Positions 1 to 64,000 of a DNA stretch of 64,000 bases are shown piece by piece. The stretch's first letter is position 1. Each line of letters starts with the position of its first letter. Position numbers and translations under genes: made by a program. The stretch comes from Agelas oroides (Eukaryota > Porifera > Demospongiae > Agelasida > Agelasidae), in assembly GCA_949130485.1 (NCBI GenBank), contig OX422191.1, positions 6,511,754-6,575,753 on the forward strand, written 5' to 3'. Below the pieces are notes generated by a model that saw only the letters and a program-made list of their open reading frames with translations, did not search any database and was not told where the DNA came from.

Positions 1-287
1 AATACATATTGACCCCAATTTAGTGGACATTTGTCAACCTTTTCAGCAAGATTTCCACCAGAAACAGTCAAGACTTTCAGAATTGTCTGTTATATCGTAG
101 GTGTCCACTGTTGAGGGGTGTCCATTTAGCAGGGTTCCACTGTTAAAGACGGTAACATGTGTGAGGGGACACCTGCAAGCACAGACACTCTATTTCATGA
201 GCAAACTAAGAGTATGGGGCCTCCCCATGAATGTTAAGGATAATCAATGTGCAGGTGAATGCAGTATAAATGATGCCACTGAAAAAC
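1..287. other. Non-coding flank with repeat-like text
   Basis: I see no credible gene here. The stretch around 108-150 repeats short phrases of the type GGTGTCCACTG / GGTGTCCATT, which suggests old repetitive DNA. The only open frame (from 101) is short, has no recognisable motif, and runs into the element described next. Confidence 0.4.
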
Positions 288-424
288 AGATTGGTTGTTT
301 AACTGCATGGTTACCCTGGTTGCATGGTTTACTTGGTACTAGAGGCCTATTGTATAAGACAACCAGTTTCCTTGTTGTTTCCTCTTCCTTTCCTCATTCT
401 GCAATAAGGAAAAGAGGTACCTCT
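288..424. repeat. Left arm of an inverted-repeat element split by a retrotransposon
   Basis: The text beginning AGATTGGTTGTTTAAC at 288 reappears in reverse complement ending at 4872 (AAAACAACCAATCT). Further in, GTATAAGACAACCAG (352-366) matches the reverse complement of the text just after 4784. The two arms therefore belong to one foldback or MITE-like element of about 225 bp, with the Ty3 element at 425-4783 inserted between them. Related sequence occurs at 10650-10690 and, more weakly, near 20305-20345. No transposase is present, so the superfamily is not known. Confidence 0.6.
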
Positions 425-594
425 TGTGGTGTCTTATTGTTGTAGCTAGTATAATTATGATGTCATAGTTGGTAATCATTTTTATATTACCTAGTGCGCA
501 TGTGCAGTTCTGTGTCCTGCACCTCATGCCATGTCAGAACTAAAATGGTATCCTCTAACTGTCTGAATCCTCCTGCATCCAAGCGGTCACGACA
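425..594 (+). repeat. 5' LTR (170 bp)
   Basis: It begins TGTGGTGTCTTATTG and ends CACGACA. It matches the 3' LTR over its whole length apart from the lack of 9 bases near position 445 and one G/A difference near 585. It is short for a Ty3/gypsy LTR but has the expected TG...CA ends. Confidence 0.93.
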
Positions 595-598
595 AAAC

Positions 599-613
599 TG
601 GCGACGAGGATGG
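599..613 (+). promoter_or_regulatory. Probable primer-binding site
   Basis: TGGCGACGAGGATGG starts four bases after the 5' LTR. Primer-binding sites of LTR retrotransposons start with TGG, complementary to the CCA end of a tRNA. The site overlaps the gag start codon at 610. Which tRNA is used cannot be decided without a tRNA set from the organism. Confidence 0.6.
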
Positions 614-2571
614 CGCAGTACGGTCGACTGAAGGAGTTCGACGCAGACAGCGAACCTATCACTGCGTATCTAGAGCGTGTTGAACTGTTTTTCGAAGCGA
701 ATGACGTAGGGGATGGAAAACGTGTGCCGATTTTACTTAGTAACATCGGACCCAAAACGTATGGGCTGCTTCGAAGCCTGACAGCCCCAAAAGCCCCAAA
801 AGAGAAGAGTTTTAAGGAGTTGTCGGATCTCTTGAAGGCTCATTTTGAGCCCGCCCCGATTGTGATCGCTGAACGTTACCGGTTTCACCGCAGGGACCAA
901 GCGGCAGGAGAGAGTATAGGGGACTATGTCGCAGAACTCCGCAGACTCACAGCTCATTGTCAGTTTGAGGCTACAACGGATTATTTGGAGGAGGCCCTGC
1001 GGGATCGTTTCGTCTGTGGGTTGAAAAATGAGAGTACCAGAAAACGTTTGTTGACGGAGACAGGTCTTACCTTCTCGAAGGCGCTGGAGATAGCAAAGAG
1101 CCTGGAGACAGCAGCGAAGGACGCACAGCAGCTGAAAGGTTCGGAGCAAGCCGGAACAGTGCACAATGTAGCGTCACGGTCTCCCGGGAAAGAGGCGTGC
1201 TACCGTTGTGGAAGGACAAACCATAGAGCCAGCGACTGTAAGTTCAAAGAAGCCGTCTGTCATAATTGTGGTAAAAGGGGGCATCTCAAGAGGAGGTGCA
1301 AACAACCACAGAGAGGGGACAGAAGAGGAAACGGATGGAGGAAAGAGAGAACCAAGTGGGTTGACACAGAACAGAACCCTGATGAAGACCCAGACGAGAA
1401 TCTTGGAGTTTATGTTGTAGGGAAGTCGGTTAACCGCCCGATCCAGGTGGAGCTCCAGCTTGATGGAAAGCCTGTAACCATGGAAGTGGACATGGGGGCG
1501 GCAGTATCACTTATCTCTGAGCGGACACTAAACCAGGTTCTGCCAAAAGCAGCCATTCATAACACTACAGTGGTGCTGCGAACTTACACCGCAGAGAGGA
1601 TACCTGTAAGAGGAGAATTGCAGGTGATGGTCCAGTACGGTGACCAAAAGAAGCGACTTACCCTGTATGTCACAAAGGGAGAGGGACCATGTATCATGGG
1701 TCGAGAGTGGTTGAAAAGCATTCGACTTGATTGGAGAACCATTGGGCTGGCCACGATAGATGCAACTCAGACTCGGTTGCACACGCTATTGGAGACCTAC
1801 AAAGAAGTCTTCCGAGACGAGCTGGGGACCATGAACTCAGTCAAAGCGGAACTAAAGCTGAAGGAGAATGTCACTCCCAAGTTCCACAGACCACGGCCAG
1901 TACCTTTTGCGCTGAAGGGAGCAGTTGAACAAGAATTGGCTCGACTAGAGGAGAAAGGAATCCTAAAGAAAGTTAGCCATAGCTCCTGGGCAGCCCCAAT
2001 AGTACCAGTTCCCAAGAAAGATGGGAAAGTGAGGATATGCGGGGACTATAAGGTCACAGTGAATCCACACCTTGATGTGGATCAGCATCCACTACCTAGA
2101 CCTGAGGAGTTGTTCGCAACCTTGGCCAATGGAAAGGCCTTTACCAAGATAGACTTATCACAAGCCTATCAGCAGATGCAGCTGGAAGAGAGTTCAGCCC
2201 AGTACCTCACAATCAACACTTCTATGGGACTGTACCAATATACACGGTTACCATTTGGAGTGGCGTCGGCTCCAGCAATTTTTCAGAGGGCAATGGATAT
2301 GATCCTCCAGGGTATCGATGGGGTCATCTGTTATATCGACGATATTCTTGTGACTGGAATTACAGACGAACAGCATTTGGAAAGGTTAGATGAAGTACTG
2401 AAGAGATTGAAGACAAGTGGACTGAGGGTGAACCGAGAGAAATGTGCATTTTTCCAGAACTCAGTAGAGTACCTTGGACATCTGGTTGACGCAGCTGGGT
2501 TGCACACCTTGCCCAGCAAGGTTGAAGCCATGGTGCAGGCACCTGAACCAGAAAATGTGCAACACAGCTGA
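610..2571 (+). pseudogene. Ty3/gypsy gag-protease-RT, ends at a frameshift
   Basis: This is the first part of a single gag-pol frame (653 codons). Residues 1 to about 190 are gag/capsid-like. Two CCHC zinc knuckles of the form CX2CX4HX4C follow, starting near residues 197 and 217; they bind the element's RNA. An aspartic protease follows near residue 294, but its active site reads D-M-G-A where the family has D-[ST]-G-A. The reverse transcriptase occupies roughly residue 410 onward, with YIDD near 575 in the palm. The frame ends within the RT connection region: the text around 2555-2571 carries two extra bases compared with the continuing frame, giving a premature TGA. The protein would bind, process and reverse-transcribe the element's RNA in cytoplasmic particles. 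The start at 610 is the only ATG near the LTR. Confidence 0.9.
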
Positions 2572-2579
2572 GGTCATTT

Positions 2580-4550
2580 TTGGGATTAGTGAACTATTAT
2601 TCGAAGTTTGTCCCAAATCTGGCCACGACACTTCACCCCTTGAATCGGTTGCTCAAGCATGATGCACAGTGGAGATGGACTTCTGAATGTGCTGATGCTT
2701 TTAAGCAAGTCAGGGAAGCACTTGTATCTTCTCAAGTATTAGCTCACTACAACCCGAAGTTGCTAATCAAAATGGCAGCAGATGCCTCATCATACGGGAT
2801 AGGAGCTGTTGTTTCTCACGTATATCCCGATGGAAGCGAAAGACCAATAGCATTCACCTCAAGGACATTGTCTAAGAGTGAACGAAACTACGCACAATTG
2901 GAAAAGGAAGCGTTGTCGTTGGTATATGGTGTGAGACATTTTCATCGATATCTATATGGAAGGTGTTTCACTTTGGTGACAGACCACAAACCACTGACAA
3001 CGATACTGAGTCCACGCAAGGGCATTCCTTCACTAGCGGCAGCCAGGTTACAACGATGGGCGATCATTTTGTCAGCATATCAGTACCAGATTGAGTATAA
3101 GTGCACCAAGGACCATGGAAATGCTGACGGGCTCTCCAGGTTGCCCATTCCTACAGTGGGAGCTAGGGAAACACCACCTGTTGATGTTTTCACAGTGGCA
3201 CAACTTGATTCATTGCCAGTTACTGCAGAGAAGCTGGGAAAAGTCACTCGACAGGATCCACTGCTGAGTAAAGTTAGACGTTTCACCAAATCTGGTTGGC
3301 CCCAAGAGGTGAAGGGTTGTCTCAAGCCCTACTGGAACAGGAGAAATGAACTCTCTGTTGAAGGTGACTGTGTCTTGTGGGGCATACGAGTGATTGTGCC
3401 AAAGAAGTTGCAGAATGAGGTGTTGACGGAGCTTCATAGAGAGCACCAAGGCATTGCTAGGATGAAAGCAATTGCGAGGAGTTATGTGTGGTGGCCGGGT
3501 TTGGACAAGTGCCTGGAAAATGTTGCCAAGAATTGCAGAATGTGCAAGTTAGTGAAGAGTACCCCAACAGTAGCTCCGCTTCATCCATGGGTGTGGCCGT
3601 CGAGGCCATGGCAAAGAGTGCATGTCGATTTTGCTGGACCCTTTAAGGGAAGTATGTTCTTTGTGCTGGTGGACGCACATTCAAAGTGGCCAGAGGTGGT
3701 AGAAATGAAGACAACTTCGGCAATGAAAACAATCAAAGTTATGCGAGCGCTATTTGCAGCATATGGATTGCCTGAGCAGGTCGTCTCAGACAATGGTCCG
3801 CAGTTCACCTCAGAGGAGTTTAAGGATTTCGTGAAGGGAAACCACATCAAACATATCCTGAGCACCCCGTACCACCCCTCAACGAACGGGTTGGCTGAGA
3901 GGTTCGTTCAAACCTTCAAGAAAGCTATATGGGCAAGCGAGAATAGTGGTAAACCCCTGTCATACCGATTGGTCAATTTTCTCCTGAGTTATCGGAGTAC
4001 ACCCCATGCTACGACCAACAGGACACCAAGCAGTTTGTTCTTAAAAAGAGAGCTTCGCACTCGAATGGACCTACTGAGACCAGACAGTACTGTCAGAGTG
4101 GGAGAAAGACAGTTATCACAGAAATGTGACCATGATCGTCGTGCTAAAGAGAGAGAGTATTCAGTGGGAGACAATGTTATGGCCAGAAACTATGGAAATG
4201 GTCCAAAATGGATGTCCAGTGTGGTGATTGAACGGAGGGGCCCACTGTCGTACACAGTCCAGTTGGAATCGGGACTACTGTGGAGGCGACACATAGATCA
4301 GTTACGAAATGGTGTTAATGTTTCTCCCGAGAGCGATGTGGAGGCATGTGGACTAGGTTCACAAGGATCCACAGGAGAGTCACGCATTGAGGACAAAAAT
4401 GCACCAGAGACTCCCACTACTACCACAGTGACTGATTCGAGTTCATCAGGAACTGAAAATGCTGGTGAACCAGATCGTACTGAAACTAGCCGGTATCCTC
4501 GTAGGGTTCATCACCCACCTCAGAGGTACTCTGAACTGAACTACTCTTAG
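2580..4550 (+). pseudogene. Ty3/gypsy pol continuation: RT end, RNase H, integrase
   Basis: This continues pol in a different frame from the upstream part; it has no start codon of its own and should not be read as a separate gene. In order it shows the end of the RT thumb/connection, an RNase H-like domain (DASSYG near residue 67), an HHCC zinc-binding integrase head (paired histidines near 286, CRMC near 320), the integrase core with D near 350 (VDFAGP), D near 404 (SDNGPQ) and E near 440 (NGLAERF), then a GPY/F-like module near 555. It ends in a Ser/Thr-rich tail and TAG at 4548-4550. All three integrase catalytic acidic residues are present. Once the frameshift is ignored, the length is normal for the family. 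Confidence 0.92.
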
Positions 4551-4591
4551 GTTTAGATTGTATGTTTTGTTGTGTAAGTAGCTCTTATTTT

Positions 4592-4604
4592 AAGTGGGAA
4601 GGAA
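4592..4604 (+). promoter_or_regulatory. Polypurine tract
   Basis: AAGTGGGAAGGAA lies directly against the start of the 3' LTR, the expected position of the plus-strand primer in LTR retrotransposons. It is purine-only except for one T. Confidence 0.75.
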
Positions 4605-4783
4605 TGTGGTGTCTTATTGTTGTAACTAATATAGCTAGTATAATTATGATGTCATAGTTGGTAATCATTTTTATATTACCTAGTGCGCATGTGCAGTTCT
4701 GTGTCCTGCACCTCATGCCATGTCAGAACTAAAATGGTATCCTCTAACTGTCTGAATCCTCCTGCATCCAAGCAGTCACGACA
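4605..4783 (+). repeat. 3' LTR (179 bp)
   Basis: Nearly identical to the 5' LTR, with an extra 9 bases near 4625 and one substitution near 4774. It is followed by the second copy of the target duplication CCTCT. Confidence 0.93.
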
Positions 4784-4872
4784 CCTCTCTAGTTGTTTTA
4801 TACAATTAGCTTCTGATACCAAAATAAGCTATGCAACTAGGGTAACCACTCTGTGGTTAAAACAACCAATCT
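4784..4872. repeat. Right arm of the split inverted-repeat element
   Basis: Reverse-complement partner of 288-424, ending AAAACAACCAATCT. With the retrotransposon and one copy of CCTCT removed, the two arms would form an almost continuous hairpin. From 4873 to 5144 I see no gene or repeat. Confidence 0.6.
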
Positions 4873-5144
4873 ACTTTTACATTGAATTAATTATGTAACA
4901 TGCCAAGGGAGGCAGCTGTAAAGGAACGTGAAAGTACTGTTTTACAATAATACCCCCCATTCTCCACATGGATGTGCATTATATTGGTAAGGATGAATGC
5001 TTGTAAAGTAGTGTGATAATAACAAATTACCTAATCACCTCTCCTTTTAATAGACCAGACCAATTTGTAATGGAGACTGAACTATATCCTTTATAGCAAA
5101 CATTCCCCACATTTTCACAAGTGATTCCTCACCATCTTTAACTC

Positions 5145-5288
5145 CCTCCATGCTTCCCCAATTGTAGCTTGTCTACTAGCTGATGGTGGTACCCTCCATG
5201 CTTCCCCAATTGTAGCTTGTCTACTAGCTGATGGTGGTACCCTCCATGCTTCCCCAATTGTAGCTTGTCTACTAGCTGATGGTGCTAC
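5145..5288. repeat. Tandem repeat, 48 bp x 3
   Basis: Three near-identical 48-bp units start at 5145, 5193 and 5241, each beginning CCTCCATGCTTCCCC. The repeat is open in one minus-strand frame, but that frame is simply periodic. Nothing is seen between 5289 and the RING exon. Confidence 0.95.
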
Positions 5289-5465
5289 CCACAATAACAC
5301 TCATAACTGACAGTCTAGCTTCAACTATTACACTGTATATATGGTGTGCAAGACAAAATCAAGATATCAATCTCTACACCATGGGTAGCTAGTGAACACA
5401 CAAACCCATGGCTATGGCTATTTAGCAAAGAGAAGCTTTCGAACTACAGTAGAACTGAGGTATAC

Positions 5466-6210
5466 TTATTGACTGATGAGCTGCTCAACATCAAATACTC
5501 TCACATAAAAGAGGTGCTGTCCGTAGACATGGACCTCATTTGTTTCCTCTCCTTGTGCATCATATGCGATGACCTCACCACTCTCAATTGTCATGAAGTC
5601 CTCTGAGAATACTATTCGATAAATCCATTTTGAGTCTCCGTCCCAGTTGACAGGAGACCAGTTAATGATGCCTCTAAATGTCCGTGTCTCCATGTCATAT
5701 GAGGTGTTTGTAAAAGGTTTTCTTGCTGGTGGAGGTGACCCATCATCTAGACGCCAAAATATTGGTGCAGCACTATAAGATATGTAGCTCTCTTGCTCTG
5801 CAAAGTGGTAGCTTGCGAGACCTTCTGTACCACCTTGTATGTATATGCCACCAAAAATTGTTGTTGGCAGTTCCACTAGTTTCTGCCCACCACATGTTAT
5901 GTTGAAGGCTGAAATAGTCTCACGACAAAGAGGACATTTGGCTAACCACTGAGGTCGAGATGCCTTCAGCACATTCACAATACACTGCCTGCAAAATTTG
6001 TGTCCACAGTCTGTCTGCGCCTCAAATTTGGGCAAGTAAACTGCCAAACAAATAGCACAATTATCTCCCTCAGGGGAAGTAGAGCCTTCCCTACGCGTTT
6101 TGTCCATCACTCTTCCCCATTCCTCGCTAGTAAACATCGACCACTCAACTCTTTTTAAAATTTCGTTTTGCTTGTCGTATAATAACAAACGAATCTTATC
6201 GAGAAGATTC
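5466..6210 (-). CDS. RING-finger E3 ligase-like protein, last exon
   Basis: This minus-strand exon encodes a C3HC4 RING finger: C-A-I-C, then C-G-H, F-C-R-Q-C and C-P-L-C in order, with normal spacing. RING fingers bind E2 enzymes and pass ubiquitin to substrates, so an E3 ligase role is likely. Before the RING is a short hydrophilic helix-like stretch. After it come about 140 residues rich in aromatic and acidic residues (for example WRLDDGS and WIYRIVF) that I cannot assign to a family. The open frame runs on to 6611, but the part beyond 6210 is hairpin-element sequence. On the minus strand, text reading CCTAACAG just upstream looks like a splice acceptor, so I place the exon start at 6210. 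Upstream exons are not identified. The stop is near 5466. Confidence 0.72.
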
Positions 6211-6221
6211 CTGTTAGGTAA

Positions 6222-6272
6222 TAGCCTCGTTCCCAGGCTCTCCGCCCACGCACGTGAGCCTGGGAACGAGGC
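6222..6272. repeat. Short palindromic copy of the TAGCCTCGT MITE family
   Basis: TAGCCTCGTTCCCAGGC at 6222 pairs with GCCTGGGAACGAGGC ending at 6272, with only about 17 bases between. It looks like the two ends of the MITE family at 44919, 55964 and elsewhere with the middle missing. No target duplication is visible. It lies in the presumed intron just upstream of the RING exon. Confidence 0.75.
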
Positions 6273-6348
6273 CGCATCCGGTGGGTGGATCCGTAGGCGT
6301 GACCTAGTACCTTGTCTCGTGCTGACGTGACATGGAGAAGGGGATACA

Positions 6349-6802
6349 CCCAGAGGAGGTTGGAAGCTGGTAATTAGTGGTACGCGCGAGGTAGCAATTA
6401 TTGCTACGTGAATGACGTAATCATACGGGCTGCCATAGAGGCCCATAATGAAAGGTGAAATCGATTTACACAAACAGCTCTCGTTTGTTTGGAACGAAAC
6501 TTGCTCAGTGGATACTGCCAGGTGAACTCTAGATCGACCGCTAGCTCTTCCTGATACGCGAAGTATTTGAGTGTTTCCTTGGGAATCCCCGTGGAAGATT
6601 TTGCGCGCCATAAAATGCCATAGCTGTCGATCTAGAGCTCACCTGGCAGTATCCACTGAGCAAGTTTCGTTCCAAACAAACGAGAGCTGTTTGTGTAAAT
6701 CGATTTCACCTTTCACTATGGGCCTCTATGGCAGCCCGTATGATTACGTCATTCACTACCTCCGTGCGTACCACTAATTACCAGCTTCCAACCTCCTCTG
6801 GG
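6349..6802. mobile_element. Foldback element with about 180-bp inverted arms
   Basis: The left arm (6349 to about 6539) and right arm (about 6626-6802) are long inverted repeats sharing CCCAGAGGAGGTTGG ends and long internal stretches. The left arm has about 14 extra bases. The 85-bp spacer contains a GTTTCCTTGGGAATCCCC segment. A related but disrupted copy lies at about 35870-37690. There is no coding capacity of its own; the open frame on the minus strand across it is accidental. Confidence 0.8.
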
Positions 6803-7618
6803 ATACACCTGTACCCGGCTTGAAACGGTTACGTCATCTTATTAAACACTGTAACCCGCTGTTGTACTTTGACCTCGACTGCTGACTTTTGCTTGCTTGG
6901 CAAGGCAACTGTTCTACAGCTCTTCCTAAGGTATTCAGTAGAGATTTACAAGTGTACCATTGAATCAGAACTCATAAGTTGACATAAAACTCAGCAGGAG
7001 TCCATTTGGGTTGCATAAATAATATTATGGCCTACTCTGGTACATGTGCACATAGCTTCTGAAGTTCTTGAGACTCTCCATCCTGGGGCGACAGGCCTGT
7101 GTTTCATGATAAAGGTTTGGTTGGTGACATTGATGGGATTAACTAATTCACTCATTACTTCCTAACTTCTCAGAGATTATAAAAAATGCCCTTATGTCGA
7201 GCCATCCAGGCCCCCCAAGAATGTCTGGTGGCTCAACTCAAAATTCCTTGTCAAGAAGGTATGTCCAGCAAATTAAGAATGGAGCACAGTTCACTCTTTG
7301 TCACTATTGATTATGCACTCTTTGATTTTGTTAGCCATCTGATATTCCGGTTGGGAAGCATCCTAGTGACAAGAATATTGAATCAAACCACCAGACATCA
7401 GAGATTGTGGATAAGCGTAAATCTGGGGACTGACATCACTGTTGTTTACTGTAAACAACTGCTGGCATATAAAGTGTGTGCTGTGAGTTTCCCTGAGTCA
7501 CCGGTACCACAGGTGTATCTGAGTTACAGTTCGCTGCAATCCAGTCAATAGCTGCGCTAACTTCTTTCAATCTTGCTTTTGAAACCTTGTGTTGCACACT
7601 GTCTAACTGCACTTGACA
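6803..7618 (+). other. Mostly non-coding; two weak exon candidates
   Basis: No clear gene. Two plus-strand segments look slightly exon-like. About 7175-7259 lies between a CTTCTCAG acceptor-like and an AAG|GTATGT donor-like site and encodes a Pro/Ser/Gly-rich stretch. About 7332-7434 follows TTTTGTTAG and encodes a charged tail ending in TGA. Their reading phases do not join directly, so I do not call a gene. Confidence 0.2.
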
Positions 7619-8095
7619 ATGTCATTTGAGGGGTTATATTGGCTTACGGCTCCCGAGAAGTGGCAGAACTGGTTTGTCTATATGCAGAACAATGAAATAG
7701 GCAATGTCGTTGGCTGGAAAGGAGACCCTGGACCGCAAGGCCACTAGCTATTTACCGAAATTCCTGGTACACTTGACACATACCTCATTGGATCTGAGAA
7801 ATGGCCAAACTGGTATATGTACATGCAGGACAATGGTAAAGGCAATGTCAGGGGCTTCAAAGGTGACCCTGGTCCTCAAGGTCACTGGACGGTGACTGAC
7901 ATCGGTACAGTCACTATTGACGGTAAAACTTTTAAAACATATGCGCTTGCTACTGTAAAGTTGCCCAACTGGTTTATATACATGGAAAACAATGAAGCAG
8001 GCAACATCCGGGGTTGGAATGGTGACCCTGGTTCTCAAGGATATTTCATTATGACGAATGTCAAAGACCGATCCATGCAAGTCATATCACCGTGA
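7619..8095 (+). pseudogene. Three-repeat W/GDPGPQG protein with one nonsense codon
   Basis: The frame from ATG 7619 to TGA 8093-8095 spans 158 codons with one in-frame TAG at 7745-7747 (codon 43). It contains three repeats of about 55-60 residues. Each has a W-x-N-W-[FY] start, then [YM]MQNNE or a similar phrase, then [GN]-x-[KN]-GDPG-[PS]-QG. The repeats align through the stop: where the first has the TAG, the second repeat has TGG (Trp) at the same place. Each repeat holds one short collagen-like GDPGPQG but no long Gly-X-Y tract, so it is not a collagen. I do not know the family. It could be a recent pseudogene, a read-through gene, or a sequencing error at one base. Confidence 0.5.
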
Positions 8096-8731
8096 TCGAT
8101 TAACTGACATTTAGCTACATTGTAGTGATAGAACTGTTTGTAAACTTCTTCCCTGTTAGATTGATTTTTGATACCCCCAATGTTAATGTATTGATACTTT
8201 TTTGACTTGTAAAGATTTTGTCACCATGTAAAATGAATACTTTTCCTGCCTAATTAATGCATGAGATGGCTACTGACTGGAACAATGTTCAAAACGACTC
8301 ACACTAGGCTACAGCATGCCACAGTAAATTACATGGAAACAGTAGGTAATCTGATCCAGGTTTGCACACCATACACATGGCCCTGAGATACAATCAAGAT
8401 GAACTTTTTGTGGATGTATATATATCCCACCTATTATAGTTTTGCCTATACAACAGGTGGGGTTTAACTGCGACATTTTCCCTCCCTGAGGGCTACAAGG
8501 AAAATTATGGCTCATAATTCCCTCTCCATCTATTTGTAGTTTACATTACACTCCATACCATTGTACAGATTTTATACACAGTTGTGTGTAAACAATATTG
8601 AAGTTACTGTAACACTTGCATATGTACAGAAGTGTTTACAGTAATAACAACAAAGGACCAATCAAAATATATAGTAGTTATAGCACAGGTGGCGAGGGGT
8701 TTATGGCAGTAAACAGACCAAGTCTGAGGGC
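8096..8731. other. Non-coding stretch
   Basis: Only short random frames are present. I see no repeat, RNA gene or domain here. The last bases, AGGGC at 8727-8731, are the target duplication of the following solo LTR. Confidence 0.4.
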
Positions 8732-8991
8732 TGTAGTGTCTTTATGTTTCAGCGATGTTTTGGTGAGTCAGGTGTTATTTGTATATCACCTTTTGGGTTC
8801 TGTACTAGTCATCTTTGTATTCGCTCATGTGTTGCTCATGTGTTACCCCCTGTAGCTTAGCCTGTCTGTGCATGTCTAGTTACATCATACCTTTGTATAT
8901 AAGTCAGTGTTTCATTTTTAGTTGCAGTTGCGCTGGTTTGTGTCTTGAATAAAATACTCTTTAAAATACTATTAGTAGTACAGTTACTACA
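8732..8991 (+). mobile_element. Solo LTR (260 bp)
   Basis: A 260-bp segment starts TGTAGTGTC and ends TTACTACA, so its ends form the short inverted repeat TGTAGT/ACTACA typical of LTRs. It is flanked on both sides by AGGGC (8727-8731 and 8992-8996), a perfect 5-bp target duplication. Inside are a TATA-like TATATAAG near 8896 and an AATAAA polyadenylation signal near 8948 in the plus orientation. No internal retrotransposon region follows, so it is best explained by recombination between two LTRs. The sequence differs from the LTRs at 425 and 4605. Confidence 0.82.
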
Positions 8992-9315
8992 AGGGCGTAG
9001 CATGTTTTGCTGTGGAAGAGTGGGAGAGATCTCAAATTTAAAATCATTAACTATCTGGTCCTCAACAACTCCAGACTATATACAGTCACGGGTATAGTGA
9101 AACTATGTGAACACTGAAGCATAGCACAATTATATGGTATCTACCAGTGACATTCCATGTATGAGAATTTTACCAGGCTCTTCAGCTTTGTTTGTGTTTC
9201 ATAAGGTGTTTGTTGACACTGTAGAATGCAGTCAATTGTAGACAACAACGCTACCTACTGCAAATAGTTGCTGTAGCTTTTTGTGAGTGGCTTTGTAGTC
9301 ATAAGTGTAGTCATC

Positions 9316-9564
9316 ATGGACACAAAGTGGTCTGTGTTTGTCATTCTTCTATTCAGTTTCCCAGAGCAGACTACTGCCCATCAAAATGACTGCCCTCCCT
9401 GGTTCATCCCTGACAACACATCTAGCACTGGATGCTCTTGCTACAGTTCCTGTAGTGAAATGTGGTTCAGACTTTCTATTACTTTGTATTGGCTTCTGTA
9501 TGACCTATAATGATACAGCTGAAACAACAGAATATGGACCTTGTCCATACCTTGCACACGTCAT
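9316..9564 (+). pseudogene. 5' fragment of the family 2 membrane protein
   Basis: The frame from ATG 9316 gives a signal peptide (hydrophobic VFVILLFSF) followed by CPPWFIPDNTSSTGCSC, the same ectodomain start seen in the intact gene at 25229-27091 and the copy at 32543-34406. A frameshift near 9450 moves the match (CMTYND, then YGPCPYLAHV) into another frame. The similarity then stops at a 47-bp duplication where other DNA begins. The membrane part is absent, so this is a truncated dead copy. Confidence 0.8.
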
Positions 9565-10003
9565 TGTCTTTTTTCGCCATCATTCAACTCTGCAAATAAA
9601 ATACATCTCAATATTTGAGCCTAAGGCTGGCATAAGCACTTTGTATGGCTTTTCTTCGGAAGGAGAAATGCTTCCAAAGGAGAAATGCTTCCGGTCGGCT
9701 CCTATAAATGGGGGTTCTGACGGCACATACAAAGTGGCTGCTGCTTTTACCCAGCTCGCTAGTGGCAGCAAAAGTACCTCGGTACTAACCATGCAGAGTT
9801 AGAGTTAGCCTAAAGATCCAGCCTGAGAATCGAACAGTGTCTATGGATAAATGCCATCTATCCTCTGCTCCAATGCCAGAGCTCCAGTGGCTCAGTTGGT
9901 AAGAGCATCTGACCGGAATTCAGAGGACCCAGGTTCGAATCCTGGCTGGATCTCAATGTCTTTTTTCGCCATCATTCAACTCTGCAAATAAAATACATCT
10001 CAA
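9565..10003. repeat. Insertion flanked by a 47-bp direct duplication
   Basis: The 47 bases starting TGTCTTTTTTCGCCATC at 9565-9611 recur without visible change at 9957-10003. Between them lie about 345 bp containing a tRNA-like sequence (9881-9952) and, at about 9812-9880, text resembling the reverse complement of tRNA-like sequence (GATCCAGCCTGAGAATCG). A 47-bp duplication is too long for most transposition events and suggests duplication-mediated insertion or repair. It directly interrupts the family 2 fragment. Confidence 0.8.
9881..9952 (+). tRNA. tRNA-like sequence, probably a pseudogene or SINE head
   Basis: The 72 bases fold as a cloverleaf: acceptor GCTCCAG with CTGGATC (one mismatch), D arm GCTC-AGTTGGTAA-GAGC, anticodon arm TCTGA-CCGGAAT-TCAGA, and T arm CCAGG-TTCGAAT-CCTGG. 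The anticodon position would read GGA, but the base before it is C instead of the near-universal T33, and serine tRNAs have a long variable arm that is missing here. That favours a tRNA-derived relic over a working gene. Confidence 0.35.
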
Positions 10004-10628
10004 AATCATAGATGCAGCACCAGCTGGAAAAGTGTACAAATGTGCATAAGTTGTGATTGTAGGAAGTACATAACAAATAAAGAAACTAGTTGAGGTTGCT
10101 CTCAGCATTGATTTGTAGATAACTCTATTTACCGGTTTGCAGTTTCAAGGTTGCATGTGTAAAATTTGTGAGTGTAATTGTTCCTCCTAAAATGCTTCTT
10201 TCAGTGCAACACATATATATACCCCGGTACAGCCTTCTGATGTGTTGTACAACAGTCAGTTTACAGTAAAGGAGGGAAGGGCCACCACTTTCACATGTTG
10301 TACTGAGTCAACAGTCATTTTGTTGCCGTGTTCCATTCCAGTCAGACAATAAAGCCATATTAGCTGATCTACATGCTCTAGGCACTAAGAGGGCTTTGAA
10401 AAATAATAACAAGCTTGTTATCATCAAGACAAATCTTTATCCACGTGTACGTTATCAACGCATCACTGTGATTCCATCATGTCATCTGGTCTGTGAGCAC
10501 ACTGTATTTTGAGTGGGCGAATCCTTCAGACTTATAAGAACACAAGAATGATGCTTTCTCCTCTTTATCGTAGATGTGGCAGCAGAGAGTACTAAATTCA
10601 CTCAAGTCCAACTCTAAGTAAGTAGCTA
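10004..10628. other. Non-coding stretch
   Basis: No gene, domain or clear repeat was recognised between the 47-bp duplication and the next inverted-repeat element. Confidence 0.35.
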
Positions 10629-11099
10629 TACACTGCAAAAACAAGTTGGTTGTTTTAACCACAGAGTGGTTACCATGGTTGCAGACAAGCTGAAGAGACA
10701 GTGGTTATGAGAGGTTTGCTTTGATATTGAAGACTTATTGCATAAGGCAACTGGAGAGGCAGCTGCCTAGTTCATCTTACAACCACAATACACTGACAAC
10801 CCTCATAACATCTGTGCTTCCCTCATCTGGTTACATTAAGAGCATGAAAGTTCCTTACTGCAACTTTGAAGTGCATTTCCCCCACAATTGTGTAACCAAA
10901 GAACTCCCCCAAGTGCAGATGTGTATATGATCAAAGAAACACCGAACCTCACCAGAAATGTTCTGAAAGGAGATAGCTACTAACTTACACCTTGGATTCA
11001 AATTGGAAGCATTCCTTGAACTTTATGTGTCACATACACAACAGGCATGCAACTGAGATGACCAAAATATGGTTGAAATAACAATGTTTTTGCAGTGTA
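10629..11099. mobile_element. Non-autonomous DNA element with ACACTGCAAAAACA ends
   Basis: ACACTGCAAAAACAAGTTGG at about 10630 is mirrored near 11080-11099 by the reverse complement (TGTTTTTGCAGTGTAG). The 470 bp between encode no transposase. The left part also resembles the arms of the element at 288-424 (TTGGTTGTTTTAACCAC), so the two may be one family. No clear target duplication was found. Confidence 0.55.
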
Positions 11100-12139
11100 G
11101 AAATATAAATGCATCTGACCAGCTGCAAAAATGGATGTGGGAGAAATCTGATGAGATTGCATGTACTGTGATAAGCCATTAAAAGGTAGGGTGTCACACC
11201 ACTCTCAAAGAAATACAGAAGTTCAGTGGCTTATAGATATGCCAGGAAACAGCCTTGTTAGCCATGCCATGGATAGTTATGTTAGCCTCGTTCTCCCTGC
11301 TAAGAGGCTATAGTTATGTAAGAGGTGCAAGAAGATTCACTGAGAACATTGATGGGAAGAAGGAAGAGCCACACTCACCTAATCCATAATACTAAGACAC
11401 AAACTGGGGTTGATAGTGGTGCTGTCTCTACATGCAGCTAGTATGTACCTTGAAGCTGACCTAACAGCTGTCATGCAGGACCAAAACTACATAATGCTAC
11501 ATATACCTAATGCACTATTTGTACCTCTTCGGAGGTGCTGCATGAGATGCTGATTACAGACTGATAAAGATTTGGAGTATAACTGAGAAATATGATTGTC
11601 AACACATCATTGCACTAAAGACTAAATGAGTTGAAGGGCTGAACGGTAAAGTGGACTAACTGAGAAATATTGACTTTAACCCCCCCCCTAACTTGGGAAT
11701 ACGTGTTTTAGGAGCTGCAGAAAACTTAAGAATTTCAATCTCTTGACCATATGTTTATAGGGTATGCATGTAATTTATTGCATTTTTGTGCAATTCGTGC
11801 AATTTCCAGTAATAATTTTGATTTTGGGTTAGTCCACTCAGTTGTGTGTCTTGTAGAGTTAATGAATGTTGTGTATGCACACATTAAAAGTAAATGCAGT
11901 GCATGTGACACCATGCAATGTTTTTCGCAACCTAGATTGCATCATGGAACCCTACTGCATGATCACCAGCATTGTTTGCTGAATTAGCATTTTCTGAGAT
12001 GTTGAAAGCTCATTACATTACTGCACTGCGAAGATTACTCCAGCACCTACATGTTATGGCTCCTTCAGAGGAAAGTAGTGTCTCAGTAAATGTCAAGATG
12101 CTGTTGAGCTAGAGCAGTAATAGTTCAATCTAATCTACA
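11100..12139. other. Non-coding stretch
   Basis: Short frames only. There is a run of nine C at about 11681-11689. No recognisable protein or RNA feature was seen. Confidence 0.35.
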
Positions 12140-12330
12140 TATGCTAGTGAATAACCCACATCCACATTGGTTATGTGTGAACTGCATGGTGATAAATACT
12201 GTGCAAGCAATGTCAAGGCTATTATGGAAGGAGCAGTAACTATAGTTTAGCATACGGTGTCGATTGCAAAAAATAGAGCTGAGTTACTTCATAACAGTTA
12301 TGAACTCTTGGTATCATAATACAGACACAC
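12140..12330 (-). pseudogene. Decayed fragment of the family 1 beta-helix gene
   Basis: Text such as CACATTGGTTATGT, ATTATGGAAGGA and TAGTTTAGCATAC matches, in order and spacing, positions about 16420-16580 inside the intact minus-strand gene (CACATTGGTTATGT, ATCATGGAAGGA, TAGTTTAGCATAC). It is therefore a minus-oriented relic of the beta-helix region. A second short match, AAGTGTGACCAACTGC near 12460, corresponds to the 3' end of the same gene near 13753. No open frame survives. Confidence 0.6.
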
Positions 12331-12401
12331 TTGAGAAAAAGAGGCTGTGTTTGCATAATGCAGTTTAGGTAGCTAACGATTATTTAGATGGTGATGTTAT
12401 A

Positions 12402-12612
12402 AACTGTAGCTAGTGCATAATCTATGCCATTGGCTTTTGTCGAATGCTATGAAAACGGAAGTGTGACCAACTGCAAGATATGTCACTATGCTTGTGTGTG
12501 GTGATTCTTGTGTATAGCAAGTGAATGATTAAATAAGACAGTACCAGAAGTTACAAGTTTAAAGCTAGACAAAAGCCAATGACATAAAGAAGATTACGCA
12601 CTAGCTACAGTT
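12402..12612. repeat. Inverted repeat with about 35-bp arms
   Basis: The arm AACTGTAGCTAGTGCATAAT (from about 12402) and following bases up to GCTTTTGTC pair with 12571-12612, which reads AAAGCCAATG and later CACTAGCTACAGTTTC. The spacer is about 135 bp. It is probably a small foldback element inserted next to the gene relic. Confidence 0.6.
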
Positions 12613-12644
12613 TCGAAAGAAACAGTTTTACACTCTTAAGTAGA

Positions 12645-13320
12645 ATGCTAAAAGCTCATTTATACACCCATAATCATGTTCTTACCTGTAATTTGATGGA
12701 TAATGCTGACATTCTTAGATGCTCTCGTGATTTCTGTAAGCAAGTAAATGGTATCCTGTTTAGGTTTGGCTTTTGTGATCCAGTTGTACAGACTAGACTG
12801 CTCCTTAATTACTGTATGTCTCTCTATGGCTGTGCTTTGTGGTCTCTTAATTGTAGTGAAATTAAACACTTAGATGTGAGTCTTAATAAGTGTTTATGAC
12901 GTATCTGGTCACATCCCCCTAATAGCCACACTGGCATTGTTCATTGTGTTTCTGGTTGTGTAAGTGTGTATAATATTTGTTTTCAACGTTTCTGTAAGTT
13001 GTATCAGTCTGCTTGTAGTAGCAGTAATTTCCTTGTACATACAGTTTTTCAATCTGCATCTCTCTCCTGTCGCAATTTCATTGGTCATAACCTTATGTTT
13101 GGCAAGAGTTTTGTACGGGATTATAGTAGTATCTCTTTAGATTCAGTTAATTTGGTTAGAGAGTTGAGAGATAACTCACTGTTTGTACCTGGCTTTCAGA
13201 CCTCTGAACTGAACTTATTTGTGCATTATGTGTCTACTTCATAGTTAGGTATCTACTCTTTTAATTGTACTCCTTTTCTGTGGGGTGAATAATAATAATA
13301 ATAATAAATAATAATAATAA
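12645..13320 (+). mobile_element. 5'-truncated non-LTR retrotransposon (LINE) tail
   Basis: A plus-strand frame from 12645 to the TAG at 13242-13244 is interrupted by a single TGA at 12897-12899. The protein resembles the C-terminal end of LINE reverse transcriptases: a segment with paired L-x-x-C, then NYCMSLYGCALWSL, then a tryptophan/proline region (RIWSHPPNSHTG) that continues in frame after the stop. A short 3' UTR follows, then an (AAT)n tail at 13287-13320. The missing 5' part and 3' microsatellite tail are typical of LINE copies. The clade cannot be named from this fragment alone. Confidence 0.75.
13287..13320. repeat. (AAT)n microsatellite tail
   Basis: Eleven or so AAT units with one interruption, directly after the LINE 3' UTR. 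It is probably the element's own tail and not an independent microsatellite. From 13321 to 13542 no gene is seen. Confidence 0.9.
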
Positions 13321-13542
13321 GGCAATTCTTGCCTACACAAAAGATAAAAATTGTCAGCAGTAATGAAAGACATAAGTTATAAGCCTCTAGTGACAACTCA
13401 GTATACAAAATGATAGCAGTGTTAATAGCTCAAAAGCTACTGCACTATTATGCCTCTTGCTAGAAGCAGGCATAATAGTGCATAAACAAGTTAATAAAAG
13501 CATATTAGTACTATTATAGAAACACAAAGGGTGGTGTAGAAC

Positions 13543-16500
13543 TCAGAATTCACTGTGGTTAAGCTGTGGCAGGTCATCAAGCAAAGGTTCACGAAGATGA
13601 TCAAGTTCTCTGGGGTCATTTGTAAGATCTTTCACTGCTTTTTTAGTATTTAGTTTCTTGTTCAGATTCTTTCCCAGTTTGGTGAACTTTAATTGCTGTA
13701 AGGTGTGGTAAGCTATGATCACAATGAAAGTTACAAATGCTATGAGAACAGAAGTGTGACCAACTGCTAGTTGATTTCCTTGTGAGTGGTTGACATGGTA
13801 AGTGGCAGCACCTAGCACAATTAAGTTCAGAACAAATGAGCCTTCCAGTGCATCTAGACACCAATTCTTGTAGACCCCACCACTGATCCAGGCCCATAAG
13901 TGAAGGATTCCAGCTCCTACTAGAATTGCTAGCAGATTTATACTGGGGTCTTGTTGGCAATTAAAGGCAAATCCTAGAAGGAGAACAAAGCGAAGAACGA
14001 GCAGCAGTCCAGGCCAGTAGCGATGCTTTGCTTTATAGGGAGCATGATATGAATCCATAAATGGTTTCACCCTGGCACTGTTGACCCACGAGAAGAGCCT
14101 CAGGTGTGATATGGCCTGCAGCCACTGACCAAAGAGAAGCAGAAGAGTGTAAGGAAGAAAGAAAAAGAGGAAGACAAACACTGCCACTAGGAAGAGTGGA
14201 ATGTGTTTACCACTGATATAGTCAATGTTTCCATCATGCAGCCACACATTTTTGTTGTATGTTGGATATTTGAGGTTAGCAAAATAGACTGTAGCAATCA
14301 ATGTGCGAAGGATCTTTGTATATGAGAGGAGGATGAGTGTTGCCAAGACAGAAACTGGGTTGGTACCCAGAAGGTTTGCAAACGTTTTTGAAACATGGCT
14401 CATGTAAATGATTAGTCCTACTAGCACCCAAATGTACACAGGGAACACAAACTGCAGCCATGTATTGCTATAACCATCCATTTCATTGTAGAAACATGTT
14501 TCAATCCCAAAGTCAAGGTTAATCCATGCAATGAAGATTGATGAAGCATCAGGAGATTTCATTGGTAGAAAGATGTTACGATTGACTCCAACAATGTTGG
14601 CATAAAACACTAGGCCACTGAGTGTTCCTGTTGCTACTGTCAGTTTGCAGACAAAGAGCAAGAAGACAAGTGCTACTCCCATCACTGCAAAAAGAATCAG
14701 TAGGCCAAGATAGCTGTTGGTGCACTGCTTGCAATGAGAAGTGCCCAGTACCAGACTATAACCTTTCTTACAAGCTCCACACAAGATGCCTGACCTGTCG
14801 TCCGCACACTGCCTATCTGACAGTGTGTTGTTGAGAGGAAAGACCACAGTTTTGTCGGCACAGTAGTCAAAGGGGCAGTGTGGGTGAATAGTTAGTCCAT
14901 AACATTGATCATACCCAACCCAAAATTTGTCATCAGACTCACGTAATATTTGCCCTATACTGTCAGATATGTTGCATTTATTTGTATATTGTTGAAGTGC
15001 TTGATCACAGACACATGAATTTTGCTTTTTATTAAATCCAGGTGGGCATTTCTGAATTAAATTCAACTTGAGAACAAGTGTATTACCAAATGTTGAACAT
15101 GGGCCATCTGCATATAGCTCTATTTGGGACTCATTCCGCTGTGAAAAAACAGTGTAGTTGAGTGAGGTGCACATTTTATTTGTTTGTTGAATGTATTGGG
15201 AGCTTAGAAGTTTGGTGCCTTTGCCAGTACGGCTTCTGACGGCTGCAGGAACTGTTCCATTTCTCTGTCCAACAGCAACCACTGAAACTTGAAATGTTTC
15301 ACCAGGGTAAACTTCTATTTCCAGTTTAGAGTTTTTTGATATACTACACTTTGTATGGTTGCTCGAGTTGCATGGGCAAATGCCAAATGGGTCAGAGGAA
15401 ATGTTTGAAGGTGTGTTATCAGCTTCAATGTGGGTTAACTTGTCAAAAACATCCTTTGAGTTATTTGAGTCTAGGCCACTGAGTGTGCAGTTATCTATTG
15501 CACCACCATATAACACACTTCCTGCATCATCAGCAGAGTTGTTTTTGAAAACAAGTTGGATATCAATACCATTGTAGTAAGTCTGGCCAAGTAGTTGAAA
15601 GAAGCATTCCTCTTTCGGTATATATCTGATAATCTGAGTGCAGTATATCCGAGTGATAGCATTATAGACATAAATGGCTCCTCCTAAACTTGCATGATTT
15701 TTCACCCAATACACAGTTGTGTTAGGCATAATGGAGAGAGTAGAATCGATAGACAGAAACATTGCTCCTCCATGGCTCTCTCCTGTATTGTTAGCAAAGC
15801 TAATGTTTCCATGGAGCGTCACTGTGCTGTTAAAATATGCAGCAATGGCCCCACCTTGTATTGCAAGATTGTTGCTGAAGCTGCTATTTCCAGTGAAGGT
15901 AAGTACACCATTCTCATATGTGTCAATTGCACCACCATCACCATAGTCTGCTGAGTTATGAGTACTATCATAGACTGCTGAGTTACGGGTGAAAATACTA
16001 GTACCGGCGAAATTCAATGATGTGTTGGAATTTGCACGAATTGCACCACCGAACCGCTGTGCTGAGTTGTTGATAAAGTTGCTGACCCCAATGAAGGTAA
16101 ATACAACATTTTTATATGAGGCAATTGCACCACCATCATAACCTGCTGTGTTATGACTGAAAGTATTAGAACCAATAAAGCTCAATGACATGTTGGTTTC
16201 TACATGGATTGCACCACCATTGCCACTCTCTGCTCTGTTAGCAATAAAGTTGTTGGTTCCATTGAAGTGCAGTGAGCTAGCTGATGCCCAGATTGCTCCA
16301 CCACAGTAATAGCAAGAACCTGTTTGAATATTTTTAAAGAAGGTAGTGTTCCCAGTGAATGTTAAGGTGCTGTCGAGAGCAGTGATACCACATCCTAATC
16401 CACGCATCTTACTAAATGACCAACATTCACATTGGTTATGTACAAACTCATTGTTTTCGGCCAGAGAAATAATGGTGTGATATACTGCAAGTGCTATACC

Positions 16501-16974
16501 CAAATTATCATGGAAGGAACAATTCACTAGTTTAGCATACTGTGTAGATTGCAAGAACAGGGCAGAGTTACCAGTTGGATGACTAGCACAACTCCAGGAC
16601 CTGTTGTAAGAGGTAAAAGCTAAGGACAAAATGTTTAAGTTTGTGGTATTTGTGAAGCGAAAGCCAACTGACCCATTGTGAATAACTCTTGCTATGGGTG
16701 ACTGTCCACGAATAGTCAAGTTGGCTACATTGGCAACTGTGATATTTCTATCAAGAACATGGTCACCTGGCAAAAACACCATAGTGGTGTTGGAGGTAAA
16801 ATACAGTGCAGCTTCTTGGGCATAGTCAGAGAGTGTGGCGCAGTATGTATTGTGAGGGCAGCATGAGCGTGAAGTGGCAGTTGGTGTGACACAGTACACA
16901 TTCTCAGCAGAGCAGTAAGTCAGGGTGTTAATGACTATCACAAGAGCAATAAATGATGTGCAGTGGATCATCAT
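13543..16974 (-). CDS. Secreted-start beta-helix (PMP-like repeat) multi-pass membrane protein, intact
   Basis: This is a 1143-residue uninterrupted frame. A signal peptide covers residues 1 to about 23 (hydrophobic FIALVIVINTLTYC, then A-E-N-V-Y-C). Residues about 80-480 hold at least eight repeats with G-G-A-[IM] and F-x-x-N phrases, the pattern of Chlamydia PMP repeats, which fold as right-handed beta-helices. Many N-x-[ST] sites fit an extracellular domain. A Cys-rich region follows, ending R-S-G-I-L-C-G-A-C-K-K-G-Y and C-K-Q-C. From residue 754 there are about eight or nine hydrophobic segments, including a D-S-Y-x-x-P-Y-K...R-Y-W-P-G-L...R motif, then a charged cytoplasmic tail of about 60 residues. 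It is probably a cell-surface receptor or adhesion protein; ligand and signalling are unknown. The start gives a clean signal peptide. The large single exon is unusual. Broken relatives lie at 12140, 20445, 21348, 28058 and 30442. Confidence 0.85.
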   Translation of the reverse strand: MMIHCTSFIALVIVINTLTYCSAENVYCVTPTATSRSCCPHNTYCATLSDYAQEAALYFTSNTTMVFLPGDHVLDRNITVANVANLTIRGQSPIARVIHNGSVGFRFTNTTNLNILSLAFTSYNRSWSCASHPTGNSALFLQSTQYAKLVNCSFHDNLGIALAVYHTIISLAENNEFVHNQCECWSFSKMRGLGCGITALDSTLTFTGNTTFFKNIQTGSCYYCGGAIWASASSLHFNGTNNFIANRAESGNGGAIHVETNMSLSFIGSNTFSHNTAGYDGGAIASYKNVVFTFIGVSNFINNSAQRFGGAIRANSNTSLNFAGTSIFTRNSAVYDSTHNSADYGDGGAIDTYENGVLTFTGNSSFSNNLAIQGGAIAAYFNSTVTLHGNISFANNTGESHGGAMFLSIDSTLSIMPNTTVYWVKNHASLGGAIYVYNAITRIYCTQIIRYIPKEECFFQLLGQTYYNGIDIQLVFKNNSADDAGSVLYGGAIDNCTLSGLDSNNSKDVFDKLTHIEADNTPSNISSDPFGICPCNSSNHTKCSISKNSKLEIEVYPGETFQVSVVAVGQRNGTVPAAVRSRTGKGTKLLSSQYIQQTNKMCTSLNYTVFSQRNESQIELYADGPCSTFGNTLVLKLNLIQKCPPGFNKKQNSCVCDQALQQYTNKCNISDSIGQILRESDDKFWVGYDQCYGLTIHPHCPFDYCADKTVVFPLNNTLSDRQCADDRSGILCGACKKGYSLVLGTSHCKQCTNSYLGLLILFAVMGVALVFLLFVCKLTVATGTLSGLVFYANIVGVNRNIFLPMKSPDASSIFIAWINLDFGIETCFYNEMDGYSNTWLQFVFPVYIWVLVGLIIYMSHVSKTFANLLGTNPVSVLATLILLSYTKILRTLIATVYFANLKYPTYNKNVWLHDGNIDYISGKHIPLFLVAVFVFLFFFLPYTLLLLFGQWLQAISHLRLFSWVNSARVKPFMDSYHAPYKAKHRYWPGLLLVLRFVLLLGFAFNCQQDPSINLLAILVGAGILHLWAWISGGVYKNWCLDALEGSFVLNLIVLGAATYHVNHSQGNQLAVGHTSVLIAFVTFIVIIAYHTLQQLKFTKLGKNLNKKLNTKKAVKDLTNDPRELDHLREPLLDDLPQLNHSEF

Positions 16975-19900
16975 GCAAGATGACTATGGGGGAAAAGAGA
17001 TTATAATATATAATTAGGTGTAATTTAATGGTTTGCAAAAGACCAACTTCTGCATGAGTTACTCAGTGGTTTTGTGGCTACGCAACAACTTCAGACATGT
17101 CAGAGTAAGCAGCATTGCCATAGATAATATTACTTTCGCGGACTTTCATACAAAATCATAGCTAGTATTAGTATATCGCTACCAATAGGTCTACCAAAAG
17201 TGTATCTATGTAAGCAACCACATCATCCTGTTAGAAGGCAGGCTTAGACATTGTACAGATGTTGTGCAGAATTATCCAATGAGATCTACCTTTCAGGCAA
17301 TACCAGGTCTCATATCAGAATTTTCTTTAGTAGATATACATTTTGTAACTTACCATACAAAAATTTTAAGAGCAAGGTAGTCAAAAGCAATGTTTGTGGA
17401 GATGGTAGATGCATCTATGCCCAGAAAGGTAGCAAGTCCCTTGAAGCATGTTGTTACTGATGTGTATACATAGTAAAGTTATAGACATAGTCACTTAACA
17501 TACCTATAGTTTCGGAGTATAGCAGTTGAATGGTGGCACACTGTCACACGGTAGAGACTTATTCTTTGCTATAGCAAAACTGAAGGCATGGTTGTCGAGA
17601 ATATGAACTAAAATTACTTTGTTAGAACCTTACCTTTGTACAGTTTCAGTTCTGCAAACCAAGCTGCATACACTTGAGCATATCATGTGTGTGCATATGT
17701 TTAGTATAGTTATGCAACATGTATATAAACAAGAGCATGAAGTTATCAACACTGTAAGTTTTCCCAAAATGAAACATATAAAAACAATTTCTAGACAAGA
17801 GTCACATCAGAAAAAGCCACTCATTTCAGTTGTATAGTGTTTACAAAAACAGTGTGTTTCACATGTGTTTCACATGTGTTTCACATGTTTTTGAACTTTG
17901 GATCCTGATCTTGACCCATTCTTACCCTAAAGAAAATTGTGCAACCAGTCTAGTAGCATTAGGGTACCATGTAGATTCACACATTGTTATAGGCTGCATT
18001 ACTTCACTAGCTACAGCTGTACTACAGTAGATCCAAACAGGTTGTAAGCACTTAATGCACTGCAAAACATCTACTGATATCATTGTTAGGGAGGCTTGGA
18101 TTTATCATAAGTGAAGATTCAAGTAACTAAATGACTTTCTATTATTGCAGCTACCATTGCAGATCATGGATCCTTGAAACTTGTATGCCTAACATCTGTT
18201 CTGAGCTGATTTGTTGTTTCCTTTGAGAAGTAAATCAGTTTTCAGTTTCATTAATTGGAAGTACCTATACTTGTAACTAATACAGTGCCAAGTAAGACAC
18301 TGCTAACTACCTGGCTTTCATTTAGGTCTGGGAAATACCTCTAAACTGACTACTTCACAGGCTTGTCAGTATAACTAAAAAGAGTGTATACATGTCAATG
18401 CTACACAGATATGATGTTCTTGGGAGCCAATGCAGCAGTGTTATGGTAGACCACATGCAGAAGATATCTACTGACAGGGCTGTGAATGTACTTATAGGAC
18501 TGCTCAGTATTGCCACTCTCAAAAAGTCATTTCATTGGTGATTTAGTTTCACCAGACATGGATGTTTTGTGTTGTATGGTTATTCAACTTTATCCAACAT
18601 GTTGAACAGATTGGGCTCTGAAATATCAACCACTCTCATCTTTTCCACTCAGACCACCAATGATGCTAATCTCAGAGCTGGAAATGAAACTACAATGCCG
18701 CCAGAATTTTATATAAACAGCTACACTCAGGCTCACTACTAAATCTGAACCACCTACAAGCAGGCATATAACTCCACTACCCAAGGCAAGATTCATACGT
18801 GGGTGGATGTGAGAACATGAGGCAAAGCTAACAAACCTTGACCATTCACTGACACGTATGGGTACTTGCTTGAGTTTCAAGATTTCTTTAGTAGTAAAAA
18901 AGCTGACCATAATAGAAACTAAGGTTTTATATGCTTAACCTGTGCATTCAACTTCGAGAATCACCTTTTATTAGTCTTCACTTGTATAGGAAACATTTTC
19001 TAATGAAGTACATTGCTATACCAACGCCCTTGCTATCTATGTACTAGAGAGTGGCATTGTGATTGTAGCGTGGCTCACAAGTCAACTCACCATACAGCTC
19101 AAGTAATATACTGTACAAAATATTATTAGTAGGTGCGAGCAATAGCGAGAGTGTGTAGAGCAAACAAGTGTGCCTGCTTATATACTAAACAGAACACATG
19201 ATGTATGGTGATACGTGGTGTGAGATATAGCACAAGAGACAGAGAGGTGCATGATGTACAAGGTGACAGTGAAAACATGGGAAGATAAGGCTATAGAGTG
19301 AAAAGAGCTACCATGTCGCAAGACACACACTCACTGATAAGCAGCATACAGATGCACAATGTAGTTCAGCACTATAAGGTAGTCTAGCAGTATACATAAA
19401 TGAAAATCATTAGCTACAAACTACACTATATGGACTACAAATCATTATTAAGTTCAAATGTCAAACAGTCAACATTATGTTACATAATGTTTGTCGATCA
19501 ATAAAGAAACCAGCACAGACAGAATGCACAAGATGGCTACTACAAAAAGAGAAAGGAACTAAGCAACAGTAACTGATTGCACACACGTAACAGCTACTAA
19601 TCATAGTTACAAAATATCCTACAGGCATCATCACCTGCACCACAAAAGCATGACAATCTTACATGAACAACGATTTGTGGGACAACTTCATGACATTTAG
19701 CAAGCGTATCCAGCAACAGTACTGTAAACCACATGCAATACTTGGGCCTAATGTATTCTGCGGACTGCGGACTCACGGACTTGTGGACTCACGGACTCGC
19801 ACCGGTGATAATTTTACGGCTGGAATGCTTTGTTCTTTGCCGATACTGCACATGCAACAGTTCTCAAAGAAACCAGGGACTGCTACTGGAGTTGTAGAGG

Positions 19901-20440
19901 AGCTGTAAACGTTAGCAAGACTTGTGAGAGACTTCGATAGTTTCCCAAAAAGTATAGCTATGAAGCCGATGTGGGTCCACACATGCCCTATGGTCCTCAG
20001 GGAGATAGTCTAAAAGAAATCCAAGGGAAGCTAGGAGAGGAAGAGGGGAATGGAGAAGGGAGGAAATATATACTTACATGATAGCATGATCATTCTCATA
20101 GCAAATTGTGAAGGATGTCTACACTGAAACAAGATCACAGATTGTTTACCCTTGGAAAATGGGCCAAAGCCTTGTTGTCCTCCAGAACATAGTCAATCTG
20201 ACAGGAATCTGAGAGAGGCTGTGGGACACATTGCAAAGGAGGTCCTCACAGGAGAAACAAGCTGCCTACTCAGTTTTGCCGTAACCCTCACGTTCAGTAA
20301 AACACAAGATGTAGGTTACTTTGCAGAGTGGTTATCATGGTTATAGAAAAGATATGTTTTTAGTGAAATAGCTACTAATGTGTTACAGATGAAAACACTA
20401 TGAAAAGTGTGGAGATTCTTCCTTTGCACTCTACACATGC
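16975..20440. other. Intergenic region upstream of the beta-helix gene
   Basis: About 3.4 kb without a credible gene. It should include the promoter of the minus-strand gene at 13543-16974, but no specific box could be singled out. Minor features are a short GTTTCACATGT triplication at about 17850-17890 and a GGACTCACGGACT-type repetition at about 19758-19800. The sequence near 20305-20345 is weakly similar to the MITE arm at 288. Confidence 0.4.
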
Positions 20441-20444
20441 TGAA

Positions 20445-20645
20445 CCTTGAAGTTAGCTGTTCCATGACAACCTTGGCACTAACACCAATATTACTTTGTC
20501 AGGGAACAGTGAGTTCATACATAACCAACGGTATTAGGGTGGTGGTATTGCTGCTCTCGGTATAGCAACTTAGCATTCACTGGAAACACAACTTTTCTTG
20601 ATAATAATGCACTATGGTATGGACCATTGAACCTAAGTCCAAATC
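20445..20645 (+). pseudogene. Duplicated beta-helix gene fragment
   Basis: This stretch matches 21780-21970 of the neighbouring pseudogene closely (for example GACAACCTTGGCACT, TTCACTGGAAACACAAC and GGTATGGACCATT in the same order) but has many substitutions and deletions. It is a partial tandem copy of the ectodomain region lying about 1.3 kb upstream, now non-coding. Confidence 0.7.
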
Positions 20646-20692
20646 TTTGCAGTTTAAGAGTAGTGACACTTGGTTTCCATGGTAACTGTACT

Positions 20693-21049
20693 GTACCAAA
20701 ATTTCCTTGAGTTACTCATGGGAAAGAATTATGAAAGCCTTACCTTAAGTTACTCATGGGAAAGAATTATGAAAGCCTTACCTTGAGTTACTCATGGGAA
20801 AGAATTATGAAAGCCTTACCTTAAGTTACTCATGGGAAAGAATTATGAAAGCCTTACCTTAAGTTACTCATGGGAAAGAATTATGAAAGCCTTACCTTGA
20901 GTTACTCATGGGAAAGAATTATGAAAGCCTTACCTTCAGTTACTCATGGGAAAGAATTATGAAAGCCTTACCTTGAGTTACTGTCAACTCAAGGTAAGGC
21001 TTTCATAACTTCTTCCCATGCATGAGTAACTTAAGGAAATGTTGGTACT
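20693..21049. repeat. MITE-like inverted repeat with a 38-bp unit amplified seven times
   Basis: Seven tandem copies of a 38-bp unit (GAGTTACTCATGGGAAAG...) start at 20709 and recur every 38 bases to about 20974. The sequence then turns back: 20985-21036 is the reverse complement of about one unit. Outside the array, GTACCAAAATTTCC (20693) mirrors GGAAATGTTGGTAC (21036-21049). The simplest reading is a foldback element in which one arm's subrepeat expanded. The single inverted copy and lack of varying spacers exclude a CRISPR-like array. Confidence 0.88.
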
Positions 21050-21347
21050 TTTATGCAAAAGTCACCACGACCAGGGTATTGGAATTCAAAGTATAACAGT
21101 ACTAAGTCAACAACTGTTAAACTGGCAATTCAAACTAAACCACAATCATTTTCAGAATCAAAAAGTTAACCTAAGTAAATTAAAAACGTGCACTTTTCAC
21201 TAAAACAGCATTAGTGCAGAATGAAACTTGAACAGCAGCAGCAAAACCACCTAATACTATTATAGTGTTATAAAATAGATGATTTTGTACATAATGACTT
21301 TATGTAACTCTTAAACTTGGTCTTCTGCAGTTGTTACACAACATCTG

Positions 21348-23530
21348 ATGGCTCAATTCGTTGTTCTTAATTGTGGCAGCACTGTTCATGAACACCCTCT
21401 CCTACTGCTGTGCTGAGAATGTGTACTGTGTCACACCATGCAACTGCCCATTCATGCTCACCCTGCCCTCACAATTCAACCCACTGCACCACACTCATGA
21501 GTATGCACATGAAGCTGAACTGTATTTTAGCTCTAACACCACTATGGTGTTCTTGGCAGGTGACCATGTTCTTGATGTGAATATCACTGTTGCCAATGTA
21601 ACCAGACTGACTGTGTGTGGAGACTCTTCCTCAGGCAACATAGCAACAATTGTTTGCAACGGGTCAATTGGCCTCAGCTTCACAAGTATGGTGGACCTCA
21701 AATAGATTCTTTGGCTTTTACATTTTGCAGCAGAAAATCAAATGGGACTTATCACATTGGTAACTACACAAGATGCTGAACTAGCTGACTGTTCCTTCCA
21801 CGACAACCTTGGCACTGCACTTGTAGTGAATAACACCAATATTACTCTGACAGGAAACAGTGAGATCATACATAACCAACTGCGGCTATGAGGGAGGTGG
21901 TATTGCTGCTCTTAGTAGCAACCTAACATTCACTGGAAACACAACCTTCCTTGATAATGGTATGGACCATTCATCTGTTGTCGTGGTCCTGGTAGTGCAA
22001 TCTCTGCATTCACAATACTGTACTTAGATTCAGTGGAACCAACAACTTTATTAACAACTTAGCTGGTGAAGGTGGTGCAATCTCTGCATCAGGCAATGCT
22101 TCAATTAGCTTCAATGGTACCAGCAACTTCATCTACAACTCAGCCAACTGGAATGGTGGTGCAGTCAACACATCAGACAATACTACTCTTAGCTTCAGTG
22201 GAACCAACAACTTTATCAACAACTCAGGAGACTCGGGTAATGGTGGTGCAATTTCTACACGGGGCTATGCTGTACTTAGCTTCAGTGGAATCAGCAACTT
22301 CACCAACAACTCAGCAGCAATTGCAGGTGGTGCAATCTACGCACAGAATGCTGAACATAGCCTCAGTGGAACCATGCAGCACCTTTCTCAACAACTATGC
22401 AGTACGTGGTGGTGCTATCTTTGCAGAGTATAACAGTACAATGGCGTTCAGTGGAACCATTCACTTTACTAACAATAGAGCTAAAATGAGTGGATACAGT
22501 ACCAGTGGAGGTGGAGTGTATATGGAGTTATCCGCTTTCTCCTTTTCACCTAACACAAGGGTGTACTGGGAGAATAATCATGCAACATTAGGAGGAGGTA
22601 TCTATGTCAGTGATGCCAGCTCCATGAGTCACTGTACTACAGTTGCAACTTGTACCGCAAGAAAAATGCTTCTTTCAACTTGCTGGGCAGAATCTGTCCA
22701 ATGATATTAATGTCCAACTTGTTTTCAAGAACAACTTTGCTGATATTGCAGGAAGTGTGTTATATGGTGGTGCAATAGATAACTGCAAACTGACTCATGG
22801 CCTGGACTCATACAGCTCTGGTAAAGTGTTTGACATGATAGTCCACAACAGTGACACTGATTACAACAAAACCTCAAACATCTCCTCTCACCCATTTTAC
22901 TTGTGCTTATGTACAAACAACCATCAAACTGAATGTAGTATATCCATGAAACAATGGTATGGTATTATATATGATTTTCCATGCTCAGTATACCCTGGTG
23001 AAACAATTCAATTATCTGTAGTTGCAGTTGGACAATGAAATGGAACACTTCCTAGCATAGTGAGAAGTAGTATAAGCTATCTAAACTCTGGATTTGAAAA
23101 TGCCAATGAAAAACCTGCAGGAGCTCATCTTCAAGATTCTCAATGCCTCCAACAGGCACGCAACACCTGTACTAAACTCAACTACACTGCATCAGGATGT
23201 TTTCATAAAGTTGCAAGCAGGAGGTAGTCCATGTTCAAATGTTATTCACACAGTACTTGCAGTGAACCTAAATCAGACCTGCCCACCTGGATTCAACATC
23301 TCTAAGTCTAACAAATCATGTGTCTGTGAGCAAGGTCTAGCAAAATATACAAACAACTGCACTATATCGAATGGAGTAAGCCAAATAGCACGCAATTCAA
23401 ACCAACAGTTTTGGGTTTGCTATGATCAATCTGATGAACTAATTCTCCACCCACACTGCCCCTTTGATTACTGTGTTAATGATACTGTAGTCTTTCCTCT
23501 CAACAATACAGACAAACAGCGTGCAAACAA
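21348..23530 (+). pseudogene. Family 1 beta-helix gene, 5' two thirds, decayed
   Basis: The text follows the intact protein at 13543-16974: a signal peptide region ending A-E-N-V-Y-C-V-T-P, the N-T-T-M-V-F-L-[AP]-G-D-H-V-L-D motif, beta-helix repeats with G-G-A-I, G-S-V-L-Y-G-G-A-I-D-N-C, then C-P-P-G-F-N and the Cys-rich H-P-H-C-P-F-D-Y-C region. The match runs through at least five frame changes or stops (a start ATG at 21348 out of frame, TAG near 21704, and breaks near 21890, 22370, 22680 and 23036). It ends near 23525, just before the membrane domain; the remaining text resembles no part of the family. A membrane portion of a similar gene lies at 28058-28575 and 30442-30873, which may be the rest of the same ancestral gene. 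Confidence 0.85.
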
Positions 23531-23744
23531 CAGGTCACCACACGACGATCGAGCTCCTCTGATGGACTGGATAGCAGAACGTAGGAGGGAGAAAGCCAGA
23601 CTACAGCGCAGCCAGCACAGTGTGCTGCTGTAGGGGTGATCCCATTTTGGACTTTACACAAGACTGGAGGAACGGCCGGGGTTTTACTTACGGGATACAT
23701 TAAATTCACCCGTTTTGAAACCTAATGAACATCGTTAATGCTAC

Positions 23745-24145
23745 TATTGCTCTACTTGACTCTACTTCACTGTATTTTATCTACTTGACTCTTATACCAC
23801 ACTCTACCTTGGCTCTACTTGACTCTACCACACTCTACCATGGCTCTACTTGACTCTACTTGACTCTACCACACTCTACCATGGCTCTACTTGACTCTAC
23901 TTGAATCTACTACAGTCTAGCGGAGCTCTACTTGACTCTATCACATTGTATCATAAACTCTACTTGATTCTGCTTGACTCTGCCATGTCTCTACTTGACT
24001 CTACTTCACTCTATTTTCTCTACTTGAGTCTTCTTGATTATACACCACACTCTACCTCGGCTCTGCTTAACTCTACTTGACTCTACCACACTCTACCATG
24101 GCTCTACTTGACTCTACTTGACTCTACCACACTCTATACCATGGG
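23745..24145. repeat. Degenerate CTCTACTTGACTCTAC minisatellite
   Basis: About 400 bp of imperfect repeats of TCTACTTGACTCTAC and CACACTCTACCATGG, with a unit of roughly 15-30 bases. It ends at a short GGAAA-rich run (24155-24225). It is non-coding, although parts are open by chance. Confidence 0.85.
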
Positions 24146-24149
24146 CATA

Positions 24150-25228
24150 TGGAAAAGCAGGAAATGGAAATGAAATGGAAACTGGAAACTGGAAACAGAA
24201 CTGGAAGCAGAAATGGAAATGCAACCTCTTAGCTGTTGTAGTCCTAGAAAGATTCGTGTGTTGTTGGCTTTTGTTCCTGGCAGCCCAGAGCTCTCCTCGA
24301 TCGCCTCCAGTTTTTGATCGCTTGCTTTGCTACCCTAGCCATGTTTCCAAGCCTTTGCCCACCCCAAGTAATTGTGTATTAGCAAATACTGTCGGTGACA
24401 ATGAATGGTTGGGACCGAGGCTATTGTACCAGGCGCTTGTGTAAACTGGGTATGAAGATACTATTTGCTTCACATACTGCAAGCGATCAAACCTGGAAGT
24501 GGGGGTATGCCTGGGAAAGAGGCTGCAAAGGTAGGAATGCTGGCCTTTTTCCAAGACCAAGTGAAATTACTCTCATGGTCAGATTGCAACTAGTCTCGTG
24601 CCCAGACCCTCTCACAGGTTAACCAGACTAGATTGTAACAATGCTTGCCACATGAGTGCTAGTCAATACAGCCCCAAGAGCATAAATGTATGCAAGTCAT
24701 GTGAATCAAGTTGTTTTCAATTCTCTGCTTGCATGCAGACTTTATTTTTGTGAGAACTGGAAGAATCTCAATTTTGCTGACAATGTAGTTAAACCACTTG
24801 AGGTGATGAAGGATACAACAGTGGTGACTTTCGCTTTAGCCATAAAATCATTTTTAGCTTGTACACATTAATGTGAGTGGAGACGTGCAATGACAATGGA
24901 AGTGCAACTCAGGTACTTCTAGAAAAAGTTTGGATCTTAGCTAAATAGGAGCCAGAATTACAGCAACAGGAATTATCGTTACCACCACACTTAGTTTCAT
25001 GTGTATACTGTAAACATTACAGTACATGTAGATTTTTTTATAGTGTACACTCTCTATGCAGTTCCAGTAAAGCTTTTGTCCCATATATAGGATGGTGTTG
25101 AGTTCACTGACATCTAGTTACACCTCACAAGTAAATACTTCACAGCATTATATACTAGTTGACAGTTCAAACACACTACTGAAAAGTGCAAGTTTAACTG
25201 ATTCAGTATTTTGAAACAAATATTATAA
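24150..25228. other. Non-coding stretch
   Basis: No gene was recognised. Around 24594-24630 the text TAGTCTCGTGCCCAGACC followed by a short mirror resembles one end of the TAGCCTCGT MITE family, probably a relic. Confidence 0.35.
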
Positions 25229-27091
25229 TCAGTTGATGGAGCCATAAGTGTACACAGGAGTCAGTTGTCTGGGTTCTTCATTGATAGGCTCTTTGTTTTC
25301 TGTAGGCTCAGCAGCTGTGCATTCTTCAGTGGTGGCTAGCAGTGGTTCATACTCCACTGGGTTTATCAGTCGGTCTGGCAGGGAACCAGTATTTGACACA
25401 GCTTCCACATCGGTTTCAGCTTGAACTGTGCCCTTGTTCACACAACTTCCTAAAGCTTTGAATTTTCTTACTAGACATTCAGTGATGCCTGCCTTCTTTG
25501 CCAACACATAGCAGATGTAAACTGTCAGCACCATGTGTGGAACAAGTAACAGTAGTACTGTTGCACCAACATAGTATGTAGCTGTTTCCTTTGTTGGAGG
25601 GTGGTATGCTGAAACAAGCATGGCAGCTGACAATGCCTCCATTACAGTTAGAATCACCACATCAACAATATTTCCAAAGTTAAGTTTGTATGGTCTCACA
25701 ACAGCATAGAAACAAGCAGCACCTATCAATAATACAAATTGTTCTCCTGCTAAAACCCAGAGTGAATAATTATGAAATGAGGCCAGTATCAGTATTCTGA
25801 GGATGAGAAACAATGCAGAAACCATCCTGAAGTCACGAGTACCATTGGTTCCATCCTTGTACTGTCCCTGAAATGATTCCACAAACATGTGCAGAGCATG
25901 CCACCTGCGAAATCTACAACACGTGACACACCTTCTGAACAGTCTTGTGGGGTACAAAATGAGAAGAACGGTTGGACAAATGATAAATATGACCAACACA
26001 CAGCCAGCTATAGCTGCAAATATGGAATACTTCTGTGTATAGCATTCCACTGTTGGGTCATAATACAAAACACACTTTCTTGGAATATGACCATGAATAC
26101 AATGAACATGGAATGTGTACAATAGTGTGAAAGATACAAATAAGATTTTGGAGAAGGAGAGAAGCAGAAATGTTGTGAAAGCATTGACTATTGATGCTTT
26201 TGAGTCCCATCTCCTCCTGAAGTGAGCAAAATGTCTGTGAAATGGCTTCCATAGCCAAACAACTAGTTTAGAATTGTTGTCATGGAGTTTTATACATACA
26301 TAAGTGATTAAAATGAGGAAGATGGGATAAAATGCCACAAGATACTCAAGTGCAAGTGCATGAACAGTCTCGATGCTACTGCTTACACAAAACAGTGGAA
26401 CAACAGACCGAAAAAAATCTAAGCTCCATATGCCACACAGTATAAGTAGTACTTGGAGTACCACATATGCAAATCCAGTTACTTCATTTGCTATGTACAT
26501 GTGAAAGGGTATATTCAGTCGTGTTGTGTAAACTATAATCTGACTCATGAACACAAGGGCACTCAGTGGGGAGGAGGTGGCTCTTATGTGGAAGATCACC
26601 ACCAGAAAGTACATCACAGTTATTGGGAAAAGTTCCAGGAAATAGTACAAGACCCATCCATAACCATGTCCCCAGCACTTACTGCATTGAAGGGTGTGTG
26701 AATATAGCGCAATGCCATAGCCATCTTTGCACTTCCCACACAGTGTGCCTTCTCGATTTAGTGGCCCACACATGGACTCATTAAGTAAAGACACATTACC
26801 TTGCAACTGAATATAGAAAATGTAGTCAACAGAAGTGGTATTGTAGTGTGCTACGTATGGACAAGGTCCAACTTCTATAACTTCAGTTGCACTGTTGTAG
26901 GTCATACAGTTTCCCAAATACAGCAGTGGAAAGCCTGAACCACACTTGAAATATTTATGTGAACCGCAAGAGCATCCAGTGCTAGATCTGCTGTCAGGGA
27001 TGGACCAGGGAGGACAGACATCTCGTTGGACAGTAGTCTGTTCTGCGAAACTGAACAGAAGAATCAGCAAGAAGAACTGTGCTGCTTTCAT
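25229..27091 (-). CDS. Family 2 multi-pass membrane protein with Cys-rich ectodomain, intact
   Basis: A 620-residue open frame. Residues 1 to about 21 form a signal peptide. The ectodomain to about residue 140 is Cys-rich, containing D-V-C-P-P-W and G-C-S-C and ending R-E-G-T-L-C-G-K-C-K-D-G-Y-G and C-S-K-C. About ten hydrophobic segments follow. Between them lies F-V-E-S-F-Q-G-Q-Y-K-D...R-D-F-R, comparable with the Y-K...R motif of family 1. The tail has S-L-P-D-R-L-[IV]-N-P-x-E-Y-E-P and ends Y-T-Y-G-S-I-N, both shared with the copy at 32543-34406, so they are probably functional. It has no beta-helix. It lies, on the opposite strand, between the two halves of a decayed family 1 gene. It is likely a plasma-membrane protein of unknown ligand. 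Confidence 0.83.
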   Translation of the reverse strand: MKAAQFFLLILLFSFAEQTTVQRDVCPPWSIPDSRSSTGCSCGSHKYFKCGSGFPLLYLGNCMTYNSATEVIEVGPCPYVAHYNTTSVDYIFYIQLQGNVSLLNESMCGPLNREGTLCGKCKDGYGIALYSHTLQCSKCWGHGYGWVLYYFLELFPITVMYFLVVIFHIRATSSPLSALVFMSQIIVYTTRLNIPFHMYIANEVTGFAYVVLQVLLILCGIWSLDFFRSVVPLFCVSSSIETVHALALEYLVAFYPIFLILITYVCIKLHDNNSKLVVWLWKPFHRHFAHFRRRWDSKASIVNAFTTFLLLSFSKILFVSFTLLYTFHVHCIHGHIPRKCVLYYDPTVECYTQKYSIFAAIAGCVLVIFIICPTVLLILYPTRLFRRCVTCCRFRRWHALHMFVESFQGQYKDGTNGTRDFRMVSALFLILRILILASFHNYSLWVLAGEQFVLLIGAACFYAVVRPYKLNFGNIVDVVILTVMEALSAAMLVSAYHPPTKETATYYVGATVLLLLVPHMVLTVYICYVLAKKAGITECLVRKFKALGSCVNKGTVQAETDVEAVSNTGSLPDRLINPVEYEPLLATTEECTAAEPTENKEPINEEPRQLTPVYTYGSIN

Positions 27092-28057
27092 GCAACTCTA
27101 CTCTGAAGCTTACTACTAATTAGCATCAACATGCAATAGTCTAGCTTACTCTTATTTTTACATAGCGTATTCTTTACTGCACAACTACTGCACTTTCTGT
27201 TCTTTATCTGGACTATATAGGCCACCCTAGTACATATTTTCAACGCGTCCTGTTTACAACTGAGTTTCTTGTCTGAAAAAGGATGTTTACGTATAGCATA
27301 GTAGACCTAGCTAACAGATGTCGTTATTTTTTTGCCTTTGTGGGATGTTTGTTTTTTGCAAGTGGGGTTGACTCATGTTATTGTAAGCAATTCAATGTGG
27401 GTGGCAGTAGTTGCAATTGTAGCCATGCAACGGAGAAGTACTACTGATTCAGTAGATCTCCACAACTGCGTGCAGCCTCTTGTGTATTGATAATGGGTGC
27501 TATAGCTAATGCACTGAACATGACAGTAGACTGTTGAAACTGTTGAGACCCTTCTGTCTTCCTATACGGGATGCCCCCAAATTGGCCCTCCATTGACCTA
27601 GCTTTCCATGTGAGACTAACGTTAACATCAACTAGCGCATTCTGTCCTACACACCCTGCTATACCCTTTCTGAGTATGCAAAACATCCTGGGCAATACTT
27701 CAAACCTCACACTGCTACGTATTCTTGCAAGGTGATCACACTCTTGATGTAAACGTTCCATCAGTTGAAAAGCTGGACAGGTAACTTCAGTGCAGCGGTA
27801 CCAACTACAGTTGTATGCAGCTCCAAGGTTGGGCTTTCCTTCAGGCACATCTCTAAGATCACTTAGCTGTTGTTTGTGTTCCAGATCATGCATGCCTCAT
27901 ATTAGTAATGATCATGACTCAGGCTATGTTAATGGTCATCATTGTTTCACTTGGATTTATATCTTCAGTCACTTCAGACAGCTGAGATCATTGACTGGAC
28001 CTTCCAGGATAGTGTTGGTATGGGTAGTGGACAGTCATGTGGTCCTGAGAGGGAACA
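27092..28057 (-). other. Mostly non-coding; one unrecognised frame
   Basis: The region upstream of the family 2 gene. A 150-codon minus-strand frame occupies 27441-27893. Its protein has several cysteines and a W-Y-R-C-T-E-V-T-C-P-A-F phrase but matches nothing I know, and no neighbouring exon is evident. It could be a decayed transposon exon or chance. Confidence 0.2.
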
Positions 28058-28575
28058 ACAGGTTTTTTGTTTGCCTATTGTTGTATGCTAACGTTGTTGG
28101 AGTTAATCGTGCCACCTTTCTACCAGTGGAATCTACTAATCTTTTTTCACTCCTTATTGCATGGCTAAACTTTATTGAAACATGTTTCTATAATGGAATG
28201 GATACCTACAGCAAAACATGGCTGCAGTTCGTGTTTCCGGTATACATTTGGGTGCTGGTAGGACTAATGATTCTTGTTAGCCATTTTTCACAGAAATTTG
28301 CAAGGCTGCTTGGCAACAACCCAGTCTCTATCTTGGCAACACTCATTCTACTGTCGTATACAAAGATCCTTCGTACATTGATTGCTGTACTTTACGTCAC
28401 CTTCCTCGAATATTCAAAACACAACAGAAGTGTGTGGCTATACGATGCAAATATCAACTTTTTAACTGGCAAACACATTCCCCTCTTCTTAGTGGCAGTG
28501 CTTGTCTTCCTCTTTCTTCCTTACACTCTGTTGCTGCTCTTTGGTCAGTGGCTGCAGACCATATCACACCTGAGG
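28058..28575 (+). pseudogene. Family 1 membrane domain, first half
   Basis: This stretch encodes, in one frame, the middle of the membrane domain of the beta-helix protein: L-L-L-Y-A-N-V-V-G-V-N-R, then F-V-F-P-V-Y-I-W-V-L-V-G-L, then L-L-S-Y-T-K-I-L-R-T-L-I-A, then the strongly hydrophobic L-P-Y-T-L-L-L-L-F-G-Q-W, up to I-S-H-L-R. The match stops exactly at 28575, where the Penelope-like element begins, and resumes at 30442. There is no signal peptide or ectodomain directly upstream. The coding sequence is well preserved, so its inactivation appears recent. Confidence 0.88.
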
Positions 28576-30441
28576 TTGGGGTGTCAGGTGGGGGAGCGCC
28601 AACACTGCTACACACATCGTAGCTCCCATTTGTTGAGACAAGCCTTTCATAATTATGTAGCCTGTGTCTTTTCCTAATGCGTGGGGATCGTTGAGGGAGA
28701 GGGGGGGGTGGTGATGGCCACTTGTTTGGGATTGTGCTACTTGTGGGGGTGGGGCTGAATAATTCAGGGGATCCCGGTACGGGTTCTTCATGTTGGGGCT
28801 AGTGTTAAGTTGAAAGAGGTTGGACTGTTAGTGGGGCTAAGTGGAGGGGGAGGTGGTTGGTTCTGGGGGGAGTCAGGGGTAGGGGCATGGACTGGGCTTG
28901 AGGTGGGTGTAGGGCTAAACAGTAAGGGGGAAGAGCTATGGTTAACAGATTCTATACTACTTTAATATACGAGGCATGCACGGGGTTACCGAGAGTACCA
29001 GCCTGAATTGGCTGTTCGGTGTCTCTTGTATGCTGTTGATGCTGTCGTCCTGCGTCTGGGGGGGCTCTGACAGTATCTCCGGGGATGTAATCGGTCCCTC
29101 GGTATAGATCTCCCTGGACCGAAGTGCATATCTCAGGGTGCGGGTGCGAGTAGTATAGTGGAGTAGTTTCAAAAATGACGTCATCTCTGCGGCGCTGCGG
29201 TATAGGTTTATGATGAGGACAGTATAGGAGGGGTTTGGCAAAACTTTATTCACTGCTTAGAGGCCCAACGTTTCGCTCATCGGTGGTGAGCTTTCTCAAG
29301 GGTGGTTATTACAAGAAAATGAAACAGCGCTTATATACGGGTTTGTTTAGTAACAGCGTGTGTGGTAACTAGCAACGGCGTGTATCTAGTGATAGCGTGT
29401 TTGTCATGGAAACAGCACGCTACTGTAAACTATGTAAGGCGACTAAGGCCTAGAGGGTACAGCATGTAAAATGCCTAGAGGAGCTACAATACAAAATGCG
29501 GAGGCTAAGGGGGGTACATTCTAGAAAATGAATTTTGGAGGGGGTACAGTTGGGAAAAATAAAAAGGGAGCAATGGCAGTAGGTGAAGAAAGGCTATGGG
29601 ATGATGTTTAGTCCACAGGGTTCCATTGTTCTTAAAGCCTTGATCCAAGCACTCTCTCTTTTCTTCAGACTTCTCCGATCATCATTCCATTCTACTGACT
29701 GGACTCGGACATCAGAGGGGAGGTGGTGTTTCTTCTGGAAGTGCCTATACAGGCGAGTTTGGACCCAGTTGGGTGGTCTTTTGCTAAACATTTCTCACAT
29801 GTGGGTACTAAATCTATTGTGTAAGGGTTGGGTGGTCATGCCTGTATATTGGGTTTTACATCTAGTGCATGTTATCACATAGATGACATTCCTTGTTTTG
29901 CAGCTAATGGTGTTTTTAATTTTAAGATTGTGGTATGTGCTTTTGGAGGTGCTCCTAATGTATGGTTTGGTGTCGAGGGCTTTACATGTCAGACAGTTAT
30001 TGTTACATTTTTTGATTAGCCGGGGGGTTCACAAAGGAGATTGAGGTCGCGGTCAATTTTATAAACGATCTTTGAGTCTTCTAGTCTTACTCGGGTAAGC
30101 TGTTTTCTAATGCTCTTGTGGGTTCTAAAGGCTATGGTGGGTCTATTTCGGAAGAGTCTGGAAAGTAGCGGGGATTTCTTGATGAGGTGCCTGTGTTTAA
30201 CAAGCAATCTTCTGAGGTGGTGTGTTGGTAAATGCGGTGAGTACGTAGTTGTGAAAGTTAGGCATTCACCTGCATTGTGGGGTTTGTTTGCTAGCGTTTT
30301 TTGTCTGCCGGAGAAATTAATCTTTTTAATGCTCCTGTCTATGACCTCTTGTCTGTATCCTCTTTTTTTCATATTTTCGACATGTTTATCTTTGTGCGTT
30401 TGGAATGTAGCTTCATTAGAGTTTGTTCGGAGGTATCTAAG
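28576..30441 (-). mobile_element. 5'-truncated Penelope-like retroelement inserted in the family 1 gene
   Basis: The 1866 bp between the two gene halves read on the minus strand as the 3' end of a Penelope-like element. Starting at 30441 is the end of the RT region (L-R-Y-L-R-T-N-S, K-R-G-Y, then P-T-I-A-F-R near 30130). A Cys pair (N-N-C-L-T-C) and a GIY-YIG-type endonuclease (V-I-Y-V-I-T-C...Y-T-G) lie at about 29800-30016, with an R-E-S-A-W-I-K-A-L-x(6)-G-L-N tail at about 29594-29700. Frame breaks and a TGA near 29799 show decay. About 1 kb of non-coding 3' region follows, G-rich on the plus strand. No target duplication could be defined. Confidence 0.8.
29594..30441 (-). pseudogene. Penelope-like RT end and GIY-YIG endonuclease, decayed
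   Basis: These are the coding remains of the element. The RT-proximal part (30016-30441) has the K-R-G-Y and basic/hydrophobic pattern seen at the end of Penelope-like reverse transcriptases. The downstream part has the C-x2-C plus GIY-YIG arrangement that separates this class from LINEs and LTR elements; the nuclease nicks target DNA to prime reverse transcription. Catalytic Y and R positions (Y-V and Q-Y-T-G, then N-R-F) are plausible. At least one nonsense codon and one frame change make it inactive. The RT catalytic core (YADD-type) is absent because the copy is 5'-truncated. Confidence 0.75.
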
Positions 30442-30873
30442 CTCTTCTCATGGGTCAACAGTACCAGGCTGAAATCGTTCATGGATTCGTACCATGCTCT
30501 CTACAAAGCTAAACATCGCTACTGGCCTGGATTGTTGCTTGTGCTTCGCTTCGTTCTTCTTCTGGTGTTTGCTTTGAATCCTCAGGAGGAGCACAGTATT
30601 AACCTGCTATCAATTCTAGTGACAACTGGGCTTCTTGTGGCATGTGCCTGGTTTGGTGGTGGGATCTACAGGAACTGGTGTCTGGACGCCCTTGAATGTT
30701 CATTTGCTCTCAACCTGATCATTTTAGCTGCTGCCACTTACCATGTAACCTACCATGTCAATCACTCAAAACAAAATCAGCTCGTAGTTGGGTACACCTC
30801 TGTCTCCATAGCATTTGCAACATTTATTGGAATTTTGGTTTTTCAGCTGGCTGATTTATGCAGTCAGTGCTAG
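30442..30873 (+). pseudogene. Family 1 membrane domain, second half
   Basis: The match resumes exactly after the Penelope-like insertion: L-F-S-W-V-N-S, D-S-Y-H-A-L-Y-K-A-K-H-R-Y-W-P-G-L, then L-V-L-R-F-V-L-L-L, N-W-C-L-D-A-L-E and the last membrane segments. It ends near 30840, where it loses similarity before the cytoplasmic tail and reaches a stop. Together with 28058-28575 it forms an otherwise well-preserved membrane domain, so the insertion probably happened in a gene that was still largely intact there. Confidence 0.88.
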
Positions 30874-32542
30874 AATTGGCCCAACCAATGCCATCCATGT
30901 CCCTTTTACTGCCCAGTCTGGCAGCATGTGCACAGCACCCTGCGGGTGTTTCTCCTTGTCCCACCCTTTATGCTGATGCAGAACCGGTGCGCCAGAATGA
31001 TGTATCCAAGAGTGCACTATAGGGTTTAAAGGAGTTTACTTAACTTTTACTAAGACTGGCTCATTGTATACGTGGTGCACCATGTGCTATCGCCTCACAG
31101 TGATGTACTTGCTAGAACTGTGAAGGCAGCTTTGAGTTAGGTTAGGTTCATATGCAATAGTGTGTGATTGCTATTTAATTTGTTCTAGAACACCGTTTCC
31201 TGACCAGAAGTGGTATTACTGTATGCTATACGCTCCTTCCTTGGCTTTGTCAGACAGGTTTACTGGGGATCATATAAACCTGTCTGTAGCAATCAGTCAG
31301 ATGACTTTCAAGTATGTACTCTGCTTTAATCCAGGCAGAATGTAAAGTGGGAATTTGCACACTTCATGAGCCCCTCTCTAAAGCAAGCATGCATATAATA
31401 GTAATGTCTACTCGGGCTGTTGAGCACAATAAGGCCGCATTTCGAACCTTTCCATTGCTGTACAATGTTGAGAAAGGTTACAGTAGCAAGACGAGTGAAA
31501 ATGCTAATATAATGCCCGGTGTCATAAAATTTTGGGGCCCCCGTTAGAATGGGGCCCTATTAACATTATGGGGCCACCATTGGGATTTTGGGGCTCAGCC
31601 ACTTTGAATTTGCATGGCGGGTATGGCTATCCCATGTGAATCATGCCAAGCATAGTGCAAAAGGAAGAAGGGTAGAACAGTGTTTAGTTGTATTACTATG
31701 ATTTTGTACAGACACACTTTCCAAATCACAAGGAAAAATAATCCACTCTCACTTCACAACTTATGGGAGGAGGTTCCAAGTCAGATAAAGGCCTAGCCTA
31801 GTGAAAAGTCCACATCAGCTAATCACTGACTACTGTTAAATTGCAACTGGCTTGTGAAAACTCACCTACATAGCACATTTTCAACAACCTCTGCTATACC
31901 ACTTTGACACCTCACATTTTGTTGCTAATATTGTCCTTACTATACACGGTTATAGAACCAGTGACAGGTAAGTTGATTGCACAAACAATTAAGTAATCAA
32001 CTATCGTGCTGTTAATCAGCTGGTCTGGCATATTGTCCCCCAGTTCACCAATGCATTAATAATCAACATTGTGTTTCCCTTCCTCTGTTGTTCAATAATT
32101 GTATTTGTAACATTAACACTTCCCACTTTATTATGATCTGTATATACAATAAAACCCTGGTACTATATATAGACTGTAATCATATGGCTCATATCTAGCA
32201 TATTGATTCGTTTCACAGAGCATGCTTTTCTCATACATACCGGTATGACTAGAGGTAAACTTGTTACAGTTAGAAGTTGATTTTGTGAGAGTTAATCACA
32301 TGAGAGTTGATTTCATGTTAGTTGATCTCGTGGCACAAAATCAATATAATTGGTCACATATAGTTTCATAACATCACAGTTGTGTTACTACAGACTTGAA
32401 CTTAAAAAGCAGGGTACCAAAGATGTCATTACCAAGTATGAAAATGTTTTGTTACTACAGACTTAATTGTGAAGACTACATAAGCTCAAAAAGTGTGATG
32501 TAGTCTACAGGTCAAAACAAAAGTGAAGTTACTATGGCAGTA
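30874..32542. other. Non-coding stretch
   Basis: No credible coding region. At 31523-31605 there is a run of GGGGCC-containing phrases (GGGGCCCCCGTTAGAATGGG and similar), probably the end of an old transposable element. An alternating AGTTGATTT-type text occurs near 32270-32325. Confidence 0.35.
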
Positions 32543-34406
32543 TTAGTTAATTGAGCCATATGTGTATACAGGAGACAGCTTTCTTTGATCTTCATTGGCT
32601 GGTTCTTTGCTTTCTGTGGAGTCAGCGGCTGTTTGTTCTCCTCTGGTGGGCAGCACTGGTTCATATTCTTGTGGGTTTACCAGCCGGTCTGGCAGGGAGC
32701 CAGTATCAGACTCAGACTCAACATCTGCATCAGTGCATCTAGCAGGTAGTATGCATCTTTTCATAATTTCGTATTTCTTTTTCAGGCACTGTGCGAGTCC
32801 TATCTTTTTGGCCAACGTATTGCAGATATAGAGTATCAGTACCACATGTGGAACACCTATTAATAGTGTTGATATCACAATAGCATGTCTCGAGGCTTTT
32901 GATGTTGGTTGGTACATTACAGTATAGAATGCAAACGACAGCCCCTCCAGTAGAAGTAGAATCAAAATATCTGTTATTTCTGATATTTGATCTATATGGT
33001 CTTGTAACAGCATAAAAACCAGTAGCACCAGCAAATGCTATACATGCATACACTGATATAGGTGGATTTGAACGATGGGGATTCACAAATATGGTCAAAT
33101 AGAGTATCCTGAGGATGAGGAATGATGCAGAAACCATCCTGAAGTCACGAGTACCATTGGTTCCATCCTTGTACTGTCCCTGAAATGATTCAACAAACAT
33201 GTGCAGAGCGTGCAACCTGCGAAATCCACAACATGAGACACACCTTCTGAACAGCCTTGTTGGGTATAGAATGAGAAGAATTGTTGGACAAACTATGAAT
33301 ATCACCAATACACAAACAGCTATAGCTGAAAGTATGGAATACTCCAGTGTGTAGCATTCCACTGTTGGATCATAATACAAAACACACCTTGGATTGCCAT
33401 AATGATGAAGATTATGATAAACACTGATGCTGTGTAGCAGGGTGATAGATACAAATAAAATTTTGGAAAACGACAGCAATAGAAAAGTAGTAAAAGCATT
33501 GATTATTGATGCTTTTGAGTCCCACTTTCTCCTGAAGTGAACAAAGTGTCCATGAAATGGCTTCCACAGCCAAACAATTGCTTTGAAATTGTTGTCATGG
33601 AGTTTTATGAATGAATATGTGATTATAATAAGACAGATGGGATAAAATGCCACAAGATACTCAAGTGCAAGTGCGTAAATGGTCTTGATTTTGTTGCTTA
33701 CACAAAATGGAGGAATAACTGAGCGAAAGAAGTCTAAGCTCCATATACCACACAGTACTAGTAACACTTTCAATGCCACATAAGGAAATCCAGTTACTTT
33801 GTTTTCAATGTACATGTGCAAGGGTACATTCAGTCGCACTGTGTACACTATAATCTGACTCATGAACACAAGTGCACTCAGTGGGGAGGAGGTGGCTCTT
33901 ATGTGGAAGATCACCACCAGAAAGTACATCACAGTTATTGGAAAGAGTTCCAGGAAATAGTACAAGACCCATCCATAACCATGTCCCCAGCACTTACTGC
34001 ATTCCAGAGTGTATGAGTATAGTGCAATGCCATAACCATCTCTACACTTTCCACACAGTGTACCTTCACGGTTTAGCGGCCCACACATAAACTCATTTAG
34101 TAAGGACACATTATCAGGCAGCTGTATATACAAGTCAGTATCATCAGAAGTAGTATTGTAGTGTGCGATGTATGGACAACATCCAAATTCTGTCAATTCA
34201 ATTGAACTGTTGTAAGTCATGCATATGCCAAAATGCATTAGTGAAGACTGTTTACCACACTTGACTTCTGGAGTGGAACTGTTACAAGAGCATCCAGTGC
34301 TGGATGTGTTGTCAGGGATGAACCAGGGAGGGCAAACATCTTGGGCAGTAGCCTGCTCAGTGAAATTTAGCAGCAGGAGGAGCAGAGAAAACCAAGTTGC
34401 ATTCAT
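32543..34406 (-). pseudogene. Family 2 membrane protein with one frameshift
   Basis: A close paralog of the protein at 25229-27091: signal peptide, Q-D-V-C-P-P-W-F-I-P-D-N-T, R-E-G-T-L-C-G-K-C-R-D-G-Y-G, the same series of membrane segments, F-V-E-S-F-Q-G-Q-Y-K-D, and the terminal Y-T-Y-G-S-I-N. The frame from 34406 runs correctly to about 32995, after F-Y-A-V-T-R-P-Y. Beyond this the match continues in another frame (open from 33034 to the stop at 32543). One indel near 32990-33000 explains this. It is either a very young pseudogene or a sequencing/assembly error; apart from this the gene looks intact. A short intron does not fit because the two frames overlap without lost residues. Confidence 0.85.
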
Positions 34407-35869
34407 GGCTCTAAATTAGTGACTACAAACTAAGTCTAGCTACCTATTTATGATCATCCAACACCACTGTAGTTGGCTACATTCAACTGAAGAATATACT
34501 ATACTGCACTAGAATTGCACATCTACTGAGATTTGTATATAGCTATTTATGATGGTACATCTGTATATACATCTATACTTCAACCCCCAGGTGTTTATAT
34601 TTAAGGAAAGTAAATAGGGGGGTGGGGGAAGGTTAGGACGAGTATAATTTGGGTCTTCAAGTCAACTTCTGCATTGTTTTGCCTCCACATGTTCAACTAA
34701 TTGCTAGCTACACACCATATTGGGTCATTTTGCAATGGATTGATATTATTATCATTCACCCACACACATGTTGTGATTGTAGCAGACAAAGGAATCAGTC
34801 ACATCAGAAAGTTAGGGGACATTAGTCCATTAGTACACCATTGTCTCACCTATTAGAATTTTATAACACATCAAATAAATATTGATATTTATTTGCCATA
34901 AAATGATTTCGAGGGTTCAAATCTAAAAAGGTACCCTGGAACTGGAATCTACATGTTGCATTGCACATTCTCATGTATAGTTTGTGCCACTACGTGGTGA
35001 TTTAGCTCCGTCATTTTGCTGATATATAAACTCAGAAGCCTCACTCTGTCTGCATACAAGCACAACCTCAGACTAAGGCCCCATAAGCGCCCGCCGCGCC
35101 CGAACCATTATGTGCCTCACGCTAAGGCGTTCGGAAATATCTGAGAGCACACTGCACTGTAGGGTTCAGTGTTTGTTACAGCTGCATACAACGTGCTGCC
35201 ATACATGTTATCTACTAAACATGCAATCTCTACTAGTATATTCTAGTGCAGATTCTACTGACCTTTACAAGAGCACAGTAGAGTGATGTGACTTAGAGTC
35301 TTTTTTTTTTTTTGCTGGAACTCTAAGCAGAGCAAGCAAGCAATCAATGATTAACTTCCAGGTACAATCAGACACTGCATGTCATAGTGTCCATGGCTAT
35401 ATCAGATGCACGAACAGTACTGCGAGAGTGTGTCAGGTTTATACACTATAGTGCGTGGGCGGATCAAAGGCGCCGCATGGCGTCATATATGGCATATAGA
35501 CCCCTCACTTAGCAATATACTATAGCTCCCTGCAGTTGCGACGGCATATATTGCTGAGTCAGGGGTGTATATTTGGGCTGAGAGAGTGTATATAGCAGCC
35601 GACAGTTAATTTGCTTGAAATTGGCAAATCACAACTGCAGCACAGAGAAACAACAACAACAAAAAAAAAAACCTTTTTTGTTTTGCAATGGAAGGGCCAA
35701 TTGTCCCCAGGCCTCACTAGGAGAGCTACTGCCAGCACAACAGCCAAAGCGTCACACAGGTGTGTGGAACCATGCACGTACGCGGTTCCCGAAGCTATAC
35801 TACTTCCCGACAGCTAGCGGTGCCGACGATAATTTCACTCGCCAGGCGGTTGATAATCCTTCGTCATAA
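34407..35869. other. Non-coding stretch
   Basis: The region upstream of the family 2 paralog plus unassigned sequence. There is a T12 run at about 35301 and an A-rich run near 35660. No gene or RNA was recognised. Confidence 0.35.
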
Positions 35870-36032
35870 GTGAAGCATTTGAGTGGTTCCTTGGGAATCC
35901 CCTCAGACTACTCTTACCATCATCAAATGCCATAGCGGGCGATCTAAAGCTCACCTGGCGGTGTCCATGAGCAACTTTCGTTCCGAACAAGCGAGGGTGC
36001 CGTTGATTTCACATTTCAATATGGGCCTCAAT

Positions 36033-36828
36033 CGAGGGGTCCGTCACGAAAGAAATCTCGTACACCGTCGGCAGAAATACAAACTGAAATCCAGAAATCC
36101 ACTGTGAAATCCAGAAATCCACTGTGAAATCCAGAAATCCAATCTGAAATCCAGAAATCCACTCTGAAATCCAGAAATCCACTCTGAAATCCAGAAATCC
36201 ACTCTGAAATCCAGAAATCCACTCTGAAATCCGGAAATCCACTCCAAAATCCGGAAATCCAATTCAGGATTCTATTAAAATACTCCGCAAATATCCGTAT
36301 ACTTTACATTAATTACACTACAAGGACGTGCACGTGCACAGATTTTCTATGACGTTTAGAACGTCACCACAATGAATGACCTTTGTACCCAGCCGATCTT
36401 CGCGGTCGGGTACAAAGGTCATTCTTCCAAGGTGATGTAATTGCAATTGTCAGATGTATTATGTATGACGAACATGCAGTACGGTATGAATATGTATGTA
36501 ACGAACACGCAGTATGTGTATGAATATGTATGACAACGAACACGCTCCCTATGCGCTATGTAGCGGTAAACTGCCTGTGACATTGTATTCTGTTAGCATA
36601 TAGGCTGAGAGGAAAGTGGTTCATGATTGTTCATGAGTATATTTTAGCTGTATCTTCAGAATAATAGCGGTTCAATGAAATCCAGAAATCCGCTTTGAAA
36701 TCCAGAAATCCGCTTAAAATCCAGATCCACTTTGAAATCCAGAAATCCATTCTGAAATCCGAAATCCACGTGAAATCCAGTGGATTTCGAAATCTCGTAC
36801 GCCGAGGCACGCCGTGGCGGACCCCTCG
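36033..36828. mobile_element. Tandem-repeat-filled MITE with an 8-bp target duplication
   Basis: The ends are inverted: CGAGGGGTCCGTCACGAAAG at 36033 mirrors the text ending ...GGCGGACCCCTCG at 36828. Both sides carry GCCTCAAT (36025-36032 and 36829-36836), a perfect 8-bp duplication. Inside, each half carries tandem GAAATCCAGAAATCCACT repeats (36079-36265 and about 36670-36790). No protein is encoded. An 8-bp duplication fits the hAT superfamily, but the ends are not typical enough to be sure. Confidence 0.85.
36079..36265. repeat. 20-bp tandem array (GAAATCCAGAAATCCACT)
   Basis: About nine 20-bp units, each containing two GAAATCC phrases, near-identical in the middle and diverging at the ends. 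Minus-strand open frames here are an effect of the repeat. A looser array of the same unit is at about 36670-36790 within the same element. Confidence 0.93.
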
Positions 36829-36838
36829 GCCTCAATGG

Positions 36839-37208
36839 TAGTCTCGTCCCCAGACCAAATTTTTCGCGCGCGCCCTGCGGACTTGTCGAAAAATAGGGTC
36901 TGGACACTTTCACTACGAAAACTGGGGCATGTTTACATACGGCGGTCAGTAAATTGGGTAATTGTAGGTGTCAATTACATTATCAGCTACCAGCAGCGTT
37001 TGCTTGGCGCCAAAAAATTTGCAAGCTGGCTATTTGTGATGACGAATAACGCAATTTACTTTACCTGAGCAATCTGATTGGTGCGACAACATGCCGATAC
37101 GCTCATATGATTACGCCCCAGTTTTACCAGTGAACGTGTCCAGACCCTATTTTTCGACAAGGCCGCAGGGCGCGCGCGCGAAAAATTTGGTGTCTGGGGA
37201 CGAGACTA
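36839..37208. mobile_element. MITE with TAGTCTCGTCCCCAG ends and a 9-bp duplication
   Basis: TAGTCTCGTCCCCAGACC at 36839 mirrors the end at 37208 (GTCTGGGGACGAGACTA). The inverted arms extend about 65-70 bp, including a CGCGCGCG run. It is flanked by CCTCAATGG (36830-36838) and CCACAATGG (37209-37217), a 9-bp duplication with one mismatch. The ends differ by a base or two from the TAGCCTCGT family at 44919 and 55964, and the 9-bp duplication is the same length, so I group them. Confidence 0.85.
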
Positions 37209-37242
37209 CCACAATGGCAGCCCGTACGATTACGTCATCACG

Positions 37243-37293
37243 TAGCCTCATACCCAGGCTCTCGGTGGGCGGGGAGAAAGAGAGCCTGGTATC
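37243..37293. repeat. Partial TAGCCTC MITE end
   Basis: TAGCCTCATACCCAGGC is followed by a short hairpin (CTCTCGGTGGGCGGGGAG...GAGAGCCTGG). It resembles one end of the same MITE family as 44919 and 55964, with no matching second end nearby. Confidence 0.55.
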
Positions 37294-38274
37294 CACTGTT
37301 TGCGCATGCGCTTAATTATCTGCTGCTAGGAAAATGGCGTATAGCACTAAGCATTAACATCAGAGTGCTTGAGAATCACTGAAAAATAGTTCGAGTTCTA
37401 CGATAACGATAAGTAGTGAGTGCAATACCCGGTGATTTATGCTGTTTTTTAGCGTTTGGATTGTTGTAATAGCTTCAGCCGTTATCGTGCTAGCCTGACT
37501 TACAGTGGGAGAAGAAGACGACATTTCGAGCGTGTCATTTGTGTACTTTTAATGTGGCTGCCATTTTTTTTTTCGGGGTCATCCCTACATATGGCGTACT
37601 ACCGTACGCCATGATATGAGATTCCACCGTTCGACTCGCTAGTGTGGGGCTCGCTCAAGCTTGCCCCAACTAGCTTCCAACCTCCTCTGAAGGAGAACCT
37701 GAATGATATCATCAAAGCAAACAAGGTGGCAGCCTCAGTGAAACTATGTTTGTGTGATAATCAGACTGGGAACACCCCTGACAATCAGCAAATTAAAGGA
37801 AAGTTGCAAAATGGTGTTAAATGCATACTTACACAATATAGGTAGGTACTATGTAGCTCACACACACACAGCTATTGCTTTCACTTGTTGGTTTTCAGTT
37901 AACAGTTTACAATGCATACTACACTCACCCCCTCACAACATTTTAGCCTTGTGACTTGTGAACCTCCTTGCGAGAGTGTAATATCTTGGGCAATCACCAG
38001 TTATGCCCACTATGTGATCCTCCATGACGCTTTGTTGGTTAGCGCCTCAGTGCCGCTGCTAGCTCCACCTATCCGCATGTCTGCACTACTGAACATGACT
38101 CGGTTGCCGGTGTAGCTTACTCCTGAGCCTTTATTACTTCATAACACACATATACATACTACTGTACGAGCAGAGCTGCTTAAATACAGACACAGGACAG
38201 GATATGCAAACTGAAAGTAAACCACTGTCTCTAGTAGCACAGATGACAGGAACAACATGAGGAGCCAAAAGAAC
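37294..38274. other. Non-coding stretch
   Basis: No gene. A palindrome GGCGTACTACCGTACGCC lies at about 37593-37610, and at about 37646-37668 GGGGCTCGCTCAAGCTTGCCCC resembles the ends of the inverted repeat at 53858-54470. Confidence 0.35.
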
Positions 38275-38576
38275 ATTTTTTTATTTTTTTATTTTTTATT
38301 TTTATTTTATACATTTTTTATTTATTATGGTTTACCTGGGATGACCCAGTTAACGAGGAAATCCCCAATAGCACACTTGGGCTAATTTTAAGGGGTTCCC
38401 CGGGACCGACGGCTTAATGTCCGCTCCGAAGGATGCGAAGGAAAACCTTCTACTCAATTTTTGAGGTAGGGCTGAGTGCACCCAGAAGAGAGATAAATCT
38501 CTGCTGCTAGTGGGACTGGAACCCTGGACCTTTCGATCCGCAGTCCAGTGCTTTAACCAATAGGCCACCAGCAACC
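38275..38576 (-). mobile_element. tRNA-derived SINE
   Basis: On the minus strand this starts with a tRNA-like head (38576 to about 38505): GGCCTATTGGTTAAAGC as the D-arm region, CTGCGGA in the anticodon-loop position, and GGGTTCCAGTCCC as the B-box/T-arm. The 3' anticodon stem does not pair properly, which fits a SINE and not a tRNA gene. A unique body follows, including TTAAGCCGTCGGTCCCG, and it ends in an A-rich tail (the T-rich tract at 38277-38330 on the plus strand). It has no protein. It depends on a LINE for movement. Confidence 0.72.
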
Positions 38577-39480
38577 CCTAAACATATGACACACACAAAG
38601 GGAAATAGTTGAATACAACAAGCATAATACACAGGTGTTGGGTACAAGCACTGGGAAGACCAAAACCAATCTAAAAAATTTACAAATAAGATCCTAGGTA
38701 CTTACAATTACTACAGAGAGGGTGGGGTCTGGACACAAGACTAACAAATTTGTTCTTGGAATATTATTCCTCAAGTGCAGTTTGTTGAACTTACTCATTA
38801 AAGTAGTACCCATACAACCTTGGTAAGCATAATTCTGATTCACTATTATACGGAGCTAGTGGTTCTGCATATAAACTTAGCTACATGTGTGTAGGTGTCA
38901 CAGCTAGCTAGACAACAAGGTATTGGGCAGCTGCAGGCAACATGTAGCTAATGTCTTTGGCAAAGTTGCAGTGTAGGAGTGGCATTGAGTGAACTGAAAT
39001 TGCTGTAGCTACATAGCACAAATTCCTACAACAATGTCAGCCTATTGACACTTTAGAAAATGATGTTTGTATGGTGATTATGGGTCATGATATAGCGGGA
39101 GAAAGAGGTAGGTACTAAGTAAGTACACTCTAGTTTCTTCCCTAGGCATTCATACAGAGAAAACTGGCACATAAGGATGTATAGGAGGTGAAGTAGAGGA
39201 AGGTGAGAAGCTGGCAGTTGTTAACAGAGCCCACGACTTGAGGGTGCTCACACAGTTACCCTTGTAGTGAAACCCCAGATTATTGAAATGGTTGTGTCCC
39301 AGGATCTATAATTCTGGACAATTAACAATAAGACAATGGTGTGCCAACTGCACTTTCACCAAGAAATTGAAAATGTGACTTGTAGGTGAAAACCACCGTA
39401 GCCTGTGTATTCATACATGTACTAATTTCCACCTTCCAATCCTCCTCTGAACACATACACATTATACAATAGAGATAACA
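38577..39480. other. Non-coding stretch
   Basis: No recognisable feature between the SINE and the pyrimidine-rich tract. Confidence 0.35.
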
Positions 39481-39481
39481 C

Positions 39482-39905
39482 CTTAAGGAGACTTCCTTCT
39501 CTTCCTCCTTCTCCCTCTGTTCTTCCACTCTCTTCCCTGTCTTTTCCCAACCTCCCTCATCCCCTTCCTCTTCCTTCCTCCTCCCTCCTTCCTCCTTCCT
39601 CCTCCCTCCGGGTTGGGAGTTCAAAGGGACCGAAACCCGTGGTTATGCAATGACCGGAAAGGGTACTCCCCTGAAGACCAGTGTCCTCTGAACATACACA
39701 TTATGCAATGGAACTGACACCTTAAGGAGACTTCCTTTTCTTCCTCCCTCATCCCCTTCCTCCATCTCTCCTTGTTCCTTCTTCCTCCTTTCTCCTCCCT
39801 CCTTCCTACTCCTCCATCCCTCCCCCTCCTCCTTCTGTCCCTCCCCCTACTCCCTCCTTCCCTCCTTTCCTCCTTCTCTCCTTCCCTCAGTCCCTCCGCC
39901 TTCCT
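39482..39905. repeat. Pyrimidine-rich (CCTTCCTCC)n tract
   Basis: Two CT-rich blocks (39482-39608 and about 39725-39905) are separated by about 115 bp. The block beginnings share ACCTTAAGGAGACTTCCTT and nearby ACACATTAT[AG]CAAT, so the whole unit appears duplicated in tandem. Purine-only reading on the minus strand gives a low-complexity open frame that is not a gene. Confidence 0.85.
39605..39680. repeat. Dispersed repeat, also at about 53540-53620 inverted
   Basis: GGGTTGGGAGTTCAAAGGG, GACCGAAACC and GACCGGAAAGGGTA recur in reverse complement at about 53540-53615 (TACCCTTTCCGGTC, GGTTTCGGTCCCTTTG). This shows a dispersed repeat family within the window. Its type is unknown. Confidence 0.7.
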
Positions 39906-40275
39906 CCCTACCTCAGGGAAAGGGGAGGTTCCTGGTTGTTAGGAGGAAGCTCTTCCTGCTGCAATGGTGCTTAGCTACATGTGTGTGCAGTGTTAACAAA
40001 ACAAGTAAACAATGTTCATACACATGCATTTAACACAGCCCACATTTCTACTGACTGTTTCACACTTCTTCTCCTTCCGCCCCACCCTGCCCAAACAAAA
40101 GATCTTCTCAGGTGAATTTTTGTGTCACTTTTGAACAAAACAAGAGTTGCTGTTACACTTTTCATCAAGTGCGCTGACAGTAATTGTGGGTGACAGTAAT
40201 TTGAGTACTGTCCTCCTCATTCTCAGTTACTAGCTCAGCACTGCTTCCTAGAACCCTTTTGCTTTAAAGATACAG

Positions 40276-40606
40276 CAGTGGCGTAGGAAGTTGTGTTTTG
40301 GAGTGGGTGCACCACTGTTGATGCTAGCCACCCAGATAATAGGAACGAGACTTAAATTACGTTAAGCTCACCATTTTTCTTCTGCGAGGACACACCACTT
40401 GTTGATGGTTCACTAGATACAAATGCAAACAACGTCGACTGCTTGACAGCCATACTGCACCCACGTGGGATACCTACTGACCTCTGACCTGATGATGGGC
40501 ATTAATAGAAAAGTCGTGGGTCTTCACGGTACGGTAACGGGTAGAATTCTATGAGTGGTTCATGGGTGCGCCAGCACCCGGAGCACCCGTGCTTCCTACG
40601 CCACTG
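40276..40606. mobile_element. MITE with CAGTGGCGTAGGAAG ends
   Basis: CAGTGGCGTAGGAAG at 40276 mirrors CTTCCTACGCCACTG ending at 40606. It is flanked by TACAG on both sides (40271-40275 and 40607-40611). CAGTGGCG-type ends are common in hAT elements, but those make 8-bp duplications and only 5 bases match here. The 331-bp interior encodes nothing. Confidence 0.8.
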
Positions 40607-40967
40607 TACAGCCGTGCTTTTCACCTTCTATACACACTCGCTCACACATATGCATACTTACACACATAAAAAGCACTGTTAATCATCACTGAAGGTAGTC
40701 TGCAATTATTAGTTGTGATTTAGTGTAGATCACTGACCATACTTTTGGCTTTGTATTTCTGAACATTCAGGCACTGGATAGCTAGATGCTAAAGGAAAAC
40801 ACCTCAATTCCCTTGCCCCCTATCTACCTAAGTAGACATTGATGAATGTTGTCATGGCAACAACATGAATCGAAGGGCTCAGAGTGATCAGAAACAAGGA
40901 ACAGCCTACATGTTACAATTCCTAGAAATATTCACCAACATAGGTACTGGTAAAGTGACATTGCAAC

Positions 40968-41110
40968 ATCCTGTACAGTAACATAACTACCTCAAAATAT
41001 CTTGTACTGTGACATAGCTACCTCAAAATGTCCTGTACAGTGACATAGCTACCTGGAAATGTCCTGTACAGTGACATAGCTACCTCGAAATATCTTGTAC
41101 TGTGACAAAA
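40968..41110. repeat. 31-bp tandem repeat, about 4.5 copies
   Basis: TGTAC[AT]GTGACATAGCTAC-type units recur every 31 bases from 40972 to 41096. They are non-coding. The flanks 40612-40967 and 41111-41930 hold no gene; 41600-41705 resembles the duplicated sequence at 55370 and 55775. Confidence 0.9.
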
Positions 41111-41934
41111 GCTGAGTGGGAACTTGGGAACAAGGCTGATTTCAAACATACAAGTATGGTAAAGTAATCATTGGTATACTTGTGTGACACGGTCTTGGGC
41201 TTGTACTATGAGGCTGGCTGTGTATGCAGTGACACAGACAGTATCATTGAGTGAGAATTTAGCATATCAAGTGTAATAGAATCAAGTATAAGCAACATAA
41301 GTAGTCAGTGGAGAAGGTAGAAATTTCATGGATAGTTTGAGTGCAAGCTCACAATGCACACAGCTAACTGTACACAGCAGGTTTGCCATGGTACTAACAA
41401 ATTATGCACACAAACACTTGAAACCTTGATCGACTTGTGTGCGACAAGAAGTTACCATGTACATGCTTTCACTGCCCAAATTTAGGCCTCATGGACTGAC
41501 TGTACTCTCACATGATCATCTTTACCAAGTATGCTGTACTCAGTCTTATATGCATGTTTTATGGAGGCTAGCTCTGTCCTGTACAGTCGATATCCCCACT
41601 CAACAACTGCCACGAATATATACCTTCATCCCGACTACTTTATCTTACTGATATTATGCTTACTTGGTCTCTTTTACCTTGATATGCTGCATACTCCCTG
41701 AATACATGCTAGTTTTTTAGTTAAATTGCTAAGAAACAGGGTTATCGCGATTGGGTCTCAATACTTTCACGTCGTTTCATGCCCCCTCACGTGATATGTG
41801 TGGGTGGAGCATGCATTGCGCATGCGTAGTGTAGTATGGCACTTGTGCGATGGTTGAGCGGTACACATTAGACGGAAAAGTGTGCATAGTCCTTCGAAAT
41901 TGCTTGTGGTGTAATGGTTAGGGCTCAGTATACA

Positions 41935-41960
41935 GGTTAGGGTTAGGGTTAGGGCTAGGG
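41935..41960 (+). repeat. Interstitial telomere-like repeat
   Basis: Three perfect TTAGGG units (41937-41954) and a fourth imperfect one. TTAGGG is the ancestral animal telomere unit. The short length and the transposon-rich surroundings suggest an internal copy, not a chromosome end. The opposite orientation, (CCCTAA)n, occurs at 53687-53704. Confidence 0.8.
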
Positions 41961-42480
41961 CCAGGAAATGGGTTTTATTCCTTCTTTTTTTTTCTGCTTT
42001 AAAAAGTGACGAACACCTTATGCGATGCCACTTGTGGCAATGTGGTGTAAGTGCGACGTAATGCGGCTTTCACCCTGCACCTGGGTCATGTGACAGGGGA
42101 TATGAAACAGCGTGAATGTAATGAGACCCGAGATAGCTATGCGGTGGGCGCCGGGCGGCACGGGGAACTCCCATGTGAGGTTTTATGACGTAACCTCATG
42201 GAGCTATGTGAACTTAGACGCTATCTTTGAACGGCGCAGTATCGCCGGCGAGGGGGTTCCATGGGTTCCATGCATACACCAGAAACGATCTCAGAAGGTC
42301 AGAAATCCTAAATTTTCCTGGGGGGGCATGGCCCTGACCCTACCCTACGCGCGCTTTAATCGCATACTGGAACCCCCCTTTTCAGAATTCTAGATCTGCC
42401 ACTGTGTAAGTTAGCCAACAAAAAACAATTATTACTGCTCACACCAGGGTTCTATCTAGAGGGGTTTTGGGGGAAGCTTC

Positions 42481-42502
42481 CCCCCCCCCCCCCCCCCCCC
42501 CC
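42481..42502. repeat. Poly-C run
   Basis: Twenty-two C directly before the MITE at 42503. A run of nine C follows the MITE (43265-43273), consistent with a 9-bp target duplication made inside a C tract. Confidence 0.85.
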
Positions 42503-43264
42503 AGCCTCGTCCCCAGGCTCTCTCCTCAAAAACGGGGGGAGGAGAGAGCCTGGTAACATCCGCGGGAAAAGTTGTCGACTTCCGGCGCCTTGCTCTGGCG
42601 GTACCAATCACATTGCAGAACGAAACCACGTGTACACGTGACATTTTGTCCACTCAGCAAAAAATTGTCAACTCGAAAATGAACTTATAAGCGTAGACTA
42701 CACCTCGAAGGTTGGTGAAAAACCGTTTTTGGATGTGCGGAAGGGGCACAAGTCCAGAGAGTCCAAGATCGAAGTTTGCTGTAGTTGGTTTGCGGGACCG
42801 ACTCGCTCACCATACTTCGCAGCTCCGAGTTTATACGTACAAAGTGCGTCATGGAACTCAACACAGCTGCGGATGCCTCGAAGACGAGGAGCGAAATTGT
42901 AAATAGCTTGCGCTGCTACCAGGTCTCCTTCCCTTGCAACTTTTAAACATTCACTTAAACAATATTATATGCACTAAGTAACTTTATTATCTTATACCTA
43001 GGGTACAATTAATATTAGCTAAGCTATTTTGTACCCATTGCTTACGCAAAAATTTTATAAAAAAAAAAAAAACAAAAAAAAAAAGGTATCGTACCGATAT
43101 TGCACGGCAGCTTATTAAATCACATGACAATTATTACTAAAGTGGGAGCGTCCTACGTTGATCACAAGAATGATGACGCGCCGGAAGTCGACAGCTTTTT
43201 TCGCGAATGTTACCAGGCTCTCTCCTCCCCCAGTTTTTGAGGAGAGAGGCTGGGGACGAGGCTA
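42503..43264. mobile_element. MITE of the TAGCCTCGT family, C9 target duplication
   Basis: AGCCTCGTCCCCAGGC at 42503 mirrors the end ...GCTGGGGACGAGGCTA at 43264. The arms continue with CTCTCTCCTC, GTTACCAGGC and GTCGACTTCCGGCGC. It is flanked by C runs on both sides, compatible with a 9-bp duplication. Its 762 bp contain no transposase; an A-rich tract is at about 43062-43084. Confidence 0.8.
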
Positions 43265-43474
43265 CCCCCCCCCAAAATAAAAAAAATTTTTAAAGACTAC
43301 CTGAAATATTTGTAGAAAAAATGCAGTTCTAGGCGTGATTTTACCTCTCGGATTGCATCAAAATCAATCTCGGAGGACGTAAAAGCGTAAATGTTTCTTG
43401 GAGGGCATGTCCCCAGCCCCCCTAGACAACACTTTGTACAGCTTCCCCCTCAAACTCTATAGAACCCTGCACAC

Positions 43475-44905
43475 ACGCTCGTAAAAGGCAATAGTAGGCT
43501 TTTACCGTAGCGCAGTGCAGGTCACTTATGTGTATGGTCAGGGTACGAAACTCGTAATTCTGCCGACACACATAGCTGGATCCACCACTGTTTTGGAATT
43601 CCTTTAATCCTACTACCAAGAGTTTATTAACTCTTGATACTACCTGTAATATCTTGAGGTGGCCGGGGATACGAATCCCCTTAACTTCGTTCTTGTAACT
43701 TCTTATTCTTATCTGGAATTCAACTCAACTCTCTAGTTACAACACAGCAGCCGAATATATACGCAGCTAGAACAAAGAGTAAAAGAGACCTTACGGAGAG
43801 CAGGCCCTTGAGCACAAAGAACAAAAGCCTAACATGACACAAAAGGAACATTCATGCACAAATACAGCAAGGGAGGTGTAAATACAATAAGGTAACCACA
43901 ACATAAGCATACACAAACAGACACCTTAACCTCAGCTAAAAAGATGACACGAATAACAAGCTGCACAATTACTACACTACCCAGTGAACTCTGAAACTGC
44001 AGTAACCTGCACTCATGGTAAAGTAATTTTTTGCAGTGCTAGATACCGGTATATAAAGATAGTGTCACACTTAGCCACATGATCACAAAGTGGGCGTGGC
44101 TATTAAGGCTACTGAGATATATCTACCTTTTAAATTTGGATGACGTAAGAATTTTATTGAACCCTCCACTTTTGTTATCCACCCATACCTTAGTACCCCT
44201 GCAGTTGCTTCCATGTTGACTCATGATGAAATGTTTGAGCTCTTGGACTTGCTGCATCTTGCTGACAGCAAATTTTAGCCCATTATTTTAAGTTCCCCAA
44301 ATATGCCCCTCCCCCTACTTTAGGGGAGGAGGCATTTGCCATCAATTGGTCTTGTGCATAAACATTTACAAAGCTCCATTTGTACATCTTTATCACATAT
44401 TTGTGATACCTGTAAGGAACACTGGCTTCTGCATCATAAGTGTGCAATGACTCACTGTAGTGCATGATACAGTGCGCAAAAGAATGTAGGGATGGAGCTT
44501 TGTATGTTTACTGTCCCTTTTTTATTATCCCTACTTTGCCTTTGGTATGCCATCCCTCCTTCTTTTTTTTTTTTTTTTTTTCATTTTTATATAAATTTGC
44601 TTATTTTCAATTCTGCATGTCCTGCAATAATTCCACATTATTTATTCACTCCACCCTATTATTCCACTGAAAAAAAACAGCAAAAATTTCAGTAACTTTC
44701 TGTTACAACTCATCACTTTATCTGCTGGAGCATAGTCAGTGACAATCAACTGCCTCACATTAGCTTTATGGTGTTATAAGACTGCATATGCTCTCTTTTT
44801 CTGCCCATGCACAATATATCCTTCAAATGAAGCTATAGATATCAGTATGTCATTCCAGTCCATTACAATCTACATAGTAGAACATCAATGTACAATAAAA
44901 CATCA
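43475..44905. other. Non-coding stretch
   Basis: No gene was recognised. A T-rich run lies at about 44563-44581. The text near 44488-44555 (GTAGGGATGGAGCTTTGTAT ... GCCATCCCTCC) is related to the small inverted repeat at 49656-49744. Confidence 0.35.
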
Positions 44906-44978
44906 AGTGACTGTTACCTAGCCTCGTTCCCAGTCCTCCACCACAGCTATCGTCGCTTGCAGTTCGAATAACGCGCAG

Positions 44979-45486
44979 GAGGCCTGGTAAAAATTATCAC
45001 GTGATGTATGCCACTGACGTAATAACATAACTTTAATATTTTTCGCTACGTCACGAGGTAACTGCACAAAGCCGACTTGGACGGACTGGAGCTCGTGCGG
45101 GACGTTTATCCAACGAATTTCATGTTTAGACGAAGACGAATAAGAACAGAACGTGAGGAAAAGGACGCTCGAATGGAAACAAGTTGACGGTTGCAGAGCG
45201 CTAGAAGTTGTATGACGAACCTGGAGCGCGACCAGCTGTTGCTAACGGTTCCAGAGGTTGGTTTTGAAGTCGCTATAACACTAGCTTGCTCTTCGTTCTT
45301 CGCGCTTTACATATTTTATTTCTTTCCATACGCTATCGATCGATATCGTGGCTACTGCTGCATAATAATTCCAGTCTCGTTCCCAAGACATCGTTCGCCT
45401 GGGTACGAGGCTATAAAATTTACTAACTAGCATGTGTGACGTACCAGTGGCATACATCACGTGATAATTTTTACCAGGCCTCCTGC
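44979..45486. repeat. Inner inverted repeat
   Basis: GGCCTGGTAAAAATTATCAC with CACGTGATGTATGCCACTG at 44980-45017 mirrors 45441-45486 (CAGTGGCATACATCACGTG, ATAATTTTTACCAGGCC). It may be one arm system of the outer element or a separate insertion. Between the arms, about 45374-45413 contains another TAGCCTCGT-type end pair. Confidence 0.8.
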
Positions 45487-45867
45487 GGGGGGGGTCGGAC
45501 AAGATCACGTGCAGGAATTATTGCTGATGTTGCATTTATTTCACTACGGCGTTTGCATAGAGAAAAGAAACACGTAGTCGCATCAAATAGTTGTGTATTT
45601 CGAACTGTTTCGAAGTTGTGTGCGAAGTACAAGCTATATACTGGTAGAAATTTTACTGCGCCCTGCTGCGCCCGGGCGTTATCATGGCTAGTGGGACTGG
45701 TGCGAGGAAGAGACTGGGGGATCAACAACCAGCTCTTCTGGAAGTGTAAGCAGCAGCATCAAGCGACTCGGTGATAGTAGCAGCGTTGAAGCTACTGAAG
45801 GAATCCCATCGACCCCTCCAGAACTTGTCTCGTGTACCGATTTTGACAACTTTTTTTCAGCTGTACG

Positions 45868-45968
45868 TAGCCTCGAACCCAGGCTTTCCGTCCGGGATTT
45901 TGTCTTGCAGCTTGGAGATTCAGAGCTGCGAGACAAAAATCGGGGTGGAAAGCCTGGGTTCGAGGCTA
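45868..45968. repeat. 101-bp palindromic TAGCCTCG element
   Basis: TAGCCTCGAACCCAGGC at 45868 mirrors GCCTGGGTTCGAGGCTA ending at 45968, with further pairing (TTTTGTCTTGCAGC with GCTGCGAGACAAAA). The flanks share CTGTACG/CTGTAGG, an imperfect 7-base similarity. It is the most compact copy of the family apart from 6222-6272. Confidence 0.8.
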
Positions 45969-46432
45969 CTGTAGGTGGTCTCATACTTACTGTCACATCC
46001 AAGTCTAGGCCTGGACCAAACTGAAGGGGTTACTGGCAAAAGCAGAAAGGCTGGAAGGCAACACACCATCATCTCGTTCATCGTCTAGTCTGAATACGAG
46101 CCATACAGCGGGCGCGAAGACTTGGGGGTAAAATACGCAGCAGCTGCCAACCCCATGTCGCTCGTGTACTACTAAGTACACGTATTCGCGATCAATTGGA
46201 ATTTCAAGAATGTAAAATTAAATCACGTGCAATTCGAACCTTGTCCGACCCCCCCTGGGCCTCCTGCGCGTTATTCGTACTGCAAGCGACGATAGCTGTG
46301 GTGGAGGACTGGGAACGAGGCTAACTGTTACCTATGTGGCTAGGAAGATGCTGCTTCAAAATTTCCACTTACAATTATTTTACAGCACTAATCAAATGTT
46401 AATGCTTCATACGTCCAACTACGTTCACTAAG

Positions 46433-46863
46433 TTAGATCACCATGAGGTGGGTGGCCTGGACAGGTTGAGAGACTTCATCACTTATGACAAGAAGACTTG
46501 TCACTAAGTCTGGAGTACCACCACTGCGATACACAAAATCAGCGATGTGTTTCCCATTGGCATAGATCTTGTACGCTGATGCTTCGGAGCTGGGCACAAT
46601 CTTGACAGTAGTAAGGTAGCCACTGTTAAAAGGAAAACCTGTTGGATGTTCCTCTGTCTGCCATACACCATTCTTCAAAGAATTTAGAACCAATACCTTC
46701 ACTTTTTCAAACCAATGGTAACGAACATCAACCTGGAGTGGAACATTCTGCTCATCCTGGACAAGATTAATACTGATCCTTCCTATCGATGGGGTAGTAT
46801 ACTCCACATACACTGTTGTACCATCACTTAGACTTGGAATAGCAACATCAGCAATCCTCTTAC
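46433..46863 (-). CDS. Galectin-like lectin, C-terminal exon
   Basis: About 140 residues match the galectin carbohydrate-recognition fold. There is a G-T-T-V-Y-V-E start strand, I-S-I-N-L-V-Q-D-E, then L-Q-V-D-V-R-Y-H at the place of the L-H-F-N-P-R-F motif, then V-L-N-S-L-K-N-G-V-W and T-E-E, then F-x-x-G-Y-L-T-T-V-K-I, and Y-K-I-Y-A-N-G-K-H-I-A-D-F. The galectin Arg, Asn, Trp and Glu positions are kept, but the His of the H-x-N-x-R sugar-contact motif is Gln and the Asn is Asp, so specificity may differ or sugar binding may be weak. The open frame extends to 46975, but the similarity starts near 46863, preceded on the minus strand by TTATGTAG, so I place an exon start there. Upstream exons were not identified. 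Galectins are small soluble beta-galactoside-binding proteins, known from sponges. Confidence 0.75.
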
Positions 46864-48110
46864 CTACATAATTATAGTGAAACACCAATGCAGATTTTAC
46901 TGAAACACCAATTTTACAGTAGTTACTGTAGATGAGTTTGAGACACGTGTCTTTTTTGTTGTTTCTGTTTAACATTTCACAAAAGCTGCATACTAGAGGG
47001 AAATCACAATAAATTACCTTGTAACCATGGCAACTACCACTTGGTCATCATGCATTGGCCACATAATCATGTCTACTTTGTCATGTCATGTTTACAAAGG
47101 TCATGCTAACCAAAATGCACCCCTATCAGGTAGGTATTGACTTGAGGCAATTGTGCTCAAAATTTTGCCCATTATTCTATTCCGCACTTCCTAAAAAGTG
47201 TTCCGATAATTCTTTAGATTTTTTCCAATTATTCTTTCAAAAAAGTCATTATTCCACATAATGTGGGAGACTTTAGACAATCCAACAAAGAGACTACTCG
47301 TGAGCTCGGGCCAGCTTCACTCAAGTTTGCCTCAGAATCAGATTCTACGTCCCTTGTGTAGGCAATGAAATTTGTACTGTGACTGCTACCACTAAAATTA
47401 CAACTAGTGCTAGTCTCAGCACTGCTAGACTCTGCCATCCTGTTACATGTAGTGGGCGATATTTAGAAAAGCCATGCAATGTGGCATTATTCCCCCGTTT
47501 TCCACCGTTTATTCCCGCATAATGCCTGCTTCCCTATTATTCTGGAAATTGTGCTGGCATAATCGCCACAAGCCTAGGTAGGTATAGGGTTGATTACTTG
47601 CATATCTCCCCTAACTGCTTCTAACAAGTATCTCCGAATCCCATGGCAGTCCCAAAACCAATTTTACTGCACTTAAAGAGAAGGCCCTGATCTGAATCAA
47701 AATAGAGAGAGCAAAGGTCAAAGTACACTAGTGATGACCATTGACCCAACCTTTATGGGATATACTTGATAATTATACCTAATGAAAGGGAATTTTATGA
47801 GCTACAAGTGGTGCAAATTGTAGGTAATAAAGTGAATCATTCTCAAAGTTATGGTTGGTTAAGTACAATGGGGTAAGCCGAAATTTGGCGAAAAATTGAC
47901 TTTTGGCTAGCTCTAACTCTGAAGCCATACAACATATAACACTGAAACTGACTATGGGTGAATGTCTCAACAGACACTATGTAAGAACCAAGTTACATCA
48001 AAATCTGTGAGGGTCAGGTACTTTTTGTGTTGATTAGACACGGAATGACCCTTTGATAACAGTGGCATGTGCACTGTCAGATGACAAAGAACAAGGCAGA
48101 GCATTTGTAA
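46864..48110. other. Non-coding stretch upstream of the galectin exon
   Basis: No further galectin exon could be identified. A 69-codon minus-strand frame at 47229-47438 begins with a Ser-rich stretch and contains S-L-L-D-C-L-K-S-P-T, a phrase resembling starts of transposon-encoded proteins. It may be a transposon relic but cannot be assigned. AT-rich phrases around 47160-47240 and 47490-47560 (ATTATTC) suggest the same. Confidence 0.3.
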
Positions 48111-48119
48111 GGTACACAG

Positions 48120-48322
48120 GGTAACAAATGAAATTTCCTATCTGCCCTGTGTTAATGAAATTTGATATTTCATTGACTGTTCTCCACCAATCCTGTAGAA
48201 CATAGAGCCAAATGTTGGATATGTATGAAATTTGGCTCTATCCTCTACAGGATTGGAGGAAAACAGTCAAGGAAATGTCATATTTCATGAACACATGACA
48301 GATAGGAAATTCCATTTTTCAC
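48120..48322. repeat. Near-perfect hairpin with about 93-bp arms
   Basis: The left arm (GAAATTTCCTATCTG ... AGAGCCAAAT) and right arm (ATTTGGCTCT ... CAGATAGGAAATTCC) pair over about 90 bases with few mismatches around a loop of about 16 bases. The arms include CAATCCTGTAGA / CTACAGGATTG. This is a foldback element or MITE with no interior. Confidence 0.88.
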
Positions 48323-49655
48323 CTTGTAGTAAGTGATGGTAAGTCCAGAAGTCTGTAGCTAAGTCTGCATTTCAAAGCCAAATGTCCATCCCAGACCACA
48401 TGAGCAATGTCTAAATTTCAGGGATATCCATGCACACAGAGAGGGAGTCTATACGTAAACAGCATGCATGACACTCTCTTATCTATTTAAGACAACCCAC
48501 CATACTTCAATGCCATAGTGTTTCGAAAAGGTGATTAGGCTGCAAGTTCAATGTTGATGAGATTTCACTTGAGTGGACTTTGTGACCTATTGTGCAGAAA
48601 GGATACTGTAGTAAATTTTCAGTCTAATCCTGACATCATGCATTTCACTCTTGTTTTTCAGTTGTGATTTTGATATGCCTTCATTACATCCCAAGATGCA
48701 AAATAAAATAAATAGGATCCAGTTATATAAATAAATAAGTTAGTACACAAGCCAGAAGAAGCTTGGACGTCCAATCTGACTGGATATTTGATAATGGCAC
48801 GGTGCACTTACCCCAGAAATGAAACCCAACAAGATCCCTCTCACCAGGTACACCACCCTCACCCCTCACAGCAGCCCCAGCAGGATTTTCACGCTTATGT
48901 GACGTCACCTGCTCATTATGCCTACATATAAAATCGTTGCTACGTATTGAGCGCTGAGCTTTGGACTAATAACACGCGCGTAACGCGCGAGTATATAAAG
49001 CAGGTGGTGTGCCTTGCTATTCACGATTGATAAACTGATGTTTGCTTCCTCCCTTGAGGGTAAAGCTTTTTTCAAGAAGCCACAAAACTAGTATTCATGA
49101 CAACTTTTTGACTCGGCTTGGGTATCAATGCATGTAGGGCGGTCAGGGGGCATGCTCCCCCAGGAAAATGCTTTTTATAAATTGGTGGTCCGAGAATGAT
49201 TCTCCCATGAGTTCCTTTTGAGGCAATAGTTAAAATGAAAATGGTCACAGAATGAAGTGAAACTATGCAAAATTTCCAAAAATACACTGACGGCTAGAAT
49301 TTCTACAAACAAATTCAGTATCCACAGCTGTTAGGTCAAGCTTGTCTATCTCATCAACATGCAAGATCATACACCAGTTCAGTCTTGTCTGGTGTGGCTC
49401 TGTCCTTTTGAACCATTTCAACAGTCCTGACACTTTCCTTGAGTACTTAGACATCAGCAACTGAACTTGCACCGTTCCATGTGCCACTTTCTGTTCAACA
49501 TTTCATCTTGCATACAGTCAAATGATATGAACGTGATACTAGGGTGTGGTCAAGATCAACAATCGGCGTCAAAGTGTAACTTGATCAGGTAACCTGCATC
49601 ATTCCTTTTTCTCATCCCTGTATCTTTTTCACACTAGAGAAACTCATAGTGTATA
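48323..49655. other. Non-coding stretch
   Basis: No gene was found. A TATATAAAGC box near 48992 lies after a GTAACGCGCGAGT palindrome-like text and could be a promoter, but no gene follows. The text at 49140-49175 (GGGGGCATGCTCCCCCAGG) resembles text near 42315-42335 and is probably a transposon end. Confidence 0.3.
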
Positions 49656-49744
49656 AAGATGTAGGGATAGGGCTTTGTCTACCTTAACTTTTATATCATC
49701 CCTACCTTGTTTGCATACTTTTTGGTGTGCCATCCCTACATCTT
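49656..49744. repeat. Small inverted-repeat element
   Basis: AAGATGTAGGGATAGGGC at 49656 mirrors GCCATCCCTACATCTT ending at 49744. A relative lies near 44488-44555. At 89 bp it is a very small MITE or relic. From 49745 to 50408 no gene is seen. Confidence 0.6.
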
Positions 49745-50408
49745 TCTACATTTTCAATGTTTTTATTTTCTTGTTTCTGTACTTTTTTGACGTTAATCTC
49801 AGTTGCAGTTGGACCTATAAGCCTAAGATGAATATTTCATCTGTGTAACCACAACCCCTGAACGTGAAACAGTATTGACAGTTTTAATTATGGTTCTGAG
49901 CATGTTCGCATGAGCACCAGTTTCGCACCCACACCAATGACCGTGGTCTTTGGTTTGGGAACGAGACTACTTGGGCGCATGCGCACAGAATTAGAAAATG
50001 GCGTCCTATGCAATGGTAGCTTTATTGACAAAGGTGACGCTATGAAGACTCTGAGTGCCGCTCCGCGCTGTGATAAGCATCACTTACGTGCTAAAAGTAC
50101 GGTGAGTATTTAAACCGTTTTCGCGATATCATTGTTGAACATAGTGGTCTGAACAAAGACAAAAATGGCACTTTCGCTGCCCCACACTTGCGTTCAGCTG
50201 TCTTCCGCGAACCTTTGGGCAACTATATGAGCCTTGCTGATCATAAAAGCATCCAAAGATGAAGGCTGGGCGCTTAAATGAGCTTTTAGCGTATTTGTGG
50301 TGAACTTATGCGCCTTTTGCTGTATTGCATATATTGAGCGTCTGCGCCATCCCCACATAGTCTACCGACACTCTGATAGTAGTTGCTCAAAAAACTGCTG
50401 AAAACAAC

Positions 50409-50969
50409 TACCATATTGTCCCGGGCAAGCGCCCATCCTCGCGCAAGCGCCTACCCTTCGCTTTTGACAGTTCTGTGGTTTTTCAAGGTCCTCCGGGTAA
50501 CCGCCCACCACGCAAAATTCTTGCGTGGTGACTCGAAAGTTGACAGTTTGAGCTCGTAGCTGCGATCATTCCGATGAGTTTCAGGCGCCAATACAGTCCG
50601 GCAGCAAGGTTTGCACACACCGGTCGAAGCCTCGTCCGCAGCGTCCTTCGCTTGCAGTACGAAATTCGCGTACTGCAAGCGACGAACGCTGCAAAGCCCT
50701 GGCCACGAGACTTCGGGTTGGCCCGTTTCTTGCAGGATACAGCTTTCTCTACTGCCGTGCTGGCCTCGGGTGGCTATAAAACGAAGCACGGGTAAAGCTA
50801 CGATGCAGGTCAATTCAGTAGCGCCTGTCAACTTCGATTACGGGGTGGGCGCTTGCACGGGGATAGTTGGACTTTTCAAGCACCTCCTCCGGGTAACCGC
50901 CCACCCCCATTTTTTTTTAGTTGCTTGAGCTGCGAGCGCCCATCGGCGATTGCCCGGGGCACTATGGTA
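50409..50969. mobile_element. GC-rich MITE with TACCATA...CCCGGGCAA ends
   Basis: TACCATATTGTCCCGGGCAA (50409) mirrors the end TTGCCCGGGGCACTATGGTA (50969). The subterminal text GGTCCTCCGGGTAACCGCCCA is repeated in direct orientation (near 50490 and 50887). A separate hairpin CTTCGCTTGCAGTACGAA / CGTACTGCAAGCGACGAA lies in the centre, related to the arms of the 44919 element. A TA dinucleotide at each border could be the target duplication. No protein is encoded. Confidence 0.75.
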
Positions 50970-51198
50970 TGTACCATTTTAGATCATCAGATGTTTACTA
51001 AGTGGTTGCTAGCTATCTGCAAGATCATGGTTAGGCCAGCTTCCTTCTGGCTGTCTTATGCAATTAGCAATAATATTATTAGTACCCACTGTTAATATTA
51101 CACTGTCCATGAAGTGTCGGAATGGCAGTTATTCGTAAAAGATGTACGATCACGAGGGGAGGGCTCTAATTAGAGTATTGTCACGATCGTGAAGTGTT

Positions 51199-51675
51199 TT
51201 AACCCTTTAACTACGAATGACGACTATAGTCGTCATCAAAATTCGGCCGCATGTTATCAGTTGGCGCAATCCGTTTTGAGGGTGGGACGAGGGGAGGTGG
51301 GTGGGTGTCACCCTCCGGGTGACAGTGCATGGCGGCTATTGCAGCTGGCTGTAGAAAGGCCCTGGCCAATGCCAGGTGGGCCATTCTGCTTTCTTGCACA
51401 AACAGGCCTAGAAAACCACTCCTTTTGCCTTGTAGGAGCTCCATTTCCGACATTTTAGGCAGCTTTCAGTTCGGAGGAGCGCTCTCTGGTCGGAGGGCCC
51501 TGACTATTGAACGCTCGCTAATGAGTGGGTGTGGTCAAAGTCATGAACTTGTAAAGGACATGTGGAAGAAGCTGTGGTTCAAGTTTCCGAGGCTAACTCG
51601 CAGCACAAACGGGAATACAGGTGAAAAAAGGTGTGACTCAAACAAGACCTCTAGAAAATACAATTCAGTAGTTAA
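51199..51675. mobile_element. Possible piggyBac-like end fragment
   Basis: TTAACCCTTTAACTACGA at 51199 looks like a piggyBac terminus (TTAA target followed by CCCTTT). It is followed by a palindrome GACGACTATAGTCGTC. Another TTAA lies near 51672. No transposase frame and no mirrored terminus were found, so this is weak. Confidence 0.3.
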
Positions 51676-53125
51676 TTAATTAATACTCAAGGACAACGTT
51701 GCTATTTGAAGAGTCTCTGGCTTTCCGTAAGTGCAGTGATGAATATTTGTGTTGCTCCAGGCTGCAGTAGTGATCAGACTGAAAGAAACAGCCGTCTTTT
51801 GATGGTCTACACTCTGTAAGAGGCGTTGGGTTCATCAGATAATTTGGTAGGAAGAACCTACTGTTAAACTGTAGCAGTGGAGTCTGCAGTAGACATTTTT
51901 AAGAACACCCATTTTGAGATGTAAAGGATACCCTACCAACAGCTAGCTACACGGTACACAGAGGTGTCAGTCTAGAAAGGTCCTTAGTACACAGACAACA
52001 CCATGTACTACAGATGAGTATGAGGATAGCGATGAGCAGCAGTAGTGTTTGCAATGAAGTAAACACTAACGTAAATGGTATAAACAATGAGGACTCATTG
52101 GGGAGGTGAGCTTACAGCAGCAGTAGCTCAGCTGGAGGTTGACAAATTGCCTCATTCCCAGGCTTTTCACCACCTACAGTATGTATGTATGGAGTCGAAG
52201 GCCTGTGCAGTCAATGATGTCAGGTGGACAGAGGGTTGACATACAGGTGGTGGTACCTGACCACTATAATTCAAACTTCGTCCTGAGTGTACATTGAACT
52301 AAAGTGAGTAACCACCAGCCCTCACAATCCTTTATACATTCTGCTCAGGTCTTACAGAATGCTGCCGTCACAATACCTGACAGCTACTGTGGTTATTCGC
52401 AAGATGCTCTTGAACATTTACAGTCAGACAAACCACTCAGCAAAGGTTCGCTCCAGACGGAGAGAATTTTCCAGTTGTCAGATACTATGACGGTGTCATA
52501 GTATCCGTGTGATATTTTCGCCCCCGGAGCCAGCGGTCTAAGGATATGGCCTCCCCCCATGACTTGTTACACTAAGAGGGAAACTCCACGTAAAATCTCC
52601 GGGTAATGGGAAGTGGGCTGTCTACTCGTTATACGACAAAAAGAGCCTGCAATTGCACCACTTATAGTCAAGCTTCTATGATGGCTACATTGCAGCAATC
52701 CAACGCAGTGTGATGCAAATCCACAGTATCAGGAAGCAGGGGCATGAAAGCCAAAGATGAACTACTTGAAGTAACTATACACGCTTTGTACAGCGTCCTT
52801 CCCAGGCCCCACTCAACGTTTTAGTTTGCGCGGAGAAAAGTTTACAACTAGCGGAAAAAAGTTTACATATAGCATAGTCTTGCTGGTCACACCTCTAGCC
52901 AGCGACATGGTTGAGGAGGACAGGTATCTCGGGGACTCCGACAAGCGACTGCATGGTTGTGGTAAAGCAGGAGAGAAGACTTTGCTTTACCTAACTAGCT
53001 TTTGTTAAATTGGTAGTCACTGCAAATGTTTAGTATCTTACTGATGGTTGTCATTCCCTAAACAACAAGTTACAACAGTTAAAAACTAGATGTATATAAC
53101 CTATACCTTTGGCCTAGATACAAGT
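51676..53125. other. Non-coding stretch
   Basis: Only short frames without recognisable domains. A start-like MNICVAPGC phrase near 51738 is too short to call. No RNA gene was seen. Confidence 0.3.
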
Positions 53126-53128
53126 GCT

Positions 53129-53215
53129 CTGCCGGAGGAAATGCCCGAAGACAGGGGCTCCGCCGGAGGAAACACCCTAGGACAGGCACTCCGCCGAAGG
53201 AAATATCCTAGGGCC
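53129..53215. repeat. 33-bp tandem repeat, about 2.6 copies
   Basis: Units of the form GCTC[CT]GCCGGAGGAAA... recur near 53129, 53158 and 53189, with TCCTAGG-type ends. More diverged relatives (GCCCTGGGGTAGGAGC) continue to about 53260. It is non-coding. Confidence 0.75.
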
Positions 53216-53539
53216 AAATGGGGACCTCTTGCCCTGGGGTAGGAGCTTCTGCCCTAGGACAGAATCTCAGGCGGGAGATACTATCGTGGTTATGAACTAT
53301 GACATGTGACGTGTGCATATAGCTGCCTTTATATGGCAAAAGACGTGAGTTGTGCTCTCCCAGCCATTGTGTGTCGAGTGAGGGAGCACCAACACCGCTG
53401 GCGCATCGATGTTCACTATGTGAAAATTTCCACACATACATAAAGTGTGAAGTTAAAACATAATGATGGGGCATTTAAGGCTTAAATGGGTGGGGCATTC
53501 ATGGCAAAGTGAGTTATGATATGCTCAAAAAAACACGGC

Positions 53540-53620
53540 TCTTCAGGGGGGTACCCTTTCCGGTCACCGCATGACTACCGGTTTCGGTCCCTTTGAATTG
53601 CCAACCCGTGGACCACTCCC
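53540..53620. repeat. Inverted copy of the dispersed repeat at 39605-39680
   Basis: Contains TACCCTTTCCGGTC and GGTTTCGGTCCCTTTG, the reverse complement of text in the earlier copy. The two copies are about 14 kb apart. Confidence 0.7.
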
Positions 53621-53686
53621 CGCCTAAGGTTTGCTTTGAGGATCCCAGCTGTTGGTTGGCACATAGTACTATGGGCATTCACAGTG

Positions 53687-53704
53687 CTAACCCTAACCCT
53701 AACC
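53687..53704 (-). repeat. Interstitial telomere-like (CCCTAA) repeat
   Basis: CTAACCCTAACCCTAACC: nearly three units of the reverse telomere motif, in the opposite orientation to 41935-41960. It is too short to be a telomere. Confidence 0.75.
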
Positions 53705-53857
53705 GTTTTCACAGGCCTTCCAACTCCACCGCTTATCGCTTGAACTGCGCTGTCGACACAGGACGATCTTGACACGGGATTGTCTTAGCTCCACCAGGTT
53801 ACGTCATAAAACTACACTTGGGAATTCCCCGTACCACCCGCGCTTGTGGATGTTTAT

Positions 53858-54470
53858 TGGGGCGAGCCTGAGCGAGCCCCACACTAGCGTGACTGCATTG
53901 CGCACGTGCGTGTGTATGCTTGCTTGCTTGCTTGTTTGTTTGCTTGCGGCCATATACCGTAAATTTTAAATGAGCGCATTTGAATATTTCACGAAGACTA
54001 AACGTCCTCGGATAGTCTCGTGTCCAGTCTGCTGCCAGAGCGCAACGTCGGCGTGAAAGAAACCCGGAGCGAAGACGACTCAAGTTAACGCACGCGTGGC
54101 CACTTCGGACCAGGACAGACAAGGGCAGGCTGCTCACAGACGGTAAAAATTACGCACAGTAGTTGAGTTTGCATAATCGACACTCGAAGAGATTCACTGA
54201 GCTCATAACTTCAGTGTAAAGTTTAGTCCAAGCGTGTGTGTAGCCGTAGTAGCTTCCTTGACTGGATAAATGGCTGCAATTTGTCAGCATGTATGATCAT
54301 CTATATCTAGTGAGAGCTATACTGCTTGGCTACATGAAGCCAGTATTCCTTACCACGCTCATGGAACAGCAGACATGCAGTGACGAATCCTGCTGTTACT
54401 AACAGTGCATGGTTTGTGTGCCATGGCAAACCATTAAATCGGCAATGCATTGCTCGCTCAGGCTCGCCCC
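53858..54470. mobile_element. Inverted-repeat element with GGGGCGAGCCTGAGCGAGC ends
   Basis: TGGGGCGAGCCTGAGCGAGC (53858) mirrors GCTCGCTCAGGCTCGCCCCA ending near 54470. The 600-bp interior has no coding frame of note but includes TAGTCTCGTGTCCAGTCTGC near 54012, another TAGTCTCGT-type MITE end. No clear target duplication was found. Confidence 0.7.
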
Positions 54471-55328
54471 ACGATGATGCATGAATCATCTTACTAGTAC
54501 CTTAACCCTCTCTCTACGTAATTTGACTTTGTACTGACATGCAGTGGCATGCATTCGGGGAGTAGGCAGGTAAGGGAGAACAAGTAAGCAGTGTGGTAAA
54601 GTAGCCAGGGCGAAAGGTATGTTAGTGGCAGCTGTGGAGGAGGGTATGTAGTGTCGCGGTCCAGATTCCCCGTCTGCTGAGTGTCTGGTCTCTGTCTAGC
54701 TCTGAGCTGCACTGACTACCGTATTTGCTCGATCAGACGCCGCTCTCGAATCGTCGCCGCACCTCCGGACGTGCTGAACGAAATAGTCGCCGCTCTCGAA
54801 TACAAGCCGCGGCTAATATTCGAGTAGTCCTACAGCTCAGAGCTTAGTCTCGCGTATCTAGACTTTCTCGAGTGTAGCTACACGAGACTACTCAGAGCTA
54901 GATCTCTATAATTTATATAGAAAGAGGTTAATACAGTGTGACCACCTGATAGGCTTGATGCTTGAATTTGTATTTGCTTGGACAGCAAAAGTCGGGCATG
55001 ACCACATCAAGGTCACAAATATTTGTGTGCATAATTTGTTAGCATACCATAGCAAACCCACCGATGGCAGTGGGCAGTTACTGCATGCATTGTGAGGTAG
55101 CTATGTATGCAATCATGGAATATGGTACTTTCTCCACGATTACTTCTACTGCTTACCTGCATGATGTGCTGCATTCTCACTGAATGTGTCACTTCCATAC
55201 ACAACCAGCTTCATACTGCAAGCCCAAGACCATGTTACACAAGTATGCCAGTCATGCTCAAATTAGTCTTGTTCCCAGCCCCCCACCCAGCTCTCTGTTG
55301 GTCATGGAGGGCTATCTCTGAGATGTAG
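54471..55328. other. Non-coding stretch
   Basis: No gene. Repetitive CGAATCGTCGCCGC / CGAATACAAGCCGC phrases around 54737-54815 suggest transposon-derived text. Confidence 0.3.
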
Positions 55329-55334
55329 CCCCCC

Positions 55335-55365
<31 letters not shown>

Positions 55366-55371
55366 ACACAT
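55329..55371. repeat. Poly-C and (CA)n microsatellite
   Basis: A run of about 22 C is followed by about 10 CA units. A similar but shorter C/CA run is found at about 55741-55770, within the duplicated unit described next. Confidence 0.9.
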
Positions 55372-55885
55372 GCACTGCCACAAACATACCTTCCGCCCTG
55401 ACTACTTTACCACACAGCTTACATGTTCTCCTTTACCTTGATATGCTTCTACTCTCTGAATGCATGCCAGTACATGCCAGCTTGGTATCCGCTTCGGCTG
55501 GATCCCTGGCAGCTCAGCCTTAAGTACTCGAACTCAACCACTGAGTTGCCCAGTGACTCGATAGCTCAGTTGGTTAGAGCATGGCAGGCCACGGGTTTGA
55601 GTCCCTCCCTGAGTCACTGTCATTTTTCTCCCTCTTTCTTTTCCGTCACCTTTCTTTCTCTCTGACTTTGACATGGGTTAGGTCTGACTGTCAGGTCTGG
55701 AGCATGTTAATAACTGAGCATCTGCGCCTCGCGCTCGCCGCACCCCCCACCCCCCACCCCCACACACAACATACACGCACTGCCACAAACATACCTTCCG
55801 CCCTGACTACATTTACCACACTGCTTACATCTTCTTTTCCTTGATATGCTGTCTACTCTCTGAATGCATGCCAATACATGCCAGT
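55370..55885. repeat. Direct duplication of about 110 bp, 405 bp apart
   Basis: 55370-55490 and 55775-55885 share CACTGCCACAAACATACC, TTCCGCCCTGACTAC, CTTGATATGCT and CTCTCTGAATGCATGCCA in the same order. A third, more diverged copy is at about 41600-41705. A tRNA-like sequence (55555-55615) lies between the two copies. Confidence 0.82.
55555..55615 (+). pseudogene. tRNA-like sequence lacking an anticodon arm
   Basis: GACTCGA pairs with the end CTGAGTC, with GCTCAGTTGGTTAGAGC as a normal D arm and ACGGGTTTGAGTCCCTC as the T-arm/B-box. The middle is too short for an anticodon arm. Promoter boxes A and B are thus kept without a working tRNA, as expected for a SINE head or tRNA pseudogene. Confidence 0.6.
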
Positions 55886-55963
55886 ATCAGAATTCCAGCA
55901 AGTTAAAATTTAGTAGAGAGAGGGTTAAGATCTAAACATACCGCGATTACACAGTGCCCTGTG

Positions 55964-56598
55964 TAGCCTCGTACCCAGGCCGTTAATTAGGAAAAACGGC
56001 CTGGCAACTTCTCCGAGTTCAAACTGTTGACTTCCGCTGCACTGGAGTTGTCAGTACCAATCAGATTTCAGAACGCTTCACATGACAGTTGTACAGAATT
56101 TTAATTGCGTCATAAATGCATCACAGTATTAATATACCCGTCCCGTGGTACCGCTAGCGCTTGGAATGACGCTTTTGTTCGAACTCCTTCCGTTGACTTG
56201 TGTGCAACAACTACAGTGCCTGCGGACAAAACGGATTCTTTATAAAAAAGGACCAGTTCGAGAGTAGCAGTGTCAGGTACTAGTTTAGTACTTACTGTCA
56301 GTCGGACACATCGACATCGGTGAGCAAGAGCGAGTCTACTGCAAGCAGTTCGTCTACAGATGACAAGTAAGACAGTAACTATCCAATATAAGCCTGTAAC
56401 GAGTCTACTGGCAACAACAACGCGCTTGCACAATTACGAACAGTCACGTGGCTACGATTAAATATCACATGCATTATCCAATATTCATGGCTTGTATGGG
56501 TGCAGCTGTAATCTTTTTCACGTCACATCCGTATACAGTTTGAACCCGGGTAAGTTGCCAGGCCGTTTTTCCTAATTAACGGCCTGGGTACGAGGCTA
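55964..56598. mobile_element. TAGCCTCGT-family MITE with perfect 9-bp duplication
   Basis: TAGCCTCGTACCCAGGCCG (55964) mirrors the end CGGCCTGGGTACGAGGCTA (56598). The arms extend about 45 bp, including GTTAATTAGGAAAAACGG. TGCCCTGTG flanks both ends (55955-55963 and 56599-56607). The 635-bp interior encodes nothing convincing. This is the cleanest demonstration of the family's 9-bp duplication. It lies about 70 bp upstream of the decayed transposase-like gene at 56668. Confidence 0.93.
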
Positions 56599-56667
56599 TG
56601 CCCTGTGGGCACGCGCTGTCTGATGTGCTCACGTGATCTTCGCGGTCAGCATACTCATTACGTAATT

Positions 56668-58715
56668 ATGTGCGCTTCTCTGGCCCACTCTAGTCCACAA
56701 GAAAGTGAGAAGGAGAACAATGACTACATCAATGGATCAACCCAGGAAAAACCAATGGTAAGTGCTAATACATGATCATATAATAGCTTGAAATAAATCA
56801 CTGCTATTTTTTTGTATACAATCGCGACAGAAATGTCCAAAACTTTACTGGAAGCACACAGTTGGTAGTCACACAATCCAGTTTGAGAACACCCCCTTCA
56901 GCCTTGGAGAAAACAAATACTCCACTGCCAGTACGGTGTCCAGTACTACACGTCCAAATCACACACAAGTGGTAGAGTGTTCCTGCAGGGGACAAGAAAG
57001 AAAGGATGCCTTGCACACATATAGGTTGTGGTCTTCACCCCAGTACCGTGTGCAAATAACTACATCCTCTCAGAACCAGGCAAGAATGCTCTGAGAAAAC
57101 AATCTCAAGGCACTGCAAAAAGCCCTTTTTTCTAATGAAACAACAGAGGTTGTACACAAATATTTCATCAGTCTGCCTACTGAAAAGGCACACCATAAGT
57201 GCCATCCAACGAGTCATGGGTTTTGCAAAAAGAGTTCACCCAGAACTCATTGGAAAGGTTCATAAACTAGTGTCAATTGGAATAGTTGAACCTGTTGAAG
57301 TGCAACGACTGCTAAAACATCATGTGGATCACTACATGTGTGCTGGGAATGTGCCAGATCCCAATGACTAACCTTGTGTAGATGACATCAAGAACAACAT
57401 AGCTAAAGCCAAGAGGGCATTACAGTTATCTGGAGCTCAATAAATTCCACTTGGTTTACCAGAACATTATCCCAATGCGATGGTGGAGTCCGAGATATGA
57501 GAATAGGGAAACTCTATGGAGTTTCGTCTCCCAGATTCCATATTACCTCATTCTAGTCCATTGAGCTAGACCAATTCTTTTGGCCACTCAACAGACTAGT
57601 CTCATGCATTTGCCTGGCAAATGTGGACATGAACTTTGGAGTCATATCAAATTTTATGTATAATAGTATCAGTAGCATTAATTATTCTGGTATCGGGTAT
57701 AACCTGTGGACCACCCATCACTACACCTTTCCACTATATCTATATATCACAGAAGTGGGCAAGAGCTTATAGGGACAGTGTCTACCATGCTGCTGTGGAG
57801 ACAAACAATGGTGCTGAGGCAACCGACTTCTCAACTATATGTATACCTTCCCAAGTAAAGACATATGACCCTGTCCCATATAATCAGCAGCATCACTAAT
57901 CAATTTCTTCCAGCACTCCACTATAGATATGTCTTCAAAAACTTCAAGCAATCAGATATTTACAGATCATACAATCCAACAGTGGTGCCCACATATCTAC
58001 AAGGTCGCGCTATTTTACACTGTCTGCACAGACAAGCCTCAAGTAACAAATTTCTCAATCAGACATAACACAAATGAACCCTGGAAAGTTTGAAGTGAAA
58101 AGCAACAAGGGAAAGCAAACAGGGGATTTCGGAGGTGAGTCCAGTGAACCAACATGTTCATGCAAAGACTGGCAAACATACCACCTACCATGCAAGCACT
58201 TTTTTGCCATATTCTGACATCATCCAGGGTGGGGCTAGGAAAAACTACCGACTAGCCACCTACAGTCCCCTTATTTGTCACTAGACAACCAATCAATCAC
58301 CAGTTACATCAAATCAGAACAGCAACTCCCAGCAGATGATGTGCAAGTGCTGATCTGGAAACAGACCCCTCTCTATAAGTACTACCCTTGATGAAATTCC
58401 CAGAAAGGCTCGTAGTACAACAGACTTAGCATGTGTAATTTTTTTGTTCACAGTGAAAGCACCACTCTCAGAGCACTAGCTCAAGAAGTCCGAATAATTT
58501 TGAAAAGCCTTAGCTCCCTAACATACAATTGCACAGATGAATATCATGATGCTCTGTCAGATCTCAATGACAAACTACAACATCTGATGAATGATTTCAG
58601 AGCTATACTTCCTCATGAGGATGGCATTCTTCTCCGACCATACACATGTAAAAAGCTAAAACTTTCCAGACAAGAAAAGTCTTCACAAAGTATTGTCATT
58701 ACCACTACCTTCTAA
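56668..58715 (+). pseudogene. CaRF/MULE-like transposase-type gene with SWIM finger, decayed
   Basis: An ATG at 56668 opens a 30-codon exon ending at 56757 before GTAAGT. A matching acceptor (GCGACAG) ends at 56830, in phase. Exon 2 encodes C-P-K-L-Y-W and later V-H-K-Y-F-I-S-L-P-T-E-K-A-H-H, interrupted by a TGA at 57092. After a frame change, V-H-P-E-L-I-G-K-V-H and V-Q-R-L-L-K-H-H-V-D-H-Y-M (57180-57360) match the calcium-responsive-factor-like family. W-A-R-A-Y-R and N-N-G-A-E-A (about 57750), then F-L-P-A-L-H-Y-R-Y-V-F (about 57910), follow in varying frames. A SWIM zinc finger lies at about 58160-58220 (C-S-C-K-D-W, then L-P-C-K-H-F-F). A helical segment (58431-58715) ends the series. 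Too little space is left for a full MULE catalytic core between 57430 and 57740, so that part seems deleted. Confidence 0.68.
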
Positions 58716-59199
58716 CGGAGAAATTCAGAAACAGGGTTGGAAGAAAGGCACAAAACCTAAGAAAGGTAAAATGTATAGTGTATATGACATAATGTCTGAT
58801 ACTTTTGTTTGTGACATCTTCTCTGCAAATACCTGGTAGTGAAAAAGTACAGTCAAGTGAGTACTACCACATCCTTGGATCCTACTCCGTCTACTGGACA
58901 GAGAATCAACAGTACAGTGCAAGTCCCTACATGTATGTTACATAGTCATAGCCTGCGATTTATGGTCAATAACTACTTAAGTCCAGGGGCATAATCCAAG
59001 GACAAGTGTTTGCTATTTTAATCAAAAATGCCATGGCTACCATGCAATAAGTGCTACATTTTCCCATCAGTAATTTGCACTGTAAACTACATATGAAACA
59101 ATCTACAACTTTCCGTAGTTACATGACCCATGCACCTATTACTATAGAAATGACAGTGATATATGACGTTTGACTATTCATCTAACTTCACAATTTCAG

Positions 59200-59372
59200 A
59201 TCTCTGGAAAACAAAAACAAGGAAGAGGGGGTGCATGGAATGTTACGGATGCAACAGAAAAGACTGTGGATCATGCACAAACTGCAAAGATATGAAGAAG
59301 TTTGGCGGACAAGGAAAAAAGAAGCAGAAATGTATTCGCAGAGTGTGCACTGGGATGACAAATCAAGGATAA
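59200..59372 (+). pseudogene. CXXC zinc finger exon
   Basis: After an acceptor-like AATTTCAG the frame encodes a CXXC zinc finger: R-G-C-M-E-C-Y-G-C, D-C-G-S-C-T-N-C-K-D-M-K-K-F-G-G, and K-Q-K-C-I-R-R-V-C. The Cys spacing and the K-F-G-G and K-Q motifs are those of CpG-binding CXXC domains; only the first C-G-x-C has changed to C-M-E-C. A stop follows shortly (59370-59372). It lies downstream of the SWIM region and upstream of the repeat/OTU frame on the same strand, so it may be an exon of the same gene or transposon. Confidence 0.7.
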
Positions 59373-59380
59373 AACATAGG

Positions 59381-59687
59381 CAACACACAGGAAAGAAAAC
59401 AGACAGGCAACACACAGGATAAAGAATGGAGGGCAACACACAGGAAGGAGAACAGAAGGGCAATGCACAGGAAGGAGAACAGAACAGCAATGCACAGGAA
59501 GGAGAACAGAACAGCAATGCACAGGAAGGAGAACAGAACGGCAATGCACAGGAAGGAGAACAGAACAGCAATGCACAGGAAGGAGAACAGAACGGCAATG
59601 CACAGGAAGGAGAACAGAACAGCAATGCACAGGAAGGAGAACAGAACGGCAATGCACAGGAAGGAGAACAGAAGGGCAATTCACAGG
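59381..59687 (+). repeat. 27-bp tandem repeat, about 11 copies
   Basis: Units of 27 bp (GGCAATGCACAGGAAGGAG...) encode a nine-residue acidic/polar repeat of the form N-A-Q-E-G-E-Q-N-[GS]. The first units, from about 59381, are more diverged. The length is a multiple of three, so all frames stay open and give long shadow frames on the minus strand. Confidence 0.93.
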
Positions 59688-60487
59688 TACCAACACCACT
59701 ACCATTATTATTTAACTTTGTCCCACTACGAACCACACCAGAACTATATGCAGCTCTAACAGAGGCATTTCTTGACAAGTCATTAGTTTATGACCCTCAC
59801 AAAGGCATGGTTTTTGATCCCCAAGGGTCCCCAGAATATACCACTCATGTTTGCACATTTAAGCACAGTGGAAGAATGATCACTACTACAGTTCCTGATG
59901 GCAACTGTCTCTTTCATTCATTATCCAAAGCATTGCTTGGGACAGAAAAGTACCACTACCGGATAAGAACGAGACTGCTTGGGTTTGTCTATGCTAATTC
60001 AAAAATACACATACAGCAGAGGTGCCAAAGTCAGGTGGAATTTAAGTCAAAGAATACTGCCTATATATCCATGGATCATAGTGGAATTTGGGGAACAGAA
60101 ATCAAGATACTTGCTGCTGCTACTCTTCTACAAGCACCCATGTACACATACACACAAACTCAAACTCAAACTCCTATCACTATCTCTATCTCCCTTTGTC
60201 ACCTGCGCACTCATTTAACGTGCGTTACGAAACCTCATTGGCCCCACCTCTCCCTTTATGTCGGTAAACAACTCACGGCTCTGTTCCACACACAACCACT
60301 GTTCAGCACTCTACTACTAGTGTACTACTTCAGTGTAGCACCAACAATAAATTTTACTTTAAAACCCAGCCCAGCACTCGAGGTACCGGGGCACGGTCAC
60401 CTACTAGGCTTGGCATGTGAGCATGAGACCTGGGTCAACCCAACGAAATTACAGTCTTGGCCACTGTGGCCTTTCTGCTGCTTCTAG
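59426..60487 (+). CDS. Repeat-linker protein with an OTU-type protease domain
   Basis: A 353-codon frame. Residues 1 to about 85 are the nine-residue repeat, probably a flexible linker. From about residue 150 an OTU domain is visible: T-V-P-D-G-N-C-L-F-H-S-L-S-K contains the catalytic D and C pattern, followed by R-I-R-T-R-L and, near residue 220, G-I-W-G-T-E-I-K-I-L-A-A-A. OTU proteases cleave ubiquitin chains, and OTU domains also occur in DNA transposons. The C-terminal catalytic His was not found: after residue about 235 the frame enters a CACAAACT microsatellite and looks non-homologous, so an intron or decay is likely. The start is uncertain; the protein probably begins in upstream exons, perhaps with the CXXC finger. 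Confidence 0.5.
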   Translation: MEGNTQEGEQKGNAQEGEQNSNAQEGEQNSNAQEGEQNGNAQEGEQNSNAQEGEQNGNAQEGEQNSNAQEGEQNGNAQEGEQKGNSQVPTPLPLLFNFVPLRTTPELYAALTEAFLDKSLVYDPHKGMVFDPQGSPEYTTHVCTFKHSGRMITTTVPDGNCLFHSLSKALLGTEKYHYRIRTRLLGFVYANSKIHIQQRCQSQVEFKSKNTAYISMDHSGIWGTEIKILAAATLLQAPMYTYTQTQTQTPITISISLCHLRTHLTCVTKPHWPHLSLYVGKQLTALFHTQPLFSTLLLVYYFSVAPTINFTLKPSPALEVPGHGHLLGLACEHETWVNPTKLQSWPLWPFCCF

Positions 60488-60620
60488 ACACAAACTTGCT
60501 TTCATTACTCACCATTCACAGCTACTTGACACTACAGCACTCTGCTAAAATCCTTCTTTGCAGGGCCGGCAGCAATGGTACGGCAGGTGTCTGCGTGAAA
60601 TGGGGACCCCCCAATTTGGG

Positions 60621-60700
60621 GACCCCGGACCCCATATCCCTAGTGATATGGAGATGGGGGGGGGGGGCATATCACTAGGGATATGGGGCCCTGGGGTCCC
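60621..60700. repeat. Hairpin with CCCATATCCCTAGTGATATG arms
   Basis: GGACCCCATATCCCTAGTG near 60627 mirrors CACTAGGGATATGGGGCC near 60673, around a run of G. The text GGGGACCCC and GGTGATATGGGGATCC around it suggests an older repeat family. It is non-coding. Confidence 0.75.
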
Positions 60701-60875
60701 CAGAACTCTGGTGATATGGGGATCCTTCAGTGATTTAGGGACCCCTAAGGTTTGTGTTCTATACGCAATTGGAAAAGACATGTAAGAACTAATTAACAAG
60801 TTGTATATATGCAAGAGTAAAATATGCTTATGCAATAGTGTGTACAAGTAAAGAACAACAATATTAGAATATTAA

Positions 60876-62070
60876 TTAAAGAACACATTTGTTACAAAAC
60901 CACAGTTCATCTTCTGTAGGTGCTTTTGTAAGTCCCATGCACTTCAAGTGAATCCACTCTCCACATTCCTCACATTCTACCATATCACCGTAAGTCTCCG
61001 GCATGTGACATATACAAAAAAGTTCTAATGTCACATATGGGAAGACTCGTTTCGGATAGAAGCGACCTTCTTGTGTGGAAATGGTTCCATCTTCTTCTTT
61101 TGGAAGCACTTGAGAAGATGAGATCTCATCTGGGACTGCTCGAAGAGAATGTGCTGAGGATCATCCCCCCATGGCCAAATGAAGTGTGAATGCTATCGCA
61201 AACAGTCCACAGTCACAGCTTCCAAACTGCTGTTGGACAGTGGGGACATTGATCTCCAGCATTAGATCACCATCTTCGTCTGTTTGTAAGATCTGTAAAT
61301 GCATGCGAGCAAGCTAGTGAGTCAGTGAAGGGTGCAGTTTGCCACTGTATTTGCTGTCGTAAACAGTGACTTGCTGTCCAAAAGAGCTGGATGAAACCTA
61401 ATGGTTGCCCGCTACAAAATGAATCTGAAGGGCATCACGCTGTTGTGCATCATTCTCTGAGAGCAAAGTACATTGCAGACCATTGATATGGGGAAACTGG
61501 ACTCTCAGCAGGCTCTGGGCAAGATGTATATGTGAATCTGTAAGCTACTTTCCTTTTTGAATGTCTTCCTTCATCTGAGCATGCAGTAAGTGATGGAAAC
61601 TTCTGAACCCTTCTCTTTTTCCTAGGTGGCTCCTCTGCAACTTTTTTCTCTCCAGGTTTCTCCTTTTCAAGTTGCTCCTTTGCAGCTTGCTCTGCCTTCT
61701 TCTCATCTGGCCTATCTCATTGTGCATACACCTGAATGATGCATACAGTATAGTGATGTATACCAGAAAACACCTTCATGTATTCATACTATAGTTATAA
61801 TACTAGTAGTGAGTAATGAGATGAATTACCTTCAGTCGAGCAATGTTGTACTTCTTCTTGAGAAGCTTTCCACTTGAACTTTTCAGCTCATATAAACCTT
61901 TTCCAAGATACCGGTACTTCCTCCTTTCGTCGTCGTTTCCATTTCCCGTTTCCGCGTTTCCTATTTCCATTCCCATTCTGAGTGGTTATAGGAGCGTCAG
62001 AATCCGCCCTTTGTTCTGTTCCGGATGAATAGTCGACGGTGAGGCCGGCTTCACTTTGTAAGTTGTGCAC
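60876..62070 (-). pseudogene. Ginger1-like transposase tail: GPY/F-like, Ulp1 protease, PHD finger, decayed
   Basis: On the minus strand, 62070 to 61830 encodes an Asn/Arg-rich stretch and, in a shifted frame, L-G-K-G-L-Y-E-L-K-S...K-K-K-Y-N-I-A-R-L-K, like the GPY/F end of gypsy-type integrases, stopping at a GTAATT donor. A charged Lys/Glu linker follows (about 61735-61600). A C48 (Ulp1) protease comes next (about 61520-61145): the catalytic His region (H-F-V-A-G-N-H, then TAG where Trp is expected), V-T-V-Y-D-S with Asp, and V-Q-Q-Q-F-G-S-C-D-C-G-L-F with Gln and Cys. A frame change leads to a PHD finger (about 61025-60890: C-I-C, C-E-E-C, H-L-K-C, W-F-C-N-K-C). Published Ginger1 elements combine a gypsy-like integrase with Ulp1 or OTU protease domains. 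The stops and frame changes show decay. Confidence 0.62.
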
Positions 62071-62287
62071 ACGTGGTTTCTGTATAGTTAGCTAAGCTAC
62101 ATTATTAGTATAAGTAGCATGGACTGGACATAGAATGAGACAGGGCGTAGAGATGAAACATAACATTATATATAATTTATGTCCCCCCACAAAATCCGCT
62201 GTCGTGAAGTTTACCCTCGACTTTATTCCTCCCAATCTCATCTTTAATATGGACCTACGTCGAATGTGTTAGCACTCTGGCACTGTA

Positions 62288-62560
62288 GCTGGATCAAGGG
62301 GTAGTCACTGTATGTCGCCTGTTGAAGAGTTTGCGACTGGGATCAAGATTTTTGTGATTTGCAGAAGTTTTGTTCAAATCATCTACAGTGGCTCAATAGT
62401 CAAATTGGCAGCCATTCATTGTTGATCTGTTGACGTTTGCTGTTCAAAGCCCACCTTGAGCCCTTGATTGGGTCTTAAAAAGGACAATCGCTTGATTCAA
62501 TTTTGATCCCAGTCGCAAGTGCTTCAAGAGGGGACACATGTGGCTACCCCTTGAGGATGG
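62288..62560. mobile_element. MITE-like inverted repeat
   Basis: The left arm (GGATCAAGGGGTAG ... TTGCGACTGGGATCAA) pairs with the right arm (TTGATCCCAGTCGCAA ... CTACCCCTTGAGG). Arms are about 60 bp with mismatches and the spacer is about 150 bp. It is non-coding, with no clear target duplication. Confidence 0.78.
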
Positions 62561-64000
62561 GATGATAATCCATGTGGGCCAGACTTTCAGGAGAGTCTAG
62601 GCTGCAAGCTTAAGGATATGAGTCTCTAATTTGACATCTCTGTTGTTTGCTAAATGACGACGTCCTTCCTCAATTTATACAGAGGAGCCTTCTCACCCTA
62701 GCGTTTGTCACACAGTCTCTTTTACCCAGGTTATCACTGCAAGTGACAACTAAGGCAGGACGTGTGAGCTGTAGTTCACCGTGCACGGAGTGTCTTGATC
62801 ATCCATAAGCTAGGCATCATAGAGACAGTATACCATAAAAGGAAAGTCAGGCAGTAAGTACCCTGCAGTGCTGCACCAATTGAAACTGCTACCTAGGTGG
62901 TAGCCTTTCTCGATCTTCACTTGTGGAAAGTGTTTCTGGCAAGACTACCTTGGCTGTGTGTGCCTTAATGCCGCTGTTATCTAGTTATTTATAGTTCTTG
63001 CAGGCAGGATTCCGATTTGTGACATGTTGAGTGGGTGGATTAAAGTACTGCTTCATACCACATTCACTATACCAAGCTAAATCAGTTGTGTCAGAAACAC
63101 CACATCTTAGATATACTTATTCAATTCATCATGAAAGTTGGAGTAGAGATGGTTGATATTCAGATTGTCTTGTCTTTGGTTGATCTCCAGTAGGTATATA
63201 GTAGTAGGGTTGTAGTTTATGAATTTTGACTGGGTAACTGTAAGTTGTTGTTTTTTTACTTAAAACACACTACACCCAGAGATTTTGTCTACTGGAAGGT
63301 GGGGATTGAAGGATTTTAAAGTAAAATGGTATTTTCTCTTCATTGCTGGTGGCACTGATGGTTTCAAACACCACTTGTATATATACTCAAAACATCATGA
63401 GTGTGGAGCCATCTGGTAATGTCACAGATGATGTGGTTCTGGCAGCGCAGTCTCGTCATTGCAGGCAGGATACGTACATTTAATTTACATGTAATTTACT
63501 ACCAGTATACTTCTTTCCTCATCTGACAATGGAAGGTCTTAACACAGAACATGTCTGTCTGTTCTGTATACTAATGACTACCGATGTCTGGAGGTGTGGA
63601 GAATCCTACAAAATCTGAAAGCAGTTTATTGTCATTATCATTGGTGTTGAAGTTTATCACGTTTTGTGTGAACAGAGATTCAGTTTCAGGTTTTGGAGTT
63701 CACATACTACAGACCGTCAGTTTCGTGGTTTTGCAGAGTCTTTACTCAGCTTCCTCTTACTCTGAGTGTTGGGTATACACTGCTAGATGCTTTCTGCTAA
63801 CTAACAAAACCTTGTCAGTGCCAGTCTTTGGTTCCCATAACAAACTTGCCCTAGGCCCATAGATACTATAAAGATAGGTCACTAAACTTCCTGTGGTTAG
63901 CAACGTAAACAATTCCTAGCCTTATCTTACACACAAGAATCAATGCTGTAGTCCAAACTGATCACAAATGGGAAAGTTGTGAGGGTAGACAGCTGCTTCA
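62561..64000. other. Non-coding stretch to the window end
   Basis: Short frames only, including a 92-codon frame at 63584-63862 without recognisable motif. I see no repeat, RNA gene or domain here. Confidence 0.35.

Follow-up and report, generated by a model that had tools for sequence, protein, structure and literature searches.

Module chain in the window

The window (the whole stretch of 64,000 nucleotides of the Agelas oroides genome that was analyzed) contains, on its forward strand, a CaRF-like domain, the end of a DDE transposase domain, a SWIM zinc finger, a probable phase 1 intron, a CXXC finger, a nine-residue repeat and a truncated OTU protease domain, in this order. The gene is interrupted by several frame shifts and stops, and what is left is a dead copy, with an internal deletion, from a diverse family of MULE DNA transposons. 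The chain of modules on one strand, first noticed in a preliminary description of this DNA, is real, with the SWIM, CXXC and OTU modules each matched in a single open frame; the start at 56668 that was assigned to it lacks domain support.

The CaRF part occupies 56887-57440 and is divided among three frames. The N-terminal piece of this CaRF/ALS2CR8-like domain (56887..57021; tblastn against the copy L025, 62.8% identity, E = 1.7e-14) is followed by a middle piece in another frame (57095..57220; 61.5%, 9e-14) and a C-terminal piece in the third frame, with one stop (57198..57440; 59.2%, 6e-30), and other copies contain tblastn matches to these pieces in collinear order. The composite, for which the frame pieces were joined by eye with X at the breaks and which includes the N-terminal piece, matches PF15299 (ALS2CR8) with 1.6e-6 and 28.7 bits, just under the cut-off of 28.9; the frame pieces 56792-57091 and 57060-57368, taken singly, gave no PF15299 match. 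Three pieces of the window had no match in NCBIfam. Further downstream, the DDE transposase domain is preserved at its end, including the TNN motif (57741..57827; 84.6% identity to L025, 3e-12). The DDE core that preceded it is deleted, the distance from the end of the CaRF part to this motif being 300 nt in the window compared to about 1,100 nt in L025. The region between DDE and SWIM (57859..58065; 77.9%, 1e-34), the SWIM finger itself (58047..58214; PF04434, 1.1e-6; 56% identity to the locus L019) and the post-SWIM region (58416..58712; 55.9% to L025, 2e-21) complete the MULE part.

A probable intron (58766..59199), with GT at 58766, AG at 59198-59199 and phase 1 on both sides, links the exon of the MULE part with that of the CXXC finger (59200..59369). 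The CXXC finger lies in the open reading frame 59160-59372, retains all eight zinc cysteines and the KFGG motif (PF02008, 1.9e-12), and has its nearest host relatives in the fingers of KDM2B (5.8e-10) and CFP1 (6.3e-10). Next comes the nine-residue repeat, which was described correctly at the outset and consists of a 27-bp tandem unit in 11.5 copies (Tandem Repeats Finder; 59378..59687), the first two units being in the CXXC frame and the rest, after a 1-nt difference, in the OTU frame. The OTU domain (59894..60193; PF02338, 4.7e-10), in the open reading frame 59423-60487, is closest to OTUD1 (3.6e-4) and OTUD5; alignment shows that its DGNC motif is present and that the C-terminal part with the catalytic histidine is missing. 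Because the match covers positions 2-101 of the 128 in the profile and stops at 60193, the module stands as an OTU domain up to that point, and the tail to 60487 is unsupported.

Terminal repeats of the window copy were not recognized with a profile of 14 ends on the + strand at 54500-57000 or the - strand at 60000-62500 (the best score in the expected orientation being 6.0 bits, compared to 28-38 for known ends), and no separate terminal repeats around each half of the chain, which would have been expected of two elements, were seen in the window. A weak look-alike end at 60612 (-0.2 bits) was dropped.

One gene within one pair of terminal repeats in the relatives

The same genome (259 Mb) was searched for other copies, as the preliminary description had proposed, and both the CXXC-OTU and the MULE-CXXC-OTU order were found repeatedly. 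Of the 91 CXXC matches, 48 are followed on their own strand by an OTU domain at a distance of up to 4 kb (0.06 such pairs expected), and 23 of the 91 have a MULE domain upstream as well as OTU downstream; the 43 without a downstream OTU necessarily include some host genes or decayed copies. A CXXC match was found downstream of 29 of the 42 CaRF-type MULE matches, a class assigned through a proxy, the end position of the match in the MULE profile, compared to 1 of the 77 other MULE matches. Copies ending without CXXC/OTU, which the preliminary description had named as evidence against a single gene, are seen only in part: for 13 of the 42, no CXXC match follows in the next 10 kb, and these may be decayed or belong to a sister family.

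We fetched 20 of the 23 MULE-CXXC-OTU loci. Of these, 18 could be assigned to seven subfamilies whose ends are defined; L016 and L022, for which no end pair was defined, did not enter the analysis of the ends. The representatives of all seven subfamilies have terminal inverted repeats of 36-60 bp at 80% or more, and one such pair encloses the whole module chain. Exact 10-bp target duplications flank 10 of the 16 two-ended copies, or 11 of 16 if the outer repeat of L015 is used; L021 and L026 have none. Within subfamily A, the longest aligned pieces of the copies show 97.8-99.8% identity. The relatives of the window copy have moved recently, leaving 10-bp target duplications behind.

The gene of this family consists of several exons and combines a CaRF-like domain, a DDE transposase, SWIM, CXXC and OTU. 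Transposase exons of four copies match PF15299, PF10551 and PF21056; the MULE DDE domain (PF10551) was matched in L015, L023 and L025, and two aspartates and the CxxH of this domain are kept, according to the alignment, in five of six subfamilies, the five whose exon was read through. SWIM (PF04434) is above the cut-off in the window and in L018, and below it in L015 (16.8 of 19.6 bits). In the representatives, the KFGG motif of the CXXC finger reads KFGG, RFGG, CFGG, KYGG or KFSG, and in L018 the finger shares a single 231-aa open frame with OTU, whose catalytic cysteine is present in all six aligned subfamilies and whose histidine is present in five (A, B, C, E and F). In the window and in the six subfamilies compared (A, B, C, D, F and G), the first CXXC cysteine is preceded at a distance of 17-32 nt by a candidate phase 1 acceptor, with other AGs also present. 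The nine-residue repeat was considered as a conserved functional part and rejected: Tandem Repeats Finder did not detect it in positions 5701-7300 of any of the seven representatives, and therefore it is apparently confined to the window copy or to relatives other than those read.

This recurrence in the same order and orientation bears out the single-gene reading, and we consider the CaRF-MULE-SWIM-CXXC-OTU architecture practically certain. The opposite view, raised at the outset, that a MULE and a separate CXXC-OTU gene, both decayed, came to lie side by side by chance, could draw on the different frames of the modules and on the nearest relatives among the 20 loci, which are L025 for the MULE part of the window and L019 and L023 for its CXXC; it is contradicted by the single repeat pair that surrounds the chain in copies with target duplications, and the phase 1 join and the continuation of the CXXC frame into the repeat also speak against it, making it highly improbable. 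CaRF and CXXC domains occur in host proteins, which would suit a domesticated MULE-derived host gene; this explanation is equally improbable and is contradicted by the multiple copies with terminal repeats and target duplications, near-identical copies on different contigs, and short non-autonomous derivatives.

Relation to known transposons and host proteins

The family shares with the animal MULE/Mutator superfamily (2019 survey, PMC6446971) the MULE DDE domain and the terminal repeats, both found in the relatives, SWIM, and target duplications of similar length (about 8-11 bp). The main text of that survey does not contain the word CXXC; the present family unites CaRF, CXXC and OTU in a single gene. 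The cnidarian MULE MuDR-6_HM, which may be related, is listed in Table 1 of the survey with an ovarian-tumor gene motif and with no zinc finger type. Ginger1 elements (PMC2836005) likewise carry a C-terminal OTU or Ulp1 protease on the transposase, and one has a PHD finger, but their transposase is of the integrase type and CXXC has no occurrence in that text; membership in Ginger1, defined by a Gypsy-type integrase domain, was rejected because scans of ten exons from four copies, with E values up to 0.1 admitted, matched no integrase family. A literature search with CXXC terms and the other module names revealed no printed account of CaRF, CXXC and OTU joined in one MULE gene among the matches listed. 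The CXXC of two transposon papers (PMC1636069 and PMC10711439) denotes a cysteine motif, as used there, and not the CpG-binding finger.

The CXXC finger is shared with the host proteins KDM2A/B, CFP1, FBXL19, KMT2A/B and DNMT1 (E down to 5.8e-10), which, unlike the window family, are chromatin proteins without a transposase. Outside the genome, searches of viral contigs with the OTU, SWIM, CXXC and post-SWIM pieces and of bacterial and archaeal contigs with CXXC and SWIM gave pattern matches without a confirmed relative, save one phage contig with a SWIM protein, which was rejected given the unrelated context of its ORFs; plasmids gave no match to OTU.

CpG at insertion sites and the possible role of the CXXC finger

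Insertions of the CXXC-bearing MULEs fall in CpG-rich DNA, CpG richness being taken as a proxy for the unmethylated state. Across the 52 flanks retained from 66 (13 shorter than 1.2 kb were dropped, as was the right flank of L021, which shares 98.9% identity with the left flank of L013), CpG amounts to 6.9 per 100 bp beside the element compared to 2.8 at 0.7-1.2 kb. The near part is richer in 46 of the 52 flanks and, when loci are counted, in 35 of 39 (p = 7e-8), the latter count being one too many because L048 and L049 look like the two ends of one element. Of a further 30 loci, nine overlap the copies analyzed for their ends and had been removed beforehand as second views of copies already counted. 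The observed/expected ratio of CpG is 1.18 in the first 100 bp outside the elements, against 0.42 in the window, and inside the elements it is 1.10 in the terminal 100 bp and 0.33 in the core. Of 14 ends, 10 have CACGTG at a distance of up to 100 bp, where about 0.4 would be expected, and an ACGT-core motif is found 34-39 bp from 10 of 14 ends.

CXXC fingers of the KFGG type bind unmethylated CpG; on the basis of its sequence, the same activity is predicted for the CXXC of the element, and ubiquitin cleavage for its OTU domain. The finger would then bring the transposase-DNA complex to unmethylated CpG-rich DNA, to the CpGs in the ends of the element itself, or both, and insertions would land in CpG-rich spots that permit expression of the element. 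More tentatively, the OTU domain might act at the insertion site on a protein of chromatin or repair, removing its ubiquitin. The early suggestion that the element targets or escapes methylated DNA agrees with the CpG-rich sites; that the CXXC finger is the cause is what we infer, and the joint claim of the architecture and CXXC-guided targeting appears to us evenly poised. The fuller proposal of a DNA methylation sensor built into the transposase, with CXXC steering it to unmethylated CpG islands and OTU clearing ubiquitin such that new copies enter a permissive state and retain it, is doubtful at present. In that proposal, the substrate of OTU could be the H2A mark set by CXXC-guided Polycomb complexes; KDM2B-PRC1 is such a complex and lays the H2A ubiquitin mark on CpG islands.

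The principal competing explanation, a substantial minority possibility, accepts the same single-gene transposon and attributes its CpG-rich sites to a preference of MULEs in general for promoter DNA that is open and hypomethylated, with CXXC serving another step, for example binding of CpGs in the terminal repeats. Maize Mu is, unlike the sponge family, a plant element, and is not known to contain CXXC. Its target duplication is 9 bp compared to 10 bp here, and its insertions, as presumably those of the window family, favor hypomethylated DNA, being about 5 times lower in methylated and 5 times higher in hypomethylated single-copy regions as reported in PMC2774946. Because maize Mu avoids methylated DNA and the survey of animal MULEs is silent on CXXC, the CpG preference need not stem from the finger. 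The CpG-enriched ends of the elements and the ACGT-core motif near them are compatible with end binding. Pointing the other way, CpG is not enriched at 91 boundaries of other repeats within the fetched DNA (observed/expected 0.58), although this set is neither specific to MULEs nor filtered by target duplication and the comparison is not decisive.

It is rather unlikely that CXXC-OTU is an anti-silencing module that keeps the CpG-rich ends free of methylation or of ubiquitin-based repression and has no part in target choice. The CpG-poor core between CpG-rich ends is consistent with such a function, as are the nearest relatives of the window finger (KDM2B and CFP1) and of its OTU domain (OTUD1 and OTUD5), but it does not by itself predict CpG-rich flanks.

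If the CXXC finger does direct insertion, a eukaryotic transposon would read the absence of DNA methylation with the kind of module that hosts use at CpG islands, and methylation reading would be coupled to a deubiquitinase in one transposon. Such elements would provide a natural fusion for testing the choice of integration sites by chromatin readers, and would account for the 48 CXXC-OTU pairs in one genome, which could be mistaken in annotation for host epigenetic genes. Given the younger relatives in CpG-rich DNA, whether a transposon steers via a DNA methylation sensor becomes testable.

Separately, a PHD and Ulp1-like remnant neighbors the chain in the window, which suggests a parallel pairing of a chromatin reader with a ubiquitin-like protease.

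Gene structure and conserved domains

The CaRF-like domain, DDE transposase, SWIM finger, CXXC finger and OTU domain of the chain are parts of one MULE gene. In the window, a phase-1 join predicted from the sequence links the MULE exon to the CXXC exon (GT at 58766, AG at 59198-59199) and, in the list of open reading frames, the CXXC frame runs past one stop into the first two units of the following repeat, where a 1-nt difference shifts the remaining repeat and OTU into another frame. A candidate phase-1 acceptor, 8 to 13 of the 15 bases before it being pyrimidines, lies 17-32 nt upstream of the first CXXC cysteine in the window and in A, B, C, D, F and G of the seven subfamilies (A-G) of related copies, which are set apart by element ends; E was left out of this comparison, and further AGs also exist. 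One 231-aa frame at L018, a locus fetched from the same genome, holds both CXXC and OTU. Together with the phase-1 join and the extension of the CXXC frame into the repeat, this frame bears out the preliminary description, where a single gene was one reading of the modules.

The chain of the window relic (56887-60193, plus strand) consists of three CaRF-like (ALS2CR8) pieces, the end of the MULE transposase, SWIM, a conserved stretch, CXXC, a tandem repeat with a 27-bp unit and the first part of OTU. Each in a single frame, SWIM, CXXC and OTU exceed their Pfam thresholds; the CaRF part scores 28.7 bits against PF15299 (cut-off 28.9) only as a composite of pieces joined by eye, and every CaRF piece matches the CaRF exon of other copies in tblastn. 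The module order noticed earlier on this strand holds. The copy is dead: its pieces are scattered over the three frames, it lacks the DDE core and OTU stops before its histidine.

Across the subfamilies, two Asp and CxxH of the DDE region are kept in all five with the exon read through, in a comparison that covers these residues rather than the third acidic one and in which the D exon is cut short. The OTU motif DGNC is kept in six of six aligned subfamilies and the histidine in five of six, subfamily G, with a stop in OTU, being left out of the alignment; among solved structures, the window OTU is closest to OTUD1 and that of locus L015 to OTUD5. In the window CXXC the KFGG motif and every one of the eight cysteines are present, and the fingers closest to it are those of KDM2B, CFP1 and FBXL19; fingers of this KFGG type bind unmethylated CpG.

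In the available portions of a 2019 MULE survey, the fingers given are SWIM, FLYWCH, C2H2, CCHC, PHD and RING, an ovarian-tumour gene motif is given for one cnidarian element, and the word CXXC is absent from the main text (PMC6446971); both OTU and CXXC are absent from the corresponding portions of the main text of a 2026 arthropod survey (PMC13359780). Among the literature matches listed, which do not extend to Repbase, NCBI proteins or most subscription journals, none describes a transposase with a CXXC finger of the CpG-binding kind, and neither do the accessible parts of PMC6446971, PMC2836005, PMC13359780, PMC2774946, PMC1636069 and PMC10711439. Such a chain may nevertheless have been annotated earlier. 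Repair-related roles for OTU and Ulp1 were proposed by the Ginger1 authors (PMC2836005, available portion).

Copies and subfamilies in the genome

The genome (259,295,671 bases, 141 contigs; E 0.001 or better) contains at least 91 CXXC matches (best 150 of 151 candidates scored), at least 119 MULE matches (best 150 of 194) and at least 79 OTU matches (116 of 116). Among the matches listed, 50 of 91 for CXXC have OTU within 4 kb, which in 48 cases lies downstream and on the same strand, and 23 of the 91 have an additional same-strand MULE match upstream; chance alone would give about 0.06 CXXC-OTU pairs. For the 42 listed MULE matches assigned by us to the CaRF type from profile ends, CXXC follows within 10 kb downstream in 29, OTU in 25 and both in 24, and 1 of the 77 other listed MULE matches has CXXC. 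The modules recur together in these 24; the 13 of 42 without CXXC within that distance may be decayed or belong to a sister family.

Among the 20 of 23 full chains that were fetched (9 kb apiece), nine belong to subfamily A, in which the longest aligned pieces of pairs are 97.8-99.8% identical, while a number of second, shorter pieces close to the 3' end are less similar (down to 85.7%). All seven subfamilies carry the chain and differ in their ends; the terminal repeats begin with GGGA or GGGT and have TTCAC in common (positions 14-18). Target duplications of exactly 10 bp flank 10 of 16 two-ended copies (11 with the outer repeat of L015), two others have 9/10 and one 8/10, and none was seen in L021 and L026. 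A 29-base A-end piece has 58 forward and 59 reverse occurrences (up to 3 mismatches), with zero matches for the control, and the B end has 18 and 16. Short two-ended copies (106-476 bp) occupy 11 of 30 A-end loci, five of the 11 with exact 10-bp duplications. Ten of the 14 ends of seven representatives have a CACGTG no more than 100 bp away, where the rate in flanking DNA predicts about 0.4. For 10 of 14 ends, in A, B, C, E, F and G, whose ends otherwise differ, an ACGT-core motif (CACGTG or ACGTCA) was also observed at a distance of 34-39 bp.

CpG content of insertion sites

In 34 flanks of 18 copies with a defined end, CpG observed/expected is 1.18 in the first 100 bp outside and declines through 0.89, 0.58 and 0.54 to 0.49 by 1-2 kb; the window background is 0.42 (100-bp pieces). 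The 30 A-end loci give 1.16, 0.88, 0.74, 0.68 and 0.52 outward. After removal of the nine of these loci that are repeat views of copies in the 34-flank set, 46 of 52 flanks and 35 of 39 loci have more CpG at 0-100 bp than at 700-1200 bp (p 7e-8 by locus), with one element entered twice and 13 short flanks excluded. For 91 boundaries of other repeats in this DNA the mean observed/expected is 0.58. Within the elements, the terminal 100 bp have 1.10 and the core 0.33.

A CXXC finger that guides the element into unmethylated CpG DNA would account for both the presence of the finger and the CpG richness of the sites. Its chief competitor is the explanation that MULEs in general favour open, hypomethylated DNA, in line with maize Mu, for which the available part of one study gives about fivefold more insertions in hypomethylated and fivefold fewer in methylated single-copy regions (PMC2774946).

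The left flank of L013 and the right flank of L021, elements of different subfamilies on different contigs, are 98.9% identical over 1,000 bp in inverted order, reflecting either a target common to both or duplication of the stretch.

Neighbours of the relic

On the minus strand, a PHD finger (60876-61160; PF00628, 4.5e-10) follows the remnant of a broken Ulp1/C48-like peptidase (about 61140-61240; 0.0046, below the cut-off, piece read by eye), a combination of chromatin reader and ubiquitin-like protease that parallels CXXC-OTU. A tRNA-like sequence (gatagctcagttggttagagc...) at 55557-55615, where ARAGORN made no tRNA call, adjoins repeated stretches and is perhaps a SINE head. A 377-bp non-autonomous element (41753-42129) has subfamily G ends as in L025, with no target duplication seen; further end-like pieces are at 42225 and 23692. 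Directly past the relic is an imperfect inverted repeat (60618-60700) whose arms are GGGGACCCC-rich and 88% alike. Next to the relic, on its 5' side, lies a short inverted-repeat element (55962-56598) with 64-bp arms 95% alike, an apparent flanking 9-bp duplication, TGCCCTGTG, identified by eye, and an end piece of which the genome has 136 and 146 occurrences.
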